A DNA stretch of 64,000 bases from Bryobacterales bacterium (lineage in GTDB: Bacteria; Acidobacteriota; Terriglobia; Bryobacterales; Bryobacteraceae). Under the pieces are notes generated by a model. It was given only the letters and a program-made list of their open reading frames with translations. It was not told where the DNA came from and did no database searches. Below, piece by piece: positions 1 through 64,000 of this stretch; the first letter of the stretch is position 1; each line of letters begins with the position of its first letter. The translations under genes were made by a program, and so were the position numbers. The DNA lies in the NCBI GenBank assembly GCA_003170915.1, contig PMYB01000127.1:45566-109565 (forward strand). Direction: 5' to 3'.

Positions 1-2
1 AC

Positions 3-344
3 GACATCCAACTCTCCAGCCGAAATATTCGGATCGCCTACGGCCTGCGCGTGGACAACTTCCTCGCTTTCCTCCGCCACCTGCTCGCCATTGATGCCAT
101 ACCCGATTACTCTCAGGTGGTGCAGCGCGGCTTCGAGCAGCATATTCAAGCCCACAACTACAATGCCAATCAGATACGTTTTCTTCGATCGGTGCAGGAG
201 GTGTTTCTCGCAAAGCGCACCCTCGTCGAGGCTGACCTCTACGACCCTCCGTTGACCAACTTTGGCCGTAACGCCGTCGAACGCTTCTTCACGCCACAGG
301 AAATCGGCGACCTTCTCCACCTCACACAATCACTGGCAGCGTAA
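3..344 (+). CDS. hsdR: Type I restriction endonuclease subunit R, C-terminal part (truncated by window start)
   Basis: Open frame runs to base 3; tail (FLRHLLAIDAIPDY...FTPQEIGDLLHLTQSLAA) resembles HsdR C-termini; directly followed by hsdM and hsdS. Confidence 0.8.
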   Translation, partial: DIQLSSRNIRIAYGLRVDNFLAFLRHLLAIDAIPDYSQVVQRGFEQHIQAHNYNANQIRFLRSVQEVFLAKRTLVEADLYDPPLTNFGRNAVERFFTPQEIGDLLHLTQSLAA

Positions 345-347
345 ACC

Positions 348-2060
348 ATGCTCACAGACACAACACTCCGCTCGGCGGTCGAGGCTCTCTGGGGCAAGCT
401 CTGGTCCGGCGGGCTCTCCAATCCACTCGACGCCATCGAGCAACTGTCCTTCCTGCTTTTCCTCAAGCGCCTCGACGAGCGCGAACAGGACGGGGAGCGC
501 GCCGCAAAGCTCCGTGGCAAGAAGTTCACGCCGATTTTTCCGAGCCCCGACCTCCGCTGGTCTCACTGGACACAACTTCCCGCGGATAAGGCGCTCAAGC
601 AGATCAAGGAGGTCGTTTTTCCCTTCATCAAGACGCTCGGCGGCGCAGGCGGCTCCTTCGCGGCCCAGATGGAAAACGCCGAGTTCAAGATCAACAAGGC
701 CAGCCTGCTCATCGAGGCCTGCAAGGCTATCGACGCCATGCAGATATCGGCTCAGAACCAGGACGTGCAGGGCGACCTCTACGAATACCTCCTCGGCAAG
801 CTCAACACCGCCGGCCAGAACGGTCAGTTCCGCACGCCGCGCCACATCATCCGCATGATGGTCAATATGCGAGATCCGCGACCGGGCGAGCGCATCTGCG
901 ACCCGGCTGCCGGAACCTGCGGCTTCCTCGTCAACGCATGGCAGTACCTCCTCGAAACCCACACCGACCCCCGCGACATCACATGGGACGAAGAGGGGTA
1001 TCCCCACGGCCTGACCGGCAGTAAGCTCACCAAGGAGGAATGGGAATTCAGCCAGTCCAAGGCCCTGACCGGCTTCGACTCCGACTCCGGTATGACAATG
1101 CTCCGCATCGGCAGCATGAACCTCATGCTCCACGGCATCGCCGCTCCGAACTTCCGTTACACAGATACTCTTTCCAAGGCGTTCACCGAAGAGCGCGCCT
1201 ACGACGTGGTTCTCGCGAATCCTCCATTCAAGGGCGCAATCGACGCGGCGGATGTGAACCCTACGCTGCCGGTCAGGTGCAAGAAGACCGAGATCCTCTT
1301 TCTCCACCTCTTCCTGCGCTTGCTCGAAAATGGAGGCCGTGCTGCCGTCATCGTTCCGGACGGCGTTCTGTTTGGCTCCTCCAACGCCCACCTTGATATT
1401 CGTAAGAAGCTCATCGAGGAAAACCGTCTCGAAGGCGTTATCTCGATGCCCTCGGGCGTCTTCCGCCCCTACGCCGGAGTTTCCACTGCCATCCTCCTAT
1501 TCACAAAGGGCGGTACGACGGAGACAATCTGGTTCTACGACATGGAGCACGACGGGTATTCATTGGACGACAAACGCCAGAAGGTCGCAGAGAACGACAT
1601 CCCCGACGTGCTGGACTGTTGGAATCACCGGCGGGATTCGAAGTACCAGCAGAAACGCTCCCAGCGCCTGACCGACCTGCAAAAGCAGATCGCCCCACTG
1701 AAGAAGGACCGCCTCGAACACCACGCTATTATCCACCGGCTCAGATTTGAGGAGGTCGTCTCCAAGACGCTCGACAAGGCCCGCGCGACACGTGAGCAAG
1801 CCGAGGTTGAACTAATTGAACTCCAATCCAGGATGACGCCTCTGCAAACGGAGATCAACCAGCTCAGCCGCCAGTTCTGGGTAACCAAGGATCGGGTGAA
1901 GGCAAGCAAATACGACCTGTCCGCCAGCCGATATCGCCAGGTCGAGCAGGATGAAGAGTTCTACGAAGAGCCGAAGGTCACGCTCAAACGGCTGCGGCAA
2001 CTGGAAGCTGCAGCGACAGGTGAGGTCACGATTCTGGAGGAGATGATAGGCAAATCGTGA
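348..2060 (+). CDS. hsdM: Type I restriction-modification DNA methyltransferase subunit M
   Basis: DPAAGTCGFL SAM-binding motif and VLANPPF catalytic motif; 570 aa with a long charged helical C-terminus. Confidence 0.96.
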   Translation: MLTDTTLRSAVEALWGKLWSGGLSNPLDAIEQLSFLLFLKRLDEREQDGERAAKLRGKKFTPIFPSPDLRWSHWTQLPADKALKQIKEVVFPFIKTLGGAGGSFAAQMENAEFKINKASLLIEACKAIDAMQISAQNQDVQGDLYEYLLGKLNTAGQNGQFRTPRHIIRMMVNMRDPRPGERICDPAAGTCGFLVNAWQYLLETHTDPRDITWDEEGYPHGLTGSKLTKEEWEFSQSKALTGFDSDSGMTMLRIGSMNLMLHGIAAPNFRYTDTLSKAFTEERAYDVVLANPPFKGAIDAADVNPTLPVRCKKTEILFLHLFLRLLENGGRAAVIVPDGVLFGSSNAHLDIRKKLIEENRLEGVISMPSGVFRPYAGVSTAILLFTKGGTTETIWFYDMEHDGYSLDDKRQKVAENDIPDVLDCWNHRRDSKYQQKRSQRLTDLQKQIAPLKKDRLEHHAIIHRLRFEEVVSKTLDKARATREQAEVELIELQSRMTPLQTEINQLSRQFWVTKDRVKASKYDLSASRYRQVEQDEEFYEEPKVTLKRLRQLEAAATGEVTILEEMIGKS

Positions 2061-3247
2061 AGACAGAAACAGTTCAACTTGGCGACGTCTGCGAGTTTGT
2101 GCGAGGCATCACCTTTCCGAGCGGCGAGGGGAAGCCTGTGCCATTCGAGAATTCGATCGCTTGCCTCACAACGAGCGGTGTGCAGCAAGACGTAGCGTGG
2201 AATTCGCGCCGCTTTGTTCAACGATCGCGAGTCAGCCACACCAAACAGATGCTCCGTGCCGGGGACATCTTGATTTCGACCGCGAATAGCAAAGAGCTCG
2301 TCGGCAAGTCTTGCCTCGTTGATCAAACGCCATTTCCTTGCACTTTCGGCGCATTCGTGACCGTTGCGAGGTCGCAAGAGGCCGTGTATCCGCCTTACCT
2401 AGCCTACTGGATGACGACGCGCGAGTATCTCGCATGGTGTTTCAAGAACTCATCGAACACGACCAATATCTCCAACTTGCGAGTGTCGGAGCTTGAGGAA
2501 CTCAGGATTGCGTTGCCCAGCCTGTCGGAGCAGCAGCAGATCGGGAGACGATTGGAGCAAGCGGACCGGCTGCGCCGCACCCGCCGCTACGCCCTCGAAC
2601 TCACCGACACCTTCCTCCCCGCTGCGTTCCTCAAACTCTTCGGCGACCCAACCACAAATCCGTTGGGTCTTCCTGTTGCAGAACTCGGTGACTTCCTGTC
2701 GTTTGTCACCAGCGGCTCGCGCGGTTGGGCCGAGCACTACGTGCCCGAAGGATCCCGGTTCATCCGTTCGCTCGATGTGCGCATGAACAATATTTCAGAT
2801 GAGGATGCCGTCTTCGTTAAACCACCAAACAATGCTGAGGCTGACCGAACTCGTGTGAAACCTGCTGATGTGCTACTCACAATCACCGGCTCCAGGATTG
2901 GCCGCGTCGCGCCAGTGCCCGAGCGATTGAGCGGTGCTTTCATCAGCCAGCATGTGGCCATTCTTCGATTGAAGGCGGGACTACTGCCAGAGTTCCTCTC
3001 GATGTTTCTTTCGCTAGACACCGGCGGGCAACGACAAATTGCACGTGCGCAGTATGGCCAGACAAAACCAGGCCTGAACCTCAACCAGATTCGCGAGATG
3101 CGCGTCCCAGTGCCAGACGTCTGCCATCAGCAGCGATTTTTGAAACTCGCGAAGCGAGTAGAGCGTCTGCGTGCGGTGCAGCGGGAGGCGTTGCGCCAGG
3201 CCGAGCACCTCTTCGCCTCGCTCCTCCACTGCGCCTTCAGTGGTTGA
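2057..3247 (+). CDS. hsdS: Type I restriction-modification specificity subunit S
   Basis: Two TRD-like halves (…LRIALPSLSEQQQIGRRLEQADRLRR… / …IREMRVPVPDVCHQQRFLKLAKRVERLR…); GTGA overlap with the hsdM stop. Confidence 0.95.
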   Translation: MKTETVQLGDVCEFVRGITFPSGEGKPVPFENSIACLTTSGVQQDVAWNSRRFVQRSRVSHTKQMLRAGDILISTANSKELVGKSCLVDQTPFPCTFGAFVTVARSQEAVYPPYLAYWMTTREYLAWCFKNSSNTTNISNLRVSELEELRIALPSLSEQQQIGRRLEQADRLRRTRRYALELTDTFLPAAFLKLFGDPTTNPLGLPVAELGDFLSFVTSGSRGWAEHYVPEGSRFIRSLDVRMNNISDEDAVFVKPPNNAEADRTRVKPADVLLTITGSRIGRVAPVPERLSGAFISQHVAILRLKAGLLPEFLSMFLSLDTGGQRQIARAQYGQTKPGLNLNQIREMRVPVPDVCHQQRFLKLAKRVERLRAVQREALRQAEHLFASLLHCAFSG

Positions 3248-3305
3248 GCGCGCCCAAATTCCCACGACGCAAGTCGCGCTACACGCCGGTGCGCCGCGCT
3301 CCTGA

Positions 3306-3956
3306 TTAACTCTCTTTTTTGCCTGAGCCGGGCTGGCGTGTTTCCGGCGCTCCCTGGGTCACCGGAGAAAACTGGCTTTTCATAGTCTCCAAGAAGCCCT
3401 CAGGAAGTTCCAGGGGACGCTGCAAAACGCGGCGTACGCGACACCATGTCATCCAGCCGTGCATCCATGCTACTTCTCTGACCAGTCGCTCCAGATGGGG
3501 CTTCAGGTGCCCCATGAGTTCTGCCTCCAGCTTCATCAAGCCTGCGGCGGCGGCCGGACTATCCGCCAAGGCCAGTTGCCGCAGCGTGTCTAGCAGAGGT
3601 GATGCCAGGTCCTGCGACCGCAAGCGAAATCCGAGAATGGGATTGCATGCGGCTACAAGGCTAACGGCCTCACCGTACCGTTTACCCAGATCCACATCAG
3701 CGGGAAACAGCCGCACAAAAGCGATTTTGATCGCTGTCTGGCCTTCTGGCGGTATGGGGAAATGTTGAGACAGAAGCTCCACAACCTTTGGAATAGTCAG
3801 GAGCCGGAGACGGATATCAAGCAATTCCGACAGCGCGCGGGCGACCGCTTTCTTTTCTTCACGCCGCGCAAGGAACCACTGCCCGAGTTGACTGAGCAGC
3901 CAGCCAAGAACTACCACGACGACACTGAGGAAGGGGAGCCAGTCCTTTAACTGCAT
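3306..3956 (-). CDS. Hypothetical protein with N-terminal transmembrane helix
   Basis: ORF of 216 aa; hydrophobic LPFLSVVVVVLGWLLSQLGQWFLARREEKK start; convergent with hsdS. Confidence 0.65.
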   Translation of the reverse strand: MQLKDWLPFLSVVVVVLGWLLSQLGQWFLARREEKKAVARALSELLDIRLRLLTIPKVVELLSQHFPIPPEGQTAIKIAFVRLFPADVDLGKRYGEAVSLVAACNPILGFRLRSQDLASPLLDTLRQLALADSPAAAAGLMKLEAELMGHLKPHLERLVREVAWMHGWMTWCRVRRVLQRPLELPEGFLETMKSQFSPVTQGAPETRQPGSGKKES

Positions 3957-4055
3957 TTCGCATCCTTGATTGTGTTATCCCGGCCGATCCTATGCAGCCG
4001 ATCAGATAGAATTCGGAATGGCAGCTTTCTGTTCATCAGGCATCGTCCGCGCTTT

Positions 4056-4586
4056 TTACCCTTCGATATAGCCGAGGTACTGAAGGCGAAACATAAGCGC
4101 CTGTACGCTCACGCCATACTTGCGCGCCAACTCGGGAATCAAATCTTCCTCATAAAGATCGAGCGTCCTCCGTCCGGAGAGATCGTGTCTGAGAAAGCTC
4201 TCTGGCATCAAAATCTCAGCCGCGAAGAGATTGGCCTCTATTTCATCGCCGTCAACGCCCTGACTAGAAACGTCGTCTCGCAGCCGCACCGTGGAGAAAG
4301 CCCTGTCCAGGTGCAACTGTTCTTGATCGTGCAGGAGCAGATGTGCAAGCTCATGGGCGACCGTGAAATTTTGCCGAACGGACGCGTGCTGCGTGTTCAC
4401 GCCGATTATCTTCTGTGACGAGTCCCGGTAGAGGAAGCCGGAGAGATCGCCATCCAGCGACTCAACGACGATTCGCGCCCCTCTTGTTCGGGCGATCTCC
4501 CAAACCGGGACGGGCGCCTCGGTGACCTTCGCTTCCGTTAGAAGCGTCTGGACCAACTCCCGAATCTTCCTTCTCCTGATGGCCAT
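4056..4586 (-). CDS. ImmA/IrrE family metallo-endopeptidase
   Basis: FTVAHELAHLLLHDQ (HExxH); ATG at 4586 preceded by AGAAGGAG. Confidence 0.9.
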   Translation of the reverse strand: MAIRRRKIRELVQTLLTEAKVTEAPVPVWEIARTRGARIVVESLDGDLSGFLYRDSSQKIIGVNTQHASVRQNFTVAHELAHLLLHDQEQLHLDRAFSTVRLRDDVSSQGVDGDEIEANLFAAEILMPESFLRHDLSGRRTLDLYEEDLIPELARKYGVSVQALMFRLQYLGYIEG

Positions 4587-4923
4587 GGGTCTCCTTCTGT
4601 TGTTTGAAGCCAATTGCGGACTCGATGAAAACTCTCTCGGTTACTGACAGCTGAGCCAGGGTTTCGGCACCAACCGGCTCTTGTGTGATGGGCCGGTCGG
4701 GCAGGAGACTCGCGGCTTCCACTTGCAGCGCGTCGGCGACATCGACCAGCGTATGAAGCAGCAGTCTCTGCCGCCCCTTTTCAATGTTGCTTATCGACGT
4801 CCGCGTCAATCCTACAGCCGAAGCGAGCGCCTCCTGAGAGAGCTTCTTCCCTCGCCGCGAACGGATCTTTTCCCCAACCTGTTTGTAGAATGTGCTGTGA
4901 TCTTTCATCGTCGGCGACTTCAT
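4462..4923 (-). CDS. XRE-family HTH transcriptional regulator
   Basis: VGEKIRSRRGKKLSQEALASAVGLTRTSISNIEKGRQ helix-turn-helix; directly upstream of and overlapping the ImmA ORF. Confidence 0.85.
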   Translation of the reverse strand: MKSPTMKDHSTFYKQVGEKIRSRRGKKLSQEALASAVGLTRTSISNIEKGRQRLLLHTLVDVADALQVEAASLLPDRPITQEPVGAETLAQLSVTERVFIESAIGFKQQKETHGHQEKEDSGVGPDASNGSEGHRGARPGLGDRPNKRGANRR

Positions 4924-4966
4924 TAGAGAGTAGGGCATGTGCTCCCTCACTGTCAATAATGCTAAC

Positions 4967-4985
4967 ACGTTTGTATTGTAAACGT
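4967..4985. promoter_or_regulatory. Inverted repeat ACGTTTGTATTGTAAACGT, candidate XRE operator
   Basis: Perfect ACGTTT/AAACGT half sites with a 7-nt spacer, in the divergent intergenic region between the XRE gene and the DUF2188/Ubl operon. Confidence 0.55.
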
Positions 4986-5069
4986 CAATTGACTCTTGTG
5001 GTAATGTCCTAATCTGGTAGAATGAAGCTGTCGGAGGAGATTCGCCGGCAGAAGGAGAAGGTATTCCAA

Positions 5070-5291
5070 ATGAGCAAGAATATTCACGTTGTACCGAGAG
5101 ACGGAGATTGGGCAGTGCGGAAGGAGGGCGCGCAGCGGGACTCTTCCCACCACGACACCCAAGCCGCCGCAATTGATGCCGCAAGGCAAACCGCCCAACG
5201 CGAAGGCACCGAGTTGTTCATCCATGGACGGAATGGGCAAATCCGCGATCGCGATTCTCACGGGCATGATCCCTTTCCTCCAAAGGGATGA
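5070..5291 (+). CDS. DUF2188-like protein
   Basis: NIHVVPRDGDWAVRKEGAQRDSSHHDTQAAAIDAARQTAQREGTELFIHGRNGQIRDRDSHGHDP pattern. Confidence 0.8.
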   Translation: MSKNIHVVPRDGDWAVRKEGAQRDSSHHDTQAAAIDAARQTAQREGTELFIHGRNGQIRDRDSHGHDPFPPKG

Positions 5292-5308
5292 TCCAGAAGG
5301 AGAACGTT

Positions 5309-5596
5309 ATGGCAGATGTACAAGTAACCTGTATCACAAAGCCGAATCCTCAAAGTCCCCATGAGCACATCACTCATCTGGGAAATCCGGCCGGTGGATG
5401 GAAGTGGACCCGCGAAGAGGTTATCGCCAGCATCGACGCCAAGACCAACACTTTCTTCGTGATCGACCCGGCAACCGGAAAACGGTCCGACGTAGGTGTA
5501 GTCCGCCCCGCCAGTCGGCCGCCCCATGTCCGCACGTATGCAGACGGGGACTGGAACAACAACCTTCTGTCGCTAAATCAATGCCCGCTATATTGA
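5309..5596 (+). CDS. DUF3892-like protein
   Basis: VTCITKPNPQSPHEHITHLGNP…W.WTREEVIASIDAKTNTFFV pattern; AAGGAG upstream of ATG. Confidence 0.75.
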   Translation: MADVQVTCITKPNPQSPHEHITHLGNPAGGWKWTREEVIASIDAKTNTFFVIDPATGKRSDVGVVRPASRPPHVRTYADGDWNNNLLSLNQCPLY

Positions 5597-5711
5597 ACCT
5601 TTTATAAGCATATTTTCGCCTGTGCCGGCGGGGCGAAGCAGGCCGTTGAGAGAAGATCGCATATTACACGGGAGGGGTTGGCCCTCCTGATTCAGAATAG
5701 GAGAACGGATC

Positions 5712-5963
5712 ATGGCACAAGAGAAAAAACTGGTCACCATCATCGTAAACGGTTCACCGCACGAATGGCCGAAGGACGACATCACCTACGCACAGGTGGT
5801 CACGTTCGACGTGCCAGACTATGCGCAGCATCCCGAAATCACGTACTCGGTCAAGTACAAGAACGGTCATGGGGATAAGCCGGAAGGGACTCTCTCGCTC
5901 GGCGGCTCTGTAAAAGTAAAGGACGGAATGAGCTTCAGTGTTTCACCAACTGGTCAATCATAA
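5712..5963 (+). CDS. Ubiquitin-like (multiubiquitin family) domain protein
   Basis: TIIVNGSPHEWPKDDITYAQVVTFDVPD…YSVKYKNGHGDKPEGTLSLGGSVKVKDGMSFSVSPT is the bacterial multi-ubiquitin domain pattern; next gene is an E1-like ThiF protein. Confidence 0.85.
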   Translation: MAQEKKLVTIIVNGSPHEWPKDDITYAQVVTFDVPDYAQHPEITYSVKYKNGHGDKPEGTLSLGGSVKVKDGMSFSVSPTGQS

Positions 5964-7125
5964 CGATGACTTGCGGCGGCTGGTCGAGAAGGGCTATGCC
6001 GTCGCCATCGACGGCGGGTACCTCGTTATCCGCGACATCCCTTATCTGGACGCGCTGAAGGCATTACGGACGGGCGCGTTCGTTGCGAAGCTTGAATTCG
6101 TCGATAAGCTGACGGTCAAGCAGGACGACCACCAGGTTTGGTTCGCTGGCGCGGTCCCGCACGGCCTTGACGGAAATCCGATCCCCAACCTTGGGGGCGG
6201 GCCGCAGGGGCTGGCACTCGGCGAAGCAAGCAAAGATGTTGTTGTGGAGCGGAGGTTTTCGAACAAGCCGAAGGTTACCGAGAAGTTCGCCGACTTCTTC
6301 GACAAAATTGAAAGCTATGTGACGATCATATCCGGTCCGGCAATGGAACTGTACCACGCCAGTCCTTACACGTTCCGCACCGTCGAGAAGATGTCGGATT
6401 CAGTCTTCAAGTTCCACGATACCCTCACCAGCCGAGCCGAAATAACGGATCTCTCTGCCAAGTTCGCGAACGACGTGGTGGCGATTATCGGCCTCGGCGG
6501 TACGGGCGCCTATGTTCTCGATTTTCTCGTGAAGACGCCGGTGCGGGAGACTCGCGCTTTCGACCTCGACACGTTCCACATCCATAACGCATTTCGGTCC
6601 CCCGGCAGGCTCCAAGACGAGGGCGAACTCGGAAAGCCGAAAGCGGAGGTTTATCAGGCTCGTTACGAAAACTTTCGACATGGGCTAAAGGTTGAGCGCA
6701 AGTTCATAGACGCTTCTTGCGAGGCCGACTTCGAAGGCGTGACCTTTGCATTCGTGTGCGTTGATAAAGGCTCGTCACGGGCCGCCATCTTCGATCTCCT
6801 GATAGCGAAAGGCATCCCGTTTATCGACGTTGGAATGGGACTGAACCGGAAGAGAGGCCCTGTGAACGGGATGCTGCGCACAACATATTACTCCGCCGCG
6901 GATGGCCAAAAAGTGCGCGACAAGGCTCTGGCCGAGATGTCGGACCAACCTGACGACATATATCGGACCAACATTCAGATCAGCGAGATCAACGCCCTGA
7001 ACGCGTGCCTGGCTGTCATTAGGTTCAAACAACTGCGCGGGTTTTACTTCGAAGAGATTCCCTACTACGATCTCCTGCTGGAGATTGGCGATCTCAAGAT
7101 CGTCGGGGAGTCGGAACTTCAATGA
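5938..7125 (+). CDS. ThiF/E1-like adenylyltransferase with N-terminal DUF6791-like domain
   Basis: VVAIIGLGGTGAYVLDFL nucleotide-binding loop and AFDLDTFHIHNAFRSPG motif; GTG start overlaps the end of the Ubl gene. Confidence 0.88.
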   Translation: MFHQLVNHNDDLRRLVEKGYAVAIDGGYLVIRDIPYLDALKALRTGAFVAKLEFVDKLTVKQDDHQVWFAGAVPHGLDGNPIPNLGGGPQGLALGEASKDVVVERRFSNKPKVTEKFADFFDKIESYVTIISGPAMELYHASPYTFRTVEKMSDSVFKFHDTLTSRAEITDLSAKFANDVVAIIGLGGTGAYVLDFLVKTPVRETRAFDLDTFHIHNAFRSPGRLQDEGELGKPKAEVYQARYENFRHGLKVERKFIDASCEADFEGVTFAFVCVDKGSSRAAIFDLLIAKGIPFIDVGMGLNRKRGPVNGMLRTTYYSAADGQKVRDKALAEMSDQPDDIYRTNIQISEINALNACLAVIRFKQLRGFYFEEIPYYDLLLEIGDLKIVGESELQ

Positions 7126-7523
7126 AGTTTGCACTGGAACGTGTCCACTATATGCCGAAGGACCTGAAACCTGGCGTTCTCTACGTTTCAGAGGAATTCG
7201 ACATTGCGATGCATCTTTGTGCCTGTGGATGCGGCTCGAAGGTCAAGACCCCGCTCGGTCCGACTGAATGGTCTGTTGAGGAGACTGATAGCGGACCGAG
7301 TCTCAGCCCGTCCGTAGGGAACTGGCAGCAACCATGCAGGTCGCATTACTGGATAGATCGGGGCGAAATCAGATGGGCCAGTAAGTGGACACCTGAGCAA
7401 ATAGCCGCGGGCCGCCGCCACGAGGAAGAACGCCGACGCGACTACTATGATGCCCTTGATCGTAAGCGCGGCGGTAGGATGCGCCGGTTCTGGCGTTGGG
7501 TGAGGGGCCTGTTTAAACGATAG
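7122..7523 (+). CDS. DUF6527-like protein, candidate Ubl-pathway peptidase
   Basis: HLCACGCGSKVKTPL and SLSPSVGNWQQPCRSHYWI pattern; ATGA overlap with the E1 gene. Confidence 0.8.
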   Translation: MKFALERVHYMPKDLKPGVLYVSEEFDIAMHLCACGCGSKVKTPLGPTEWSVEETDSGPSLSPSVGNWQQPCRSHYWIDRGEIRWASKWTPEQIAAGRRHEEERRRDYYDALDRKRGGRMRRFWRWVRGLFKR

Positions 7524-7566
7524 TCAGCGCTCCGCTTAAGACCGATACGACATGACAGTTACAGTT

Positions 7567-7595
7567 TTGACCCCTGTTCAGCGTCCCGCTATACT
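7567..7595 (+). promoter_or_regulatory. Predicted sigma70 promoter: TTGACC - 17 bp - TATACT
   Basis: Near-consensus -35/-10 with 17-bp spacing, ~75 bp upstream of the 7671 GTG. Confidence 0.55.
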
Positions 7596-7670
7596 GCCGG
7601 TGCAGACGGTCGTTCGTTGCTATTCAACTTGGCGATTCTATAGGCTGTATAAATGTGATGGAGGAAGAAG

Positions 7671-8675
7671 GTGTTTGACGAACTCTTGCGGGAATTGAGG
7701 CGTCTCGAGGGCACGCATAAGGTCAGCGTTTCAATCGCCTCCGACGCGGACGGATACCTCGACCGGGAGTGCCCGTCGGAGGAATGCCAGTTTGAATTCA
7801 AGGTGCATGACGACGACTGGCGCGACACAGTGCGCGACGAGGAAGTGTTCTGCCCGTTCTGCGGACATACTGCCGAATCCGGAGACTGGTGCACTCAGGA
7901 GCAGGCCGAGCATCTCAAGAAGGCCGCTCTTGAGCATGTGCAGCAGCGCATTGGCCGCGCGATGAACCGCGACGCGGAAAACTGGAACCGGAGCCAACCG
8001 TCCCGCAGCTTTATCAGCATGACCATGAGCGTCAATAGCCGACCGCAGCAAATCCTTTTGCCTCCTGCGGCAGCGGACCCGATGCGCCTCAAGATTACCT
8101 GCCCCGCCTGCGCTTGCCGCTATGCGGTCATCGGTGCGGCGTTTTTCTGCCCCGCTTGCGGCCATAACGCGTCCGATTTGATGTTCAGCCAGGCGATTGC
8201 CGGCATTCGGAACGCGCTCGATGCCCTTCCAAGCGTGCGCGCGGCTATTCCCGACAGGGACGCCGCCGACACCACGGTGCGCCTCATCATCGAGAACGGT
8301 CTTCAAAACGCCGTCACGGCGTTTCAACGCTACGCGGAAGCACTCTACGCCCGTTTTCCATCGCTGTCCGCGCCGCGCCGCAACGCCTTTCAGAACCTTA
8401 AGGAAGGCAGCGAACTGTGGAATGGCGCCACCGGAAAGCCATACAGCGCTTATATCGACGCCGCGGAGCAAGCCGCGCTCATTCGATATTTCCAGCAGCG
8501 GCACCTCCTCGCTCACAGGCAAGGATTGGTGGATGATGACTACGTCACGCGGACAGGCGATACCACCTATCGCCCCGGCCAGCACCTCGTGGTGCGTGAG
8601 TCACCTGTGCGCGAGTGCCTCTCGATCGTCGAAACATTGATTGCCGCTATGGCGTCCGACACAATGACGCCGTGA
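7671..8675 (+). CDS. Zinc-ribbon protein with C-terminal HEPN-like domain
   Basis: CPSEECQF…CPFCGH and CPACACRY…CPACGH Cys clusters; QQRHLLAHRQGLVDDDYV contains an Rx4H motif (8499-8516). Confidence 0.65.
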   Translation: MFDELLRELRRLEGTHKVSVSIASDADGYLDRECPSEECQFEFKVHDDDWRDTVRDEEVFCPFCGHTAESGDWCTQEQAEHLKKAALEHVQQRIGRAMNRDAENWNRSQPSRSFISMTMSVNSRPQQILLPPAAADPMRLKITCPACACRYAVIGAAFFCPACGHNASDLMFSQAIAGIRNALDALPSVRAAIPDRDAADTTVRLIIENGLQNAVTAFQRYAEALYARFPSLSAPRRNAFQNLKEGSELWNGATGKPYSAYIDAAEQAALIRYFQQRHLLAHRQGLVDDDYVTRTGDTTYRPGQHLVVRESPVRECLSIVETLIAAMASDTMTP

Positions 8676-8710
8676 CTATACAGGCCTCTGGAGGCGTGCC
8701 GCTCTGAAGA

Positions 8711-9202
8711 CTACCCAAGACATTTGGAGGCGGGGAAAACACTTTCCGCGAATGCGATGGCTTCCTGTTCCATTGGAGCGGCCGGGTATCCAACTTCGTT
8801 GCACTCCCAAAGATAACGCTGCAAGAACGCAAGGATGCTCCCGAGTCGTTCATACTGCGCCACGTGCATCAGCTCGTGGGCGATAAGCTTCGCGTCGTTC
8901 AGACAATCCTGCCGAACGAGAATACCGTGGCCGATCGTTAATCCCCCGGTTCTGGGCGTAATCAGACCAAAGGCCTGGGCTGCCTGTCGCAGGTCCACTT
9001 CCTCTGGTAATGGAATGGCGGGCACAGCCAAGATCCTCACGTCCTCGGGGCGCACGACACCCGCGCGGCGAGCGATATCCTGTGCCTGCGGAACAAGGAT
9101 TCGGCTCTCCCTGTGCCCGCGCATAGACTTTTCCTGCGTTGCCGCCCACGCAGTGGCGCGGGGCAGCATCTCGTTGAAAAGCTCAGTTGGAATCTGGGCC
9201 AT
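8711..9202 (-). CDS. Hypothetical protein with HExxH metallopeptidase-like motif
   Basis: LIAHELMHVAQYERLG and downstream EQEA; ATG at 9202. Confidence 0.65.
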   Translation of the reverse strand: MAQIPTELFNEMLPRATAWAATQEKSMRGHRESRILVPQAQDIARRAGVVRPEDVRILAVPAIPLPEEVDLRQAAQAFGLITPRTGGLTIGHGILVRQDCLNDAKLIAHELMHVAQYERLGSILAFLQRYLWECNEVGYPAAPMEQEAIAFAESVFPASKCLG

Positions 9203-9523
9203 AGCGAGGACATTACCACAGCCTGCAGGAGGCAAAAGACGATTTCCGCAAAGCGATGTCCTTTATCCAAGTCGGCGGCTTCGGTGATAACGTAACATCG
9301 GAAGTACCGGGGATAACACCCTGAAAGCATTCACGCTTCCTCCGATGTGATAATATACATTCTGGAAATTGATTCCTATTTTCAGGGCAGGGCGCATTTT
9401 TTGTAACATTCAGTCTGCACCCAGAATTTCTCTTTTGCCTCAAACCCAGCGCAAGAGACTTTGTTGTTGCGCCGATTTTCGTTTAATATGAACCTCTAAA
9501 TATTGGTCTGGAGAACCATAAAA

Positions 9524-9682
9524 ATGAAGCAAACTATCATCCTAGGCACATTCATACTCTTAGGTATTTTCATTTTGATATGTTTGTTGGAAGATGCCGG
9601 TAGCTTTTCTAGTGATCCGACTATAGGTCGCGCCCCTATGTCCGGCAGTGCAGTCACTAAAAGAGTTCCTGTCTTTAACTAA
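9524..9682 (+). CDS. Small single-TM protein (52 aa), hypothetical
   Basis: MKQTIILGTFILLGIFILICLLEDAGSFSSDPTIGRAPMSGSAVTKRVPVFN read from sequence; locally AT-richer. Confidence 0.35.
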   Translation: MKQTIILGTFILLGIFILICLLEDAGSFSSDPTIGRAPMSGSAVTKRVPVFN

Positions 9683-9687
9683 CTGGG

Positions 9688-9843
9688 CATCACATCCCCG
9701 ATGATTTCTTGCCGCACATCGCTCCGCTCGGGTGGGAGCATATCAATCTGACCGGCGATTACATCTGGAAGCCGTCAACCGCCAGCAAGAAATTCAGCCT
9801 ACGCACGCTGCGGCTTGCACCCGAGTACCTGGAGGTTGCCTGA
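9688..9843 (+). pseudogene. Tn3-family transposase C-terminal remnant
   Basis: HHIPDDFLPHIAPLGWEHINLTGDYIWKPS…FSLRTLRLAPEYLEVA* matches the LGWEHINLTGDY signature of Tn3 TnpA C-termini; no upstream part. Confidence 0.75.
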
Positions 9844-10180
9844 ATCGGCACCGTCCAGAAAACATATCTATAAACTCCGATATGACAACCGGGCCGCCAG
9901 ACCTTAGCGCCCTATATTGTTCCTTTCGTGTGATGACCCCTCATAGCGCCCGGCCAAGGCTGGCGTGAAATACGTTCGGCCACTCTTGAGCGGCCAAATC
10001 CCTTTTGCGTCCTGCATTTCCCCGCCTCTGTATAGTGCATTCGGCAAGCGATTGTTTTCGTTCAAAAAAAGAAACGACAAAGTCCTCTTGCAAAGTCCGC
10101 GGCTAGAGACCGTATAATTGCCCGTTCGTGTGATGACCCATAAGTGATGGAATATAGGGACAAGTTACACTTATGCCTTG

Positions 10181-12433
10181 TTACTGGTTGGAAAAGAAGA
10201 ACTGGAACTGGTCGGGGTTCCAGGAGAACTCGATGCGCGGATGATCGTCGGTCGCCATCAACATGTTCCGGTCATATTCATCGAAAACGGCCTCATAGGG
10301 CAAACCGTCGGACAGATAGTCCTTCATATTCAGAGGGTCGATAAAGCCGATATCGTACAACGCCTTCTTCACCTTATCCTGTGCCAGCAGGGCCTGAACG
10401 TCCAGCGGTGAAAAATGCAGCGGTCTCTGCGCGGCGACGACGTTAAAGCCGTTGGCATACGATCTGTAAAGCAGGATGCAGGGAAAGGTTTTCGACATGG
10501 TGGCCAGCGCCCGGGCGGTCTGATAGCCGAAGACATGCTGGACTAGGATGCCGTCCGGCGTGAGCTTGCGCTTCACCATTTCATAGAACTCATGATGAAA
10601 CAGGGCGGCGGCACCCGGCAATTCGGGATCAGTTACGTTCACCGAAATAATGTCGTACGGTTTTTTCGCCCTCGCCAGAAAATGGCGGCCGTCATCGATA
10701 TGGAGATGAACTCGGCTGTCCTTGTAGTAATTGAAATTCCAGGGACCGTAATAACCGGCTGTCGCGATCATGGACGGAATGATCTCTACGGCATCGATAT
10801 TCGTCAGTCCGCTATAGCGGGTCATGGCGCCGGCCGTGATGCCGTAGCCGCTGCCGATGACGGCAACATTGCGGGCATGAGGCCGGAACATCACGCCCAG
10901 ATGCCCTTGCATCTGCTGGACGAAGCTCGTCATGTAATTTCCGGCGTGGAAGACAAGGGCCGTGGCATCGTTTGTCACGATCAGCGTGCCGTCGGCCTTC
11001 GCTTTGACGATCTGGAATATGCCCTGCTCATCCTCATGCCAGTAAAGCAGGTCGCCGGGCGCCTGGAAATAAACCAGCCGCGCCGGCAGAGGAAACAGGC
11101 CCAGCAGGAGCAAGACTGTCAGCATGCCTGCCGCGGCCTGAAATTTCAGGCGCCGGAACAACAAAACGAAGAGAACGACGGCCAGAACGCCGGTGATGCC
11201 AGCCAGAATCTTCAGGGAACCATAGCTGCCCGAAAACAGAATGAGGAAAAATCCCACGCCCAGCGACCCGGTCACCGACCCCGCCGTGTTGACGAGGTAG
11301 AAAAAGCCCGCTTCCCTGCCCGTCCTGTTCTCCGCCTGACGCGAGGCGGTCAGAGCCATGGGAAAGAGCATGCCTAACGGGACAAGGGCGGGCGCCATCA
11401 GAACCAGCGCCGCGCCGATCCGGTAAAAAATCAGCAGGCTCTGCACGCCTGGCAGATTTTTTTCTATTCCCGCATGATTGAAAATCCATATATGAACCAG
11501 CGCCGAGGAAACGGCAATTCCGGCGACGGCGCTTAAGGCCGCCCATGCAAAAAGCCGCAGCGTATCGCGGCCATGGCGCCGCAGGAGCATGCTGGACAGC
11601 CATGCTCCTGCGGCAAGCAACGCCAGGACGGATGTCAGCAAAGCCGAGAAGGCAAAAGTCCGGTTGCCCAGGAAATAACTGCAAAGACGCAGCCAGATGA
11701 CTTCCAGACCAAGAACGACGGCGCCGCTCAGGAAAGCTGTCATGACCAGCAGCCATTGCGGCGGCACCTGTTCAAGCACCAGCCTGGCCTGAACCGGCGC
11801 GGCTGTTTCATCCGTCACCGGCCCGCGCAAAAGCCGGGCGCACAGCGCCGCAGACACAAGATCGAGGGCAGCGGCCGAAAACAGAGTGGCTTTCATGCCG
11901 GCCATGCCGATCAGGATGAATCCGGTCAGGAATGCGCCCAGCGCCGCGCCGAAGGTGTTATATCCGTATATCCTGCCGACGCACGACAGCGAACAGCCGC
12001 GCGACCGGGCAATGGTCAGGATGACGGGGAACGTGGCGCCCATCAGCATCGCCGGCACTAAAATTATGGCCAGCGTCAGGGGGAACACGACCAGCACGTT
12101 GCTTTTTGCGCCAGGCGCCAGCAGTTGCGCAAGAAATGTTCCGCCTTGCTGCAAAACAAGGCCGATGACCAGCGCGCTGGCCGCGACCAGGATCTCTATC
12201 AGTACATAGGCTTCGACCGGCCTGCGCAGGCGCTGCGACCGCCGACCGGCGAAATCCGCCCCCAGCGCTAGACCGGTCAGAAAAGAGGCGAATACTGCCG
12301 CCGCGGCCTGAACCGTCGAACCGAAAATGACGCTGAACGAACGCGCCCATAACGTCTGGAAAATCAGGGCCGCCATGCCGGAAGCCAGCGTGACGAAAAC
12401 CAGGGTCGTGAATGTTTTTTGTGTCCGGTTCAT
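10181..12433 (-). CDS. Membrane-fused spermidine synthase-like protein
   Basis: Multiple TM helices followed by a SAM-dependent domain (VAVIGSGYGITAGAMTRYSGLTNIDAVEIIPSMI…). Confidence 0.85.
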   Translation of the reverse strand: MNRTQKTFTTLVFVTLASGMAALIFQTLWARSFSVIFGSTVQAAAAVFASFLTGLALGADFAGRRSQRLRRPVEAYVLIEILVAASALVIGLVLQQGGTFLAQLLAPGAKSNVLVVFPLTLAIILVPAMLMGATFPVILTIARSRGCSLSCVGRIYGYNTFGAALGAFLTGFILIGMAGMKATLFSAAALDLVSAALCARLLRGPVTDETAAPVQARLVLEQVPPQWLLVMTAFLSGAVVLGLEVIWLRLCSYFLGNRTFAFSALLTSVLALLAAGAWLSSMLLRRHGRDTLRLFAWAALSAVAGIAVSSALVHIWIFNHAGIEKNLPGVQSLLIFYRIGAALVLMAPALVPLGMLFPMALTASRQAENRTGREAGFFYLVNTAGSVTGSLGVGFFLILFSGSYGSLKILAGITGVLAVVLFVLLFRRLKFQAAAGMLTVLLLLGLFPLPARLVYFQAPGDLLYWHEDEQGIFQIVKAKADGTLIVTNDATALVFHAGNYMTSFVQQMQGHLGVMFRPHARNVAVIGSGYGITAGAMTRYSGLTNIDAVEIIPSMIATAGYYGPWNFNYYKDSRVHLHIDDGRHFLARAKKPYDIISVNVTDPELPGAAALFHHEFYEMVKRKLTPDGILVQHVFGYQTARALATMSKTFPCILLYRSYANGFNVVAAQRPLHFSPLDVQALLAQDKVKKALYDIGFIDPLNMKDYLSDGLPYEAVFDEYDRNMLMATDDHPRIEFSWNPDQFQFFFSNQ

Positions 12434-12442
12434 TCTTTCCTG

Positions 12443-15400
12443 CTAGCGAAACGTGTAAAGAGCGGCCCGCGTGGACGGCTTGGGCATGTCTTTTTTCGTT
12501 CTCAGTTCCGGGAAAAAAGCGAGAATCCTGTCGGTCAGCGCCAGATGAGCCCGCGCCGCGACCGGCGGCGCCTGCGCGGCGGCGAAATCGCGTAACTCCG
12601 TGCTGAGCGGGTAGATGCTGTAGATCCGGTTCAGCAGGTCCGCCGGAACCGGTTGTTTCTCCTGCGGGTAGAGGGAAGCCTCCAGCAGCAGGTAGCGGGC
12701 TAGCAGGGCCTGATTCTTATCGTTCAGGAAATCATCCTGGTATTTTTCGCCAAAATCATCGAGCAGTTTCCGCGCCTCCAGGAATTCATTGTTCGCCGCA
12801 AGGTCATTTGCCATCTGCATGACATCGCCGGCCCAAGCGAAAGAAAGCATGGCTTGCTTTTCCGCACCGGTAATATAAGCGCGCGGGTAATGCCCGTATT
12901 TTCCCCGCATTTCGTCCGCGCAACGCCGGTTCTCCATGATCCGCAGTGCTAGGCAGCGTTGCGATGCCTGTGATTCCGTCAGGCTTTCTTTCCGGCTCAT
13001 GTAGTCATAGATATTCCACGATGTGTATGGATCGGTCCGGGACAGGGCCGCCGACATTGCATATTCAAGAGCCAGATAATTGAAACTGTTGGCCGGAACA
13101 TCCCAGCGGCCGGAAAAAATGCCGTCGGCCGGCAGGACCAGAGACGGGAAAAACTGCGCTGCCGGCAATGATGGCACTTCCTCCTTCAGACGCGATTGCA
13201 ATTCCTGCGGCCAGCGTAATGTATCCGGCGCGTGCATGCTCATGGGCTGGTTGCTGCAGATAACCTCGGTATAGTAGTCGGTGAGATAAACTAGGCGGCA
13301 GTCGGCAAAATTTTGCCTGATCGTCTGAAGGATGATGCGCGTTCCCCGTTCTCCGACCCGTATGTCGAACCAGAAGGCGTAAACGCCGCCAGGCGCGAGA
13401 CTCTGCGTCGCCAGCCTGAAGAAATCCCCGGTATAGATTTTACTGGAGGAAAAAAAGAGCGGCGAGGTCACCGTGCTGATGATGGCGTCGTATTTCTCAC
13501 GGCCCGTGGCGACAGCGGTTAAACCGTCCTGCAACAGCATGTCTACGCCGGGCCGGTGGGCCAGGTCCCCGTTCTGCCTTTTGAACCACGGCACGACGCC
13601 GGAGATGATCAGAGGGTTCACGTCAACGGCCGTAACCTTGTCATACATATACGCCGTGCCCGCGGCCGTAATCCCCGTCCCTATGCCCAGCACCAGAGCC
13701 TTTTTATGCTGCCGGGAAAAAAGTGCGGGGGTGACGCCGACGATTGTTTCATGAAGATTGCCGATATCATTGGGCTGCACTTCAAGGGACTGATAGCCGT
13801 CGATCAGCAGGTACTGCCCCGTTCCGTCCTTTCTGTCCGCCGACCGGCCTTTTTGTTCGAGGATCGTGATGTTATAGCCGTAGCCCTTGAAAACCTCCTT
13901 TGGTGCAGTTTTGGTCAGGACCTTTTGCAGCAGTTCCGGATTTGCAAGAGCGAGATAGCTGGATGAAAGAATCTGCGACGGCCAGAAGACCCAAACGGCA
14001 ACACCGAGAACAAGAGCTGCAGCAAACACTTGCGGTGATTTCCCGTTCCGGATGCCCGGCGCCAGCCCCAAAGTCATCACGGCGGCAAGAATCAGGACAG
14101 ACAGCTCCCGATAGGAAAAGAGGCTGTCCAGAAACATGATCATGCAAAGATAGCCTGCGGCATTGCCGAGGCTCGAGATCGCCAGCAAAAGCCCCGCCGT
14201 CCTCCTGTCGGGGCTGCAGGAACGGTAAAGGGCCGGAATGGTGCCACCGAAGATCATAAGCGTCGGACCGCCAATCAATGCAATCAGGAAAAGCTTGATC
14301 GCCCAGTCGCGGAAACTGTATGCCATGTTGCTGTCAGCTCCGAGTCGTACCAGAGCAAGCTTCATGGTGCAGGCCGCCGCCAGCACGAGCACTGCCGCCA
14401 GCGGCGCAAATACGCCGCGTCTTGCCATTTTCACCGCCTGGCCGGGCACAAGCGCGGCCGCCATTAGCAGCATCAGTCCGCCTGCGAAAATCAGGGCGAT
14501 GGTTCCGGCGAGAATGACCAAAAGCGCCGGCTGCCCGAGCAGCACTCCTCCCAGCGTCTGGGCCGGCATCTCCAGATGCCCGCGCAGGAGAAAGAGCGGC
14601 CCCAGCAGCAGAAAATTCAGGCCGATGACGAGAGAGCCGTTCCGGATCAGGCTTTCAAAGGAAATCCCGAATTTCTCGACCAGAAAAACGCCAAGCGCGA
14701 TCACCGCCAGGACAACCGCCACTACCATGGCGAAGTTTTCATGGAAGGGGCCGAACAGGAAGGACGTATATTTCAGTAGAAGAAGTTGAAAAATACCGCT
14801 CAGAAAACTCATGCCGGTCAGAACCGCGATATGCCAGTCCGGCACCAGCCCCCGCAACCCGGAAGGTCTGCTCTCATGCGCATGCTCTTTCGCTGCCGGA
14901 GGCGTGAGTCCGCCGGCGAACAGCGTCAGTCCCGTGACGATATTGATGGCTCCGATCAGGCAAAGAACCGACCGGTTGCCCCATTGGCGCAAGAACACAA
15001 ATTCGACCGCCAGCACACATAAGGCCGCGCCCAGATTGTAAAAAAGATAAATAAGGTTGAACCCTTCGTAATGATGTTCTTTTCTGTAGTGGTCGATATA
15101 TCGGGAAAAGAGCGGGACGGTCGTGCCTATCATCAGGCTAGGCACCAACAAAAAGGCTAAGACGATTACTACCACCGTGCCAATGCCGTGGCTGACGGCG
15201 GGTGTCAGCGTGTGCAGGATATAATCCTGTGATAGCCCGAAAAACAGGGAAAAAAGGATGGCATAAACGCCGATCCCGGTTTCGATCAGCCAGAGATGTC
15301 GGAAAAATCTGTTGGCCCACAACGATCCCAACGCAATGCCTAGAAGAAAAATGCTTAGAATGGCGCCGGCGACATAAAATATGTCGCCCAGATAGGTGCT

Positions 15401-15526
15401 TAGGACTCTGGCATACAGTACCTCATAGGCAATTCCGCACATTCCCGAGAGAAAAGACAGAAGTATCAACAGAAAGACACGGGGATTGGAAAGAATTTCC
15501 TCCTGATTTTTAAAAATCTTCTTCAC
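12443..15526 (-). CDS. Membrane-fused spermidine synthase-like protein, larger neighbour
   Basis: TM-rich N-terminus, ALVLGIGTGITAAGTAYMYDKVTAVDVNPLIISG SAM-binding motif; 9 bp from the next gene. Confidence 0.85.
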   Translation of the reverse strand: MKKIFKNQEEILSNPRVFLLILLSFLSGMCGIAYEVLYARVLSTYLGDIFYVAGAILSIFLLGIALGSLWANRFFRHLWLIETGIGVYAILFSLFFGLSQDYILHTLTPAVSHGIGTVVVIVLAFLLVPSLMIGTTVPLFSRYIDHYRKEHHYEGFNLIYLFYNLGAALCVLAVEFVFLRQWGNRSVLCLIGAINIVTGLTLFAGGLTPPAAKEHAHESRPSGLRGLVPDWHIAVLTGMSFLSGIFQLLLLKYTSFLFGPFHENFAMVVAVVLAVIALGVFLVEKFGISFESLIRNGSLVIGLNFLLLGPLFLLRGHLEMPAQTLGGVLLGQPALLVILAGTIALIFAGGLMLLMAAALVPGQAVKMARRGVFAPLAAVLVLAAACTMKLALVRLGADSNMAYSFRDWAIKLFLIALIGGPTLMIFGGTIPALYRSCSPDRRTAGLLLAISSLGNAAGYLCMIMFLDSLFSYRELSVLILAAVMTLGLAPGIRNGKSPQVFAAALVLGVAVWVFWPSQILSSSYLALANPELLQKVLTKTAPKEVFKGYGYNITILEQKGRSADRKDGTGQYLLIDGYQSLEVQPNDIGNLHETIVGVTPALFSRQHKKALVLGIGTGITAAGTAYMYDKVTAVDVNPLIISGVVPWFKRQNGDLAHRPGVDMLLQDGLTAVATGREKYDAIISTVTSPLFFSSSKIYTGDFFRLATQSLAPGGVYAFWFDIRVGERGTRIILQTIRQNFADCRLVYLTDYYTEVICSNQPMSMHAPDTLRWPQELQSRLKEEVPSLPAAQFFPSLVLPADGIFSGRWDVPANSFNYLALEYAMSAALSRTDPYTSWNIYDYMSRKESLTESQASQRCLALRIMENRRCADEMRGKYGHYPRAYITGAEKQAMLSFAWAGDVMQMANDLAANNEFLEARKLLDDFGEKYQDDFLNDKNQALLARYLLLEASLYPQEKQPVPADLLNRIYSIYPLSTELRDFAAAQAPPVAARAHLALTDRILAFFPELRTKKDMPKPSTRAALYTFR

Positions 15527-15577
15527 AACGTGGAAACCTTATGCGGATTGTAGGTGGAAAAACTCTGTGAGGTCCCC

Positions 15578-15715
15578 CTAGTCGGGAGCAAACCCGACCA
15601 AGGGTTCGTCGGGGTGCTGAGTACTGCCTACCGCCAAGGCGATGACAAGTGCCACAAAAATAACCGACACGATCCACTCCACGACAGCACGGTTACTTGG
15701 ACGTTCAAGTTTCAT
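15578..15715 (-). CDS. Small membrane protein, hypothetical
   Basis: MKLERPSNRAVVEWIVSVIFVALVIALAVGSTQHPDEPLVGFAPD; one TM helix. Confidence 0.4.
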   Translation of the reverse strand: MKLERPSNRAVVEWIVSVIFVALVIALAVGSTQHPDEPLVGFAPD

Positions 15716-16054
15716 GGGACCACTTCCGAAAAGCTTATAGTATCCTGCGGTGACACTCATCTTAGACGTATACTGTGCGGAAGGCGAGTCAGTCAGAAGT
15801 CTGCCTCATCGAACCAGACTCTTGTTTTCCAGAATGTGGGGCGAGTTTCGGCTGTAAATCGCTGCTGGGTGCGCTGAAATGTGATTGGCCGGACGCGAAG
15901 AACAACTGAGGCTCAATGTGCGCCCTTTCTGGACGATACCGGTGACCGACGGTGAAGTCTGACGGGTCGATGCATGACCGGATGGCATGGAAATGCGCCA
16001 CTTGGGGTCACGCCTTCAACGATTCATTCCCGGCCACACAGCATAACCCACAGC

Positions 16055-16237
16055 TCAGTTCACACTCACCGTCGGCGGCGGAAGCGTCGCCGCGAAATAC
16101 TCACACATCCCTGCCTGCTTCACGAGCGCCACGCCCAGCATGGCCGCGTGCTCCGGCGGGAGGACAAACGCCAGCCAACCGTGTTCGGGATGGTGCACCT
16201 GGAGAATACTGCCGTTTTTGGCGGCTACCATGTCCAC
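16055..16237 (-). pseudogene. Small orphan protein, paralog copy 1 (normal start region missing)
   Basis: …NIYDSRPKGTYTAIFTPPWWVDMVAAKNGSILQVHHPEHGWLAFVLPPEHAAMLG…PPPTVSVN; homology continues upstream of the first ATG but no equivalent ATG is present. Confidence 0.5.
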
Positions 16238-16330
16238 CCACCATGGCGGGGTGAAGATGGCGGTATAGGTGCCCTTTGGCCTGCTATCGTAAATATTGTG
16301 ATCTTTGCGCCCGGCCCGTTTCGTGCCGCC

Positions 16331-16420
16331 GGGCTCTAGTCGACCGCCATCGCTCCGTCGCGATGGCGTGACTCCCCGAGCCCCCTTTTGGGGGTCTCGG
16401 CCATGCGGTGACGATCCCTG
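16331..16420. repeat. Structured dispersed repeat, copy R1
   Basis: GGGCTCTAGTCGACCGCC…GGCGTGACTCCCCGAGCC…TCTCGGCC…CGGTGACGATCCCT; two hairpins; shared with 24495, 30088 and 47711. Confidence 0.7.
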
Positions 16421-16447
16421 GCGCCTTCAGTGGAGAGTGGACGGTGT

Positions 16448-17143
16448 TCAGTGCTGTGAGGTCCTGTCTTCGCGTTTAAGTTGGGATGATGGCTTGTTCA
16501 CGCACGGCGGCTCAGTTTGCGGAACTACCAGCTTTCCTGGGTCGGGTGGGGCGACGCAGATGTTGTCGCTGCTGTATTTCAAGACCTCACACCCGAAGGT
16601 TGTCAACAGCTGACTTGTTCCGTTGAAGAAAGGACTCGCGGACGAAAGGAACATGTTGCCTAAGCGCGGCGGGATTCGGTCAGCCAGCAAAAGAAGGCTC
16701 CGCGAAACCTTGCGGAACGGAGCGGCTACTTTCTGATCCTCGCCCGTTTCGTTGCGCGTCGTTTCCAGCCATGTAACAAAGGCATCGTCTTGCAGTGGCG
16801 TGGTGAACGACTCTTTAGGTGCGTAGGAAAAGACGACAGTCAAGTATATGGATTTTGGATGGGCGGCGAGGATCTGTTCCGCGCTTTCCGTTGTTTTGAC
16901 GAGAGAAACTTTGGAATGGCGGACAATCACCCCTTGGAGCGTCTTCTCTATGTCTTTTTCGACTGCTGACCATTCAGTTCCGACTATCGCGGCCGGGACG
17001 GCGCTCTTTGTGTTCCAATAAACCGTGTCGATGCCCGAGTAGTGTTGTGGGCAATAATTGATGTACGTCGCAAAAGCGGGCCGTCCCATGGCTAGGATAG
17101 CGATCATGAGGATGAGACAGATATGTATCAGGCGTGTCTTCAC
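16448..17143 (-). CDS. Hypothetical exported protein
   Basis: Signal-peptide-like N-terminus MKTRLIHICLILMIAILAMGRPAFA. Confidence 0.65.
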   Translation of the reverse strand: MKTRLIHICLILMIAILAMGRPAFATYINYCPQHYSGIDTVYWNTKSAVPAAIVGTEWSAVEKDIEKTLQGVIVRHSKVSLVKTTESAEQILAAHPKSIYLTVVFSYAPKESFTTPLQDDAFVTWLETTRNETGEDQKVAAPFRKVSRSLLLLADRIPPRLGNMFLSSASPFFNGTSQLLTTFGCEVLKYSSDNICVAPPDPGKLVVPQTEPPCVNKPSSQLKREDRTSQH

Positions 17144-17155
17144 GAAGTTCCTCTC

Positions 17156-17797
17156 TTACTTGTTATATTCTGGATCGTCGCTAAACCCACTCAGCCAATA
17201 AAAGCTGGTGGCCTCGAAGTCCTTGCGCGCCTTCTCCGGATTACTCAGATCAAAAAAAAGAGTTTTCCCGCGCAAAAAAGAAAAGATGCTCGTGCGATGG
17301 TCAGGCCGGTAAATAAAGCGCTCAACGCTTACAAAAGAAAATGGCTCGGCAGAATGAAGATGCGTCTGCGCAGCGATAATTTTGATGATAAAATTCAGAT
17401 TGCCCGCTTCTTCGAGTGCTGGATCATATTTACAAGGAAGAGCATCTGGGTCATGCGATTGACCGTCCACGTATGTAATGTTGTGATGTGCTTGCGCGAT
17501 ATATTCACCAGTACTTTTTACAATCGCGGTCGGCTGTAACCAGTCAGGTAATTGCTCAGCATCTTGCATGCAGACAAAGATGTGAACCGCTTTAACATTC
17601 TTGAATGTGTCCTCCCCGAACTTGTTCCGAGCTATTGCATTTGGGAATTCGGTTGAGATGTGGACCGTTGATTTATCCTGTGCGCGTGCCGGGTATACTG
17701 TTCCGAATGCCGACAGCAGCAGAACTGAGAGCACAGGCAAAACTGCATGTGTTACTCTTCTACGTGACCCAGATGTGTTCTCGATTATCGTCCTCAC
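17156..17797 (-). CDS. Hypothetical exported protein
   Basis: Signal-peptide-like VLPVLSVLLLSAFGTVYPARAQ; adjacent and co-directional with 16448..17143. Confidence 0.65.
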   Translation of the reverse strand: MRTIIENTSGSRRRVTHAVLPVLSVLLLSAFGTVYPARAQDKSTVHISTEFPNAIARNKFGEDTFKNVKAVHIFVCMQDAEQLPDWLQPTAIVKSTGEYIAQAHHNITYVDGQSHDPDALPCKYDPALEEAGNLNFIIKIIAAQTHLHSAEPFSFVSVERFIYRPDHRTSIFSFLRGKTLFFDLSNPEKARKDFEATSFYWLSGFSDDPEYNK

Positions 17798-18150
17798 AAA
17801 TTTACCCCACTTCCGTTGCGTGTTTCGGTTTACATCTGAATCGTTAACAAGACGTAAACGCCAGCGTCACGCTCCGGCGATTCAGCCCACGTGCCTTCTG
17901 TATAAGTGTTTCCATCCGCCGCATAAATATCTCCACTCACACTTCCGCACACGTGCGAACAAAAAGTTCTGAATACTCACACGAGATTTAGGGGGTTTCA
18001 ACCTGGAAAAAGTACGCGCGAATTGATTGCGATCAATTGACCGGCCGTACCAGCCGTTAACATGTCTGGCCTCCGACATCAACCCGTAATGCTCCTGCCC
18101 GATAAATCAAAACTTCGGCGGTAATGCTGGCGGTCCGCATAACCCACAGC

Positions 18151-18405
18151 TCAGTTCACACTCACCGTCGGCGGCGGAACCGAATTGGCGAAATATTCAA
18201 CCAGCGCAGCCTGCTTCACGAGCGCCATGCCCAGCCTGTTCGCGAATTCCGGCGTGAAGATTAATGCCAGCCAGCCGTGTTGGGGATGGTGCACCTGGAC
18301 AATACAGCCATTCTTGGCCGCTGCGATCTCCGCCCACCATGGCGGGTCCAGGATGGCGGTAAGGTTGCCCTGGGGCCTGGTATCGTAAACATTGTCGTCT
18401 GGCAT
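18151..18405 (-). CDS. Small orphan protein, paralog copy 2
   Basis: MPDDNVYDTRPQGNLTAILDPPWWAEIAAAKNGCIVQVHHPQHGWLALIF…PPPTVSVN. Confidence 0.7.
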   Translation of the reverse strand: MPDDNVYDTRPQGNLTAILDPPWWAEIAAAKNGCIVQVHHPQHGWLALIFTPEFANRLGMALVKQAALVEYFANSVPPPTVSVN

Positions 18406-18513
18406 ATGCCCTCCCGTTGTTGATTTCACGAACCACGCATCAGAATTTCGTCCCCGGCGCTTCGGGCCTCTTCGGGGCTGACCCCTACTCGACCACACAG
18501 CATAACCCACAGC

Positions 18514-18768
18514 TCAGTTCACACTCACCGTCGATGGCGGCAGCGTCCCCGCGAAATAATCGCACACACCAGAGTGTCTGACGAGCGCCGCTCCCAGCAT
18601 GGCCGCGTGCTCCGGCGGGAAGACAAACGCCAGCCAGCCGTGTTCGGGATGGTGCACCTGGAGAATACTGCCGTTTTTGGCGTTCGTGATATCCACCCAC
18701 CATGGCGGGGTGAAGATGGCAGTAAAGGTGCCTTTTGGCCTTGTATCGAGAACATTCTCATCCGCCAT
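18514..18768 (-). CDS. Small orphan protein, paralog copy 3
   Basis: MADENVLDTRPKGTFTAIFTPPWWVDITNAKNGSILQVHHPEHGWLAFVF…PPSTVSVN. Confidence 0.7.
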   Translation of the reverse strand: MADENVLDTRPKGTFTAIFTPPWWVDITNAKNGSILQVHHPEHGWLAFVFPPEHAAMLGAALVRHSGVCDYFAGTLPPSTVSVN

Positions 18769-18802
18769 TGCATTCCTCCCTCGCAGATTCACGAACCACG
18801 CA

Positions 18803-21800
18803 TCAGAACTTCGTCCCCGGCACCGAAGGCGGACTGCGCACCGATGCGGTCGGGCGCACCTCATCCGTGTTCCTGTCCTTGCGCTGGCCCGGCGCGTTGC
18901 GCCACGGGCTTGGGCTTCGTCTCTCGGGCCGCGTGTCCACACCAGCCGCTCTTTCATCACCGCCGGTGTCGGCGTCAGCTTCGGAACCCCCCTCCGGCCC
19001 GTCTTCGGGCGCAATCTGCCTCTCGCCCTTGTCGAGATCGAGCGCTGCGTTCAGTTCGGCCTGGCGGCCCAGCAGCTCCTTAAGCCGCGCCTCGTGCTCG
19101 AAAGCTTTACCCGCCTGCTCCTGAAAATCCCCCAGCATCTTCTCGGCGCGGGCCGCGCGTTCTTGTTCGTCCGCCACGGCCTTGTCGAGGCCGCGCAGCG
19201 CATATTCGATGCTCTGCATCGTGCCGACCGGATTCTCCGCGTTCAACTGCGCCTTGTAGATCCCCGCGCCCCGGATGAACATCTCCGGCATTCGTTCGTC
19301 TTCCGCGTCGTTCCCCCCTGCCACGCCGAAGCCCCTCTGCGAAGGCGGGTGCCCCCGGCTCAGTATCTCGAAGCCGCGGAATAATCCACGCACCTGCAGG
19401 GTCTGGTCGTCCCGCCACGACAGCACCACCTGCGTGAGCGCCGCCGCTCCTTCCTCGCGCGCGCCCTTGCCGGAATAGACAAGGTTGCCGACGAGCATGG
19501 AGAACTCGTCGCCGGAATGCCCGTCGCGGGTTGTGGCATCGGCTGACAGCCGTTTGATCCTCTCCTGCCTGTCTTTGATCTCGGAGGGCAGCGAGCGAAT
19601 TTGCAGGCGGATGCTGTGCTGCTGGTTGAGATGCGCCGCCCGCAACTGGTCCAGCTTGCGAACCTCGGTATCGATCTTGACCTTTTCCATCACCGCCGGA
19701 TTGCCCGAGGCGATGGCCTTGATTTCCGCGTAGGTGAGGGCGCCGCCGTCGAGATCCTCGGCCGAGCGCACCGACGTGTGGCCGTTCATCACCTGCTGGA
19801 TAAAGCGGGCTTTGGTCTCCAGGGTCTGCCACATATAGGCGTCGAACGAGCCTTCTGTCACGTACCGGAATATCCGCACCTCGCCATTGAGATTGCCCTG
19901 CCGCAGAATGCGCCCCTCGCGCTGCTCGATGTCTCGGGGCCGCCACGGCGCGTCGAGGTGATGCAGGGCGGCGAGCCGCTGCTGCACGTTCGTCCCCGCC
20001 CCCATCTTTTCCGTCGAGCCGATCAGGATACGCACCCTGCCCGCGTTCACCGAATCGAACAGCAGCTTCTTTTCCGCATCGGTGTCGGCGTCGTGAATGA
20101 AGGCAATATCCGCCTGCGGCACGCCTGCCTCGATCAGTTTTGTCCGGACCTCATCGTAGACGTTGAAGCGGCCAGCATGGGACGTAGAGCGGTCCGGCGT
20201 CGAGAGATCGCAGAACACAAGCTGGGTTGACCGCGCACTGCTTGTGTCCGTCCACACTTTCCGGATGCGATCCACGGCCAGGCTCAGCTTCGTATCAGGT
20301 TCCGGCCCTGCGAGGGAATCCACCAGCCGCATATCAAGCGCAGCCTTGCGGCCCTCGCCCGTGATCTTCAGCATGTTGTCAACGGAAGGATCGACCCGCG
20401 CCGTGCGCAGCCGCTCGGCGCGCTCCGTCAGCGTCCTGATAAACGCCTTCAGCGGCTCAGACGCGGGAGCCGCGGCGATCTGCGGCTTGCCGCCCGCCAC
20501 CGCGGGGCACGGCAGGTTCAGCATGTCGGCGGTCTGCACGTCGGCGAAGGTCCGAAACATCGAGAGCAGTTCGGGCAGGTTGATGAATTTCGCAAAGCGC
20601 GTGTGCATGCGGTAGCCCGAGCCGTCGGGCGCCAGCTCAAGCGCCGTCACCGCTTCCGCGAAATTAGCCGCCCACGCATCGAAATGCGCCACGCCGCGTT
20701 CCTTGAGAAGATCGGGAGCCAGGTAGCGCAGCATCGTATACATCTCGGCCATGGTGTTCGAGATGGGCGTGCCGGTCGCAAAGACGACGCCCCGCCCGGA
20801 ATTGATCTCGCGCACATAGCGGGTCTTGATGTACATGTCGAGCGCCCGGTTGCTCTCCGAATTCGGCAATCCCGCGATGCGGTTCATTTTCGTGGTGTAG
20901 AACAGGTTTTTGTAGAGATCGGCTTCATCGACGAAGATCTGGTCCACGCCCAGCTCCTCGAAGGTGAGCGCATTGTCCTTTCCCTCGCGGTCGGCGCGCT
21001 CCTTGAGCTTGGCGACGAAGCGCTTTTTGGCTTTCTCCAGTTCCTTCACCAGCCGGGGGTTGTCGCCCCGATCCGCCTTGGCCTCGAGGATCGCCGCCTC
21101 CAGCTCCTCGACCTGCTCCTCGACAAAACGTTTGAACAGCTTGTCCGATACCGGTAAAAACTCGAACGAGCGGTGCGAGACGATCACGGCGTCATAGTTT
21201 CCGCTCGCGATCCGGGCCATCGCCCGCTGACGGTTGCCCGCCGCGAAATGCTCCCGCCCGGCGATGAACAGGCAGGCCTGCGGATACAGCTTGAGGAACT
21301 CCGCGCCCCATTGCTCGACCAGATGATTGGGCACCACGAACATTGGTTTTTTCGCGAGGCCGAGACGGCGCATTTCCATGGCGGCCGCCGCCATCGTCCA
21401 GGTTTTGCCGGCCCCGACGACGTGCGCCAGCAGCGTGCTGCCGCTTTGCACGATGCGCCAGACGGCGGCCTTCTGATGACGCGACAGGTCCCCGTCGCGC
21501 AGATACTCCCGGTTCATGCCGGGCAGTTGCAGGTGAGATCCGTCGAAGCTGCGCAGGCGCAGATTGTTGAAACGGTCGTTATACTCGCGGGCCAGCCGCG
21601 CCGCCCGCGCGCTGTCTTCCCAGACCCACTCCCGGAAGCGATCCTTCAACTGCTGCTGCTTTTCACGCGCGGCCACCGTCTCCTGCTGGTTGATGACCCG
21701 CGACCCGTCCGGCTGCTGGTCATAGGATGTGGGCACACGGCCGTTGAGCGCCTGCTCGATCAGCTCGGAGGCGCGAAACCGCGCCGTGCCGTGGCTCGTG

Positions 21801-24325
21801 GTGTTGGCGACGCTGTATTTCTCCCCGCCGTCGATCTCGACGGTCCAGGTCGCGATCGCCGGAGCGTGCGCCACGCGCGCGTTACGCGGCACGGTGTCGA
21901 GCAGCCCGGCCACGAAATCCCGGATGTCGCTTGCCGGAATCCACGAGGACCCGAGCCGGGCCTCAATGTCGCCCGGCTCCAGATCGGCAGGCTGTACGGC
22001 TTTCAGCGCCTCGATGTTGCGCTCGAAGTGCGGATCGAGCCCGGCCGCCGCTGTGGCCACCGCCAGCTTGCGCCGCACGTCGCCGCTTAAGTAACGGTCG
22101 GCGGTTTCCCATAGCCCGCCCTCCGGATTGCAATAGACGAGGCTCCCCAGCTCGCGCTGTAATTGCCGGGCCGTACGGCCCGTCACCTGTTCCATGCGCG
22201 GCCAGTGAATCTCTCCGGTCTCGTTCAGGGAGACCGCGAGCGCCTCCGCCGCCGTCTCGACATGCGCGATAGGTTTATAGCGCTCCAGCGTCCGCCGCTC
22301 GAAGATGGCGGTCTTGCGGGCACGCCTGCTCTCGGGATCGTAGACCTCTAGGGAGAGTAATAAGGGCTGGTCGGGATCGCCGGCAAAGGCCTTGACGTTC
22401 TCGCGCGACGACAGCGGCCCGTGCCGGCTGACAAAGGAATCGTAGATGTCGTTCAGCAGCCGCCGCGCCGCGGCGATGCGTTCCTCCTGGGCATCGTCGG
22501 GCGGCGCATCGTCGAGCTGCGTGCGGAAGACGACGCGGACGGCGTCCCGCACTGCCAGCATGCCGCGGATGCGCCACGCCACCGCCCCCGGCACTGCTGC
22601 CCGCTCGAATGCCGCGCCCCGGCGGATCGCCAGCAGCCCGTCGCGGATGGCATAGGCGCCGTCCTTCACATCCGTGCCGTCTGTTTCAGCCAGGTCGCCG
22701 GTCTCAGGCGGCGGACGGGCGCGGTCCGGCCCCGTGTTTCGGGACGCGCAGATACCCTGCGGCAGCGATGCCACGGCTTGTTTCAGAAGCTCCGCCGACA
22801 GCTCGCCCGCGAGCGTCGGCTCGCGGTCCCGGTACATCGTGCCTTCCAGCCGCATCTGGCCCAGCATCATCTCCGGATGACGCGCGAAATACTCGTTGAC
22901 GGCAACGGCCCCGTCCGGCGTGAAGATGGTGGAGAGTTCCCGCCAGGCTTCACTTCGTGGCGCGGCTCCCGGTGTCCGCTTTTGCAGAAACAGAATGTCG
23001 GTTGTGACTTCAGTGCCCGCGTTCGCCTGGAACGCCGTGTTGGGAAGCCGGATGGCGCCGACCAGATCGGCGCGCTCCGCGAGATACCGCCGCATCGTCG
23101 AATCCTGCTTGTCCATCGTGTAGCGGCTGGTGATGAGGGCCATCACGCCCCCGGTGCGCAGCTTGTCGAGCGACTTCGCCAGGAAGTAATCGTGGATCGT
23201 CCGCGTCACCGGGGAATGGCGGTAAGCGGGATCGTGCACCGGATAGTTTCCGAAGGGGATGTTGCCGATCACCGCGTCGAAGAAATTACCCGGCAGCCCC
23301 GTCTCCTCGAACCCCTTCGCGAATATCGTGGCGTCCGGATAAAGCTGTTTTGCTATTCGCGCCGTGATTGAGTCCAGTTCGACGCCCGTGCGCCGGCAGC
23401 CGGGCAGCAGGGATTCCGGCATCAGGCCGAAGAAATGCCCGACGCCCATCGATGGCTCAAGGATCTGAGCGCTCGCGCCAAGCCCGAAGCGCTCCATGGC
23501 TTCCCACAGGGCCTGGATCACCATCGGCGACGTGAAGTGGGCGTTCGGGGTCGAGGCGCGCGCCGAGTCGTATTCTTCAGGGGCCAGGTGCGCCCGCACC
23601 TCGCGGGCGATCTCCGCCCAGTCGCTGCGGGGATACGGATGGAAGACATTCGACAGGGCGCCCCAGCCGCTGTAGCGGGCGAGGACAGATTTCTCGTTTT
23701 CGGTTGGTTGCCGGCTTTCGTCTTCGACCAGCCTGAGCGTGCGGATCGCCGCGATGTTGTCGCGGGCCTTTTCCTTCAGCCCGCCCTGCCCGATCCTGTG
23801 CGCCTCGTTTATCCGGAAGTCCCGCGGCGGCGGCCTCGCGGCCGGCTCCGGTTCGATGTCGTGGATCTCGATGTCCCGGACTTCGATGTCCCGGACGGGC
23901 AGGTCTCTGCCGGCGGGAGGTTCCCGCTCTGGTTCTAGCTCTGGTTCTAGCTCTGGTCCTCGCTCTTGTTCTCTCCCTGGGGCAACGCCCACTCCTCCCT
24001 CGCCAGTTCCCACGCCGCCTGATAGTCCATCTTCTTCACCGAGACCAGCTCGTACAGCAGGTCGCCCGTCCGGGTCTGTGCCTCGAACACCGCCTGCTCC
24101 AGGCGATTCTCCTTTTCCAGATCCCGCACCATTTGCGGGCAATGCTCCTGCCAGTGCTTCAGGATCACTTCGCCGAGCGCTGTCCTTTCCATCGTTTCCT
24201 TCATGGGCAACCTCCGCCGGTGCTGAAGCCGTCGATTCTACGGGATCGTCCGTGAACAAAGCAAGCTGGTTGAAATGCACCCGTATAGACACACGGCCGG
24301 CTTTGCTCCCGCGAAATGTCTGCAT
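18803..24325 (-). CDS. Giant N6-adenine methylase / DEAD-like helicase fusion protein (mobile-element type)
   Basis: Methylase motif ILEPSMGVGHFFG…VIGNIPFGNY; helicase VVGAGKTWTMAAAAMEM, IFVDEADLYKN, EQREGRILRQGN; true start uncertain (see overlap with 23947..24204). Confidence 0.85.
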   Translation of the reverse strand: MQTFRGSKAGRVSIRVHFNQLALFTDDPVESTASAPAEVAHEGNDGKDSARRSDPEALAGALPANGAGSGKGESPGAGGVRGTDPDGRPAVRAGLGEEDGLSGGVGTGEGGVGVAPGREQERGPELEPELEPEREPPAGRDLPVRDIEVRDIEIHDIEPEPAARPPPRDFRINEAHRIGQGGLKEKARDNIAAIRTLRLVEDESRQPTENEKSVLARYSGWGALSNVFHPYPRSDWAEIAREVRAHLAPEEYDSARASTPNAHFTSPMVIQALWEAMERFGLGASAQILEPSMGVGHFFGLMPESLLPGCRRTGVELDSITARIAKQLYPDATIFAKGFEETGLPGNFFDAVIGNIPFGNYPVHDPAYRHSPVTRTIHDYFLAKSLDKLRTGGVMALITSRYTMDKQDSTMRRYLAERADLVGAIRLPNTAFQANAGTEVTTDILFLQKRTPGAAPRSEAWRELSTIFTPDGAVAVNEYFARHPEMMLGQMRLEGTMYRDREPTLAGELSAELLKQAVASLPQGICASRNTGPDRARPPPETGDLAETDGTDVKDGAYAIRDGLLAIRRGAAFERAAVPGAVAWRIRGMLAVRDAVRVVFRTQLDDAPPDDAQEERIAAARRLLNDIYDSFVSRHGPLSSRENVKAFAGDPDQPLLLSLEVYDPESRRARKTAIFERRTLERYKPIAHVETAAEALAVSLNETGEIHWPRMEQVTGRTARQLQRELGSLVYCNPEGGLWETADRYLSGDVRRKLAVATAAAGLDPHFERNIEALKAVQPADLEPGDIEARLGSSWIPASDIRDFVAGLLDTVPRNARVAHAPAIATWTVEIDGGEKYSVANTTSHGTARFRASELIEQALNGRVPTSYDQQPDGSRVINQQETVAAREKQQQLKDRFREWVWEDSARAARLAREYNDRFNNLRLRSFDGSHLQLPGMNREYLRDGDLSRHQKAAVWRIVQSGSTLLAHVVGAGKTWTMAAAAMEMRRLGLAKKPMFVVPNHLVEQWGAEFLKLYPQACLFIAGREHFAAGNRQRAMARIASGNYDAVIVSHRSFEFLPVSDKLFKRFVEEQVEELEAAILEAKADRGDNPRLVKELEKAKKRFVAKLKERADREGKDNALTFEELGVDQIFVDEADLYKNLFYTTKMNRIAGLPNSESNRALDMYIKTRYVREINSGRGVVFATGTPISNTMAEMYTMLRYLAPDLLKERGVAHFDAWAANFAEAVTALELAPDGSGYRMHTRFAKFINLPELLSMFRTFADVQTADMLNLPCPAVAGGKPQIAAAPASEPLKAFIRTLTERAERLRTARVDPSVDNMLKITGEGRKAALDMRLVDSLAGPEPDTKLSLAVDRIRKVWTDTSSARSTQLVFCDLSTPDRSTSHAGRFNVYDEVRTKLIEAGVPQADIAFIHDADTDAEKKLLFDSVNAGRVRILIGSTEKMGAGTNVQQRLAALHHLDAPWRPRDIEQREGRILRQGNLNGEVRIFRYVTEGSFDAYMWQTLETKARFIQQVMNGHTSVRSAEDLDGGALTYAEIKAIASGNPAVMEKVKIDTEVRKLDQLRAAHLNQQHSIRLQIRSLPSEIKDRQERIKRLSADATTRDGHSGDEFSMLVGNLVYSGKGAREEGAAALTQVVLSWRDDQTLQVRGLFRGFEILSRGHPPSQRGFGVAGGNDAEDERMPEMFIRGAGIYKAQLNAENPVGTMQSIEYALRGLDKAVADEQERAARAEKMLGDFQEQAGKAFEHEARLKELLGRQAELNAALDLDKGERQIAPEDGPEGGSEADADTGGDERAAGVDTRPERRSPSPWRNAPGQRKDRNTDEVRPTASVRSPPSVPGTKF
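23947..24204 (-). CDS. Small conserved-looking protein overlapping the 5' end of the giant helicase ORF
   Basis: MKETMERTALGEVILKHWQEHCPQMVRDLEKENRLEQAVFEAQTRTGDLLYELVSVKKMDYQAAWELAREEWALPQGENKSEDQS; balanced globular composition. Confidence 0.6.
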   Translation of the reverse strand: MKETMERTALGEVILKHWQEHCPQMVRDLEKENRLEQAVFEAQTRTGDLLYELVSVKKMDYQAAWELAREEWALPQGENKSEDQS

Positions 24326-24494
24326 CGCCTTCTCCTGACGGCATCACTACAATCCGGCGTTTATGAGTTCTACACGTTACCCGCTGGGGTTGTATATAAA
24401 CCAGCCTATTCCCCAAGGTTGAACAATTCGTTAACGGGGTCTTTGCGCCTCGGTGTTCCCCAGTGTTTTCGGCGTGCCGCCGAGGGCCGGCGGC

Positions 24495-24560
24495 CGGGCT
24501 CTAGGCGCTTCGCGCCCCGAGCCTTGCGTCTCGGCCATCCGGTGACGATCCCTCACGCAG
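24495..24560. repeat. Structured dispersed repeat, copy R2
   Basis: GGGCTCTAGGCGCTTCGCGCCCCGAGCC…TCTCGGCCATCCGGTGACGATCCCTCACGC. Confidence 0.65.
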
Positions 24561-24687
24561 GAACGCTATCCGTGACAGAACTCGGGTCTGTGAATCCGTC
24601 GAAGCGCATTCAGGTCTTGGTTGTGGTGGGCTTCTTATCTTCACCAATGCCTCGACATGCGGGGCATGAAGAAAGATAATTAAGAAC

Positions 24688-24996
24688 GTGATCGTTCCTG
24701 TCGGGCCTTCGGGCTTCAGTCAGCAAATCGGCGTGAATGCGGTCGGGTTTCCGATCTACGTGTACTTCGACAGGCAGACGAACACCTACCATTACGTTGT
24801 CGTGCTCCCCAACGGAAGGGCGATCTATACGAACGAGCGCGGCGAGCCGGTCGCAGCGACTCCGGCGAAACCAATTCTGCCCCTGGCCGTACTCGGCGGC
24901 TCGGTGGGCTTTCTGGCGGGTGGCCCAGTGGGCGTCCTGATCGGGGCGCTTCTCGGCGCCCTGGCCGGGGAAAACTTGGGCGGGAACAAGAAATGA
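24688..24996 (+). CDS. Hypothetical protein with glycine-zipper-like C-terminus
   Basis: LAVLGGSVGFLAGGPVGVLIGALLGALAGENLGG. Confidence 0.6.
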   Translation: MIVPVGPSGFSQQIGVNAVGFPIYVYFDRQTNTYHYVVVLPNGRAIYTNERGEPVAATPAKPILPLAVLGGSVGFLAGGPVGVLIGALLGALAGENLGGNKK

Positions 24997-25427
24997 ACGG
25001 CGCCGCTCAATATCCCGGCCTCGATCACTTTGGCCGCACCTTCATTCAACTTTTCGACTACCGAATCGCGGCCCTGATGGCCCTGTTCCTTACGCTGATT
25101 GGCGTCGCCATACACCGCAAACGGGCGGGCGTAATGCCTTCCATGCCGGCAACGCTAAATGCCTGCGTGGGGTTCCTGTCCATCTTCGGCGGCCTGGCGA
25201 TCGGCGTCATCCTGCTCTTTACTAACCCGCCAGCATTCGATCTGCTGTCGCATGAGTCTCTGGGCTTGATCGGCGTTGTGACGCTGCTCTCGACGCTGTA
25301 TCTCGGCGTGACGCAAATCCGCGCGAACCTGTTTCCGCCAGCACCACCCTCGCGGGAACCGGAGGCAGACCCCTCAAAAGAAGCTTCAACTGTTCACCTT
25401 CCGGCGAAACACGAGCCGAATCCTTGA
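24993..25427 (+). CDS. Hypothetical membrane protein
   Basis: Several TM stretches; 4-bp overlap with the previous ORF. Confidence 0.6.
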   Translation: MNGAAQYPGLDHFGRTFIQLFDYRIAALMALFLTLIGVAIHRKRAGVMPSMPATLNACVGFLSIFGGLAIGVILLFTNPPAFDLLSHESLGLIGVVTLLSTLYLGVTQIRANLFPPAPPSREPEADPSKEASTVHLPAKHEPNP

Positions 25428-25455
25428 GAGACGCCGCGCCGGGGCCGGCGGGCCA

Positions 25456-26103
25456 TCACCGAACCTGCTCATCGAGAAATCTGTGGACCTTGGCCCACTC
25501 CAATGGGATCGCGTTCCACCTCTCCGGAAATTTCGCTCTTACCAGGGGCGATGGATGATCCGAAGCGAGTAGCGGCAGAGCCGTAGTTTTGAGGTAACGC
25601 TCAGCCCCGGCCGCCCTCTTTCCCACCAGGACAACCGCTCGCAATTCAGGCAGCAGGCCAATCAATTCCTTCACGCAGGCTGTTCCCTCGCGTAGTTCCT
25701 GCCGCGTCACCTTTCTCGTGTAGTTCCACCACGGAATTACGTTCCATGTGACTGTTAACCTTCGCGCTATACCTGCCTGTTCCATGAACCTGAACGTGGC
25801 TTCTGCGGTGGGATCGTCGTTGTTGCGGCTAATGAACCCGGAGCCTGACCGCATGCTCCCGCCCCGCTCCGCCGTCATGGGGCCGGGCTTTTCGAACAGG
25901 AACAGCACTTGCGCCTCTACACCGCCATCGAGCGGGTCAAACTCGGGGACTTCCACGGAACCGCGGTCGCGCAGCCGGGCAGCGTAGCTGGTCAGCGGCG
26001 CTACATGCGGCAGGCTCAACATGCTCCTGCGCCGCTCCCGCACGCCCGCATCGCGCATTGATCGCGGACCGTCATCGCCTGGCACGTCCTTCGGTCCATC
26101 CAT
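25456..26103 (-). CDS. Uracil-DNA glycosylase-like protein
   Basis: VLFLFEKPGPMT…TVTWNVIPWWNYTRK…AVVLVGKRAAGA…LLASDHPSPLVRA pattern. Confidence 0.75.
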   Translation of the reverse strand: MDGPKDVPGDDGPRSMRDAGVRERRRSMLSLPHVAPLTSYAARLRDRGSVEVPEFDPLDGGVEAQVLFLFEKPGPMTAERGGSMRSGSGFISRNNDDPTAEATFRFMEQAGIARRLTVTWNVIPWWNYTRKVTRQELREGTACVKELIGLLPELRAVVLVGKRAAGAERYLKTTALPLLASDHPSPLVRAKFPERWNAIPLEWAKVHRFLDEQVR

Positions 26104-26133
26104 TCATTTTCCTCCCGGCTTCCGCACGTTCAG

Positions 26134-26622
26134 CTATCCGGCAGCGTTCCTGTCATCAATCCAATCGACGATGGTCATGGCAGGCTTCTGGCGCTTCCTC
26201 GTTTCGCAAAGAATTAGTGCTCCGTAGCAGTATCCGAGCTGGGCACGGAACGCGTGTACTCGCATCCGGTCGCAATCGCTGCCTTCCGGGTTGGTAGTTT
26301 TCTTCAGTTCAAGCACAAGGAGATTCGGCCCGTCGGGGCCTCGCCGATGGACAATCACATCGGGAACAACAAAGGCCCTTCCTTCTTTATCCCAGCGATT
26401 GGCGCACTCTTCGGGCAATCCCAGCTTTTTGGGAATGTTTCCATCCCGGTTGTACTCGGCGTCAACGGCATACTCGGGAAACGCCTTCTGCAGGTAAATC
26501 ATCAACCGGGCTGCAATACAGCGCTCGCCGAGATTGTTCTCCAAAAGGTAGCCATCGTTGCTCACGACCTCGTGCAGGGCATCGTGCAGCCGTTTCTTAA
26601 CCTCTTCAGCCTCCATCGCCAT
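26134..26622 (-). CDS. PD-(D/E)XK nuclease-like hypothetical protein
   Basis: VVPDVIVHRRGPDGPNLLVLELKKT fits PD…ExK. Confidence 0.55.
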   Translation of the reverse strand: MAMEAEEVKKRLHDALHEVVSNDGYLLENNLGERCIAARLMIYLQKAFPEYAVDAEYNRDGNIPKKLGLPEECANRWDKEGRAFVVPDVIVHRRGPDGPNLLVLELKKTTNPEGSDCDRMRVHAFRAQLGYCYGALILCETRKRQKPAMTIVDWIDDRNAAG

Positions 26623-26941
26623 CTCCCTTCAAGACCATCTCAGCATCTTCCGTGCTGCCAAGCTACAGATCATCGGTGTTTCCGCACAAGCCTTTTGCAC
26701 CGCCAAACTTCCCCTGGCGGTTAATTACCCCTTTACGCTCAGCCCTGCCCTCTCCTTTTGCCGGTTTTTCAATTCATGACGCATCGTTGGCCGGGCGCGC
26801 CGGGCCGTCAACGGCCTGCCCGCTCCCAGGATTCCGTGTTGGCCGTATCCCCCGGATCAAGTCCGGGGTTGACCGCCCGGCTTACGCCCCCGGCCCTGTC
26901 TCTCCGCGTTTTGAAAAACCACTAGCAAAAGGAGAACTGTA

Positions 26942-27313
26942 ATGGGCGACAGAGCACTAATGATCTTTACCGATGGCAAGCAAGTTTCCCCCGTCATTTA
27001 CCTTCACTGGTCCGGATCTAAGGTACCGGACTTGCTGGAGCAGCATAAGGCGCTCATGGTGAGCCGTGGCGCCGATGTTCCTTACGCCGCGGCCCGATTT
27101 GTCGGGATCGTTCACGCCACAATGCCGGAGCAGAACCTGAGCTTGGGCATGTGGAACGCAGACCGCAGAATACGAACCGCCGTTACCCGCAGCGACGCCG
27201 ACGCCCTGACAGAATTCAGCCACGGCGATGCAGGCGTCGTTGTTGTCGATGTCACAGATTATTCCTGGAAGGCTTACGGCGGCTATCTTTCCAGCCAGAG
27301 GGGGCAGCAATGA
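26942..27313 (+). CDS. Hypothetical mobile-element protein
   Basis: ATG preceded by AAAAGGAGAACTGTA; three ORFs run with 4-bp overlaps (26942, 27310, 27534). Confidence 0.65.
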   Translation: MGDRALMIFTDGKQVSPVIYLHWSGSKVPDLLEQHKALMVSRGADVPYAAARFVGIVHATMPEQNLSLGMWNADRRIRTAVTRSDADALTEFSHGDAGVVVVDVTDYSWKAYGGYLSSQRGQQ

Positions 27314-27537
27314 CCGGCATCGACAACGACTTCGGTTTGAAATGCCCCGAGTGCGGCGCATCCGATGAGATCGATGTCTGTGCCGACGTCTGGGTTCGCT
27401 TATGCCCTGACGGCACCGACGTTACAGCCGCCGAGAACGGCGACACCGAATGGACTGACCACAGCGGTGCCAAGTGCTGTGCGTGCGGCTTTGGCGGCAA
27501 TGTCAGCGATTTCAGCAAAGCAGGAGGCCAGCCATGA
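27310..27537 (+). CDS. Small Cys-rich (zinc-binding-like) protein
   Basis: LKCPECGASDEIDVCADVWVRL…AKCCACGFGG; ATGA overlaps on both sides. Confidence 0.65.
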   Translation: MTGIDNDFGLKCPECGASDEIDVCADVWVRLCPDGTDVTAAENGDTEWTDHSGAKCCACGFGGNVSDFSKAGGQP

Positions 27538-28004
27538 CCGTCATCGACCTGTCCGATCAGCTTGACGATATCCGCCGCCGCTACCCGGAATACTGGAATT
27601 CCGACGAGGCCGTGCGCGAATTGCAGACCCTGTGGGGTGGCGCCGATTGCAACGATTGTGGCGTTTTCGAGCGCGACGAAACCATCCGCATCGAGATTGA
27701 CGGCCAGAAATCCTGGTACGGAGAACTGCGGATCGCCGTCGCGCCGAACGGCTGGCACGCCATAGCGACAAGCTACTGGTACGGCCAGGGCGGCGGCGGA
27801 TCATCGCCTTCCGTCTGGAACCGCACGGCCTGTACCACGCGCGACGAAGCCGTCGCCGCCGGCATCAACGAGCTGATCGCCACCTTCGAGGGTATCCGGG
27901 ACTGGAAAGGCTATGCACCGCAAAACCAGTCCGCGCTCGCGCAGCGCATGATCGAAACGCTCAAAGCCTGGCTGTCACACTCCCGCCAGTTGTCGCTTTT
28001 CTGA
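27534..28004 (+). CDS. Hypothetical mobile-element protein ending in QLSLF
   Basis: ORF of 156 aa; ATGA overlap with upstream ORF. Confidence 0.65.
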   Translation: MTVIDLSDQLDDIRRRYPEYWNSDEAVRELQTLWGGADCNDCGVFERDETIRIEIDGQKSWYGELRIAVAPNGWHAIATSYWYGQGGGGSSPSVWNRTACTTRDEAVAAGINELIATFEGIRDWKGYAPQNQSALAQRMIETLKAWLSHSRQLSLF

Positions 28005-28310
28005 CATCATCGCGTAGCCCGTCCCCTGCCCCCAGCAGTGCAGATGATCGTCCCAGATCACTGCGCAGCGATGTTTCTTTCCTTCTCTGTGTTGTCAGTT
28101 TCCCGCCAGCTTTTAGCCGTCCGCGCCGGAAAAGGATCAAGCCCGCGACAAGGAGCAGCAGGGCCGCGCCCGGCTCAGGGCTTAAAAGCCCCGCCCCGTT
28201 CGCAACCCGGCCGCCCAACCGCCAGGCTGGACTTTTCCGGCAATCGCGGCCCGGCAAGGGACCCGGCGTACTGACAACCACAAGAGGAACGGAAACAAAG
28301 GAGCTGCACA

Positions 28311-28535
28311 ATGACCACAGAAGAACCGATATCCTTCATCGACTACTGGGATGCTGTTGACGCCGCGATGCTCAAATTCTTCGGCATCGACACCGGCGAC
28401 GCAGGCATCGGAGCTGACCGCATCGCCGCAGCGCAGGAAGAAGGCGACACGCCCGAGGATTTCGCCCTCTGGTTTGGCGAAAAATACGGCCTCAAAACTA
28501 TCGCCGAGTGGAAGGCTGAATGGGGGCGCACATGA
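28311..28535 (+). CDS. Hypothetical small acidic protein
   Basis: MTTEEPISFIDYWDAVDAAMLKFFGIDTGDAGIGADRIAAAQEEGDTPEDFALWFGEKYGLKTIAEWKAEWGRT. Confidence 0.5.
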   Translation: MTTEEPISFIDYWDAVDAAMLKFFGIDTGDAGIGADRIAAAQEEGDTPEDFALWFGEKYGLKTIAEWKAEWGRT

Positions 28536-29116
28536 CCTGTACTCTCAAACAGGCGCAGCACCAGTTCGCCCGGAACATCGCCGCGGATCTCCCTGCGAGG
28601 CATCCCCGCCCTCGTCGATAGCGGCAACACGCTCAGTGGTGAACGGTTCGCCAGTGCATGGTCGCCTGCGACGACTGGATTTTGGCTCCAGCATGGCCGC
28701 CTGTTTCCCGAAGCCCCCTCATCCACGACCCAGGAGCGCATCCCTGACGAAGACTCGGTCATGCCCGGCGAGCAGTTGGTGCTCCTGTAGACCCTCCCGG
28801 CAACCGAGCCCGCTCACCGCTCCAGAGCGGGACGGACGTGCAGCCCCGCACACCGCGAGATTGCCGTTTTATCGCGGTTATGTTCCTGCCGTCTTCCGCA
28901 ACCCTTGTCCGTTCCCGTTTGCCACACGGTTTTCTCATAACCTTGCCGCGATCATGGGCCGGTCGGCGTGCCCCGTCAACGGCGCTGCCCGCTCCATTCG
29001 TCCCTGCGGTCCTCCCGTGTTGGCCGTTCCCCTCCGGTGACAGGTCCCTTCATCCCGCCCGGCCTTTCACTGCCCGCGTCATGAGAAACCCCGACGCAAG
29101 GAAAGAGGAACAGACA

Positions 29117-30022
29117 ATGCAGAATACAGAACGGCAGGATATCTACACCCGCATCACCGGAAAAATCGTCGCTTCCCTGGAGGCGGGCGTCCGTCCCTGG
29201 ATCAGGCCATGGAGCGGAGAGAACGCCGCCGGCAGGATCACACGTCCGCTGCGCCACAACGGCATGCCCTATTCCGGCATCAACATCCTGATGCTGTGGG
29301 CCTCGTCGGTCGAACAGGGCTTCGCCTCGCCAAGCTGGATGACCTTCAGGCAGGCGCTTGAGCTGGACGCCCACGTCCGCAAGGGCGAGAAGGGTTCACT
29401 GGTCGTGTATGCCAACTCGATCACGAAGACCGAGCAGAACGATGCCGGGGAGGATGTCGAGCGCGATATCCATTTCCTGAAAGGCTACACAGTTTTCAAC
29501 TGCGACCAAATTGCGGGACTGCCCGAGCACTACTACGTGAAGCCGGAGCCGAAATTCACCGCCGTCGAGCGTATCGGCCACGCCGAGGCGTTTTTCGCGG
29601 CCACCAAAGCCGATATTCGCTACCGGGGCGGCCAGGCTTACTACGCGCAGGGAGCCGACTATATCCAGATGCCGCCGATTGAGAGCTTCCGCGACGCTGA
29701 ATCGTTTTACGCCACGCTCGGTCATGAATGTTGTCACTGGACGAAGCACCCGTCCCGTCTTGAGCGCGATTTCGGACGCAAGAGCTGGGGCGACGAAGGC
29801 TATGCCGCCGAGGAACTCGTCGCCGAACTGGGGTCCGCGTTCCTGTGCGCCGATCTCGAACTCACCCCGGAGGTCCGCGACGATCATGCCTCCTACATCG
29901 CCTCGTGGGCTCAAGTGCTGAAGAACGACAGCCGCGCGATCTTCACCGCAGCCGCCCACGCGCAGCGCGCCGTCGATTTCCTGCACAGGCTCCAGCCGGA
30001 GCGCATAGAGGCCGCCGCTTAA
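29117..30022 (+). CDS. ArdC-like antirestriction / ssDNA-binding and zinc metallopeptidase-like protein
   Basis: QDIYTRITGKIVASLEAGVRPWIRPW N-terminus and ATLGHECCHWTKHPSRL motif typical of ArdC relatives. Confidence 0.92.
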   Translation: MQNTERQDIYTRITGKIVASLEAGVRPWIRPWSGENAAGRITRPLRHNGMPYSGINILMLWASSVEQGFASPSWMTFRQALELDAHVRKGEKGSLVVYANSITKTEQNDAGEDVERDIHFLKGYTVFNCDQIAGLPEHYYVKPEPKFTAVERIGHAEAFFAATKADIRYRGGQAYYAQGADYIQMPPIESFRDAESFYATLGHECCHWTKHPSRLERDFGRKSWGDEGYAAEELVAELGSAFLCADLELTPEVRDDHASYIASWAQVLKNDSRAIFTAAAHAQRAVDFLHRLQPERIEAAA

Positions 30023-30087
30023 TCAAGAGTCTGCCCCCTGCGGTGGCGGGGGGCGGCCTTTTCTGGATCAGGGCGTGTCCGCCGTTC

Positions 30088-30190
30088 CGGATCTACGCGC
30101 TTCGCACCCCGAGCCTGCCCGGCAGCGCCGGAGGCTTCGCCGCGGCAAGTCGTCTCGGCCTGCCGGTAACGATCCCTCACGCGGGAATAC
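30088..30190. repeat. Structured dispersed repeat, copy R3
   Basis: CGCTTCGCACCCCGAGCC…TCTCGGCCTGCCGGTAACGATCCCTCACGC. Confidence 0.6.
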
Positions 30191-30238
30191 AGGTCCGCAA
30201 AATCAAAACTCTATTCTCAGTCGCCCGGTTTTGTGTGT

Positions 30239-33200
30239 TTACGGTCGTCGACTAGCTGGGCTCAAATCAATTTGCAGCTCTGCTACGATCCCAGCCCGTT
30301 CATTTTCGGGAATCTGGGCCAACAGATAGGTAATCAGATCCTCCTGCCGGCTCTGGCCGAAAACCATGCGGTAGATCGCCAGCGCACGACGCAGCCCATA
30401 TAGGCGCTCTACCTCACGACTGAACGGCAACGCGGGAACATGCCGCTCGATTTTTGCGTCGCCGGGAAACAGCCAGTAAGGCACGAGATCATTTTCCTGA
30501 ACCGACCGCCCTGCCCGGCCCAGCTCAAAAACCGTCTCCCACACATCCGAGTCGCCATGGCTCAAAGCCTTGCCGGCAAATGCCGCCGCAACGTTCTTGC
30601 GGACTGCGTGTCCTTTGTAGCGATGTATCCGACCCTCGCGCTGTTCGAGATCAACGGGGTTCGACGGCAGGTTCCAGTGGGTAACGGCGTGACAGTAATG
30701 ATGAAAATCAAGACCCTCCTGCCCGACGGAGGTTGAAACCAGCACAAACGGCCAGAATGGCGAGTTGAACGCCGCGCGCACGCGCTCCTTGCGCGTTGCC
30801 GGAGACGAGCCATCGAAGACGAGTGGCGCTTCTTCGTCCGAGCGTTCATCGCCAAATCGCATGGCGAAGCGAAGGCGCATCGGTTCAGTCTTGATGTTTA
30901 TTTCGCGGGCATACCGAGGCGCTGTGACTTCATCGATGCGCAGCGATGCAGCGCGGATTGTGAGCGCCGCAATGAGCTCCGCACCAATCTTATCCGCTAT
31001 CACCGCTGCCGGCAGCGCGGCAACGCCGAGCGACTCCCGGAGCAGATGCGCGTATTCATCAAGCACGGCCTGGAGCCCGCCCGCATGCGCGTATTCCAGA
31101 ACACGTTCCCAGTAAGGCTCGCCTCGAAATTCCGAGCGGACGGCTTCGATGACCTCGGCGTGGTTGAAAAGGCTGAGAAAGGATCTTCCCGAGCGTGCCG
31201 CGATGTCACGCAGAGGCAGGCAGGTCGCGGGGTCAGTACGGCTTGCACGCGCGTAGGCGCGCATCGCAGCCGTTGCAGGAGCGGCCGAGGCCGCGAGGGC
31301 CAGAACATTGAAGAGATCGTCCGGGGGCGTGCCGAGATGGTCTTTCCCGCTAAGAATGGAATCGAGTGTCTCCTTCGCCTTCTCGACATGGCTGGACCAG
31401 CCGTCGTCTTCGTCTCCCGCTTCCGTGCCGGCCCATATCTGCGCCAGCTCCGAGCGCTCCCACCATTCCTGCGCCGCGAACGGGAACTCCGCGAAGTCAA
31501 GCAGCATCGGCGCAATCCAGTACCACCGATCATCGGTGTTGGTGGTCGGCTCCTGAACGATCCCGAGCTTTCCAATCAAGCCCTTTATGCGAACGGTGAA
31601 CTGCGCGAGCACCTCTGCCGCCGTCAGACGGGTGCCCCGCGCCAACTCTCGCGGGTCGCAGTGGCGCGCAAACGCAAGACAGGGGTAGATGAGCAAAAGC
31701 ACAGGCAGACCGGTAAGACGGTTGTCCGATATCGTGAACCGCAACAATCCGCGCTGCTTTTTCCAATCGTCCTGCGTCAACTGAGCACGGGGATGGGACG
31801 CCCGCATCATGCGCCGCTCCGCTTCGTACGAAACGAGCGACGCTACGGCGCGCGGAACCATGTGCCAGGCGGAAAAGACCAGCCGTTTTGTCACACTGGC
31901 CAATTCCGGCGCGGCAAACGGCCCCTCAGGAGCGTAGTAGCCAAGCGACGGCGGCATCCAGAGCAGCCGCCACATCCCGCGATCGACGGTTTCAGAGAGT
32001 AGCTCGCGCAGACGCGGATTCGCGGGTTCGACCGGCTTGTAGGTGCGCGCGCACTCCAGATCGAGAAATGTCTCCGGGAACTCCCGTACGAGGCCCACCA
32101 TCTTGCCTTTTTCGGGCGCATCCCTGAAGGCCCGCTTCAGGGCATAGTTATCCATGAAATTAAACAGGTACGGCGCCGACTTCCAATATTCGACGACATC
32201 TCCCTCGTCCACCGTGTCGGCAACGCGCTGTGCGCCCAGAAACGCCCGAACATCGACGGCATGGAGCGAAGCGTCGGCCGGCGGCGCGTCCAGGAGCATT
32301 CCGCCGCGCATGTTCGACGACGCGAGGCGTTCCGTGCGCGCCATCACCCGGCACAGACGCTGCTGGAGCGCGGTTTTTGCTTTCCGCAGTCGCGTCAGCC
32401 CGTCTTGCGTCATCACGGCGGGCAGAGCAGCGCGATATTCCGCCAATATCTCCTTGCAGCCGTCCGCGTCGCTGTTTTCCAGAAAACGCAATAATTCAAG
32501 GAAATCACCGTAGTGATCGTCACCGGTCTCATGATGAAGACTCAGACCGCGATACGGCGTGGCCGAGAGCAGAAGAACGCGGGAGCCCTGGCCCGCCTCC
32601 GAATCAAACAGGCCGCGCGCAAGGTCGCCCGCGTCCGAATCTTCTTTCAGGAGATGTTTGAAACGCTGAAACTCATCCAGAATGATTAAATCCGGCTCCA
32701 GTGTCGCGATACAAACGCGAGCGAGCAACCGTCGCAACTCGCCGATCCACCGCGTCCGCAACTTGGGTGCGTCCGGCGGCACCACAGAGTTGATCCGGCA
32801 GAATATGCCGCGCAACTCTTCGAAGCGCGTGCGCAAGTCCGGCTTCCCGGCGGCTACATCTTCCTGCACCTGCTTCGCCAGGACGGAAACAAACTCATCC
32901 GCAATCTGCTTATTCAGTTTCTCGAAGTCAAACGCATCCAATCCCCGCTTGAAGGGAGCCGTCCCCGCATAATCCTGCATCACGTAAACCGAAGCCCGTG
33001 AGCCGTGTATTCCCCATGCGCGATCGAGCAGCCAGTAAAGCAGAACCCGTTCATCGATGCGCCCGCCGCCGCCGGTCTGCTCGAAGGACGTAGCGGGGGT
33101 CAGCGCCACGAAGTTGACGCGATGGCTTCGGAGGTCCTGCATTTGCAGCGGCAGCAAGGTCAGGCGCGTTGCCTGCGCTGCTTCCTCGCATCCCGGTATT

Positions 33201-33484
33201 TTGAGGCGGTCTATGTTTTGGCGGGCGATGTCCGCGTTCGAACAGATATAGATCACATCAATGCGGCGCGATTTGTTGCGCAACACTTCATCCCAAAGGT
33301 GGTCAATTGTTCGCGCAATCACGCCGCGTGCGACGAGGGTCTTGCCCAATCCCACTTCGTCGGCGACGAGAAACCGCCGCGTCGGGTCCGGCCCGTAGAA
33401 CCGGTCAAAAACATAGTTGACCGTCGCCGTCTGAAAATCCTTCAGGCCTGCGAGAGCCGACGATGTGTCAGGGCGCGTGCTCAT
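30239..33484 (-). CDS. SNF2/SF2-type helicase
   Basis: FLVADEVGLGKTLVARGV (Walker A), DLIILDEFQRF (Walker B), GQEGLDFHHYCHAVTHWNLPSNPVDLEQREGRIHRYKGHA (motifs V/VI). Confidence 0.9.
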   Translation of the reverse strand: MSTRPDTSSALAGLKDFQTATVNYVFDRFYGPDPTRRFLVADEVGLGKTLVARGVIARTIDHLWDEVLRNKSRRIDVIYICSNADIARQNIDRLKIPGCEEAAQATRLTLLPLQMQDLRSHRVNFVALTPATSFEQTGGGGRIDERVLLYWLLDRAWGIHGSRASVYVMQDYAGTAPFKRGLDAFDFEKLNKQIADEFVSVLAKQVQEDVAAGKPDLRTRFEELRGIFCRINSVVPPDAPKLRTRWIGELRRLLARVCIATLEPDLIILDEFQRFKHLLKEDSDAGDLARGLFDSEAGQGSRVLLLSATPYRGLSLHHETGDDHYGDFLELLRFLENSDADGCKEILAEYRAALPAVMTQDGLTRLRKAKTALQQRLCRVMARTERLASSNMRGGMLLDAPPADASLHAVDVRAFLGAQRVADTVDEGDVVEYWKSAPYLFNFMDNYALKRAFRDAPEKGKMVGLVREFPETFLDLECARTYKPVEPANPRLRELLSETVDRGMWRLLWMPPSLGYYAPEGPFAAPELASVTKRLVFSAWHMVPRAVASLVSYEAERRMMRASHPRAQLTQDDWKKQRGLLRFTISDNRLTGLPVLLLIYPCLAFARHCDPRELARGTRLTAAEVLAQFTVRIKGLIGKLGIVQEPTTNTDDRWYWIAPMLLDFAEFPFAAQEWWERSELAQIWAGTEAGDEDDGWSSHVEKAKETLDSILSGKDHLGTPPDDLFNVLALAASAAPATAAMRAYARASRTDPATCLPLRDIAARSGRSFLSLFNHAEVIEAVRSEFRGEPYWERVLEYAHAGGLQAVLDEYAHLLRESLGVAALPAAVIADKIGAELIAALTIRAASLRIDEVTAPRYAREINIKTEPMRLRFAMRFGDERSDEEAPLVFDGSSPATRKERVRAAFNSPFWPFVLVSTSVGQEGLDFHHYCHAVTHWNLPSNPVDLEQREGRIHRYKGHAVRKNVAAAFAGKALSHGDSDVWETVFELGRAGRSVQENDLVPYWLFPGDAKIERHVPALPFSREVERLYGLRRALAIYRMVFGQSRQEDLITYLLAQIPENERAGIVAELQIDLSPASRRP

Positions 33485-35322
33485 TTTGCCATCGCCTGCC
33501 GGGCGGCATCCCAGATGGGACCCCATATTTTCTGGAAATCGTCGCTGAGCAGCTCCGAACTCCCCTGCTGCTTCCGGAGAACGTCTAGCAGAGATTCGAC
33601 GCGTTCGAGTTGCGCCGGACTGCGATGAAGGGCGCGAAGCATCGTTTCCAGCAAATAGGGATTCTGTGAGCCGCGTTCCGAACCGTCCCCCGGAGACTTG
33701 AGCAACCGGCGCAGATCGCCGGAAGAAGCGGCCGCTTCATCGCCACAGGCAAGGAGGAAGAGGATATAGCGGAGCAATTGATCGCGGTTCTCGATCAGCG
33801 AACGCACAACCCGATCCTGCCGGTCTTCCGGCGCGCCATGGAGCGGAAGATTCATGACAAACACTGCGTTGCGCTCCGTCTCATCGATTTTCGCGGTAAT
33901 AGAAAAGGCAATGAGAGGCGTCAGCCCCCCGTACGATAGCCGGGGAAACACGATTGATTTGCCGAGTGCCTGACCCCGCTCCGCTTGCTGTGTTATCGGC
34001 CATGCACGCGTCTCGACCGCCGCACTTGGCCAACGTGGCGCGCTCCCCCACTCAAGCCTCATATCAAACAGGTCTTTTTCATCCGCAGCGGTGACGATCA
34101 GCCGGGGACTCGCCGCGGCTATCGCTCGCTTCATGGCCTGGAGCAGGTCGTCGAGCTTCTGCGCCGTCGCGTCGACCGGCACAGACGGCGCGTTCACGTC
34201 GTATGTCTTGAGAAGGTCCGCAAAAGTCGTCTCACCCTTCACTTGCTGGAGAAACTGCTCAACCCCGAACCGGCTCTTCTTGCCCACGAGTTCGACCATG
34301 AACTCGACGTTGTGCTCCAAGGCAGGGACGGTCGCATTGAACGAGCCGCTGAATATGCTAGCGTCCCAGCCGCGGTCAATGACGAAGAGCTTCGCGTGCA
34401 GGCCCTCCAGCACTTCATCTTTTCCAGACGGGGCATCATCATCATCAGACTCATCGACAAGTTCTGGCGCCAGATAGCTGACGCTCTTGCAACGCTGCAA
34501 GGTCTTTTGTGGCAGTTCCTGCAGACACTCGGAACGGGATACCAGATGCGTCTCGCCGGTGTGATCCAGGAAATCATCCACAACGGAATTTGAGATGAAA
34601 GGCGAAACGATCAATGCCTTGTCTTGTCGCGCCCCGAAGGGCGCAACGGTTCTTCCGTCCAGTCCCGCGACCCAGAAGCGGCATTGGTGTTCATCGAAGC
34701 CGTCAGGCCAAGTGAAACGCACCCGCCGCAGTTCGTCCGCAATCTTCTCCACCCCCTGACGACGCCCGCGCGGCAGCGGGCGCAGGGCGAGACCGGGCAG
34801 CGCCGCTACCAGATCGCCGAGAGGATGATTGACCGCGATGGCATTCGAGCGGTCTGTCAGTTCGCCATCGAGCGCGACAACAGTGTCCCAGCAACGGTCG
34901 AAAGTCAGGTTGCGGCTCAGGCAGAGGACGCGGTAGCGGATCGCGCCATCGCCGGCAATGAAGCGCAGCGCCCATACCTTCGGGTGAAACACGCCATCCG
35001 CGTCGGGCGCCTCCACATCGTAGATGCATGGTTCCAGGAACGTGACCAGAGGCGGATACTTGCGAGGCAACCGGATTTGCCCGCTCTGGCAGAAGATCGT
35101 GAATCGATCCCCATAGCGCCTTAATGCTTCCAGCAAGGCCAGCGGATCGGCAACCAGTTCGCCGTCCTCGTGCTCCCAGTCGAAGAAGGCGAACGAGAGC
35201 GGGAGCATCAGCGCACTGATGAGATCGAGCGAATACGTGGTGCCGACGGCAACGTCGAGCGTGCAGCCAGCCGGAGGACGGAGCAGCTCCAGCAAATGTT
35301 GTCTCTCGTCCGGCCTAAGCAT
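33481..35322 (-). CDS. Phospholipase D-like (HKD) domain protein
   Basis: HAKLFVIDRGWDASIFSGSFNATVPALEHNVEF (HxKx4D…GSFN). Confidence 0.85.
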   Translation of the reverse strand: MLRPDERQHLLELLRPPAGCTLDVAVGTTYSLDLISALMLPLSFAFFDWEHEDGELVADPLALLEALRRYGDRFTIFCQSGQIRLPRKYPPLVTFLEPCIYDVEAPDADGVFHPKVWALRFIAGDGAIRYRVLCLSRNLTFDRCWDTVVALDGELTDRSNAIAVNHPLGDLVAALPGLALRPLPRGRRQGVEKIADELRRVRFTWPDGFDEHQCRFWVAGLDGRTVAPFGARQDKALIVSPFISNSVVDDFLDHTGETHLVSRSECLQELPQKTLQRCKSVSYLAPELVDESDDDDAPSGKDEVLEGLHAKLFVIDRGWDASIFSGSFNATVPALEHNVEFMVELVGKKSRFGVEQFLQQVKGETTFADLLKTYDVNAPSVPVDATAQKLDDLLQAMKRAIAAASPRLIVTAADEKDLFDMRLEWGSAPRWPSAAVETRAWPITQQAERGQALGKSIVFPRLSYGGLTPLIAFSITAKIDETERNAVFVMNLPLHGAPEDRQDRVVRSLIENRDQLLRYILFLLACGDEAAASSGDLRRLLKSPGDGSERGSQNPYLLETMLRALHRSPAQLERVESLLDVLRKQQGSSELLSDDFQKIWGPIWDAARQAMAK

Positions 35323-36556
35323 CGGGTGCCTCCAGGCCATCGAAAATGTCTCCGAGCAATCGCTGGCTTATGAACCACCTGAATTCCAGCTGGGCCGTGC
35401 CGGAATCGCCAGTCCACAGTTCCTGTGCGCGGGGATTGTCTATGCGGGCCAGGCTCTTTTTCAGCCGGCGTTCACGGTCGCGAATCAACAGACGGGCGGC
35501 TGGATCATCGCGCAGGCGCACTGCATCGCCCGCCAAGGCGAGGTCCCACCAGGTATTGATGAATTCGTGGGTAGGGCCGGTAATCCGCGGATTGACAGAA
35601 CGGACCAGTTCCCAGAAACGCTCCCTTTTCCAGTGCGCCAGCACACGGGAGCGCGCAGACAGCGATTTCGCCCACTCTGCGAAACTTCGACGATACTTCG
35701 CAACGCCCTCGTCCCAGTGGGCCTGTTCCGCCAGAATCAGATTGTAAAGCAAAGGCGCGCCGTGCATGGCCTCCGAGAAATTCTGCGCGTGATCGAGTAT
35801 TTCGCGTATTTTCGGCGGCAATTTGGCGCAATGCGGGTGCTCCCACGCGAACGACACATCGTCGTTGCGTCGCCGCTGCGCGACCAGCTCTGCAAGCAGC
35901 GAGCCGGAGCAAGCCGGGCTCAGGCGGATGCGCTCGGCGAGATATTCCGCTTCGCTGCGCGTCAGGCTCAAGGAACACTCTTTCGGGAAATCATCCGGCG
36001 GCGGGACTATCCCTGCGTGCCAGTTCGGTGAAATGAGATCGTCGTGCTCGGCATCACGCTCCGACGCGCGTCCCCCCTGCCGCGTGAGCTGCACATAATA
36101 CCGATCGAGGCTGCGGTGATACTGGACCTGCGCTCCCCTGAAGGATCGAATCCCCCATACACTGAGCCCCTGCCAATAAACACTGCTCGGAAGCCGTTTG
36201 AGGGTAGTCTTCGCCAGCTTGCCGATATTCCCGTCGTTGTCATCCGACCGCTCTATGGGCTCAACAAGGTTTAGCTCCGCCTGCCGCGCGCGCGCTGCTA
36301 TCTCTCTCGATCCGACGCGCAGTCTTTCCAGCCTCTGATACGCCCAAGGGACGAGAAGAAAGTACCGCGCTCGGGTCATGATCGTGCTCGTACCGGGGAA
36401 GAGCATGTCGGCGAACGCGTCACGCACGGAGCCAACGCCAAGCTCGTCGCGCGTGTCGTGTTCTCTGAAAAGATCGACGACATCGAGCATCTTCCGACGC
36501 TCACGCTCCGAGTAATCCAACCAGACAAACGCCGACATCATGCTGCCGTCTCTCAT
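35315..36556 (-). CDS. DUF6361-like protein
   Basis: FVWLDYSERERRKMLDVVDLFREHDTRDELGVGSVRDAFADMLFPGTSTIMTRARYFLLVPWAYQRLER pattern; ATG overlaps the Fic stop as ATGA. Confidence 0.75.
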   Translation of the reverse strand: MRDGSMMSAFVWLDYSERERRKMLDVVDLFREHDTRDELGVGSVRDAFADMLFPGTSTIMTRARYFLLVPWAYQRLERLRVGSREIAARARQAELNLVEPIERSDDNDGNIGKLAKTTLKRLPSSVYWQGLSVWGIRSFRGAQVQYHRSLDRYYVQLTRQGGRASERDAEHDDLISPNWHAGIVPPPDDFPKECSLSLTRSEAEYLAERIRLSPACSGSLLAELVAQRRRNDDVSFAWEHPHCAKLPPKIREILDHAQNFSEAMHGAPLLYNLILAEQAHWDEGVAKYRRSFAEWAKSLSARSRVLAHWKRERFWELVRSVNPRITGPTHEFINTWWDLALAGDAVRLRDDPAARLLIRDRERRLKKSLARIDNPRAQELWTGDSGTAQLEFRWFISQRLLGDIFDGLEAPDA

Positions 36557-38118
36557 GAAGAAGCCTTTGGGACCGCAGGCAGCGGTTCGCCGGCTAGTCC
36601 TTTCTCCACCAGACCGGCCAGAAGATTTGTAAAGGGAACAATATCCTCGCCGACACTCGCTTTTTCGAGGGCCTCCATGTAAATCGTGCGGTCGCCGACG
36701 GGTATGACTGTCCACGGATATCCGCCCGACGCCAGCATCAGATTCATCAGAAAGCGCCCCATGCGACCGTTCCCATCCATATAGGGATGGATATACACGA
36801 ACACAAAATGCCCCAGGACAACCCTCACCGCCGGGTCTTTTTCCTCGCGCAGCAGCTCGAAGAATGCGGGCATGGCATCCCTCACCGCCTCGCGGTTCAG
36901 CGGCACATGCATGGACCGGCGAATGTAAACCTGCCCGTTGCGATAGCCGGCAAGGTCGGCGGGTTTCAGCAAGCCGGCCGTCACGCTCGGGGCAAACATT
37001 TCCCGGTACCACGTTCCGTGATCTTCATCCGCGACCAGGCCCGGATTGTCGCCATGCAGAACCCTGCCGACGCTTTTCTGGACAGCCTGATAGGCCTGCC
37101 AGTACCCGCGCGCAGCCATGGCGTTCCGCTGGTGCCTGTCCTCTTCATTCTTATCCGGGTTCCATTTGCCGCCGCGGACCCGTTCGATCAGCTCGGTGCT
37201 GACGCGGTATCCCTCGATCGACAGCGAATGATAGGCGTCGGTCACGTAAGCCTCGCCGACGCGTTTCATGTAAGCGCTGATATTGCGCGGGAGGCCCGGA
37301 GCCTTCGGGAATCGGTCGATGACGGGTTCGCGCATCTTCTGCCACAACAGCCGTATGCGATTCACGTAAGGAGATGTCTCGCGGGCGGGCAGAGCGAGGG
37401 ACGGTTTGTCCGTGAAGGGGTCGTTTTCACGCACATCGTACCCCGCAGCCGACATTGTCCTCGTAATATCGTCCGCGATGCGGTCACGTCCGCTGTTGCG
37501 GAAGGCACCGGCAAGGCGGCCGGCAATCGTGCTGTGCCCTCCTTCCAGTAACCGGGCAAGAAGGCCGGAGGCATCGCGGATCGTCGCCAACGCTGCGCGA
37601 ACGTCTGTCGAGTTGCGGGAAAAATGGTTCGGCGAACACTCAATCAGCGCCGATTCCACCGAGAAAACGCGCAGACCTTCCTTTTCCTCCGCGTCGCCTG
37701 CTGCGGGCAATGCGGCACGAAGATCCAGCAGCGACGTGCCATGCGGAAGGCTGGTGACTTTGTTGCGGGCTTTGGGGGACCTCACGACCAGTTGCCGGGG
37801 CACCGTCCAGTTGCCTGCATGAAGAGAGAGCGATTGTTCCGGCGAGAGGCACCAGTTCTTGCCAAAGCGCTCTTCCAGATAGACGGCCGAAAAACGCCAG
37901 AACGACGCATACCAGGCCGTGCTCTCCCCCTTCACTTCATCCGGGCGGCTCGGGATATACCAGCCTTTCATGACCTCCTGCAGGAAGCCGTTTGCGAGCA
38001 GACGCTCCCGATGGGTCCGCGTCAGATCCATCGACCTTATCGCTGCCGCCCCGTTGGAACTCTGGAGCTTGCTGAGCATTTCCAGAGACTGCGCGAGCTT
38101 TTCTGACGGCGCCGGCAT
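36553..38118 (-). CDS. Fic family protein with N-terminal wHTH-like region
   Basis: FVYIHPYMDGNGRMGRFLMNLML Fic motif; SLSIEGYRVS inhibitory-type motif; HRERLLANGFLQEVMKGWYIPSRPDE AbiEi-like wHTH; SD GAGGA before ATG 38118. Confidence 0.9.
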   Translation of the reverse strand: MPAPSEKLAQSLEMLSKLQSSNGAAAIRSMDLTRTHRERLLANGFLQEVMKGWYIPSRPDEVKGESTAWYASFWRFSAVYLEERFGKNWCLSPEQSLSLHAGNWTVPRQLVVRSPKARNKVTSLPHGTSLLDLRAALPAAGDAEEKEGLRVFSVESALIECSPNHFSRNSTDVRAALATIRDASGLLARLLEGGHSTIAGRLAGAFRNSGRDRIADDITRTMSAAGYDVRENDPFTDKPSLALPARETSPYVNRIRLLWQKMREPVIDRFPKAPGLPRNISAYMKRVGEAYVTDAYHSLSIEGYRVSTELIERVRGGKWNPDKNEEDRHQRNAMAARGYWQAYQAVQKSVGRVLHGDNPGLVADEDHGTWYREMFAPSVTAGLLKPADLAGYRNGQVYIRRSMHVPLNREAVRDAMPAFFELLREEKDPAVRVVLGHFVFVYIHPYMDGNGRMGRFLMNLMLASGGYPWTVIPVGDRTIYMEALEKASVGEDIVPFTNLLAGLVEKGLAGEPLPAVPKASS

Positions 38119-38130
38119 AGTGTCCTCACG

Positions 38131-38212
38131 TTAGCTTATTGCGCTGTGCGCTTATTAGCTTATTCAGTTGTACCACAATTAGTTTATTGTGTCGAGCGGA
38201 AATTAGCTTTTC
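38131..38212. repeat. Four direct repeats (TTAGCTTATT-type) at exact 24-bp spacing, upstream of the Fic gene
   Basis: TTAGCTTATT at 38131 and 38155, TTAGTTTATT at 38179, TTAGCTTTTC at 38203. Confidence 0.85.
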
Positions 38213-38283
38213 CTGCTGCGAGCCTAACACCGTGTTGCGCCTGCATCCAACGTCGTACCAAGCGTTGCCGCCTGACTCCGTGC

Positions 38284-38946
38284 TCAATGCTTCAGGACGC
38301 CTGGATATTGCTTATGTTGAGCGTACAGGTATGCCGCAATGGCGTCGGCCCAGAGGAAGGTAATCGTACCAGGTTCGACCGATGCCAGCCGGCAGCTTTT
38401 CTGTCCATCCTCACCCAGCCGGGTCAGGGCGACTTCAAGGGTGGCGTGGATGTCCGCCCATTTTGCGTATGCCATCTCAGATGTCTCGTCGCCGTCGCGG
38501 TAGAGCCGAAGTTCCTCGTCTGCTTTCGCCACGTTGTCGTTGTGCTTGACCAGCAGGTGCGCCCAGACCGTCCGCGTGTTTGCCACCCAGCAGACCTGTG
38601 GATTGAGCATGCAGGAAGCTTCCGAGCCCACACTGATGCCCAGGTACTTCAAACCGGCCTGCCGGATCAGTGCGGGCACTTCGCGGGCTTTCGCCAGTCC
38701 GATAAATGTGTCCCCGAGTTCAAACACCCTCTGTCCGGCGTTCCGGTTGCCGCCGAGAACACGCGGACCGATGCCGTGTTCCTCAGCGCTGTAGTTGCCT
38801 GCCGCATCGCTGACGCCAAGGAGAAGCTGCGCAAAACCATCAACATCATTCGCGCCGTGCAGGGCGAGCAACTGCTCGTGCACAAGAACACGGTTGTCGT
38901 AGTGCCGCCGCACCTCGTTCCATTTCAGGGATTTCAGGACTGACAT
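38284..38946 (-). CDS. Hypothetical protein
   Basis: ORF of 220 aa with balanced composition. Confidence 0.6.
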   Translation of the reverse strand: MSVLKSLKWNEVRRHYDNRVLVHEQLLALHGANDVDGFAQLLLGVSDAAGNYSAEEHGIGPRVLGGNRNAGQRVFELGDTFIGLAKAREVPALIRQAGLKYLGISVGSEASCMLNPQVCWVANTRTVWAHLLVKHNDNVAKADEELRLYRDGDETSEMAYAKWADIHATLEVALTRLGEDGQKSCRLASVEPGTITFLWADAIAAYLYAQHKQYPGVLKH

Positions 38947-38972
38947 TCTGACCTCACAGTCATTTGATCACC

Positions 38973-39482
38973 TCAGCCGCGGATGGTTATTTCGATAGCC
39001 TCCGGCGCAACACCAAAGGTAAGCGCTAGACCTTTCTTCGCCTCGGCCATTGTGAGCGGAGAGCCCCCGGCCAGTGGTTTGGTGTGGGGCATAGGCTCGG
39101 ACATCTCGCTTGGCTCTGGCATCGGCTTCCATTTCAGCTTCGCGGGCTCAATGCCCAGATCTTTAAGATCGGCGTATTTCACCGGGTTCCGGTCACCCTT
39201 CCAAGCGTCCGGCACATTCACCAGCGCATATTCGCTGAATTGAATAAGGTAGCGGCCTTCAGCACTAGGGGCCGGCACAACGTCGCTGATCTTACCCACC
39301 AGGAAGGCCGCGTGATGGGCTTCCGGCCCTTCGACCCAGTCAGCGTTCGCGTTCCGGGTGCATACTGCGAAAACACACTGACGCGCGTGATTGCGGTCCA
39401 AACGCCACGACGATGTACCCCCTTCACGGAGAATACGCTCGATGCTCTTGGCAGTGAAAACGACGGCGGCTTTGTCTGACAT
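38973..39482 (-). CDS. Hypothetical protein
   Basis: ORF of 169 aa with balanced composition; next to 38284..38946. Confidence 0.6.
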   Translation of the reverse strand: MSDKAAVVFTAKSIERILREGGTSSWRLDRNHARQCVFAVCTRNANADWVEGPEAHHAAFLVGKISDVVPAPSAEGRYLIQFSEYALVNVPDAWKGDRNPVKYADLKDLGIEPAKLKWKPMPEPSEMSEPMPHTKPLAGGSPLTMAEAKKGLALTFGVAPEAIEITIRG

Positions 39483-39571
39483 GGCTTACCTTCCTCTCTC
39501 TTTACAATACAACTGTAGCAGTGTTCCAGTATAATTGCAATACTTATCTAATACTGCCCGGCGGCCTTTTC

Positions 39572-39760
39572 CTAAAGAGGCGTGCCTCGCCTGGGGTGCC
39601 AGATGCCGCGGTGCTGCGCCTGTGCGTATCCCTCTTCGGCCTGGTAATAGGGGCCGGCCGCCCTCGCCAGGCCCATCTGCACCATCAGGCTGCCGACATC
39701 GGCCCCGTCGCTGTAGCAATGCATGACGCGCCGGTCGCTTTTCCGGTTGACCCGCTGCAC
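39572..39760 (-). pseudogene. Staphylococcal-nuclease-like (thermonuclease) C-terminal remnant
   Basis: DVGSLMVQMGLARAAGPYYQAEEGYAQAQHRGIWHPRRG resembles SNase C-terminal segment; catalytic N-terminal part absent. Confidence 0.55.
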
Positions 39761-39805
39761 CCGCTGCTCTTAAATCGTCAGGGCAACGAACCAAAGATTC
39801 TCGCG

Positions 39806-40192
39806 ATGGCCCGAAATTCCAAACACACGCCCGAAGCTTCTTTCTACCGGCAGTTGGGTCGCAATCTGCGCGTCGCCCGGAGCGCCGCCGGCAAGAGCCA
39901 GATGGAAACCGCCGAGCATCTCGAAGTGAGTTTCCAGCAGGTACAGAAGTATGAAAGTGGCGCGAACCGCATTCCGGTCTACGGCCTTGTCAGCCTTGCG
40001 GCTTACCTTGAGGCGCCTCTCTCGCAGTTCGTCGCCCCGTCCGACGGCGATTCCGAGTTTCAATCGCTCGCGGCCCAATTCAGCGGCAAGGAGTTCCATG
40101 CGCTCATGGAAGCGTGGGCGGTTCTCAAGGACCGCCAGACGCGGGCCGCGCTCCTCAACCTGGTCAAATCCCTTGCCGCCGCCAAGAGGTGA
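39806..40192 (+). CDS. XRE-family HTH regulator
   Basis: LGRNLRVARSAAGKSQMETAEHLEVSFQQVQKYESGANRIPVYGLVSLAAYL. Confidence 0.85.
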   Translation: MARNSKHTPEASFYRQLGRNLRVARSAAGKSQMETAEHLEVSFQQVQKYESGANRIPVYGLVSLAAYLEAPLSQFVAPSDGDSEFQSLAAQFSGKEFHALMEAWAVLKDRQTRAALLNLVKSLAAAKR

Positions 40193-40203
40193 TCTGTTCG
40201 TTT

Positions 40204-40446
40204 CTACTGCACCATCTCGTTTCCGGCCAGCTTCGTCATTTCATAGCGCAGGATGCAGTAATAGGCCGTGACGAGAAGATTGAACGACGCATCGATCATC
40301 GTGATGATCTCCTCGATGTTCGTTTTCACCGCCTCGCCGCGCAAAAAATCCATCGCCTTCAAAATCTGTGACGCCTTGGCGAAGTCGTACGTGTACTTCT
40401 CCCCCGCGTGCAAACCCAGTTCTTCAAGGCTAGGCGGCTCTGACAT
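40204..40446 (-). CDS. Small hypothetical protein coupled to luxI
   Basis: ORF of 80 aa whose start lies inside the 3' end of the luxI-like gene (17-bp overlap). Confidence 0.6.
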   Translation of the reverse strand: MSEPPSLEELGLHAGEKYTYDFAKASQILKAMDFLRGEAVKTNIEEIITMIDASFNLLVTAYYCILRYEMTKLAGNEMVQ

Positions 40447-41071
40447 TCTCTTGTTCTCCTTCGTGGCATGTGAATCTCAAGACGCTGTCTGTGATGCCGG
40501 TTTTGCGGCGCACATTCGCGAGCTGCTGCGCCGTCACCGGAATCGCCACCGCCCGGCATTTGTGGCGGCCGAGCGCCTCGACCGGCCCGAGATACTCCAT
40601 CTCGATGCCGGGCCGCTCGAACACGCTGCGGTAGATATAGGTGGGCATCAGCCCGATGATCTTCTTCAGCCCGAGCCGAAGCCCGAACTCCAGATAGCCA
40701 CAGGCCATCTCGTGGATGATGCGCTGCCTCAGCTCCGGTGGCGCATCCTTGTCCACGCAGTAGCGCGTGCCTTCCCAGACCGCTTGCGATTGCAGCAGGG
40801 ATTTGTCCTGTACCAGGTGCGGCCACAGATCCCGGAGCATGCAGGACAGCACGGTCGGCGTCAGGCGGCTCACGCCCAGCGCCTGCCCCTCATCCGTGTG
40901 GTAGACGAGATAGCGGCTGGCCGGCGTGTCGTACCGGTCGAACTCCATGCCGTCATAGACCGAAACATCGTATTGCTGCCGCTCGACGAACCCCCCATAG
41001 CGCAGCCTGAACTGCGAATGAAAGGCGGGTCCGAACTCGTGGACGTTCTCGGCTGATATACATGAAATCAT
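40430..41071 (-). CDS. luxI-like: LuxI-family acyl-homoserine-lactone synthase
   Basis: FRLRYGGFVERQQYDVSVYDGMEFDRYDTPASRYLVYHTDEGQALGVSRLTPT…QAVWEGTRYCVD. Confidence 0.88.
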   Translation of the reverse strand: MISCISAENVHEFGPAFHSQFRLRYGGFVERQQYDVSVYDGMEFDRYDTPASRYLVYHTDEGQALGVSRLTPTVLSCMLRDLWPHLVQDKSLLQSQAVWEGTRYCVDKDAPPELRQRIIHEMACGYLEFGLRLGLKKIIGLMPTYIYRSVFERPGIEMEYLGPVEALGRHKCRAVAIPVTAQQLANVRRKTGITDSVLRFTCHEGEQENVRAA

Positions 41072-41132
41072 CGCTTCCTCCCCTGTTTTCCGTTGAAACA
41101 GCGAAGTCAGCGTCGCAAGAAATATGCGAGGA

Positions 41133-41156
41133 GTAACCCCACGCGATCGCGTGGGG
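41133..41156. promoter_or_regulatory. Palindrome CCCCACGCGATCGCGTGGGG upstream of luxI, candidate lux box
   Basis: Preceded by GTAA; same 20-mer and 5' flank at 42902-42929. Confidence 0.65.
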
Positions 41157-41161
41157 CCGCT

Positions 41162-41890
41162 TCAGGGCCTGATCAGCCCATAGGAAAGGGCCTTGCTCAC
41201 GGCCATCACCCGCGTATTGGCGTTGAGCTTTTTGAAAGCCGTCCTGAAATACGAGTCAACCGTGTCCTCGCTCAGGTTGAGGATGGTGCCGATCTCGCCG
41301 TCCGTCTTCCCGCTTGCAGCCCAGGTCAGGACCTCGTCCTCGCGCGGCGTCAGATAAATCCGTCTTTCCGCAAAATCCGTTTTTCGGTTTATGCGCTGAA
41401 AGGCAATGTAGAAGTGGTTGCAGTAAGCAGTGATCAGATCGAGATTGCCATCGAATGAGTCGAGCTTCTCGGCGCTCGCGAGGCCGATCCCGGCAAACTG
41501 GTTCGGTCCCCACAGCGGCGTGCAGGTGCCGTTATACAGCCCCGCCTCGATGCCCATATTCAGGCACTGGAACTGCTGTCTGGTCATGTGCATCCGCTCG
41601 GGAATCTCCGCCCAGGTGAAGGTGACCATTTTGCTCTGGCAATAGCTGATGACCGGATCGAGACGGTCGTAGCCCTTCTCGAAATAGTGCTTCATCCAGT
41701 CTTCGGGGTAATTCTGGATGACGCCCACACCCGGCTTCATGTCGATATGATCGTGATTCGTCTGGAGACAGAAGATCATCCGGTCAAGCCCGTGCTGCTT
41801 GACCGTGGCTAAAAACTCCTTCACCAGCTCATCCGTCGTCCGGGCGCGGTTGGCCTTTTCCACGAATGTTTCGAACGAAACCAGCATCAC
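41162..41890 (-). CDS. luxR-like: LuxR-family regulator with autoinducer-binding domain
   Basis: LTPREDEVLTWAASGKTDGEIGTILNLSEDTVDSYFRTAFKKLNANTRVMAV HTH; N-terminal YFEKGYDRLDPVI…TW. Confidence 0.92.
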   Translation of the reverse strand: MMLVSFETFVEKANRARTTDELVKEFLATVKQHGLDRMIFCLQTNHDHIDMKPGVGVIQNYPEDWMKHYFEKGYDRLDPVISYCQSKMVTFTWAEIPERMHMTRQQFQCLNMGIEAGLYNGTCTPLWGPNQFAGIGLASAEKLDSFDGNLDLITAYCNHFYIAFQRINRKTDFAERRIYLTPREDEVLTWAASGKTDGEIGTILNLSEDTVDSYFRTAFKKLNANTRVMAVSKALSYGLIRP

Positions 41891-41959
41891 AATCCAGGCT
41901 CCGGAGAGCCCCTCCCCTATTCCGGGGAGTTAACTACCGGTTCCAGAATTTTGCAAGCT

Positions 41960-42844
41960 TTATACGGCTTTCAGCCCCGCCCGGTACTGTGCCAGCAGAG
42001 GCCTGACCTCCGGGGGCAGGAACTCCCGGAAGTGGCCGTTGACCGCCAGTTCGCCGGTCAGAAGCCCGATCGGGTCCTGCCCTTCGAGGCTTCCCAGATT
42101 CGGCTCGTGCACGAAGTAACCCAGCACGCGCTGAAGGCGCTCCGGCAGTGTGCGGGCGACCTCGATCGGCACGGCAAGGTATTGAGGCTCGGCCTGACGC
42201 AGCCAGCCCAGGGAATAGCTGTGCACGATGCCCGTGCGCGGCTTGTCCGTGAGGTTGGCCCCTCCCCCGTGCTGCAGCGACCCCAGCCAGATCAGCACCG
42301 AGCCGCGCTTCATCACGCCCTGCACCTCTTCGTGAGGCTGCGCCTGGCGGTCGAGCGGCCATTTGTGGCTGCCCGGCACGATATGAGTCGCGCCGTTCTC
42401 GGCGGTGAAATCATCCACCGCCCACATCGTGTTGATCATCGCCTCGAATTCCGGATGGACGAAGTTGAACATCAGGTCGTCCCGGTGAATCACCTGCGGC
42501 GGCTCGCCGGGACCGATGCGGATGGCCTGCGTCAGGTTGAGATGATACAAGCGGCAGCCCTTGAGCAGGAAGTGATCCATCACGCCCAGTATGGCGGGGT
42601 CGATGGCCATCGACCGGCACACCGGCGACTTCGCTATCAGCCCGCTCAGCCGCTTGGTCGCGTAGCCGTAGAAATCGCCGCTGCAATTCGGCGCCTCGTC
42701 GAAATGCGGCGCGAGTTCCGCCGCCAGCGTTTCCACCTGCCGCCCGTTGAGCAGATCCTCGATCACGACGCAGCCGTCGCTCTCCAGAATTTCGTTAATA
42801 ACGGCCTGCCCCGACGATGCCTTTACAGTCTTCACTTCAGCCAT
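41960..42844 (-). CDS. Phytanoyl-CoA dioxygenase (PhyH) family protein
   Basis: QVIHRDDLMFNF…NGATHIVPGSHKWPLDRQAQPHE…HGGGANLTDKPRTGIVHSYSLGWLRQ Fe/2OG dioxygenase pattern. Confidence 0.88.
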   Translation of the reverse strand: MAEVKTVKASSGQAVINEILESDGCVVIEDLLNGRQVETLAAELAPHFDEAPNCSGDFYGYATKRLSGLIAKSPVCRSMAIDPAILGVMDHFLLKGCRLYHLNLTQAIRIGPGEPPQVIHRDDLMFNFVHPEFEAMINTMWAVDDFTAENGATHIVPGSHKWPLDRQAQPHEEVQGVMKRGSVLIWLGSLQHGGGANLTDKPRTGIVHSYSLGWLRQAEPQYLAVPIEVARTLPERLQRVLGYFVHEPNLGSLEGQDPIGLLTGELAVNGHFREFLPPEVRPLLAQYRAGLKAV

Positions 42845-42901
42845 GTTGTCCCTCCCGCATGAAAGTTGATGCCGTTCAGTCTGGCAATTCCGCGCCGCGC
42901 C

Positions 42902-42929
42902 GTAACCCCACGCGATCGCGTGGGGTTAC
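42902..42929. promoter_or_regulatory. Perfect 28-bp palindrome GTAACCCCACGCGATCGCGTGGGGTTAC in divergent promoter
   Basis: Exact self-complementarity read from sequence; core 20-mer identical to the one upstream of luxI. Confidence 0.7.
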
Positions 42930-42982
42930 TTTCCGGCCCCGGCGTTCTTCAATTCAGGGGTTCATTCGGAAAGGGGAACGCG

Positions 42983-43918
42983 ATGACAGATATTGCTTTC
43001 GACTCGAACATCCGGGAGCCGAAGACCGGCAGGCTGGATATCGCCACGCTGCGGGAACTCGGCGCGCGCGCGCTGTTCCCGTGGCTCACCGACGCCGCCA
43101 TGGACTGGCTCGTCATCGCGGCGGCGGTGGCGATCATCCAGCTATGGCCGCATGTTTACACCGTGCTCGCCGGCATCCTGATCATCGGCAACCGCCAGCA
43201 CGCGCTCGCCATTCTTGGGCACGACGGCACGCACTACACAATCTCGCGCAACGCCGCGCTCAATGATTTCCTGACGAACCTGTTTTGTTTCTGGCCGCTC
43301 GGCCTCACCGTCAGCGGTTACCGCGCCCTGCACTATGCGCATCACAAGAACACCGGCAATGAGAACGATCCCGAACTCGGCCACAAGCGCATGCGAAGCC
43401 CCCAATGGGATCTCCCCGCAACACCACGCACCGTTCTGCGTTACGCGCTGAAGGACCTGATCGGCTATTCCCTCGCCGATTACGTCATCATCGTCCGGTT
43501 TTCAAAGCCCCGGAGGCGGTCCGAATACCTGCCGCTCGCGCTGTTTCACATGCTCGCCGTCTCCATCCTGCTGGAGCTGGGCGCATGGCCGGTCGCTGCC
43601 GCCTGGTACTTCAGCCTCGTGACCTCGTTCATGATGTTCTTCCGGCTGCGCTTGTGGTTAGAGCATCAGGGAACCGACGACACGCAGCGCGTCGGGCTGA
43701 CGCCTTGGCAGGCATCTCTGTTGTCGCCGCATAATGCGTGGCATCACTGGGAGCACCATCAGTATCCGACAGTCCCGTATCACAGGCTGCCCGAAGCCCG
43801 GCAGCGCCTGAGCGGTCCCGCCATTCTGACGCTGCGCGATCTCACCGGCGCGCTCGCCAGTGCCCGGCACATCCCCTCAGGGGCAGCGCTCAAGGTTTCA
43901 GCGGACCGGCTGACATAG
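42983..43918 (+). CDS. Fatty acid desaturase family protein
   Basis: HDGTHYTISRNAALND, HYAHHKNTGNENDPE and NAWHHWEHHQYPTVPYHRLPEA His boxes. Confidence 0.92.
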   Translation: MTDIAFDSNIREPKTGRLDIATLRELGARALFPWLTDAAMDWLVIAAAVAIIQLWPHVYTVLAGILIIGNRQHALAILGHDGTHYTISRNAALNDFLTNLFCFWPLGLTVSGYRALHYAHHKNTGNENDPELGHKRMRSPQWDLPATPRTVLRYALKDLIGYSLADYVIIVRFSKPRRRSEYLPLALFHMLAVSILLELGAWPVAAAWYFSLVTSFMMFFRLRLWLEHQGTDDTQRVGLTPWQASLLSPHNAWHHWEHHQYPTVPYHRLPEARQRLSGPAILTLRDLTGALASARHIPSGAALKVSADRLT

Positions 43919-44035
43919 CCGGCATCAGCCGGGAAGGGTTTTGCGATGAGGTTGTGCCATTCGGAAGAAATCGCCTGCAAGTTGTATCGTGCTTGCCGTG
44001 TGACGAATAATCAGGCAGACTCTGTGAGGGCCAAT

Positions 44036-44266
44036 CCGATTCCGGGTCCGGCTCGTCTGTGTTCACTACTGTCTGAAGGAAATCCAATGACCTAGAAAAA
44101 AGAAAACCCGCCGAAGCGGGCCTTCTAGAAACTGAAGCTCTGTAAGAGCGATGTGACAATCCAATCTTACAGAATCCGGCAGCGGACGCAAGAGGTTTTT
44201 GCGGCGGTTTTGTATGGCCTGAATCGGGCGGGTCTTCTCCCTCTCACCAACGGGAGCACCGCTCTT
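44036..44266. repeat. Structured leader repeat, copy A
   Basis: Same order of elements as 44404..44638: ATCCGATTCCG, GTCTGAAGGAAA-ATGACCTAG, CCCGC/GCGGG hairpin, TCTGTAAG/CTTACAGA stem, CGCAA/TTGCG stem, CCAACGGGAG. Confidence 0.85.
44105..44120 (-). terminator. Predicted intrinsic terminator on minus strand, copy A
   Basis: Minus strand reads CCCGCTTCGGCGGGTTTTCTTTTTT: stem, TTCG loop, T-tract. Confidence 0.65.
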
Positions 44267-44403
44267 GTCCACACTGTTCGCATACCCACCGATTCACAAG
44301 CGTTCCTGCCTGATTCGCGGCGCCGATGGGCGCGGCGTCATCCGCGGCAGGTCGTCGCGCGCTTGCTGTGCGCCGATTCTTCCTACACACTTTTTCAGTG
44401 GCC

Positions 44404-44638
44404 CCATCCGATTCCGGAGTCCGGCCATTGCTGTGTTCACAACTGTCTGAAGGAAACCCTATGACCTAACAAAAAGAAAACCCGCCAGGAGGCGGGCCTT
44501 CTAAAAACTGAAACTGCAAGAGCAGCGATCTGGACAATCCCTACTCTCGCAGAATCCTAAAAAAACGCAAGCGCTTTTTGCGGCGGTTTTGTGCGGCCTG
44601 AATCCGGCGACGTTTTCTCCCAACCAACGGAGAAACCC
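44404..44638. repeat. Structured leader repeat, copy B, directly upstream of 44639 CDS
   Basis: Diverged duplicate of copy A with CTGCaAGAG/CTCTcGCAG stem and ATGACCTAA mini-ORF. Confidence 0.85.
44471..44496 (-). terminator. Predicted intrinsic terminator on minus strand, copy B
   Basis: Minus strand reads CCCGCCTCCTGGCGGGTTTTCTTTTT. Confidence 0.65.
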
Positions 44639-45319
44639 ATGCCATCATTGCCTGCTGAAGACGAGATTATGGAAGACGCCAGACGGTTTCTGGCCGCGCG
44701 GATCACCCGCGACGGCCTCCGCCCCGGCACAACACCCCCTCCCCCCGCAATACCCAAAGACCAAGCGCGGCGGCGGCGCTCATTGCGCTTTTGCCACCTG
44801 CCAACGGAACCAAAACTTCGGCACGCACCGCCGCGCGACAGCGGCGCCTATGTGCCGGAGATGGCCGCGCGCATCGAGGACGACCGCAACCTGACGGACG
44901 GCGCCCGGCGCTGCGCCCGCAAGCTGATGGAATACTACCATCGCAAGAGCCGCGCCACCCGCTCGGGCGACATCACCGTCACCTGGCTCATGCGTGCTCT
45001 CGGCAAGTCGCGCCGGCAAGTCCAGCGCTACCTGCGCCAGCTTGAAGACGCGGGTTATATCGCCGTCCAGGTCGTCCGTGCAAGCACGCGCATGTGCGTC
45101 GGGTTGTTCATCGAGTTGCTGGCCCCGCTGTTTCCGAGGCATCACCGGCAAAAATGGCCGCAGAAGCTAATAGAGTCGGATGCGCCACCAATGTCACACA
45201 ACAATAGACTCAGATACAAATACAGCCGTGAATCATGGGCGCTCCGCTGCATGGACGGGGTGTTCCGATCCTTTATGAGAACGCTATCCCCTCTTCCGGC
45301 GTTTCCGGTCACCGTCTGA
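44639..45319 (+). CDS. Winged-helix protein, possible replication/regulatory protein
   Basis: DITVTWLMRALGKSRRQVQRYLRQLEDAGYIAVQVVR wHTH-like; ATG preceded by ACGGAGAAACCC. Confidence 0.65.
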   Translation: MPSLPAEDEIMEDARRFLAARITRDGLRPGTTPPPPAIPKDQARRRRSLRFCHLPTEPKLRHAPPRDSGAYVPEMAARIEDDRNLTDGARRCARKLMEYYHRKSRATRSGDITVTWLMRALGKSRRQVQRYLRQLEDAGYIAVQVVRASTRMCVGLFIELLAPLFPRHHRQKWPQKLIESDAPPMSHNNRLRYKYSRESWALRCMDGVFRSFMRTLSPLPAFPVTV

Positions 45320-45406
45320 GCCTCTGTTTTCTCCTGTTTTGCTCGGCGGGAGGGTGCCTGTGGCAGGCATCGGAAAACTCCTTTTGTATCCCGGCTTGTG
45401 GCATCC
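45309..45406. repeat. Imperfect direct repeat upstream of relaxase, copy 1
   Basis: TCACCGTCTGAGCC…TTTTGCTCGGCGGG…GCAGGCA…GCTTGTGGCATC; second copy at 45493. Confidence 0.7.
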
Positions 45407-45492
45407 GCGTCCATACAATTGCATGACGTGTTTCCGGCTTGGACGGCGAACGCAGAGGAATCCATCACGATCCTTCAAACACCAGCTCCCGA

Positions 45493-45590
45493 TCACCGTC
45501 TGAGCCCTTGTCTCCTATCTTTTTGCTTGGCGGGTGGAGCCTTTAGCAGGCACCCGAGAACTACCCCTGCAACCCCGCTTGTGGCATCAT
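45493..45590. repeat. Imperfect direct repeat upstream of relaxase, copy 2
   Basis: TCACCGTCTGAGCC…TTTTGCTTGGCGGG…GCAGGCA…GCTTGTGGCATC. Confidence 0.7.
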
Positions 45591-45648
45591 CATCTGTACA
45601 ACCGAAGGTTTTAACCCGGTTTTAACGGGTAATGGCTCAGCATCAAGT

Positions 45649-47265
45649 ATGATCCTGAAGGGCAACCAGCGCGGCGGTGGATCGCAACTGGCTATCCACC
45701 TGATGAACTCGTTCGACAACGAGGTGGTCGAAGTCGCGGATGTTCGCGGCACGGTCGCGCAGGATCTCTCCGGAGCTTTTGCCGAATGGGCCGCCGAGGC
45801 CCGCGCCACCCGCTGCGAAAAATACATCTACAGCCTTTCCCTGAGCCCCGACCAGGCGCAGGGCCGCCTCACCCGCGAGCAATATCTCGACCTGATCGCC
45901 CGCACCGAACGCAGCCTGAAGCTGGTCGACCAGCCGCGCGCCGTGGTTTTCCACGAAAAACGCGACAAGGACGGCACCCTGCGCCAGCACGCGCACGTCG
46001 TCTGGTCGCGCATCGACAGTGAAAAATCCAAGGCCATCCCGATCGGGCACGACCACCTGAAATTGCGCACTGTAGCAAAGGAATTCGCCCGCGATAACGG
46101 GCTGGAACTGCCCGACGGCATGAAGAAGGACGGCAAGCGCGACCGCTTCCAGAGCCGCGCCGAACAGGAAAACCTCGGCGAAAAGCAGCAGCAGGAGCGC
46201 ACCGGCATCACCAAGGCCGGGCGCATGGCCGAGATCGCCGCCTGCTGGACAACCACGAAGACCGGCCCGGAATTCGTCCGCGCCATGGAGGACAAGGGTT
46301 ATTATCTGGCGCACGGCGATCAGCGCGCCTATGTGGTGATAGATCTTTACGGCGAAATCCATAGCCTGTCGCGCCAGCTCGGCGGCGTAGCGAAGAGGAA
46401 AGAACTCATGGAGCGCCTCTCCGCTTATCCACCGGACAAACAGCCCGACGTTGAATCCGCGCGGGCTTACGCCAGCCAGAAATTACAGGAACGGCAGAAG
46501 GCGCTGGAGAAGGGCAGCCAGGAGGTGCAAGAACCGGCGGGGATCGAAAAAAGAAATACAGCCCTTCACGAACGTCAGGCCGCTCGACGCGCCGAACTGG
46601 ATGCGCACCGCGCCGATCTGTACGCCCGCCAGTTCCGCGAGCGCGGGGCGCTGCGCGAGATGCAGGCAGCCGGGAAGGAAGGCGTCGAAGCATCCCGGAT
46701 GGAGCGGCAACCGAAGGGACTAGCCGCGTTCCTGACCCGGATCACCGGCATCGGCAGCCTCGTTTCGTGGGTGCAGAGCAAGGCGGACGCGAGGCGCGAA
46801 GCCACGCACAAGCAGCAGACGCAAACCCTGCTGCGCCATCACGAGCGCGAGCTGAAGGAAATGGACCGTCACTACCTGGCGCTGCACAGGCTGGAGGTGC
46901 GGGAAAACCGCTCCGCTTCCACCGCGGCCCTGCGCGAAGGCTACCGCAAGCTGCGCGTCCGCACCTTCGCGCTCAGACCGGAATTCGATAAAGCCCTGAC
47001 GCGGCCAGAAGCGACGGCAGCCGCAGGCGGTGGAAAAGCCGCCGGATTATTCAACCGCCTCGCCGCCGGCATGGGATTCAGCAAAGGCGACCTGCAAGCC
47101 GCTTTCGCGCGCGCCACCGCCGGCAAAGCCGGATCTTCTGGCGATGCGGACACCAAAGGACACACCCCGGCCGATCCCGAAAAGCTGGAACAGGCCCGCC
47201 AGCTCCGCGACGAACTCAACCGCCGCCAGCCGCGTCCGGGTCCCGACCGGGACCGGGAGCGCTGA
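45649..47265 (+). CDS. Relaxase/mobilisation nuclease
   Basis: ILKGNQRGGGSQLAIHLMN N-terminus; LRQHAHVVWSRID (HxH metal motif); basic C-terminus. Confidence 0.85.
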   Translation: MILKGNQRGGGSQLAIHLMNSFDNEVVEVADVRGTVAQDLSGAFAEWAAEARATRCEKYIYSLSLSPDQAQGRLTREQYLDLIARTERSLKLVDQPRAVVFHEKRDKDGTLRQHAHVVWSRIDSEKSKAIPIGHDHLKLRTVAKEFARDNGLELPDGMKKDGKRDRFQSRAEQENLGEKQQQERTGITKAGRMAEIAACWTTTKTGPEFVRAMEDKGYYLAHGDQRAYVVIDLYGEIHSLSRQLGGVAKRKELMERLSAYPPDKQPDVESARAYASQKLQERQKALEKGSQEVQEPAGIEKRNTALHERQAARRAELDAHRADLYARQFRERGALREMQAAGKEGVEASRMERQPKGLAAFLTRITGIGSLVSWVQSKADARREATHKQQTQTLLRHHERELKEMDRHYLALHRLEVRENRSASTAALREGYRKLRVRTFALRPEFDKALTRPEATAAAGGGKAAGLFNRLAAGMGFSKGDLQAAFARATAGKAGSSGDADTKGHTPADPEKLEQARQLRDELNRRQPRPGPDRDRER

Positions 47266-47282
47266 AATCCTTGGTACCCTCC

Positions 47283-47468
47283 TCAAGGCGGGCATGCCCG
47301 CATGCGGGCCACCCGCGCCCGACTGATGTTTTCCAGCGAGGCGAGGGCGTTTCGCCGCTCCGGCGATCCCCGCTTCGTGCGGACCAGATCCTTGGACACC
47401 ATACAGAACAACGCGGACAATTCGCTTTCACTCCGTTTGTGCAGTTCGTGGTTTGAAATCAGTTTCAT
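47283..47468 (-). CDS. Small hypothetical protein
   Basis: MKLISNHELHKRSESELSALFCMVSKDLVRTKRGSPERRNALASLENISRARVARMRACPP; promoter side lies in a duplicated ~210-bp segment. Confidence 0.5.
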   Translation of the reverse strand: MKLISNHELHKRSESELSALFCMVSKDLVRTKRGSPERRNALASLENISRARVARMRACPP

Positions 47469-47681
47469 GTTTTCCTCCTTCTGTTCGCGGCCCCGGCAGG
47501 GAGCCTTTCATGAGGAAGCGGAACGCCCGGCAGCCAGCCTGACTGTCAAACGGACTACACGGTCACTCGGTGCGGGCCGGAAGTTGACAGCTCCGGAGGG
47601 CTCCGGGCAGCGTCCATTCTGCAAAGGCCCTGTCGGGCAAGACACGGAGGGGAAAGCGATTTACGGATTATTAACGGTAGA
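47469..47681. repeat. ~210-bp near-identical repeat, copy 1
   Basis: GGAAGCGGAACGCCCGGCAGCCAGCC…ACTACACGGTCACTCGGTGCGGGCCGGAAGTTGAC…ACGGATTATTAACG; near-identical to 48313..48524. Confidence 0.9.
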
Positions 47682-47710
47682 GTTTTTGCGCCCCGACCGT
47701 TCCGGTCGTG

Positions 47711-47795
47711 CGGGCTCTAGTCGACCGCCGTCAAGGAAGAGACGGCGTGACTCCCCGAGCCGCCCTTAAGGCGCCCTCGCCGGAGACTCGCCGCA
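47711..47795. repeat. Structured dispersed repeat, copy R4
   Basis: GGGCTCTAGTCGACCGCCGTC…GACGGCGTGACTCCCCGAGCCGCC…GGCGCCCTCGCC. Confidence 0.7.
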
Positions 47796-47950
47796 TGACG
47801 TTGATGCATATTGGGGTTCTCTGTCTATTGAACAGCATCTAACGTCAGAGCAAATCTCGGCAGTAAACAGACGGGCTTCCGAGTGGAAGCCGACCTCTGC
47901 TCAGGCCCCTGCCCCGGCTGAAGCGCCAGAAACCAAGTGACGCCCCCGGC

Positions 47951-48067
47951 TTAGAGGTTCGGGCGCATGATCCGGCGCTGCCCCTGCACTTTGCGGATAT
48001 CGGCGAGCTGTGCGTAATCCTTGCGCTGCCGCTGTTCGCAGTATCCGAGATCCCGGCGGATCTCCGC
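47951..48067 (-). pseudogene. Truncated paralog of the 48118..48315 small protein
   Basis: …AAEIRRDLGYCEQRQRKDYAQLADIRKVQGQRRIMRPNL* versus NEIRQDIAYCEQRKRKDYAALADIARND…LRMMGR*. Confidence 0.6.
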
Positions 48068-48117
48068 CGCCAGCCGCGTCCGGGTCCCGACCGGGACCGG
48101 GAGCGGTAGGAAGCATA

Positions 48118-48315
48118 TCACCGGCCCATCATCCGCAGTTGCCGCTGCCGCACGCGCGGCCTGCTGATATCGTTCCGGGCGATATCTGCCAGAGCAGCGT
48201 AATCCTTGCGCTTGCGCTGTTCGCAGTACGCGATGTCCTGCCGGATTTCGTTTACCATGCCCGCCAGCGCCGGGCAGCTCACCGTGTTGAAATCGTCTTT
48301 AATCATCAGTTCCAT
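48118..48315 (-). CDS. Small hypothetical protein
   Basis: MELMIKDDFNTVSCPALAGMVNEIRQDIAYCEQRKRKDYAALADIARNDISRPRVRQRQLRMMGR. Confidence 0.6.
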   Translation of the reverse strand: MELMIKDDFNTVSCPALAGMVNEIRQDIAYCEQRKRKDYAALADIARNDISRPRVRQRQLRMMGR

Positions 48316-48524
48316 CTTTTCCTCCTGTTTCGCAGCCCCGGCATGGGGCCTTTCATGAGGAAGCGGAACGCCCGGCAGCCAGCCGGACTGTCAAACGGAC
48401 TACACGGTCACTCGGTGCGGGCCGGAAGTTGACGGCTCCGGAGGGCTCCGGGCAGCGTCCATTCTGCAAAGGCCCTGTCGGGCAAGACACGGAAGGGAAA
48501 GCAATTTACGGATTATTAACGCAA
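48313..48524. repeat. ~210-bp near-identical repeat, copy 2
   Basis: Matches 47469..47681 with few substitutions. Confidence 0.9.
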
Positions 48525-48569
48525 AGGTTGTACAGTTGAACAATCACAATCTGCAATATGGGGTTTATC

Positions 48570-48896
48570 ATGCCGCTCCAGCTTGTAAGGAAACCGCCGG
48601 TCGGAAACGTCAGGAGCGACCGTCTGAAGATCACTCTCGACGGTCGGCACACCCTCAAGCAAAAAGCCTGCATGCTGATGCAGGTCAAATACTGGCTTCA
48701 CCACGAGCAGGGCATCGACAATGCCGGTCCCAGCGATCTTTACCTTTCCCTGCTCGATCCGAACGGCTATCCGCTGACCACGTTCCGCGACGGTCAGGCC
48801 ATGTCCGACTACAGCCTGGTTATCGAGAGTCCCTACCACTGCGCCGCCGACGATTACGACAGGCGACAGACCCCGTCCGGCCCCCGCTTCTTCTGA
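48570..48896 (+). CDS. Hypothetical protein
   Basis: MPLQLVRKPPVGNVRSDRLKITLDGRHTLKQKACMLMQVKYWLHHEQGI…. Confidence 0.6.
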   Translation: MPLQLVRKPPVGNVRSDRLKITLDGRHTLKQKACMLMQVKYWLHHEQGIDNAGPSDLYLSLLDPNGYPLTTFRDGQAMSDYSLVIESPYHCAADDYDRRQTPSGPRFF

Positions 48897-49384
48897 CCGA
48901 TAATCCGCATCGCCGATCCGCCTTGCATTGGCATGCTTCGTGTCCTGCCTTTGTTGCAAGCTTGATCCCGCGTTACAGTGCGCGATTCACTGCCAGCGGC
49001 GCCTCCCCGGCTCTCGTTGGTGTCGTCGTGGCCGTCCATCTCCCTCTTGTCCTGGCGTGCGGGCCATCCGGACGACTGCGGAAATCTCCCGGTGTCGATT
49101 CGCTTCATCGCGTTTCATACCATCGTGTTCAGTGACATTGTTCCCCGTGTCGCCCGTATCCATATTTGCCAGCCTTTATTGTGAATTTCTGCCTGAAAAC
49201 CGGCCCTCATGCCCGCAAGGGTTTCCCCGTCTTTCGCGTGCGCTGCAAGACCGCTGCGCGGCCCCCACGAAGACGATGGGGGCGGGTGAGCCCCCTCCCT
49301 GTGACGGGCGGTCCGGCTTTGTCAGGGCTGATCGAAATCACAAGGCTGGCAATGGTGCCGGCCGAACAAGAAAGGAAACTACAA

Positions 49385-49660
49385 ATGTCTCTGAAGAACA
49401 CGAAGAAAAACGAAGCCGCTGAAACGAAGAATCCCCCGGCTGGAAAAGTCCGCGTCGGTCTGATCACGGCCAGCATCTGGGAAAACAAGACAGAAAAAGG
49501 GATCTTCCACAACGTTACCTTCGAGCGCCGGTACCGCGATGCCGAGGGGAACTGGAAGTCATCGCACAGCTACAACGCCGAGGATCTGCTGTCTCTCGCA
49601 AAGGCGGCGGACCTTGCCCACACCAAAATCGTCGAGGCCCGGAACGGCGACGATGAATAG
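49385..49660 (+). CDS. Hypothetical mobile-element protein
   Basis: VRVGLITASIWENKTEKGIFHNVTFERRYRDAEGNWKSSHSYNAEDLLSLAKAADLAHTKI. Confidence 0.75.
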   Translation: MSLKNTKKNEAAETKNPPAGKVRVGLITASIWENKTEKGIFHNVTFERRYRDAEGNWKSSHSYNAEDLLSLAKAADLAHTKIVEARNGDDE

Positions 49661-49722
49661 GCGCAGGGCGGCGGCTCCTGACCGGGCCGCCGCCTTCAAC
49701 CCCGAACACGGAGATCGTTCCC

Positions 49723-49896
49723 ATGCCAACAGATACCGCCTTGCGCGAAAGACTCAACGCGATGGCCGACCAGCTCCAAATCATCGAAATGTTAAAAGGC
49801 TGGCACCACATGATGGGCTCTCAGCTCAATCAGGAATATGAAACGCTGATGGATCAATACGAAAAACTGACCGGCCACCGCAACACCAGAAACTGA
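49723..49896 (+). CDS. Small hypothetical protein (57 aa)
   Basis: MPTDTALRERLNAMADQLQIIEMLKGWHHMMGSQLNQEYETLMDQYEKLTGHRNTRN read from sequence. Confidence 0.45.
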   Translation: MPTDTALRERLNAMADQLQIIEMLKGWHHMMGSQLNQEYETLMDQYEKLTGHRNTRN

Positions 49897-50025
49897 TATC
49901 CCACGCGGAAACAGCCCTGACCGGCTGTTTCCCTTGTTGAATCCCGCCCGCCCGTTCGGGACTTGCGCCCTCACACCCTGAAGCATGGCCGCTGCGCGGC
50001 AAGAAGCGCTATCATCTAAGCACGT

Positions 50026-50391
50026 ATGGCCGACCGGACCACGTCCGCCGCCAAGAGCGTCGAAGGGCTGCATCATGATGAAAGCGCCCTCGACCGCGCC
50101 CTTGCGCTGCGCGACCAGTTCGCCCGCGCGCAGAACGACAACCAGAAACAGAAGGAAACCGAGGCGGAAAAACCGCCTGAAGGTTCGAAGATGGTCAATC
50201 AGGACGCGCCGGTCCTGCGCCCCACGCCGAGCGGCCCGATGCGCCAGATGACCGACCGCCAGGCCTCTTCAGCGCGGCTGGGCAAAGAACGCGGCGAAGC
50301 CGGGAAGAAGAACGAAGCGGCGAAAATGGCGCAGCAGTTCAGGTCCCTGCAGGGCAAATCGCACGATCACGAACACGACCGCGATCATTGA
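50026..50391 (+). CDS. Hypothetical charged protein
   Basis: ORF of 121 aa, Q/K/E-rich. Confidence 0.5.
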   Translation: MADRTTSAAKSVEGLHHDESALDRALALRDQFARAQNDNQKQKETEAEKPPEGSKMVNQDAPVLRPTPSGPMRQMTDRQASSARLGKERGEAGKKNEAAKMAQQFRSLQGKSHDHEHDRDH

Positions 50392-52841
50392 CCCGATGCC
50401 GGCACACGTTCCGAACAGCGCTGCATCCTGAGCGCCGCGCTCTTTAATTCCTTTTCTTTCGGGATAACCATTACGAAATATGCCACGAGCGCCCCTGCGG
50501 CAATAACTCCCAAGCCGTTGATGTTTCCGGCGATGGCAAGCAGAAAAGCCAGCACGGCTGCCGCGCTTCCAATCCAGAGCTTCATTTTCCGGATTGAACT
50601 GCTGATGTCGTGTTCGGTCTGCACAAAGCATTTTTTCACCTTCCCGCAATGTTCCGCCACATCGGAAAACGGGTCGATCAGCGGCGCCCCATCCTCGTAA
50701 TACCGCATGGAAAACAGCGGCCCCTCAGGGAGGGCGTTACTCTGATTCTGTCCCGGCACCGCCGTGATCATCCCGTCACGTGGCGCTCTGATATTGGCCT
50801 TCGCCGTACCTGCCGGTGTGCGCACCACGGCCGCGATGTCTCCCGCCATGACGATCTGGCCCGCCGCAATGCCCCATTGTGCAGACAGCCCCAGAACGCC
50901 GCATAGCGACAAGAACTCGGCGTCCATGCTCCGGCTGTCGATCGTCAGTTCCTTGGGCGCGATCAGCGGATGATCGGGATGGGGGTCGAACAGACCCATG
51001 AACTGGAAATCCTCGTAGTAATTCACCCGCCGCAGCGCCACCGGACGCGCCCCGGAGATCACCGCCAGCGCCAGCCCTGGATAGGAGGGATGCGCCCGGT
51101 CGTCGATGCGAGCGAATACCTGTCCTATCTCATCGGGCGTGACAAGGGCGCGCTTCTGGATGGTTTCGCTAGCCCCCGAGGTGCGGGACTGCGAGGTGCC
51201 GCGCGTGGCCCCTTCGGTTTCGCTTGTGCCGGTCCCCGAAGTATCCGAAGTCCCGTCAGTGGTCGACCGGGACGTGCCGTGCGACACGCCGTGCGACTCG
51301 CCCTCGGTCCAGCCTCTGGATTCACCCTGCGACTGGCTCCTGCTGTCCCCGATCCTCTCGTTGTCGTAGTGGCGGAAAATCCTGCCCTGCGCATAGGTGT
51401 AATTGTGCGAACGGCTTTCGGAGCTGTTGACGCCCCATGATTTCCCGGTGCTGGTCGAGCTGTTTGTCCCTTCCGATTCCGATGTGCCCTCCGACCGCGA
51501 CCGTCCCCGGCTTTCCGATTGCGACCGCCCCGTGCTGCGCGAAAGGCTTTCGGATTCCGAGGTGCCCTCGCTTTCCGACTTCACCTCGCGGACGACCTCG
51601 GTTTCGCCGATCAGTTTGCTGACGTAGTCGCGCGAGAAATTGTCCTCAAGGTTGAAAAACACCTTGAGGCCGGAGTTGGCGAGGAAGGTTTCCCAGTTCT
51701 CCTTATACGCCCCCTTGAGCTGCTCAAGGCTTTGCAGGACGAAGAACATCTTGACACCGTAACCGGCGATCTGGGCGACGGCGTGCTCGATGACCTCCAT
51801 CCGTTTCAGCCCCGCGAATTCATCGAGCACCAGCAGGACGGGATGCCCGGCCTTGGGGCGTCCGCTCACCTTCTCCATTTCGGTGACGGTCAGGGAGATC
51901 ATCATGCGCAGCCACCGGTAATGAGTGCTCATGTAGCGCTGCGGCAGGCACAGGTAAAGACTGAGCCCCTCGGGGCGGGTTTTCAGCTCCGAAAGCTGGA
52001 AGTCCGAAGCCCCCAGCAGCCGCTGCATGGCGGGTGAATCGATAAACTCGGTGTTCCGGTTGGCGACCTGCAGCACGCTTTCATACTGCTTGGGCGAATT
52101 GATCAGCATGTTGGTGAAGGAATCGCCGATGCCGGCGACCAGCCCGTCGAATGCCGGGTTGTTCGCCAGCCCCGTCCACAGCAGGCCGTGCGCCGGGGGA
52201 AGATCAGTCTCGCCCGCCTGCCGCAGCTCCTCGATCGATTCCCAGTCGCCCCGCGTGACCAGTTTGCGCAGGGTGATCAGGTTCCGGCGGCCGTCGTACC
52301 GGGGCGCAGTCAGCACGTGCAGGATCAGCCCCTTGACCATGGCCCGCGCCGATTCGTCCCAGAACGGATCGGTCGCAGCACCCTCGTGGATGACGACAAG
52401 GGCGTCGGCGATGCGCCCTGCCTCGTCGATGGTTTCCTCGTTTTGGGGATCGAGGGAGTCAAGCGGATTGAAGCGCCCCCGCAGGGGGTCGTCCACTTGG
52501 GCGGACTGGAACGGGTCGAGAACCTTGACCGTCTGGTTCATGCCCGTTGCGTGCTGCGATCCTGCGCCCCTTCTGGCGGCGGTTATGGTGGCGTTTTCGC
52601 CCTTGGGATCGACGACGCAGACGGAACCCGGCCAGGTCAGCAGCGCCGGGATTATCCCGGTCGTGCCCTTGCCGCCCCGCGATCCTCCGACGAGGCAGAC
52701 ATGGCGGTCGTCCATGTAGCCGAGGGGAACCTCGTGTTCACTGGCGGAGCGCCCCAGCCAGATCATGCCGTCATGGTAAAGGTATCGTTCCTCGACCTCG
52801 TCGGGGTTCGCCCACTCGGCCGTGGCGATGCGCATGGTCAT
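50385..52841 (-). CDS. Type IV coupling protein (VirD4/TraG/TraD family) with long Ser-rich insert
   Basis: CLVGGSRGGKGTTGIIPALLTWPGSVCVVDPKGEN (Walker A), PVLLVLDEFAGLKRMEVIEHAVAQIAGYG, TM segments at the C-terminus. Confidence 0.9.
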   Translation of the reverse strand: MTMRIATAEWANPDEVEERYLYHDGMIWLGRSASEHEVPLGYMDDRHVCLVGGSRGGKGTTGIIPALLTWPGSVCVVDPKGENATITAARRGAGSQHATGMNQTVKVLDPFQSAQVDDPLRGRFNPLDSLDPQNEETIDEAGRIADALVVIHEGAATDPFWDESARAMVKGLILHVLTAPRYDGRRNLITLRKLVTRGDWESIEELRQAGETDLPPAHGLLWTGLANNPAFDGLVAGIGDSFTNMLINSPKQYESVLQVANRNTEFIDSPAMQRLLGASDFQLSELKTRPEGLSLYLCLPQRYMSTHYRWLRMMISLTVTEMEKVSGRPKAGHPVLLVLDEFAGLKRMEVIEHAVAQIAGYGVKMFFVLQSLEQLKGAYKENWETFLANSGLKVFFNLEDNFSRDYVSKLIGETEVVREVKSESEGTSESESLSRSTGRSQSESRGRSRSEGTSESEGTNSSTSTGKSWGVNSSESRSHNYTYAQGRIFRHYDNERIGDSRSQSQGESRGWTEGESHGVSHGTSRSTTDGTSDTSGTGTSETEGATRGTSQSRTSGASETIQKRALVTPDEIGQVFARIDDRAHPSYPGLALAVISGARPVALRRVNYYEDFQFMGLFDPHPDHPLIAPKELTIDSRSMDAEFLSLCGVLGLSAQWGIAAGQIVMAGDIAAVVRTPAGTAKANIRAPRDGMITAVPGQNQSNALPEGPLFSMRYYEDGAPLIDPFSDVAEHCGKVKKCFVQTEHDISSSIRKMKLWIGSAAAVLAFLLAIAGNINGLGVIAAGALVAYFVMVIPKEKELKSAALRMQRCSERVPASGQ

Positions 52842-53069
52842 TGGTCAGCAAGCTCGGAGATAATTAATCATACGCCCGTTGAGGTTTCGTTAAGGGATCG
52901 GGCGCAAGAATCCCGTTGCAGGGGAAGGCGGGTGATATTATGATGCGGTTACGTCAATCGATTCCGGTTTTGTTCTGCGCCTGTCGCAGTGAAGAAGCAA
53001 AGCCAAAAAGAGCAGAGAACCGCGTCGCTATACCGCTCGCGAGATGTGCGCGTGTTCCACGCGCCACCG

Positions 53070-53400
53070 GCTTCGCCTCATCTTGGCAAGGGGGCAGCTT
53101 CGCCCCCCGTTGCATCCCCCGGAGCAGGACCTTCGGCCCGTGCACCCGACCGGGGCGATTTCATCAGCCCCTGGACCCTCGACCGCGGGGAGACTTCGCT
53201 CTCCCCCCGGACCCCCATCGACCAGGCGTGTGCCGCCATGGACCCGCAGCAGGGCTTTCGCGCCCCTGCACCACGAACCGGGCAGCGTGCCGCCCCGGTG
53301 CCCCTGCATACCGGAGCATGCCATGACAAGAGGCGATACGAGGCCCCGTCCCGCGAAGGCGGGACAGCTTCTTAAGAAATTCGCGCCTTCGCGCGGGGGC
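53070..53400. other. Array of GC-rich hairpins with TTCG/GAAG loops between T4CP and mobC
   Basis: GGGGGCAGCTTCGCCCCCCG, GGGGAGACTTCGCTCTCCCC, GCAGGGCTTTCGCGCCCCTGC, GTCCCGCGAAGGCGGGAC. Confidence 0.55.
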
Positions 53401-53417
53401 CGAGGAGGGAAATCTTA

Positions 53418-53831
53418 ATGTCAACCAGCGGCAGCCAGAAGCGAAAGGTCACGGCCCGCATCGCCATCAACTGCACCCCCGCCCAGAAGGCCGCGATCAT
53501 GGCGAAGATCGACGCCACCGGCCTGTCCCCCTCGGCCATGTGTCTCGCGGTGCTGCTGGATGTGCCCCTGCCCCCGCGCCGCCGCCCCTCCGTCGATACC
53601 GTGCTGCTGGCGAAGGTTCTGGCCGAGCTGGGCAAGATCGGCTCGAACATCAACCAGATCGCATACCACCTTAACGCCGGGCGCCCCGGCGATGTCATGG
53701 ACGGCAGCATCGAATCCGCCCTCGCCGAGCTACTCGAATGGCGCACCGCGCTGATGCAGTCCCTGGGTTATGAGCGCAACCGGCACGTCACGCCGGAGCC
53801 GCAAGGCGTAGGTGGAAAGCCCTCGGAATGA
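53418..53831 (+). CDS. mobC: MobC-like relaxosome accessory protein
   Basis: LAKVLAELGKIGSNINQIAYHLNAGRPGD typical of MobC family; next to T4CP. Confidence 0.8.
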   Translation: MSTSGSQKRKVTARIAINCTPAQKAAIMAKIDATGLSPSAMCLAVLLDVPLPPRRRPSVDTVLLAKVLAELGKIGSNINQIAYHLNAGRPGDVMDGSIESALAELLEWRTALMQSLGYERNRHVTPEPQGVGGKPSE

Positions 53832-54229
53832 CTGATCAGCGCTCCCGCCTTGAAGCACCGAATTGCGCCGCGTCCCAAGGAGACAGCCCAGAAAGCGTCG
53901 GTCCGCCGCTGCCCGTAGACAGCCCCCTGGTCGAGCGGTATTATCCGCCCATGAAAAGGAAAAAGACCGACCGGGATCTGTTCAATCAGCAACTCCTGCA
54001 AGTCCACAACGACTACATCGGCCCCGCTATTAAAGAAGCTATCGAACGGGCGAATGCGGTCCTGAAACCGCCCCCATCTGTCGTTATCCACGCCATCTTC
54101 GCCGCCGCGTTCAACGCGTGTACGGAGGCCGAGCCCGATGAAAGAAAAGCCTACGCTCTCTTTAACGAGACAGCGGCTTCGATCCTCGACTTCCACTCCA
54201 TACCATCCAATCTGCACCGCCATTCATAG
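53828..54229 (+). CDS. Hypothetical protein
   Basis: ORF of 133 aa; ATGA overlap with mobC. Confidence 0.55.
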   Translation: MTDQRSRLEAPNCAASQGDSPESVGPPLPVDSPLVERYYPPMKRKKTDRDLFNQQLLQVHNDYIGPAIKEAIERANAVLKPPPSVVIHAIFAAAFNACTEAEPDERKAYALFNETAASILDFHSIPSNLHRHS

Positions 54230-54899
54230 CCCAGTATCTGGACGAGTCTGATCACCTTTTCTCATTCCCCTCAAATCAAGGGGACGCCGGGGCGCGAGGG
54301 TCCGCCCCCACGGCTGGCAAGCGTCTGCGCCGGCAAAGGATGCCGTGACGCCCCTTGGCATGCGCCTACCCCCCGCAAGAGGGGGACCGAAACACTGCCG
54401 CCGGTCGCCCCCCTTGCGCCATCCCCCCGGCCAGACCGCGCGCGAACCTGCGCGCCCAACCCCTGCCCCGCTTCAGCCCGTTTACCGAGAAGCCGGGCGC
54501 CCCGTTTCGATTCCCGGCCCGGCGGTTTTGACATCGCAGTTCCTCTGCCGGGGCGTCAGGCAGGCGCGATATATCGCCCCGGCATGCGCCCTTGTCCGCT
54601 TTTCGGAGGGCTCGCTAGGGCGGGAAAATCTCGCCCATAGCGCCGGCAAAGACGCCCCCCCTCACCCGCGGTGGGCGCAAACGCGCGGCTGTGATTTGTC
54701 TACTTCCCTACTTCTCTACTACCCTACTCCGCGACAACCCAACAACCCGCAAACTCTATGGCCGTGCTCGGTCGTTCGCCGCCCGTCAATGGCCGCCGTG
54801 GCTGCTGTGTTTCCCCGTTGACCGCCCGCCCCTTCGGCGCTACTGTTCTACTTGTAGGCAACGAGCGAATCAGCCTTCAAGCCAATCCGGCAACGCTCG

Positions 54900-55110
54900 C
54901 TGTCTCACAGTCTCGGACCCTCGCATCATCCAACTCTCGCAGTCTCAAACTCCGGAATTCCAGTTCTCTCCATCTCTCACTGTCTAAAACTCTCGGGCGC
55001 GCAAACGCTCAACCCAGGCAAGTAGACATGTATACAAATCTCGTTCACGCGCACTCTCGAATGCTCCAACCAGCCCCGTAGCCAACTCTCAAAGCCTCAA
55101 CCTCGCACAG
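54900..55110. repeat. CTC/ACTCTC-rich pyrimidine-biased segment upstream of parA
   Basis: Many short AACTCTC/GTCTC units: CAACTCTCGCAGTCTCAAACTCC…TTCTCTCCATCTCTCACTGTC…ACTCTCGG. Confidence 0.5.
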
Positions 55111-55123
55111 GAGGAAACTAGCC

Positions 55124-55813
55124 ATGTATACAGTTGCTCTCGTCGCCCAGAAGGGCGGAACCGGCAAGACCACACTGGCGGTTTCGCTCGCCGTCGCCGC
55201 CGGCCAGGTCGGGTTGACCTCCATCATCGTCGATCTTGATCCCCAGGCCACCGCCTGCAACTGGAAAGACCGGAGGAAAGGCGACGGCCCCGTCGTTATC
55301 GACGCACAGCCCGCGCGGCTGGCCGCCGCGCTCGTTAAAGCCGCCGAAAACGGGGTGGACTTTGCCGTCATCGACACCCCGGCGCGCAACGAGCAGTCTG
55401 CCCTTGCCGCCGCCAAGGTGGCTGACCTTGTGCTGATCCCGTGCCGCCCCCAAGCCTACGATCTTGAGACCATTCCGAACACCAAGGAGATACTGGCTCT
55501 CGCCGGAAACACGCCCGCGCTTGCCATCCTCAACGCCGTTCCGGCCATCGGCGATCGCCACGAACAGGCGCGTGCCCTTCTCAACCGCCTGCAAGTCCCG
55601 GTCTGCCCCTACATGCTCGGCAACCGCGCCGTCTTCGGCGATGCGGGCGCGGTCGGACAGGCCGCCCAGGAATACGACCCGAGAGGGAAGGGGGCCGCGG
55701 AAATCCTACAAGTCTACAAGTATATTTTGAGCACTCTCGTCCAACTGTCGAAAGACAAAACCAAGCAGGAGCACCATGAGCACCAAAGCCAATCTGACCG
55801 AGCTGCTGGCTGA
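55124..55813 (+). CDS. parA: ParA-family partition ATPase
   Basis: VALVAQKGGTGKTTLAVSLAVAAGQVGLTSIIVDLDPQATA deviant Walker A; AGGAGG upstream. Confidence 0.93.
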   Translation: MYTVALVAQKGGTGKTTLAVSLAVAAGQVGLTSIIVDLDPQATACNWKDRRKGDGPVVIDAQPARLAAALVKAAENGVDFAVIDTPARNEQSALAAAKVADLVLIPCRPQAYDLETIPNTKEILALAGNTPALAILNAVPAIGDRHEQARALLNRLQVPVCPYMLGNRAVFGDAGAVGQAAQEYDPRGKGAAEILQVYKYILSTLVQLSKDKTKQEHHEHQSQSDRAAG

Positions 55814-56075
55814 GACCGGCGGCAGCGCCCGCCAGCGGAAAGCCGTCATCCGCCAACCGGCCGCCGCCAACGCAACCGCCCCGGCGCAGAAGGGGAGGGG
55901 AGGCACAAGCCCCATCACCGTGCATTTCCCCAAACAGGTGAGGGACCAGCTCAAGATTCTCGCTGTCCAGAGCGACAAGACGCTCCACAGCCTTGTGGCC
56001 GAGGCCTTCAACGATCTGTTCGCCAAGTACGGGAAGCCCGAGATAGCTCCGGCGCAGACAGAACACCCCGAATAA
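55776..56075 (+). CDS. Ribbon-helix-helix-like partition partner
   Basis: PITVHFPKQVRDQLKILAVQSDKTLHSLVAEAFNDLFAKYGKP RHH-like; overlaps the parA end. Confidence 0.7.
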   Translation: MSTKANLTELLAETGGSARQRKAVIRQPAAANATAPAQKGRGGTSPITVHFPKQVRDQLKILAVQSDKTLHSLVAEAFNDLFAKYGKPEIAPAQTEHPE

Positions 56076-56205
56076 ACCCGGCACATCGCCTAATGGGCGG
56101 GCAGGGGCGTTCGGCTGACGCCTTCCGCGAGGCCCAGGCGGCGCGCGGCTTTGATGGCTGGTAAGATTCGGCTGTGGGGAAAGAATTCAAAAACGGCCCA
56201 GATAT

Positions 56206-56227
56206 TTACACAGTTGCTTACACAGTT
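56206..56227. repeat. Direct repeat TTACACAGTT x2 (12-bp period) next to the tRNA fragment
   Basis: TTTACACAGTTGCTTACACAGTTTC. Confidence 0.6.
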
Positions 56228-56278
56228 TCACATTTCTGAAATCTAACTCGCATGGAAACAGTTACTTGCAAGCACATG

Positions 56279-56342
56279 CAAGGGACTCAAAATCCCGCGA
56301 CCTTCACTGGTCATGAGGGTTCGACCCCCTCCTCCAGCACCA
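56279..56342 (+). tRNA. tRNA-Leu(CAA) 3' fragment from anticodon stem to CCA; candidate att junction
   Basis: GGGACTCAAAATCCC anticodon arm, GACC-TTCACT-GGTC variable arm, GAGGG-TTCGACC-CCCTC T-arm, CTCCAGCACCA; no matching 5' GCTGGAG or D-arm upstream. Confidence 0.8.
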
Positions 56343-56444
56343 TTCATGCCGTTCACACGATCCAACCGGCGACACTGTCGGCAGACCTCCCGACGCCGCC
56401 GCTCCGTTCCGAGTACGAGTATGCGAGATTAGGATTACAAGGCT

Positions 56445-57428
56445 ATGATGGGCTTCTTTCGGGTCGGAGTACTCTCTTTTGCGTTGTTACACGCGGCCCG
56501 CGGCGAAAACCTGTTTGTCTATTTCGGGACGCACACGGCGGGTCCGGGCAAAGGATTTTCGCTGGCGCGTTTCGATACCACAACCGGAGCGCTGAGCAAG
56601 CCGGAATTCCTGCTGGAAGCGCCCGCGCCGGCATATTTCATCATCGCGCCGGATGGGAAGCATCTCTATACCTGCAACTCGACGGGGTTCGTGAGCGCCT
56701 ACGCCGTCGACCCCGCCACCGCGCGGCTGACGCTGCTAAATCAGCAACCCTCCGGCGGCGGCGACCCGAGTTACATCAACCTCGACCGCAGCGGACAATA
56801 CGTTTTCGCGGCGAATTACCAGGGCGGGAACATTGCCGCATGGAGGCTCCGGCCGGATGGCGGCATCGGCGAGCGGACGGCGTTTGTGCAGCACACCGGC
56901 AGCAGCGTGAATCCGCAGCGGCAGTCGCACGCGTTCGCGCACTCCATCCGCGTGGATCCCACCAATCGCTTCGTCCTGGCGGCCGACCTGGGGCTGGACA
57001 AGCTGTTCGTGTACAAGTTCGACGTTAAGAATGGGTCGCTGACTCCCAACGATCCGCCATTCGTCACAGTGAAGCCTGGGTCCGGACCGCGGCACGTGGT
57101 GTTCCATCCCAACGGGCGTTGGGTCTACCTGGTCACCGAAATGGGAAGTACCGTGATTCAGTACGAGTGGGACGCCAGGGGCGGCCGGCTGAAAGAGGCG
57201 CAGACGGTTTCGACGCTGCCCGCGGATTTCCACGGCGACGGCGCGTGCGCCGAGATCGCCGTGCACCCCAGCGGCAAGTTCTTGTACGCGTCGAACCGGG
57301 GGCACGACAGCATCGCCGTGTTTGCGATCGACGCCAAGAGCGGGCGGCTGACGGCGGTGGAGCATGTGCCCTCGGGCGGGAAGACACCGCGCAAGTTCGA
57401 CCTGGATCGGGCGGGGCGCGGAAGCTGA
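56445..57428 (+). CDS. Lactonase family (6-phosphogluconolactonase-type beta-propeller) protein, apparently C-terminally truncated
   Basis: LFVYFGTHTAGPGKGFSLARFDTTTGALSKPEFLLEAPAPAYFIIAPDGKHLYTCN…RHVVFHPNGRWVYLVTEM. Confidence 0.85.
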   Translation: MMGFFRVGVLSFALLHAARGENLFVYFGTHTAGPGKGFSLARFDTTTGALSKPEFLLEAPAPAYFIIAPDGKHLYTCNSTGFVSAYAVDPATARLTLLNQQPSGGGDPSYINLDRSGQYVFAANYQGGNIAAWRLRPDGGIGERTAFVQHTGSSVNPQRQSHAFAHSIRVDPTNRFVLAADLGLDKLFVYKFDVKNGSLTPNDPPFVTVKPGSGPRHVVFHPNGRWVYLVTEMGSTVIQYEWDARGGRLKEAQTVSTLPADFHGDGACAEIAVHPSGKFLYASNRGHDSIAVFAIDAKSGRLTAVEHVPSGGKTPRKFDLDRAGRGS

Positions 57429-57604
57429 CGCCCGTGGGGACCGCGGCGGCCCCGGCGAGCAGGGCGAGGCGTTTCGCGAGTACCAGCATTGGCGCCGTGG
57501 GCGACGGCAAGACATCCAACACGTCAGCCGCGCCGGAGAGCTTGAGAACCCCCGGTCCGCATGGCTCTTTTGGCCCATAGAAATCCGCCGGAATCAGGAG
57601 CAAA

Positions 57605-57805
57605 ATGGGTGCAATGGTATCCTCAGACGCGGCCGGGGTCGTTCGGGCGGCGGAGCATTTACTGTGGGTTTTGGTCCGCGCCGACGTCGAGAATCTTTCC
57701 GCTCCGCGGTGCGATCTGCTCCACAGGCTGGATGAACTGGAGCGCCGCGCGGCCGATCTGAACATTCCCGATCTCTACCGTCAAGTGCTGCTTCGGTACC
57801 GTTAG
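57605..57805 (+). CDS. Small hypothetical protein
   Basis: MGAMVSSDAAGVVRAAEHLLWVLVRADVENLSAPRCDLLHRLDELERRAADLNIPDLYRQVLLRYR. Confidence 0.4.
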   Translation: MGAMVSSDAAGVVRAAEHLLWVLVRADVENLSAPRCDLLHRLDELERRAADLNIPDLYRQVLLRYR

Positions 57806-57816
57806 GCGAGCGTTGC

Positions 57817-58773
57817 CTAGCGCCGCGCCCAATATTGATGGCGGGCTTGCACCACCAGGCCCTTTTGCCTGACCGTCAGTTGGATGGCGCGAAACTCGGA
57901 GATGGCGATCGGCTTGTCCGATACGTAGCCCAGATTGTACTGGTTGCGCAGTTCCTCTTGCAGAATATCGAACATCCGATCCACGGTTTGCTCCTTCGAA
58001 ACCTCGAAAAAACTGCCGCCGCTATCGTTCGACATGCGCTGCAAGACGCGCTTTCCGTCGCGGCCTCCGAAAACTCCATAGGCGCCAGGGTCGGAGTACA
58101 GAATGGAATAGATGAGTGTGTCGGCGCGCTGCGCAGCCTCCACCGCATCCTTCAGAGTGCCGTAGCTGCCCAAGTCCACGCCATCGGAGAGCACGATCAG
58201 AGCTTTCCGGCCGCTCTGCTTTCTCATAACCTCATCGGACGCCTGGGCCACGGCATCGTAAAGCATAGTGCCGCCGCCACGCTGCATGCGTAACTGGCGC
58301 TGGGTCTCCGTGTCCACGTAGGCCAGCGCATCGTCCAGTTTGCCGACCGAGGAAGTGAGTGCCTGGCGCATCTCGACGGCGCTGTCGAACTGCATGATGA
58401 AAACCTGGTCCTTTTTTTCCCGGACCACTTGATCCAGGAAGCGCAGACTGGCGCCGCGCTCGGCGTCCAGCACGCGCCGCTGGCTGCCGCTGGTGTCCAC
58501 CAGCAGGCCGAGCGTCAGCGGCAAGTCGCTCTCGCGCGCGAAATAGCGGATGGTTTGCGGGCGGCCATCTTCAGACAGCGAAAAATCGTCCCGGTTGAGA
58601 TTGCCGGCCAGCGATCCGGTTCTGTTCCGCACCGTCGCCAGAACATTCACCACTTTCACATCCGCGGAAAAAACTGGCGCGTCCTGACCACGGGCAAACC
58701 GGGCGCCGCACAGTGCCGCCGCCCACTGGAGAACTTCGCGTCTGGTGCCGGCAATCGCCGCGGCGGTGGTCAT
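57817..58773 (-). CDS. VWFA-related Acidobacterial-domain protein
   Basis: FSADVKVVNVLATVRNRTGSLAGNLNRDDFSLSEDGRPQTIRYFARESDLPLTLGLLVDTSGSQRRVLDAER VWA/MIDAS pattern. Confidence 0.9.
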   Translation of the reverse strand: MTTAAAIAGTRREVLQWAAALCGARFARGQDAPVFSADVKVVNVLATVRNRTGSLAGNLNRDDFSLSEDGRPQTIRYFARESDLPLTLGLLVDTSGSQRRVLDAERGASLRFLDQVVREKKDQVFIMQFDSAVEMRQALTSSVGKLDDALAYVDTETQRQLRMQRGGGTMLYDAVAQASDEVMRKQSGRKALIVLSDGVDLGSYGTLKDAVEAAQRADTLIYSILYSDPGAYGVFGGRDGKRVLQRMSNDSGGSFFEVSKEQTVDRMFDILQEELRNQYNLGYVSDKPIAISEFRAIQLTVRQKGLVVQARHQYWARR

Positions 58774-58789
58774 TCCGTTGAGATCCCGC

Positions 58790-59221
58790 TCACTTCTTCT
58801 TGTGAAAAATACCCTTCAGGTCGGGCCAGAATTCTCTCGCCAGGTTGGTTCCGGCGCTGACGCCCATGCCCGCGGTGCCCCATTCGAAGATGGACTCCGC
58901 GTTGCGAAACTCGCGCGGGCTCCACAGCGTGGCGATGGCCCAGCTTCCGTAAGCGTTGGCCGGCGTCGATAGCGCCACCGTGCGGCGGCCATCGGGCTTG
59001 CGCGCTGTCACCGTATCCGTCAGGATGGCGCCCGGAACCGTCGCCGTTAGAGCCTGCATGCTGAAAAGACGCTTGAGGATCGGCTTGTGGGGCGGTATGG
59101 ACGGCGCGGCTTTCGCTGTCGCATCGGCGGGTTTGGCGTCCGGCGCCCCATCCTGCGCGCGGACCGCCACGGCCCCCGTCAGCAACAGCGCGCCAATCAA
59201 CGGCAAAGCGGCCAGGTGCAT
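58790..59221 (-). CDS. Hypothetical exported protein
   Basis: Signal-like MHLAALPLIGALLLTGAVAVRAQDG. Confidence 0.6.
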   Translation of the reverse strand: MHLAALPLIGALLLTGAVAVRAQDGAPDAKPADATAKAAPSIPPHKPILKRLFSMQALTATVPGAILTDTVTARKPDGRRTVALSTPANAYGSWAIATLWSPREFRNAESIFEWGTAGMGVSAGTNLAREFWPDLKGIFHKKK

Positions 59222-59230
59222 CCTCGGCTT

Positions 59231-61819
59231 TCACTTCGCATCCGCCCAGGTGATGAGTCCGGGCAGGAAGGTCTTGGCCTCGTCGGGGTGGAAGGGCAAA
59301 ACCCGCACCGTGTAACCGTGCAGACCGCTCCGCGTGCACGGCACCGCGGCCGCCTCGAAGATACAGAATCCTTCCGGGCTCTGCCCCGCCGGTTGCATGG
59401 GAATCGCCACGCCACCCGTGATTTCGCCGCCGGAGTCGAGCCGGCCCAGATAGAGTTCCACCGCGACTTCATCGGTGGGAATCGCCCCCAGCCGAATCCA
59501 CGCCCGCACCTGGATTTGGCTGCCGACAGCCAGTTCCGTGGCCGCCAACGCGGCAATGCGCTCGACGCGGACCTGGGCCCAATTCGCCCGTATGCGCGAA
59601 ATCCAGGCCGCCAGCGCCTTGGCGCGCGCCGATTTTTCCGCCGTCAACCGCTGGTATCTCTCGTGCGCCGTCACATAGGAGTCGGCGGCGTACTGCTTTA
59701 CCACACGCTGCATGTTGAATAACGGACACAAGTGGGAGATGGAACCTTTCATGTTGGCGATCCAGCGCCGCGGCACGCCATCGGCCCCCCGATCGTAGAA
59801 AGCGGGAACGATATCGTGTTCCAGCAAGTCGTAGAGGGCGGCCGACTCCACCTGGTCCTGGTACTCGGCGTTGTCATAGCGCTCGCCGCGTCCGATCGCC
59901 CACCCGATAAACTGGTTCTCGGAAGCCGCGGCCCGCCAGGCTTCGTCCCACCAGCCATCCAGTGTACTCAGGTTGATGGCGCCATTGGCCAGCGCCTTCA
60001 TGCCGCTGGTTCCACTGGCCTCAAGGGGCCGTAGCGGAGTGTTGAGCCATATGTCCGAGCCCTGCACCAGGTACCGCGCCACGCCCATATCGTAATCTTC
60101 CAGGAACACCAGCCGGCGGCGGAACTCTTTCTGCTGCGCCAGTCCGACGATCCGCTGGATCAACTCCTTGCCGGCATCGTCGCGAGGATGGGCTTTGCCG
60201 GCAAACAGAATCTGCACGGGACGCTCGGCATGGTTGAGGATGCGCCCCAGGCGCTCGATGTCCCGCAGCAGCAGAGTCGCCCGCTTGTAAGTGGCGAATC
60301 GGCGCGCGAAGCCGATGGTCAGCGCATCCGGGTCGAGCGCTTCGCCGGCTGCGTCGATCTCCGACTGGGGCGCGCCGCGGTGTTCGAGCTGCAACCGCAG
60401 ATGGTGCCGCGCGAATGCCACCAAGCGCACCCGGCGGCGCTCGTGCGTTCGCCACAGTTCTTCGGCGGGAATGCCCCCCACCCGCTGCCAGACTTTCGCA
60501 TCGGCGTGCTCCTCCCGCCACTTCGGCCCCAGATACCGGTCATACAGTTGATTCATTTCGAGAGAAATCCAGGAGCGAAAATGCACGCCGTTGGTGACGT
60601 GGCCGATGGGGACCTCATCCTCCGGTACCCCCGGCCAGATTGACTTCCACATCTTCCTGGAGACCTCTCCGTGCAGTTTGCTGACTCCGTTGCGGGAGGC
60701 CGCCATGCGCAGCGCCAGCACCGTCATGCAGAACTGTTCGGCGTCGTTGGCCGGATTCTGCCGGCCTAGCGCCAGGAAATCCCCGCGGCCGATCCCCAGC
60801 CGGTCGATGTAATCCCCGAAGTAACGGTCCATCAAGGAAGCCGGAAAGTAATCGTGGCCCGCCGGCACCGGTGTATGGCCCGTGAAGATCAGGCCCGCGG
60901 ACGCCTCCTCCCACGCCTCATGAAAGGAGAGCCCATGTTTCTCTTTCAGCCTGTGCACCCGTTCCAGCCCAAGGAATGCCGAGTGCCCCTCGTTCATGTG
61001 GTACACCGTCGGCTCCAGTCCCAGCGCTTCCAGGGCGCGGTACCCGCCGATGCCAAGGAGGATCTCCTGTTTCAGCCGCATCTCGAGGTCCCCGCCGTAA
61101 AGCTGGTCGGTGATGACGCGGTCTTCCGGACGGTTGGCCGGAAGGTTGGAATCCAGCAGGAAGAGTGAGATGCGGCCGACTTGCGCTCTCCACACTTGTG
61201 CCGTCACCGAACGGCCGGGATACGCTACTTCCACCGTCACGGCACTTCCGTCGGCCCGGCGTTCGCGGGTGACGGGAAGGGTCTGAAAATCGTTATCTTC
61301 GTACGACTCCTGCTGCCATCCCGCGGCGTTGAGGTATTGACGAAAGTACCCTTGCTGGTAGAGCAGGCCGACGCCCACCAGCGGCACACCCAGATTGCTG
61401 GCCGACTTCAGATGATCGCCGGCCAGCACGCCGAGCCCGCCCGCAAATATGTTCAGGCACTCCGTCAATCCGAATTCGGCGGAGAAGTAAGCCACCAGCA
61501 ACCCGTTCGTCTGAGCGTACGTGCGGCGATACCAGGTGGATTCCGCCGAGAGATAGGAAGCCATTTCCTTGACCAGGCGATCCAGTTGGGCAAGAAATGA
61601 CTCGTCTTTAGCCGCGGCCTCCAGTTGCGCCTGGTCGATAGTCCCCAACATCAGCACCGGGTTGTGCCCGGTGGATTCCCAGAGGTCGCTATCCAGGCGG
61701 CGGAAGAGTTCAATGGTGTCGTGGTTCCACGCCCATCGCAGGTTGTAAGCCAGTTGACGGAGGCCTTCGAGCGCGGGTGGCAACGAAGGGATGACATTGA
61801 ATACGTGGACGGGCTTCAT
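59231..61819 (-). CDS. glgP: Alpha-glucan (glycogen/maltodextrin) phosphorylase
   Basis: LAYNLRWAWNHDTIELFRRLD…YFSAEFGLTECLNIFAGGLGVLAGDHLKSASNLGVPLVGVGLLY…YHMNEGHSAFL…WLNTPLRPLEASGTSGMKALANG. Confidence 0.96.
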   Translation of the reverse strand: MKPVHVFNVIPSLPPALEGLRQLAYNLRWAWNHDTIELFRRLDSDLWESTGHNPVLMLGTIDQAQLEAAAKDESFLAQLDRLVKEMASYLSAESTWYRRTYAQTNGLLVAYFSAEFGLTECLNIFAGGLGVLAGDHLKSASNLGVPLVGVGLLYQQGYFRQYLNAAGWQQESYEDNDFQTLPVTRERRADGSAVTVEVAYPGRSVTAQVWRAQVGRISLFLLDSNLPANRPEDRVITDQLYGGDLEMRLKQEILLGIGGYRALEALGLEPTVYHMNEGHSAFLGLERVHRLKEKHGLSFHEAWEEASAGLIFTGHTPVPAGHDYFPASLMDRYFGDYIDRLGIGRGDFLALGRQNPANDAEQFCMTVLALRMAASRNGVSKLHGEVSRKMWKSIWPGVPEDEVPIGHVTNGVHFRSWISLEMNQLYDRYLGPKWREEHADAKVWQRVGGIPAEELWRTHERRRVRLVAFARHHLRLQLEHRGAPQSEIDAAGEALDPDALTIGFARRFATYKRATLLLRDIERLGRILNHAERPVQILFAGKAHPRDDAGKELIQRIVGLAQQKEFRRRLVFLEDYDMGVARYLVQGSDIWLNTPLRPLEASGTSGMKALANGAINLSTLDGWWDEAWRAAASENQFIGWAIGRGERYDNAEYQDQVESAALYDLLEHDIVPAFYDRGADGVPRRWIANMKGSISHLCPLFNMQRVVKQYAADSYVTAHERYQRLTAEKSARAKALAAWISRIRANWAQVRVERIAALAATELAVGSQIQVRAWIRLGAIPTDEVAVELYLGRLDSGGEITGGVAIPMQPAGQSPEGFCIFEAAAVPCTRSGLHGYTVRVLPFHPDEAKTFLPGLITWADAK

Positions 61820-61823
61820 AGTC

Positions 61824-63065
61824 TCATAGGATCTTCGTGCCGTACTGCTGCAGTGCCTTCTGGTTGAACTCGATGCCGAACCCCGGCGTGTTGTCCAGGT
61901 AAAGGACGCTCTTCTCGATGCGTGGTTTGCGATCGTAGATCTCGAACCAGAACGGGTCCCGGTCGGGGTTGGCGAACGATTCAAGAATGTAGCCGTTGGG
62001 AATGGAAGCCAGCAGGTGGCCATGCAGCACAGGTTCGTGGTGAGGCGCCATTTTGATATACGACATGCTGGCCATGTCTGCGACCTTGCGCCATTCCGTT
62101 ATACCGGCGTGAGCGTTGCAGTCGAACTGCATCACGTCGATAGCGCCGGTCTCCATCAGCCGGCGGGCGCCCCAGCGCGTCAGTTCATGCTCCCCGGAAG
62201 CCAATGGGATGCGCGTGTTCAGCTTCACCTGCTTGAGGGGTTCCACATCGTCGTACCATTGCAGGGGCTCTTCCAGCCAGGTGATGTCCAGGTCGTACAT
62301 CTTGTTCGAAGCTCTGATCGCGGTGGGCACATCCCAGCCCTGGTTGACGTCGAGCATGAGCTTGACCTGGGGTCCGACAGCTTCGCGAACGGCTTTGACA
62401 CGATTGTAATCGTCCTCCACCGAATAGCCGCCGCTGATCCCCCCGACCTTGAGCTTGAGGGCATTGAAGCCCTGGTCCACGTAGCCACGAACCTCCTGGA
62501 CCAGCTCCGGGATTCCCTTACCTTCCCGGTAGTAGCCGCCGGTGACGTACACCGGCACCGTGTCGCGATAGCCGCCGAGAAACTTGTAGACCGGGAGACC
62601 CGCGGTTTTGGCCATGATGTCGTAGATGGCGGCGTCAATCGGCGCCATTGCGGCGATCACACTGCCTTGGGCCCACCCTTTGGAGGACGGTTCCCGGCCG
62701 TACGTCACCGCGAACATCTTTTCCCAGATCTTCCCGACCATGAACGGGTCTTCGCCGATCAGCAGGTCGGCGAATCCTCTGCGGAGCACGTCCGCACCGC
62801 CTCCCGAACCTTCGCCATGTCCCGAGATGCCCGCATCGGTGTGTACGGTCACAATCAGCCGCGAGGCCTTTGGCTGATAGCCGCCGATCGGCGAATTGGA
62901 CATCCAGAACCGCTCTTTCAGCGGCTTCTCGAGGTGGAGCGCTTCCACTTTGGTGATCTTCACGGGCTTGCTCGAACCACTCGGCCGATCCGCGGCTTGC
63001 GTATCCGCCAGAAGGGCCGCTGGGCTTCCCATCAGGGCAGTCTTCAGAACGTTGCGGCGTGTCAT
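61824..63065 (-). CDS. Mandelate racemase/muconate lactonizing enzyme-family (enolase superfamily) protein
   Basis: ALKLKVGGISGGYSVEDDYNRVKAVREAVGPQVKLMLDVNQGWDVPTAIRASNKMYDLDITWLEEPLQWYDDVEPLKQ…LASGEHELTRWGARRLME. Confidence 0.93.
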   Translation of the reverse strand: MTRRNVLKTALMGSPAALLADTQAADRPSGSSKPVKITKVEALHLEKPLKERFWMSNSPIGGYQPKASRLIVTVHTDAGISGHGEGSGGGADVLRRGFADLLIGEDPFMVGKIWEKMFAVTYGREPSSKGWAQGSVIAAMAPIDAAIYDIMAKTAGLPVYKFLGGYRDTVPVYVTGGYYREGKGIPELVQEVRGYVDQGFNALKLKVGGISGGYSVEDDYNRVKAVREAVGPQVKLMLDVNQGWDVPTAIRASNKMYDLDITWLEEPLQWYDDVEPLKQVKLNTRIPLASGEHELTRWGARRLMETGAIDVMQFDCNAHAGITEWRKVADMASMSYIKMAPHHEPVLHGHLLASIPNGYILESFANPDRDPFWFEIYDRKPRIEKSVLYLDNTPGFGIEFNQKALQQYGTKIL

Positions 63066-64000
63066 AACGACGCTAAGTTTACCACTGCGCGATAATGGCG
63101 TCGTGACGCAACGGTGGCGGCGTTGTTTCGAATGCCGCGCGTTGGCAGATGGTTACAGAGCCGCGACCGCGGGTGCGGCTGCCGGGGACCGAGCCTCTCC
63201 AGACCGGTCAGGCACCCCACCCGGGTGACGCATCTTGTTGGGGTGTGTGGAATTATTATTTGTGACGTTTTAAGCTCCTCTTTTTCAATTAGTTGCGACG
63301 GTGGATCGAGATTTTGTGACGCATCGGGAGGGCTTTTTTTGCAAGATGCGTCACACGGATGGTCAGGGAGCCCGATGATTCGGATGGCTGTGTGTAAGTG
63401 GCTGAAGTTCAATTGGATACGGCTGCCGACGAGGGCCGGCATGGGTCTGGGTTGGCACCCGGCCGCCAGCAAGACGGGGGCCAGGGGCCGGGGGCCGGGG
63501 GCCGGAAACAGCATGAACCTTGGCGGGCACCCGGCCGCCACTACGGCGGCCGACGCGACACGAAACGGGCGAGGCGGTGGTCTGGGTGGTTGTGGTTGGC
63601 CTCGGCTTCCACGTGATTGAAGATAGCGTGGAGGGCGCGGGAGGCAGGCAGCACGCGGTATGGGGCGAGGAATTCATAGAAGAACCACCCCCGGCAGGGA
63701 CGGGAGCGGACGGAGAGGATGTAGAAACCTCCGGGGCGAGGGGGCATTGAGGCGAAAGAAGGCCTGGCCGTGGGAGGCGGTGAAGGGAATGCCCCGCTGG
63801 GCGATGGCAATGAGGGGCGCGAAGGGATTTCGCATTGGTTCCTTCTAATTCCGGTATAGCAGGCGAAAATCGGGCTGGCGGGTCTTAAACTGCCAGGTGA
63901 TTGAAATGGTTGAGAAAATTTTAGGGGAAGATTTGTCAATGACTTATTTTGGGGGGGGCGGATTTGGGGTGTTTTTGGGGAGGGGAGGGGCGGGGCGGGG

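Follow-up and report, generated by a model that had tools for sequence, protein, structure and literature searches.

The array of 24-bp direct repeats in front of the Fic gene is most probably the operator of that gene, bound by the Fic protein, which would limit its own expression by repression (rough probability 0.86). Such autoregulation had been proposed in a preliminary description of the 64-kb window (the whole stretch of DNA analysed here). It is now supported by two lines of evidence: the repeats are found at nearly all orthologues, and differences in repeat sequence between homologues covary with Fic residues.

The repeat array and the protein encoded behind it

The array is located on the minus strand between the start codon of the Fic gene (38118) and position 38220, with a gap of 12 bp to the ATG. 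The sequence TTAGCTTATT begins at 38131 and 38155, TTAGTTTATT at 38179 and TTAGCTTTTC at 38203, with a common period of 24. Read on the gene strand from the Fic gene outward, the cores are AATAAGCTAA, AATAAGCTAA, AATAAACTAA and GAAAAGCTAA, again spaced by 24 bp. The gene-proximal unit 1 covers 38125–38148 (core AATAAGCTAA at 38131–38140), unit 2 covers 38149–38172 (core AATAAGCTAA at 38155–38164), unit 3 covers 38173–38196 (core AATAAACTAA at 38179–38188, within the promoter spacer) and unit 4, which is degenerate, covers 38197–38220 (core GAAAAGCTAA at 38203–38212).

When the window was searched for four 10-mers at one fixed period (15–40 bp) with at least 36 of 40 majority matches, the Fic array was the sole hit (37/40, period 24). 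No array of this kind appeared in 20 Markov-simulated 64-kb windows, and after shuffling the 102-bp array region 3000 times not one shuffle attained the score of the real array. The four units at exact 24-bp spacing (38131–38212) seen in the preliminary description were thus confirmed as a pattern that the controls never yield by chance. Tandem Repeats Finder does not list the Fic array, presumably because the spacers between the cores are not repeated. Elsewhere in the window, at 18137–18821, there is a tandem duplication with a period of 363 bp (1.9 copies, 78% matches).

Embedded in the array is a promoter-like pair on the minus strand, both members being pattern matches: a -35-like hexamer TCGACA at 38190–38195 and a -10-like hexamer TACAAC at 38167–38172. 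Of the upstream regions of 134 homologues, 44 have the exact combination TCGACA-N17-TACAAC and 56 a looser TnGACA-type/TACAAC-type pair, with a spacer of 17 bp in all 56 cases; shuffled sequence contained no TnGACA/TACAAC pair. Each hexamer coincides with the C..C half of a unit, the two units being consecutive, and the spacer contains one core. A generic promoter scan of the window did not list the pair because TACAAC deviates from the rule of the scanner. If bound, the units would cover the -35, the -10 and the predicted start.

The gene itself (36553–38118, minus strand) encodes a protein of 521 amino acids, the putative reader of the array. Its C-terminal Fic domain matches Pfam family PF02661 above the cut-off (E=2.4e-12). 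The catalytic Fic motif HPYMDGNGRMGR (H444-P-Y-M-D-G-N-G-R-M-G-R455; 36754–36789, minus strand) fits the pattern HPxx[DE]GNGRxxR, and in 51 aligned homologues H444, P445, D448, G449, G451, R452 and R455 are invariant and N450 nearly so. N-terminal to it, the motif S298-L-S-I-E302-G303 (37210–37227, minus strand) fits the class II inhibitory pattern [ST]xxxE[GN], with S298, E302 and G303 invariant in the 51 homologues. Judged by its catalytic and inhibitory motifs, the protein is a class II Fic protein and a putative AMPylase. The PADLOC profile for SoFic matches the Fic region in 51/51 aligned homologues, the match being confined to residues 293–470 of the protein (profile positions 59–220 of 361), and a full-length SoFic assignment is excluded by the NCBIfam SoFic model (35 bits vs a cut-off of 550). 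A phage origin of the Fic gene was rejected, as phage records gave weak matches to the Fic region only.

For the N-terminal 241 residues, sequence searches returned no credible Pfam family and no PDB chain. An AlphaFold2 model of the Fic protein was built on 51 homologues (mean pLDDT 89), and Foldseek searches with the N-terminal part of the model returned AbiEi (6y8q, E=3.2e-4, prob 1.00) and Rv2827c (1zel, E=1.3e-3). The model displays the two-part fold of AbiEi, i.e., a winged helix-turn-helix (wHTH) and a helix/strand/helix-bundle domain, a likeness seen by structure comparison only, to which sequence profiles are blind. Given this fold match and the C-terminal Fic domain, we describe the protein as a fusion of an AbiEi-like and a class II Fic domain. 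Across 237 genomes of the source family, nearly all matches to the N-terminal domain were the same Fic genes or fragments of them; one weak match stood apart (46 residues, locus L184, E=4e-7).

Distribution of the array and its genomic setting

The preliminary description had made its proposal depend on finding the same array upstream of homologous Fic genes, and nearly all orthologues do carry it. The homologue sample comprised 80 proteins from species genomes and others from the same family; for each of them, the sequence preceding the start codon was examined. In a self-match test over the last 125 bp before the start codon (97 loci), the best lag was 24 in 81 homologues and 48 in 12, together 93/97. 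Lag 24 was best in only 2/89 control segments from further upstream and in 3/97 coding starts. Among held-out homologues the best lag was 24 or 48 in 36 of 39, and these arrays include those of proteins with only 43–50% identity and completely different cores.

The array spans several phyla, from Acidobacteriota to Pseudomonadota and Bacteroidota, and is found at 24 bp down to ~43% identity. At a 36%-identical homologue (L144), four AATCCGTAATAAT-type units follow each other with a 23-bp period ~100–200 bp upstream of the start; the repeats of AbiEi extend to 23 bp (PMC3985639), equal to the period of this array. Array and Fic gene occur together on both chromosomes and plasmids, the plasmid homologues with an array being from Pseudoalteromonas, Mesorhizobium and Roseobacter, and from Bacteroides thetaiotaomicron with two units. 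A few homologues have weak or short arrays (L126, L127, L143, L191 and L194).

The repeat of 10 bp originally described is real, but the unit conserved across homologues is longer, ~16 bp, and reads C[AG][AG]C..AATAA[G/C/A]C[T/G][A/T][A/G] on the gene strand. Arrays typically hold three to five units, and the median distance from the last core to the start codon is 17 bp. Unit orientation is uniform, with 308 forward vs 4 reverse matches to the position weight matrix at the 97 loci. The operators thus consist of direct repeats only and not of inverted repeats as in AbiEi.

The array does not seem to serve a wider regulon, which we ruled out by searching 27 genomes: every match was at a Fic gene or, in one case, at what remains of one, although the reversed-pattern control of this search still matches true arrays. 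Two matches lay apart from the known homologues. One was at a second copy of Fic, truncated by the end of its contig, and the other at a degraded remnant. In the latter (L205, G1009:C1, at about position 2594), an array stands beside a deleted Fic gene of which the last 31 residues are left, an apparent relic.

Clustering of neighbouring genes showed that no gene recurs beside the Fic family beyond close relatives, the largest cluster comprising 5 loci on mixed strands and sides. This rules out a conserved operon partner or antitoxin. Neither an AbiEii nucleotidyltransferase toxin nor a replication initiator was a conserved neighbour, no neighbour of any kind being recurrent.

In the window, a complete zacABC-like defence operon (30239–36541, minus strand) lies directly behind the Fic gene. 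It encodes a ZacA-like DUF6361 protein (35315–36541; PADLOC ZacA, E=4e-133), a ZacB-like phospholipase-D-type protein (33481–35340; PADLOC ZacB, E=2e-177) and a ZacC-like helicase (30239–33526; PADLOC ZacC, E=0), all on the minus strand. From the stop codon of Fic it is ~12 bp to the start of zacA, unless an overlapping ATGA serves as the start. Since zacABC follows at only ~12 bp, it would be co-transcribed and co-controlled with Fic in this window, perhaps after having been captured under the Fic promoter. Among other homologues with at least 700 bp of downstream sequence, zacABC was found beside none (0/67), and no Fic gene was found upstream of zac loci elsewhere. We therefore rejected both a Zac-specific regulation and a role of Fic as a conserved component of zacABC. 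Open-licence papers in PubMed Central offered nothing usable for Zac and nothing for DUF6361. The "Fic operon" of the preliminary description consequently exists locally, where zacABC directly follows, but not in homologues with enough downstream sequence, and the regulated unit is Fic alone. The Fic gene with its array is a solitary module and zacABC a local association.

Other genes of the window point to mobile DNA. A MobA/VirD2-type relaxase (45649–47265, plus strand) and an ArdC-like antirestriction protein (28838–30022, plus strand) suggest an integrated or plasmid-borne mobile element around Fic and zac. Genes for a LuxI-type autoinducer synthase (Autoind_synth, E=1e-23) and a LuxR-type regulator, at 40430–41071 and 41162–41890 on the minus strand, adjoin a phytanoyl-CoA dioxygenase-like gene and a fatty acid desaturase. 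The LuxI/LuxR pair is a quorum-sensing cassette on the apparent mobile region.

Covariation of operator bases with Fic residues

The cores vary among homologues and include GCTAA, GCGAA, CCTAA, ACTAA, GATAA, ACTTG, GCTTG and others. One six-unit array (L063) mixes the cores GCTAA, GATAA and GCGAA and is possibly caught between specificities, in transition. We compared all residue/base pairs by mutual information with average product correction, and the top pairs were R118 with base 14, and R84, F85 and P115 with base 16. In the window, R84 and F85 (codons 84–85; 37864–37869, minus strand) covary with operator base 16. The hairpin loop S-P-K-A-R-N-K (codons 114–120; 37759–37779, minus strand) contributes residue 115, which covaries with base 16, and residues 117, 118 and 120, which covary with base 14. 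A-R at residues 117–118 goes with G at base 14, G-G or G-D goes with C, and base A is accompanied by a non-R residue followed by N-N; at residues 84–85, RF goes with T at base 16 and LK or VK with G.

Shared ancestry was controlled for with a tree built without columns 78–127, on which edge-disjoint pairs served as independent contrasts. By parsimony, base 14 switched at least ~21 times on this tree, and residue 118 differs in 19/19 independent pairs that differ at base 14. Ranking 509 columns by raw differences put 118, 117, 120 and 114 as the top four for base 14. With distance-matched z-scores, A117 (8.5) came first and R118 (6.8) second for base 14, with columns 120 and 114 outside the top ten. 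For base 16, R84 was first with a z-score of 7.0, from 6 pairs only.

A rule on residues 117–120, derived from the first set, was then applied to held-out homologues (at least 50% identity, exact duplicates removed), whose upstream DNA was visible before the rule was coded and whose residues were unexamined at that time. It called base 14 correctly in 24/24 cases and left 4 uncalled, vs 18/24 for the nearest whole-protein relative. At base 16 the residue rule was right in 26/28, and a constant guess of T, the majority base, was equally right in 26/28, so support for base 16 comes from the independent contrasts alone. Rule breakers were 5/93 first-set loci at base 14 and the Novosphingobium locus L190 at base 16.

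Because operator bases change together with Fic residues, the Fic protein itself appears to read the repeats. This kind of covariation speaks to recognition and is silent on repression or the sign of regulation. The preliminary description had called the product a wHTH-Fic protein; the specificity residues are not in the canonical wHTH. In the model, residues 84–85 form the end of helix 67–85 and residues 115–119 the loop of hairpin 109–114/120–123; the covarying residues hence lie at the end of helix 67–85 and in hairpin 109–123, which belong to the second of the two halves of the AbiEi-like fold and are outside the canonical recognition helix. Their location fits the mode of AbiEi, in which DNA binding reportedly needs positively charged residues of both halves (PMC7319586).

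Proposed function and comparison with known systems

We propose that one Fic monomer would bind each 24-bp unit through its AbiEi-like N-terminal domain, always in the same orientation. The invariant C..C/AATAA part would be read by conserved residues, and the variable core bases 14 and 16 by the hairpin loop 114–120 together with the end of helix 67–85. Three to six monomers could assemble head to tail across the -35, the -10 and the transcription start and switch transcription off, so that the Fic protein, a predicted AMPylase that probably acts as a toxin or stress effector, would be held at a low, self-limited level. Physical binding is suggested by the covariation. Repression, one monomer per unit and cooperativity are suggested by the promoter overlap and the relatives AbiEi, Rv2827c and CccR, and the analogy with Sofic (PMC12249575) makes a role as a stress or defence effector kept low likely. 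Sites spaced by 24 bp would each be turned by ~100 degrees relative to the one before, giving a shallow spiral of monomers and not one face, which is geometry and not evidence.

A bolder version, which we consider unlikely, is a one-gene toxin module in which monomers bound to three to six sites keep the AMPylase both unexpressed and inactive, the operator DNA acts as the antitoxin, and clearing of the array in stress or phage attack frees the enzyme. If so, the hairpin/helix code would insulate modules sharing one cell. It is rather improbable that Fic bound to the array is an activator or a switch of its own transcription and not simply a repressor. Units do also occur upstream of the -35 (unit 4 here), and the covariation leaves the sign undecided, but units also occupy the -35, the -10 and the stretch that separates them and extend downstream across the predicted start, and the relatives that have been measured are autorepressors: CccR (PMC9755527), AbiEi (PMC3985639) and Rv2827c (PMC7319586). 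We give even less credence to an array that is mainly a tether, on which DNA-held Fic monomers are inactive until loss of the array, e.g., in phage attack, releases active AMPylase. The joining of DNA-binding and AMPylase domains in a single chain, the invariant inhibitory motif, the lack of a conserved antitoxin gene and the action of class II Fic enzymes such as Sofic in phage defence (PMC12249575) would suit it; however, few sites could hold just few molecules, and autorepression fully accounts for the promoter overlap.

Binding by a different regulator, encoded elsewhere, is very improbable: Fic binding is something we infer, but operator bases and Fic residues shift together in independent lineages, no regulator gene is conserved beside this solitary gene, and the array accompanies Fic across phyla and plasmids. 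Finally, an iteron-like role, also raised in the preliminary description, or a partition site can practically be dismissed. Direct repeats of about two helical turns look iteron-like and the window contains mobile-element genes such as the relaxase, but the array lies immediately in front of Fic in all cases, whether on chromosomes or plasmids, has a promoter-like pair embedded in it and has no conserved replication gene beside it.

The array and gene define a widespread solitary family that combines an AbiEi-like domain, a predicted Fic AMPylase and an operator of evenly spaced direct repeats. As residues 117–120 predict base 14, the family offers a ready-made protein–DNA recognition code for the AbiEi fold, for which open-licence papers in PubMed Central gave no base-level code. 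It may also serve as a set of potentially orthogonal repressors, with the covarying residues marking the DNA-binding surface to mutate first.

Parts of this arrangement are known from other systems. Sofic is likewise a single-protein class II Fic, but it is reportedly followed by a small antitoxin gene, AS1, and no 24-bp array is described (PMC12249575). CccR of Yersinia pseudotuberculosis (PMC9755527) likewise joins a class II Fic domain to a DNA-binding domain and represses its own promoter; it differs in its C-terminal helix-turn-helix and in binding as a dimer to a pair of 10-bp inverted repeats separated by 26 bp and not to a direct-repeat array. Rv2827c of M. tuberculosis (1zel; PMC7319586) shares the AbiEi fold, several sites in one promoter and autorepression, whereas its sites are four inverted repeats with graded affinity and negative cooperativity, and it has no fused enzyme. 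AbiEi of S. agalactiae (6y8q) has the same two-part fold as the Fic N-terminal domain; both halves of its monomer take part in reading a repeat of up to 23 bp, and it is an autorepressor of the promoter holding its sites (PMC3985639, PMC7319586). AbiEi, however, is a separate antitoxin paired with AbiEii and uses inverted repeats, whereas here the domain is part of the Fic protein and the repeats are direct, spaced by 24 bp.
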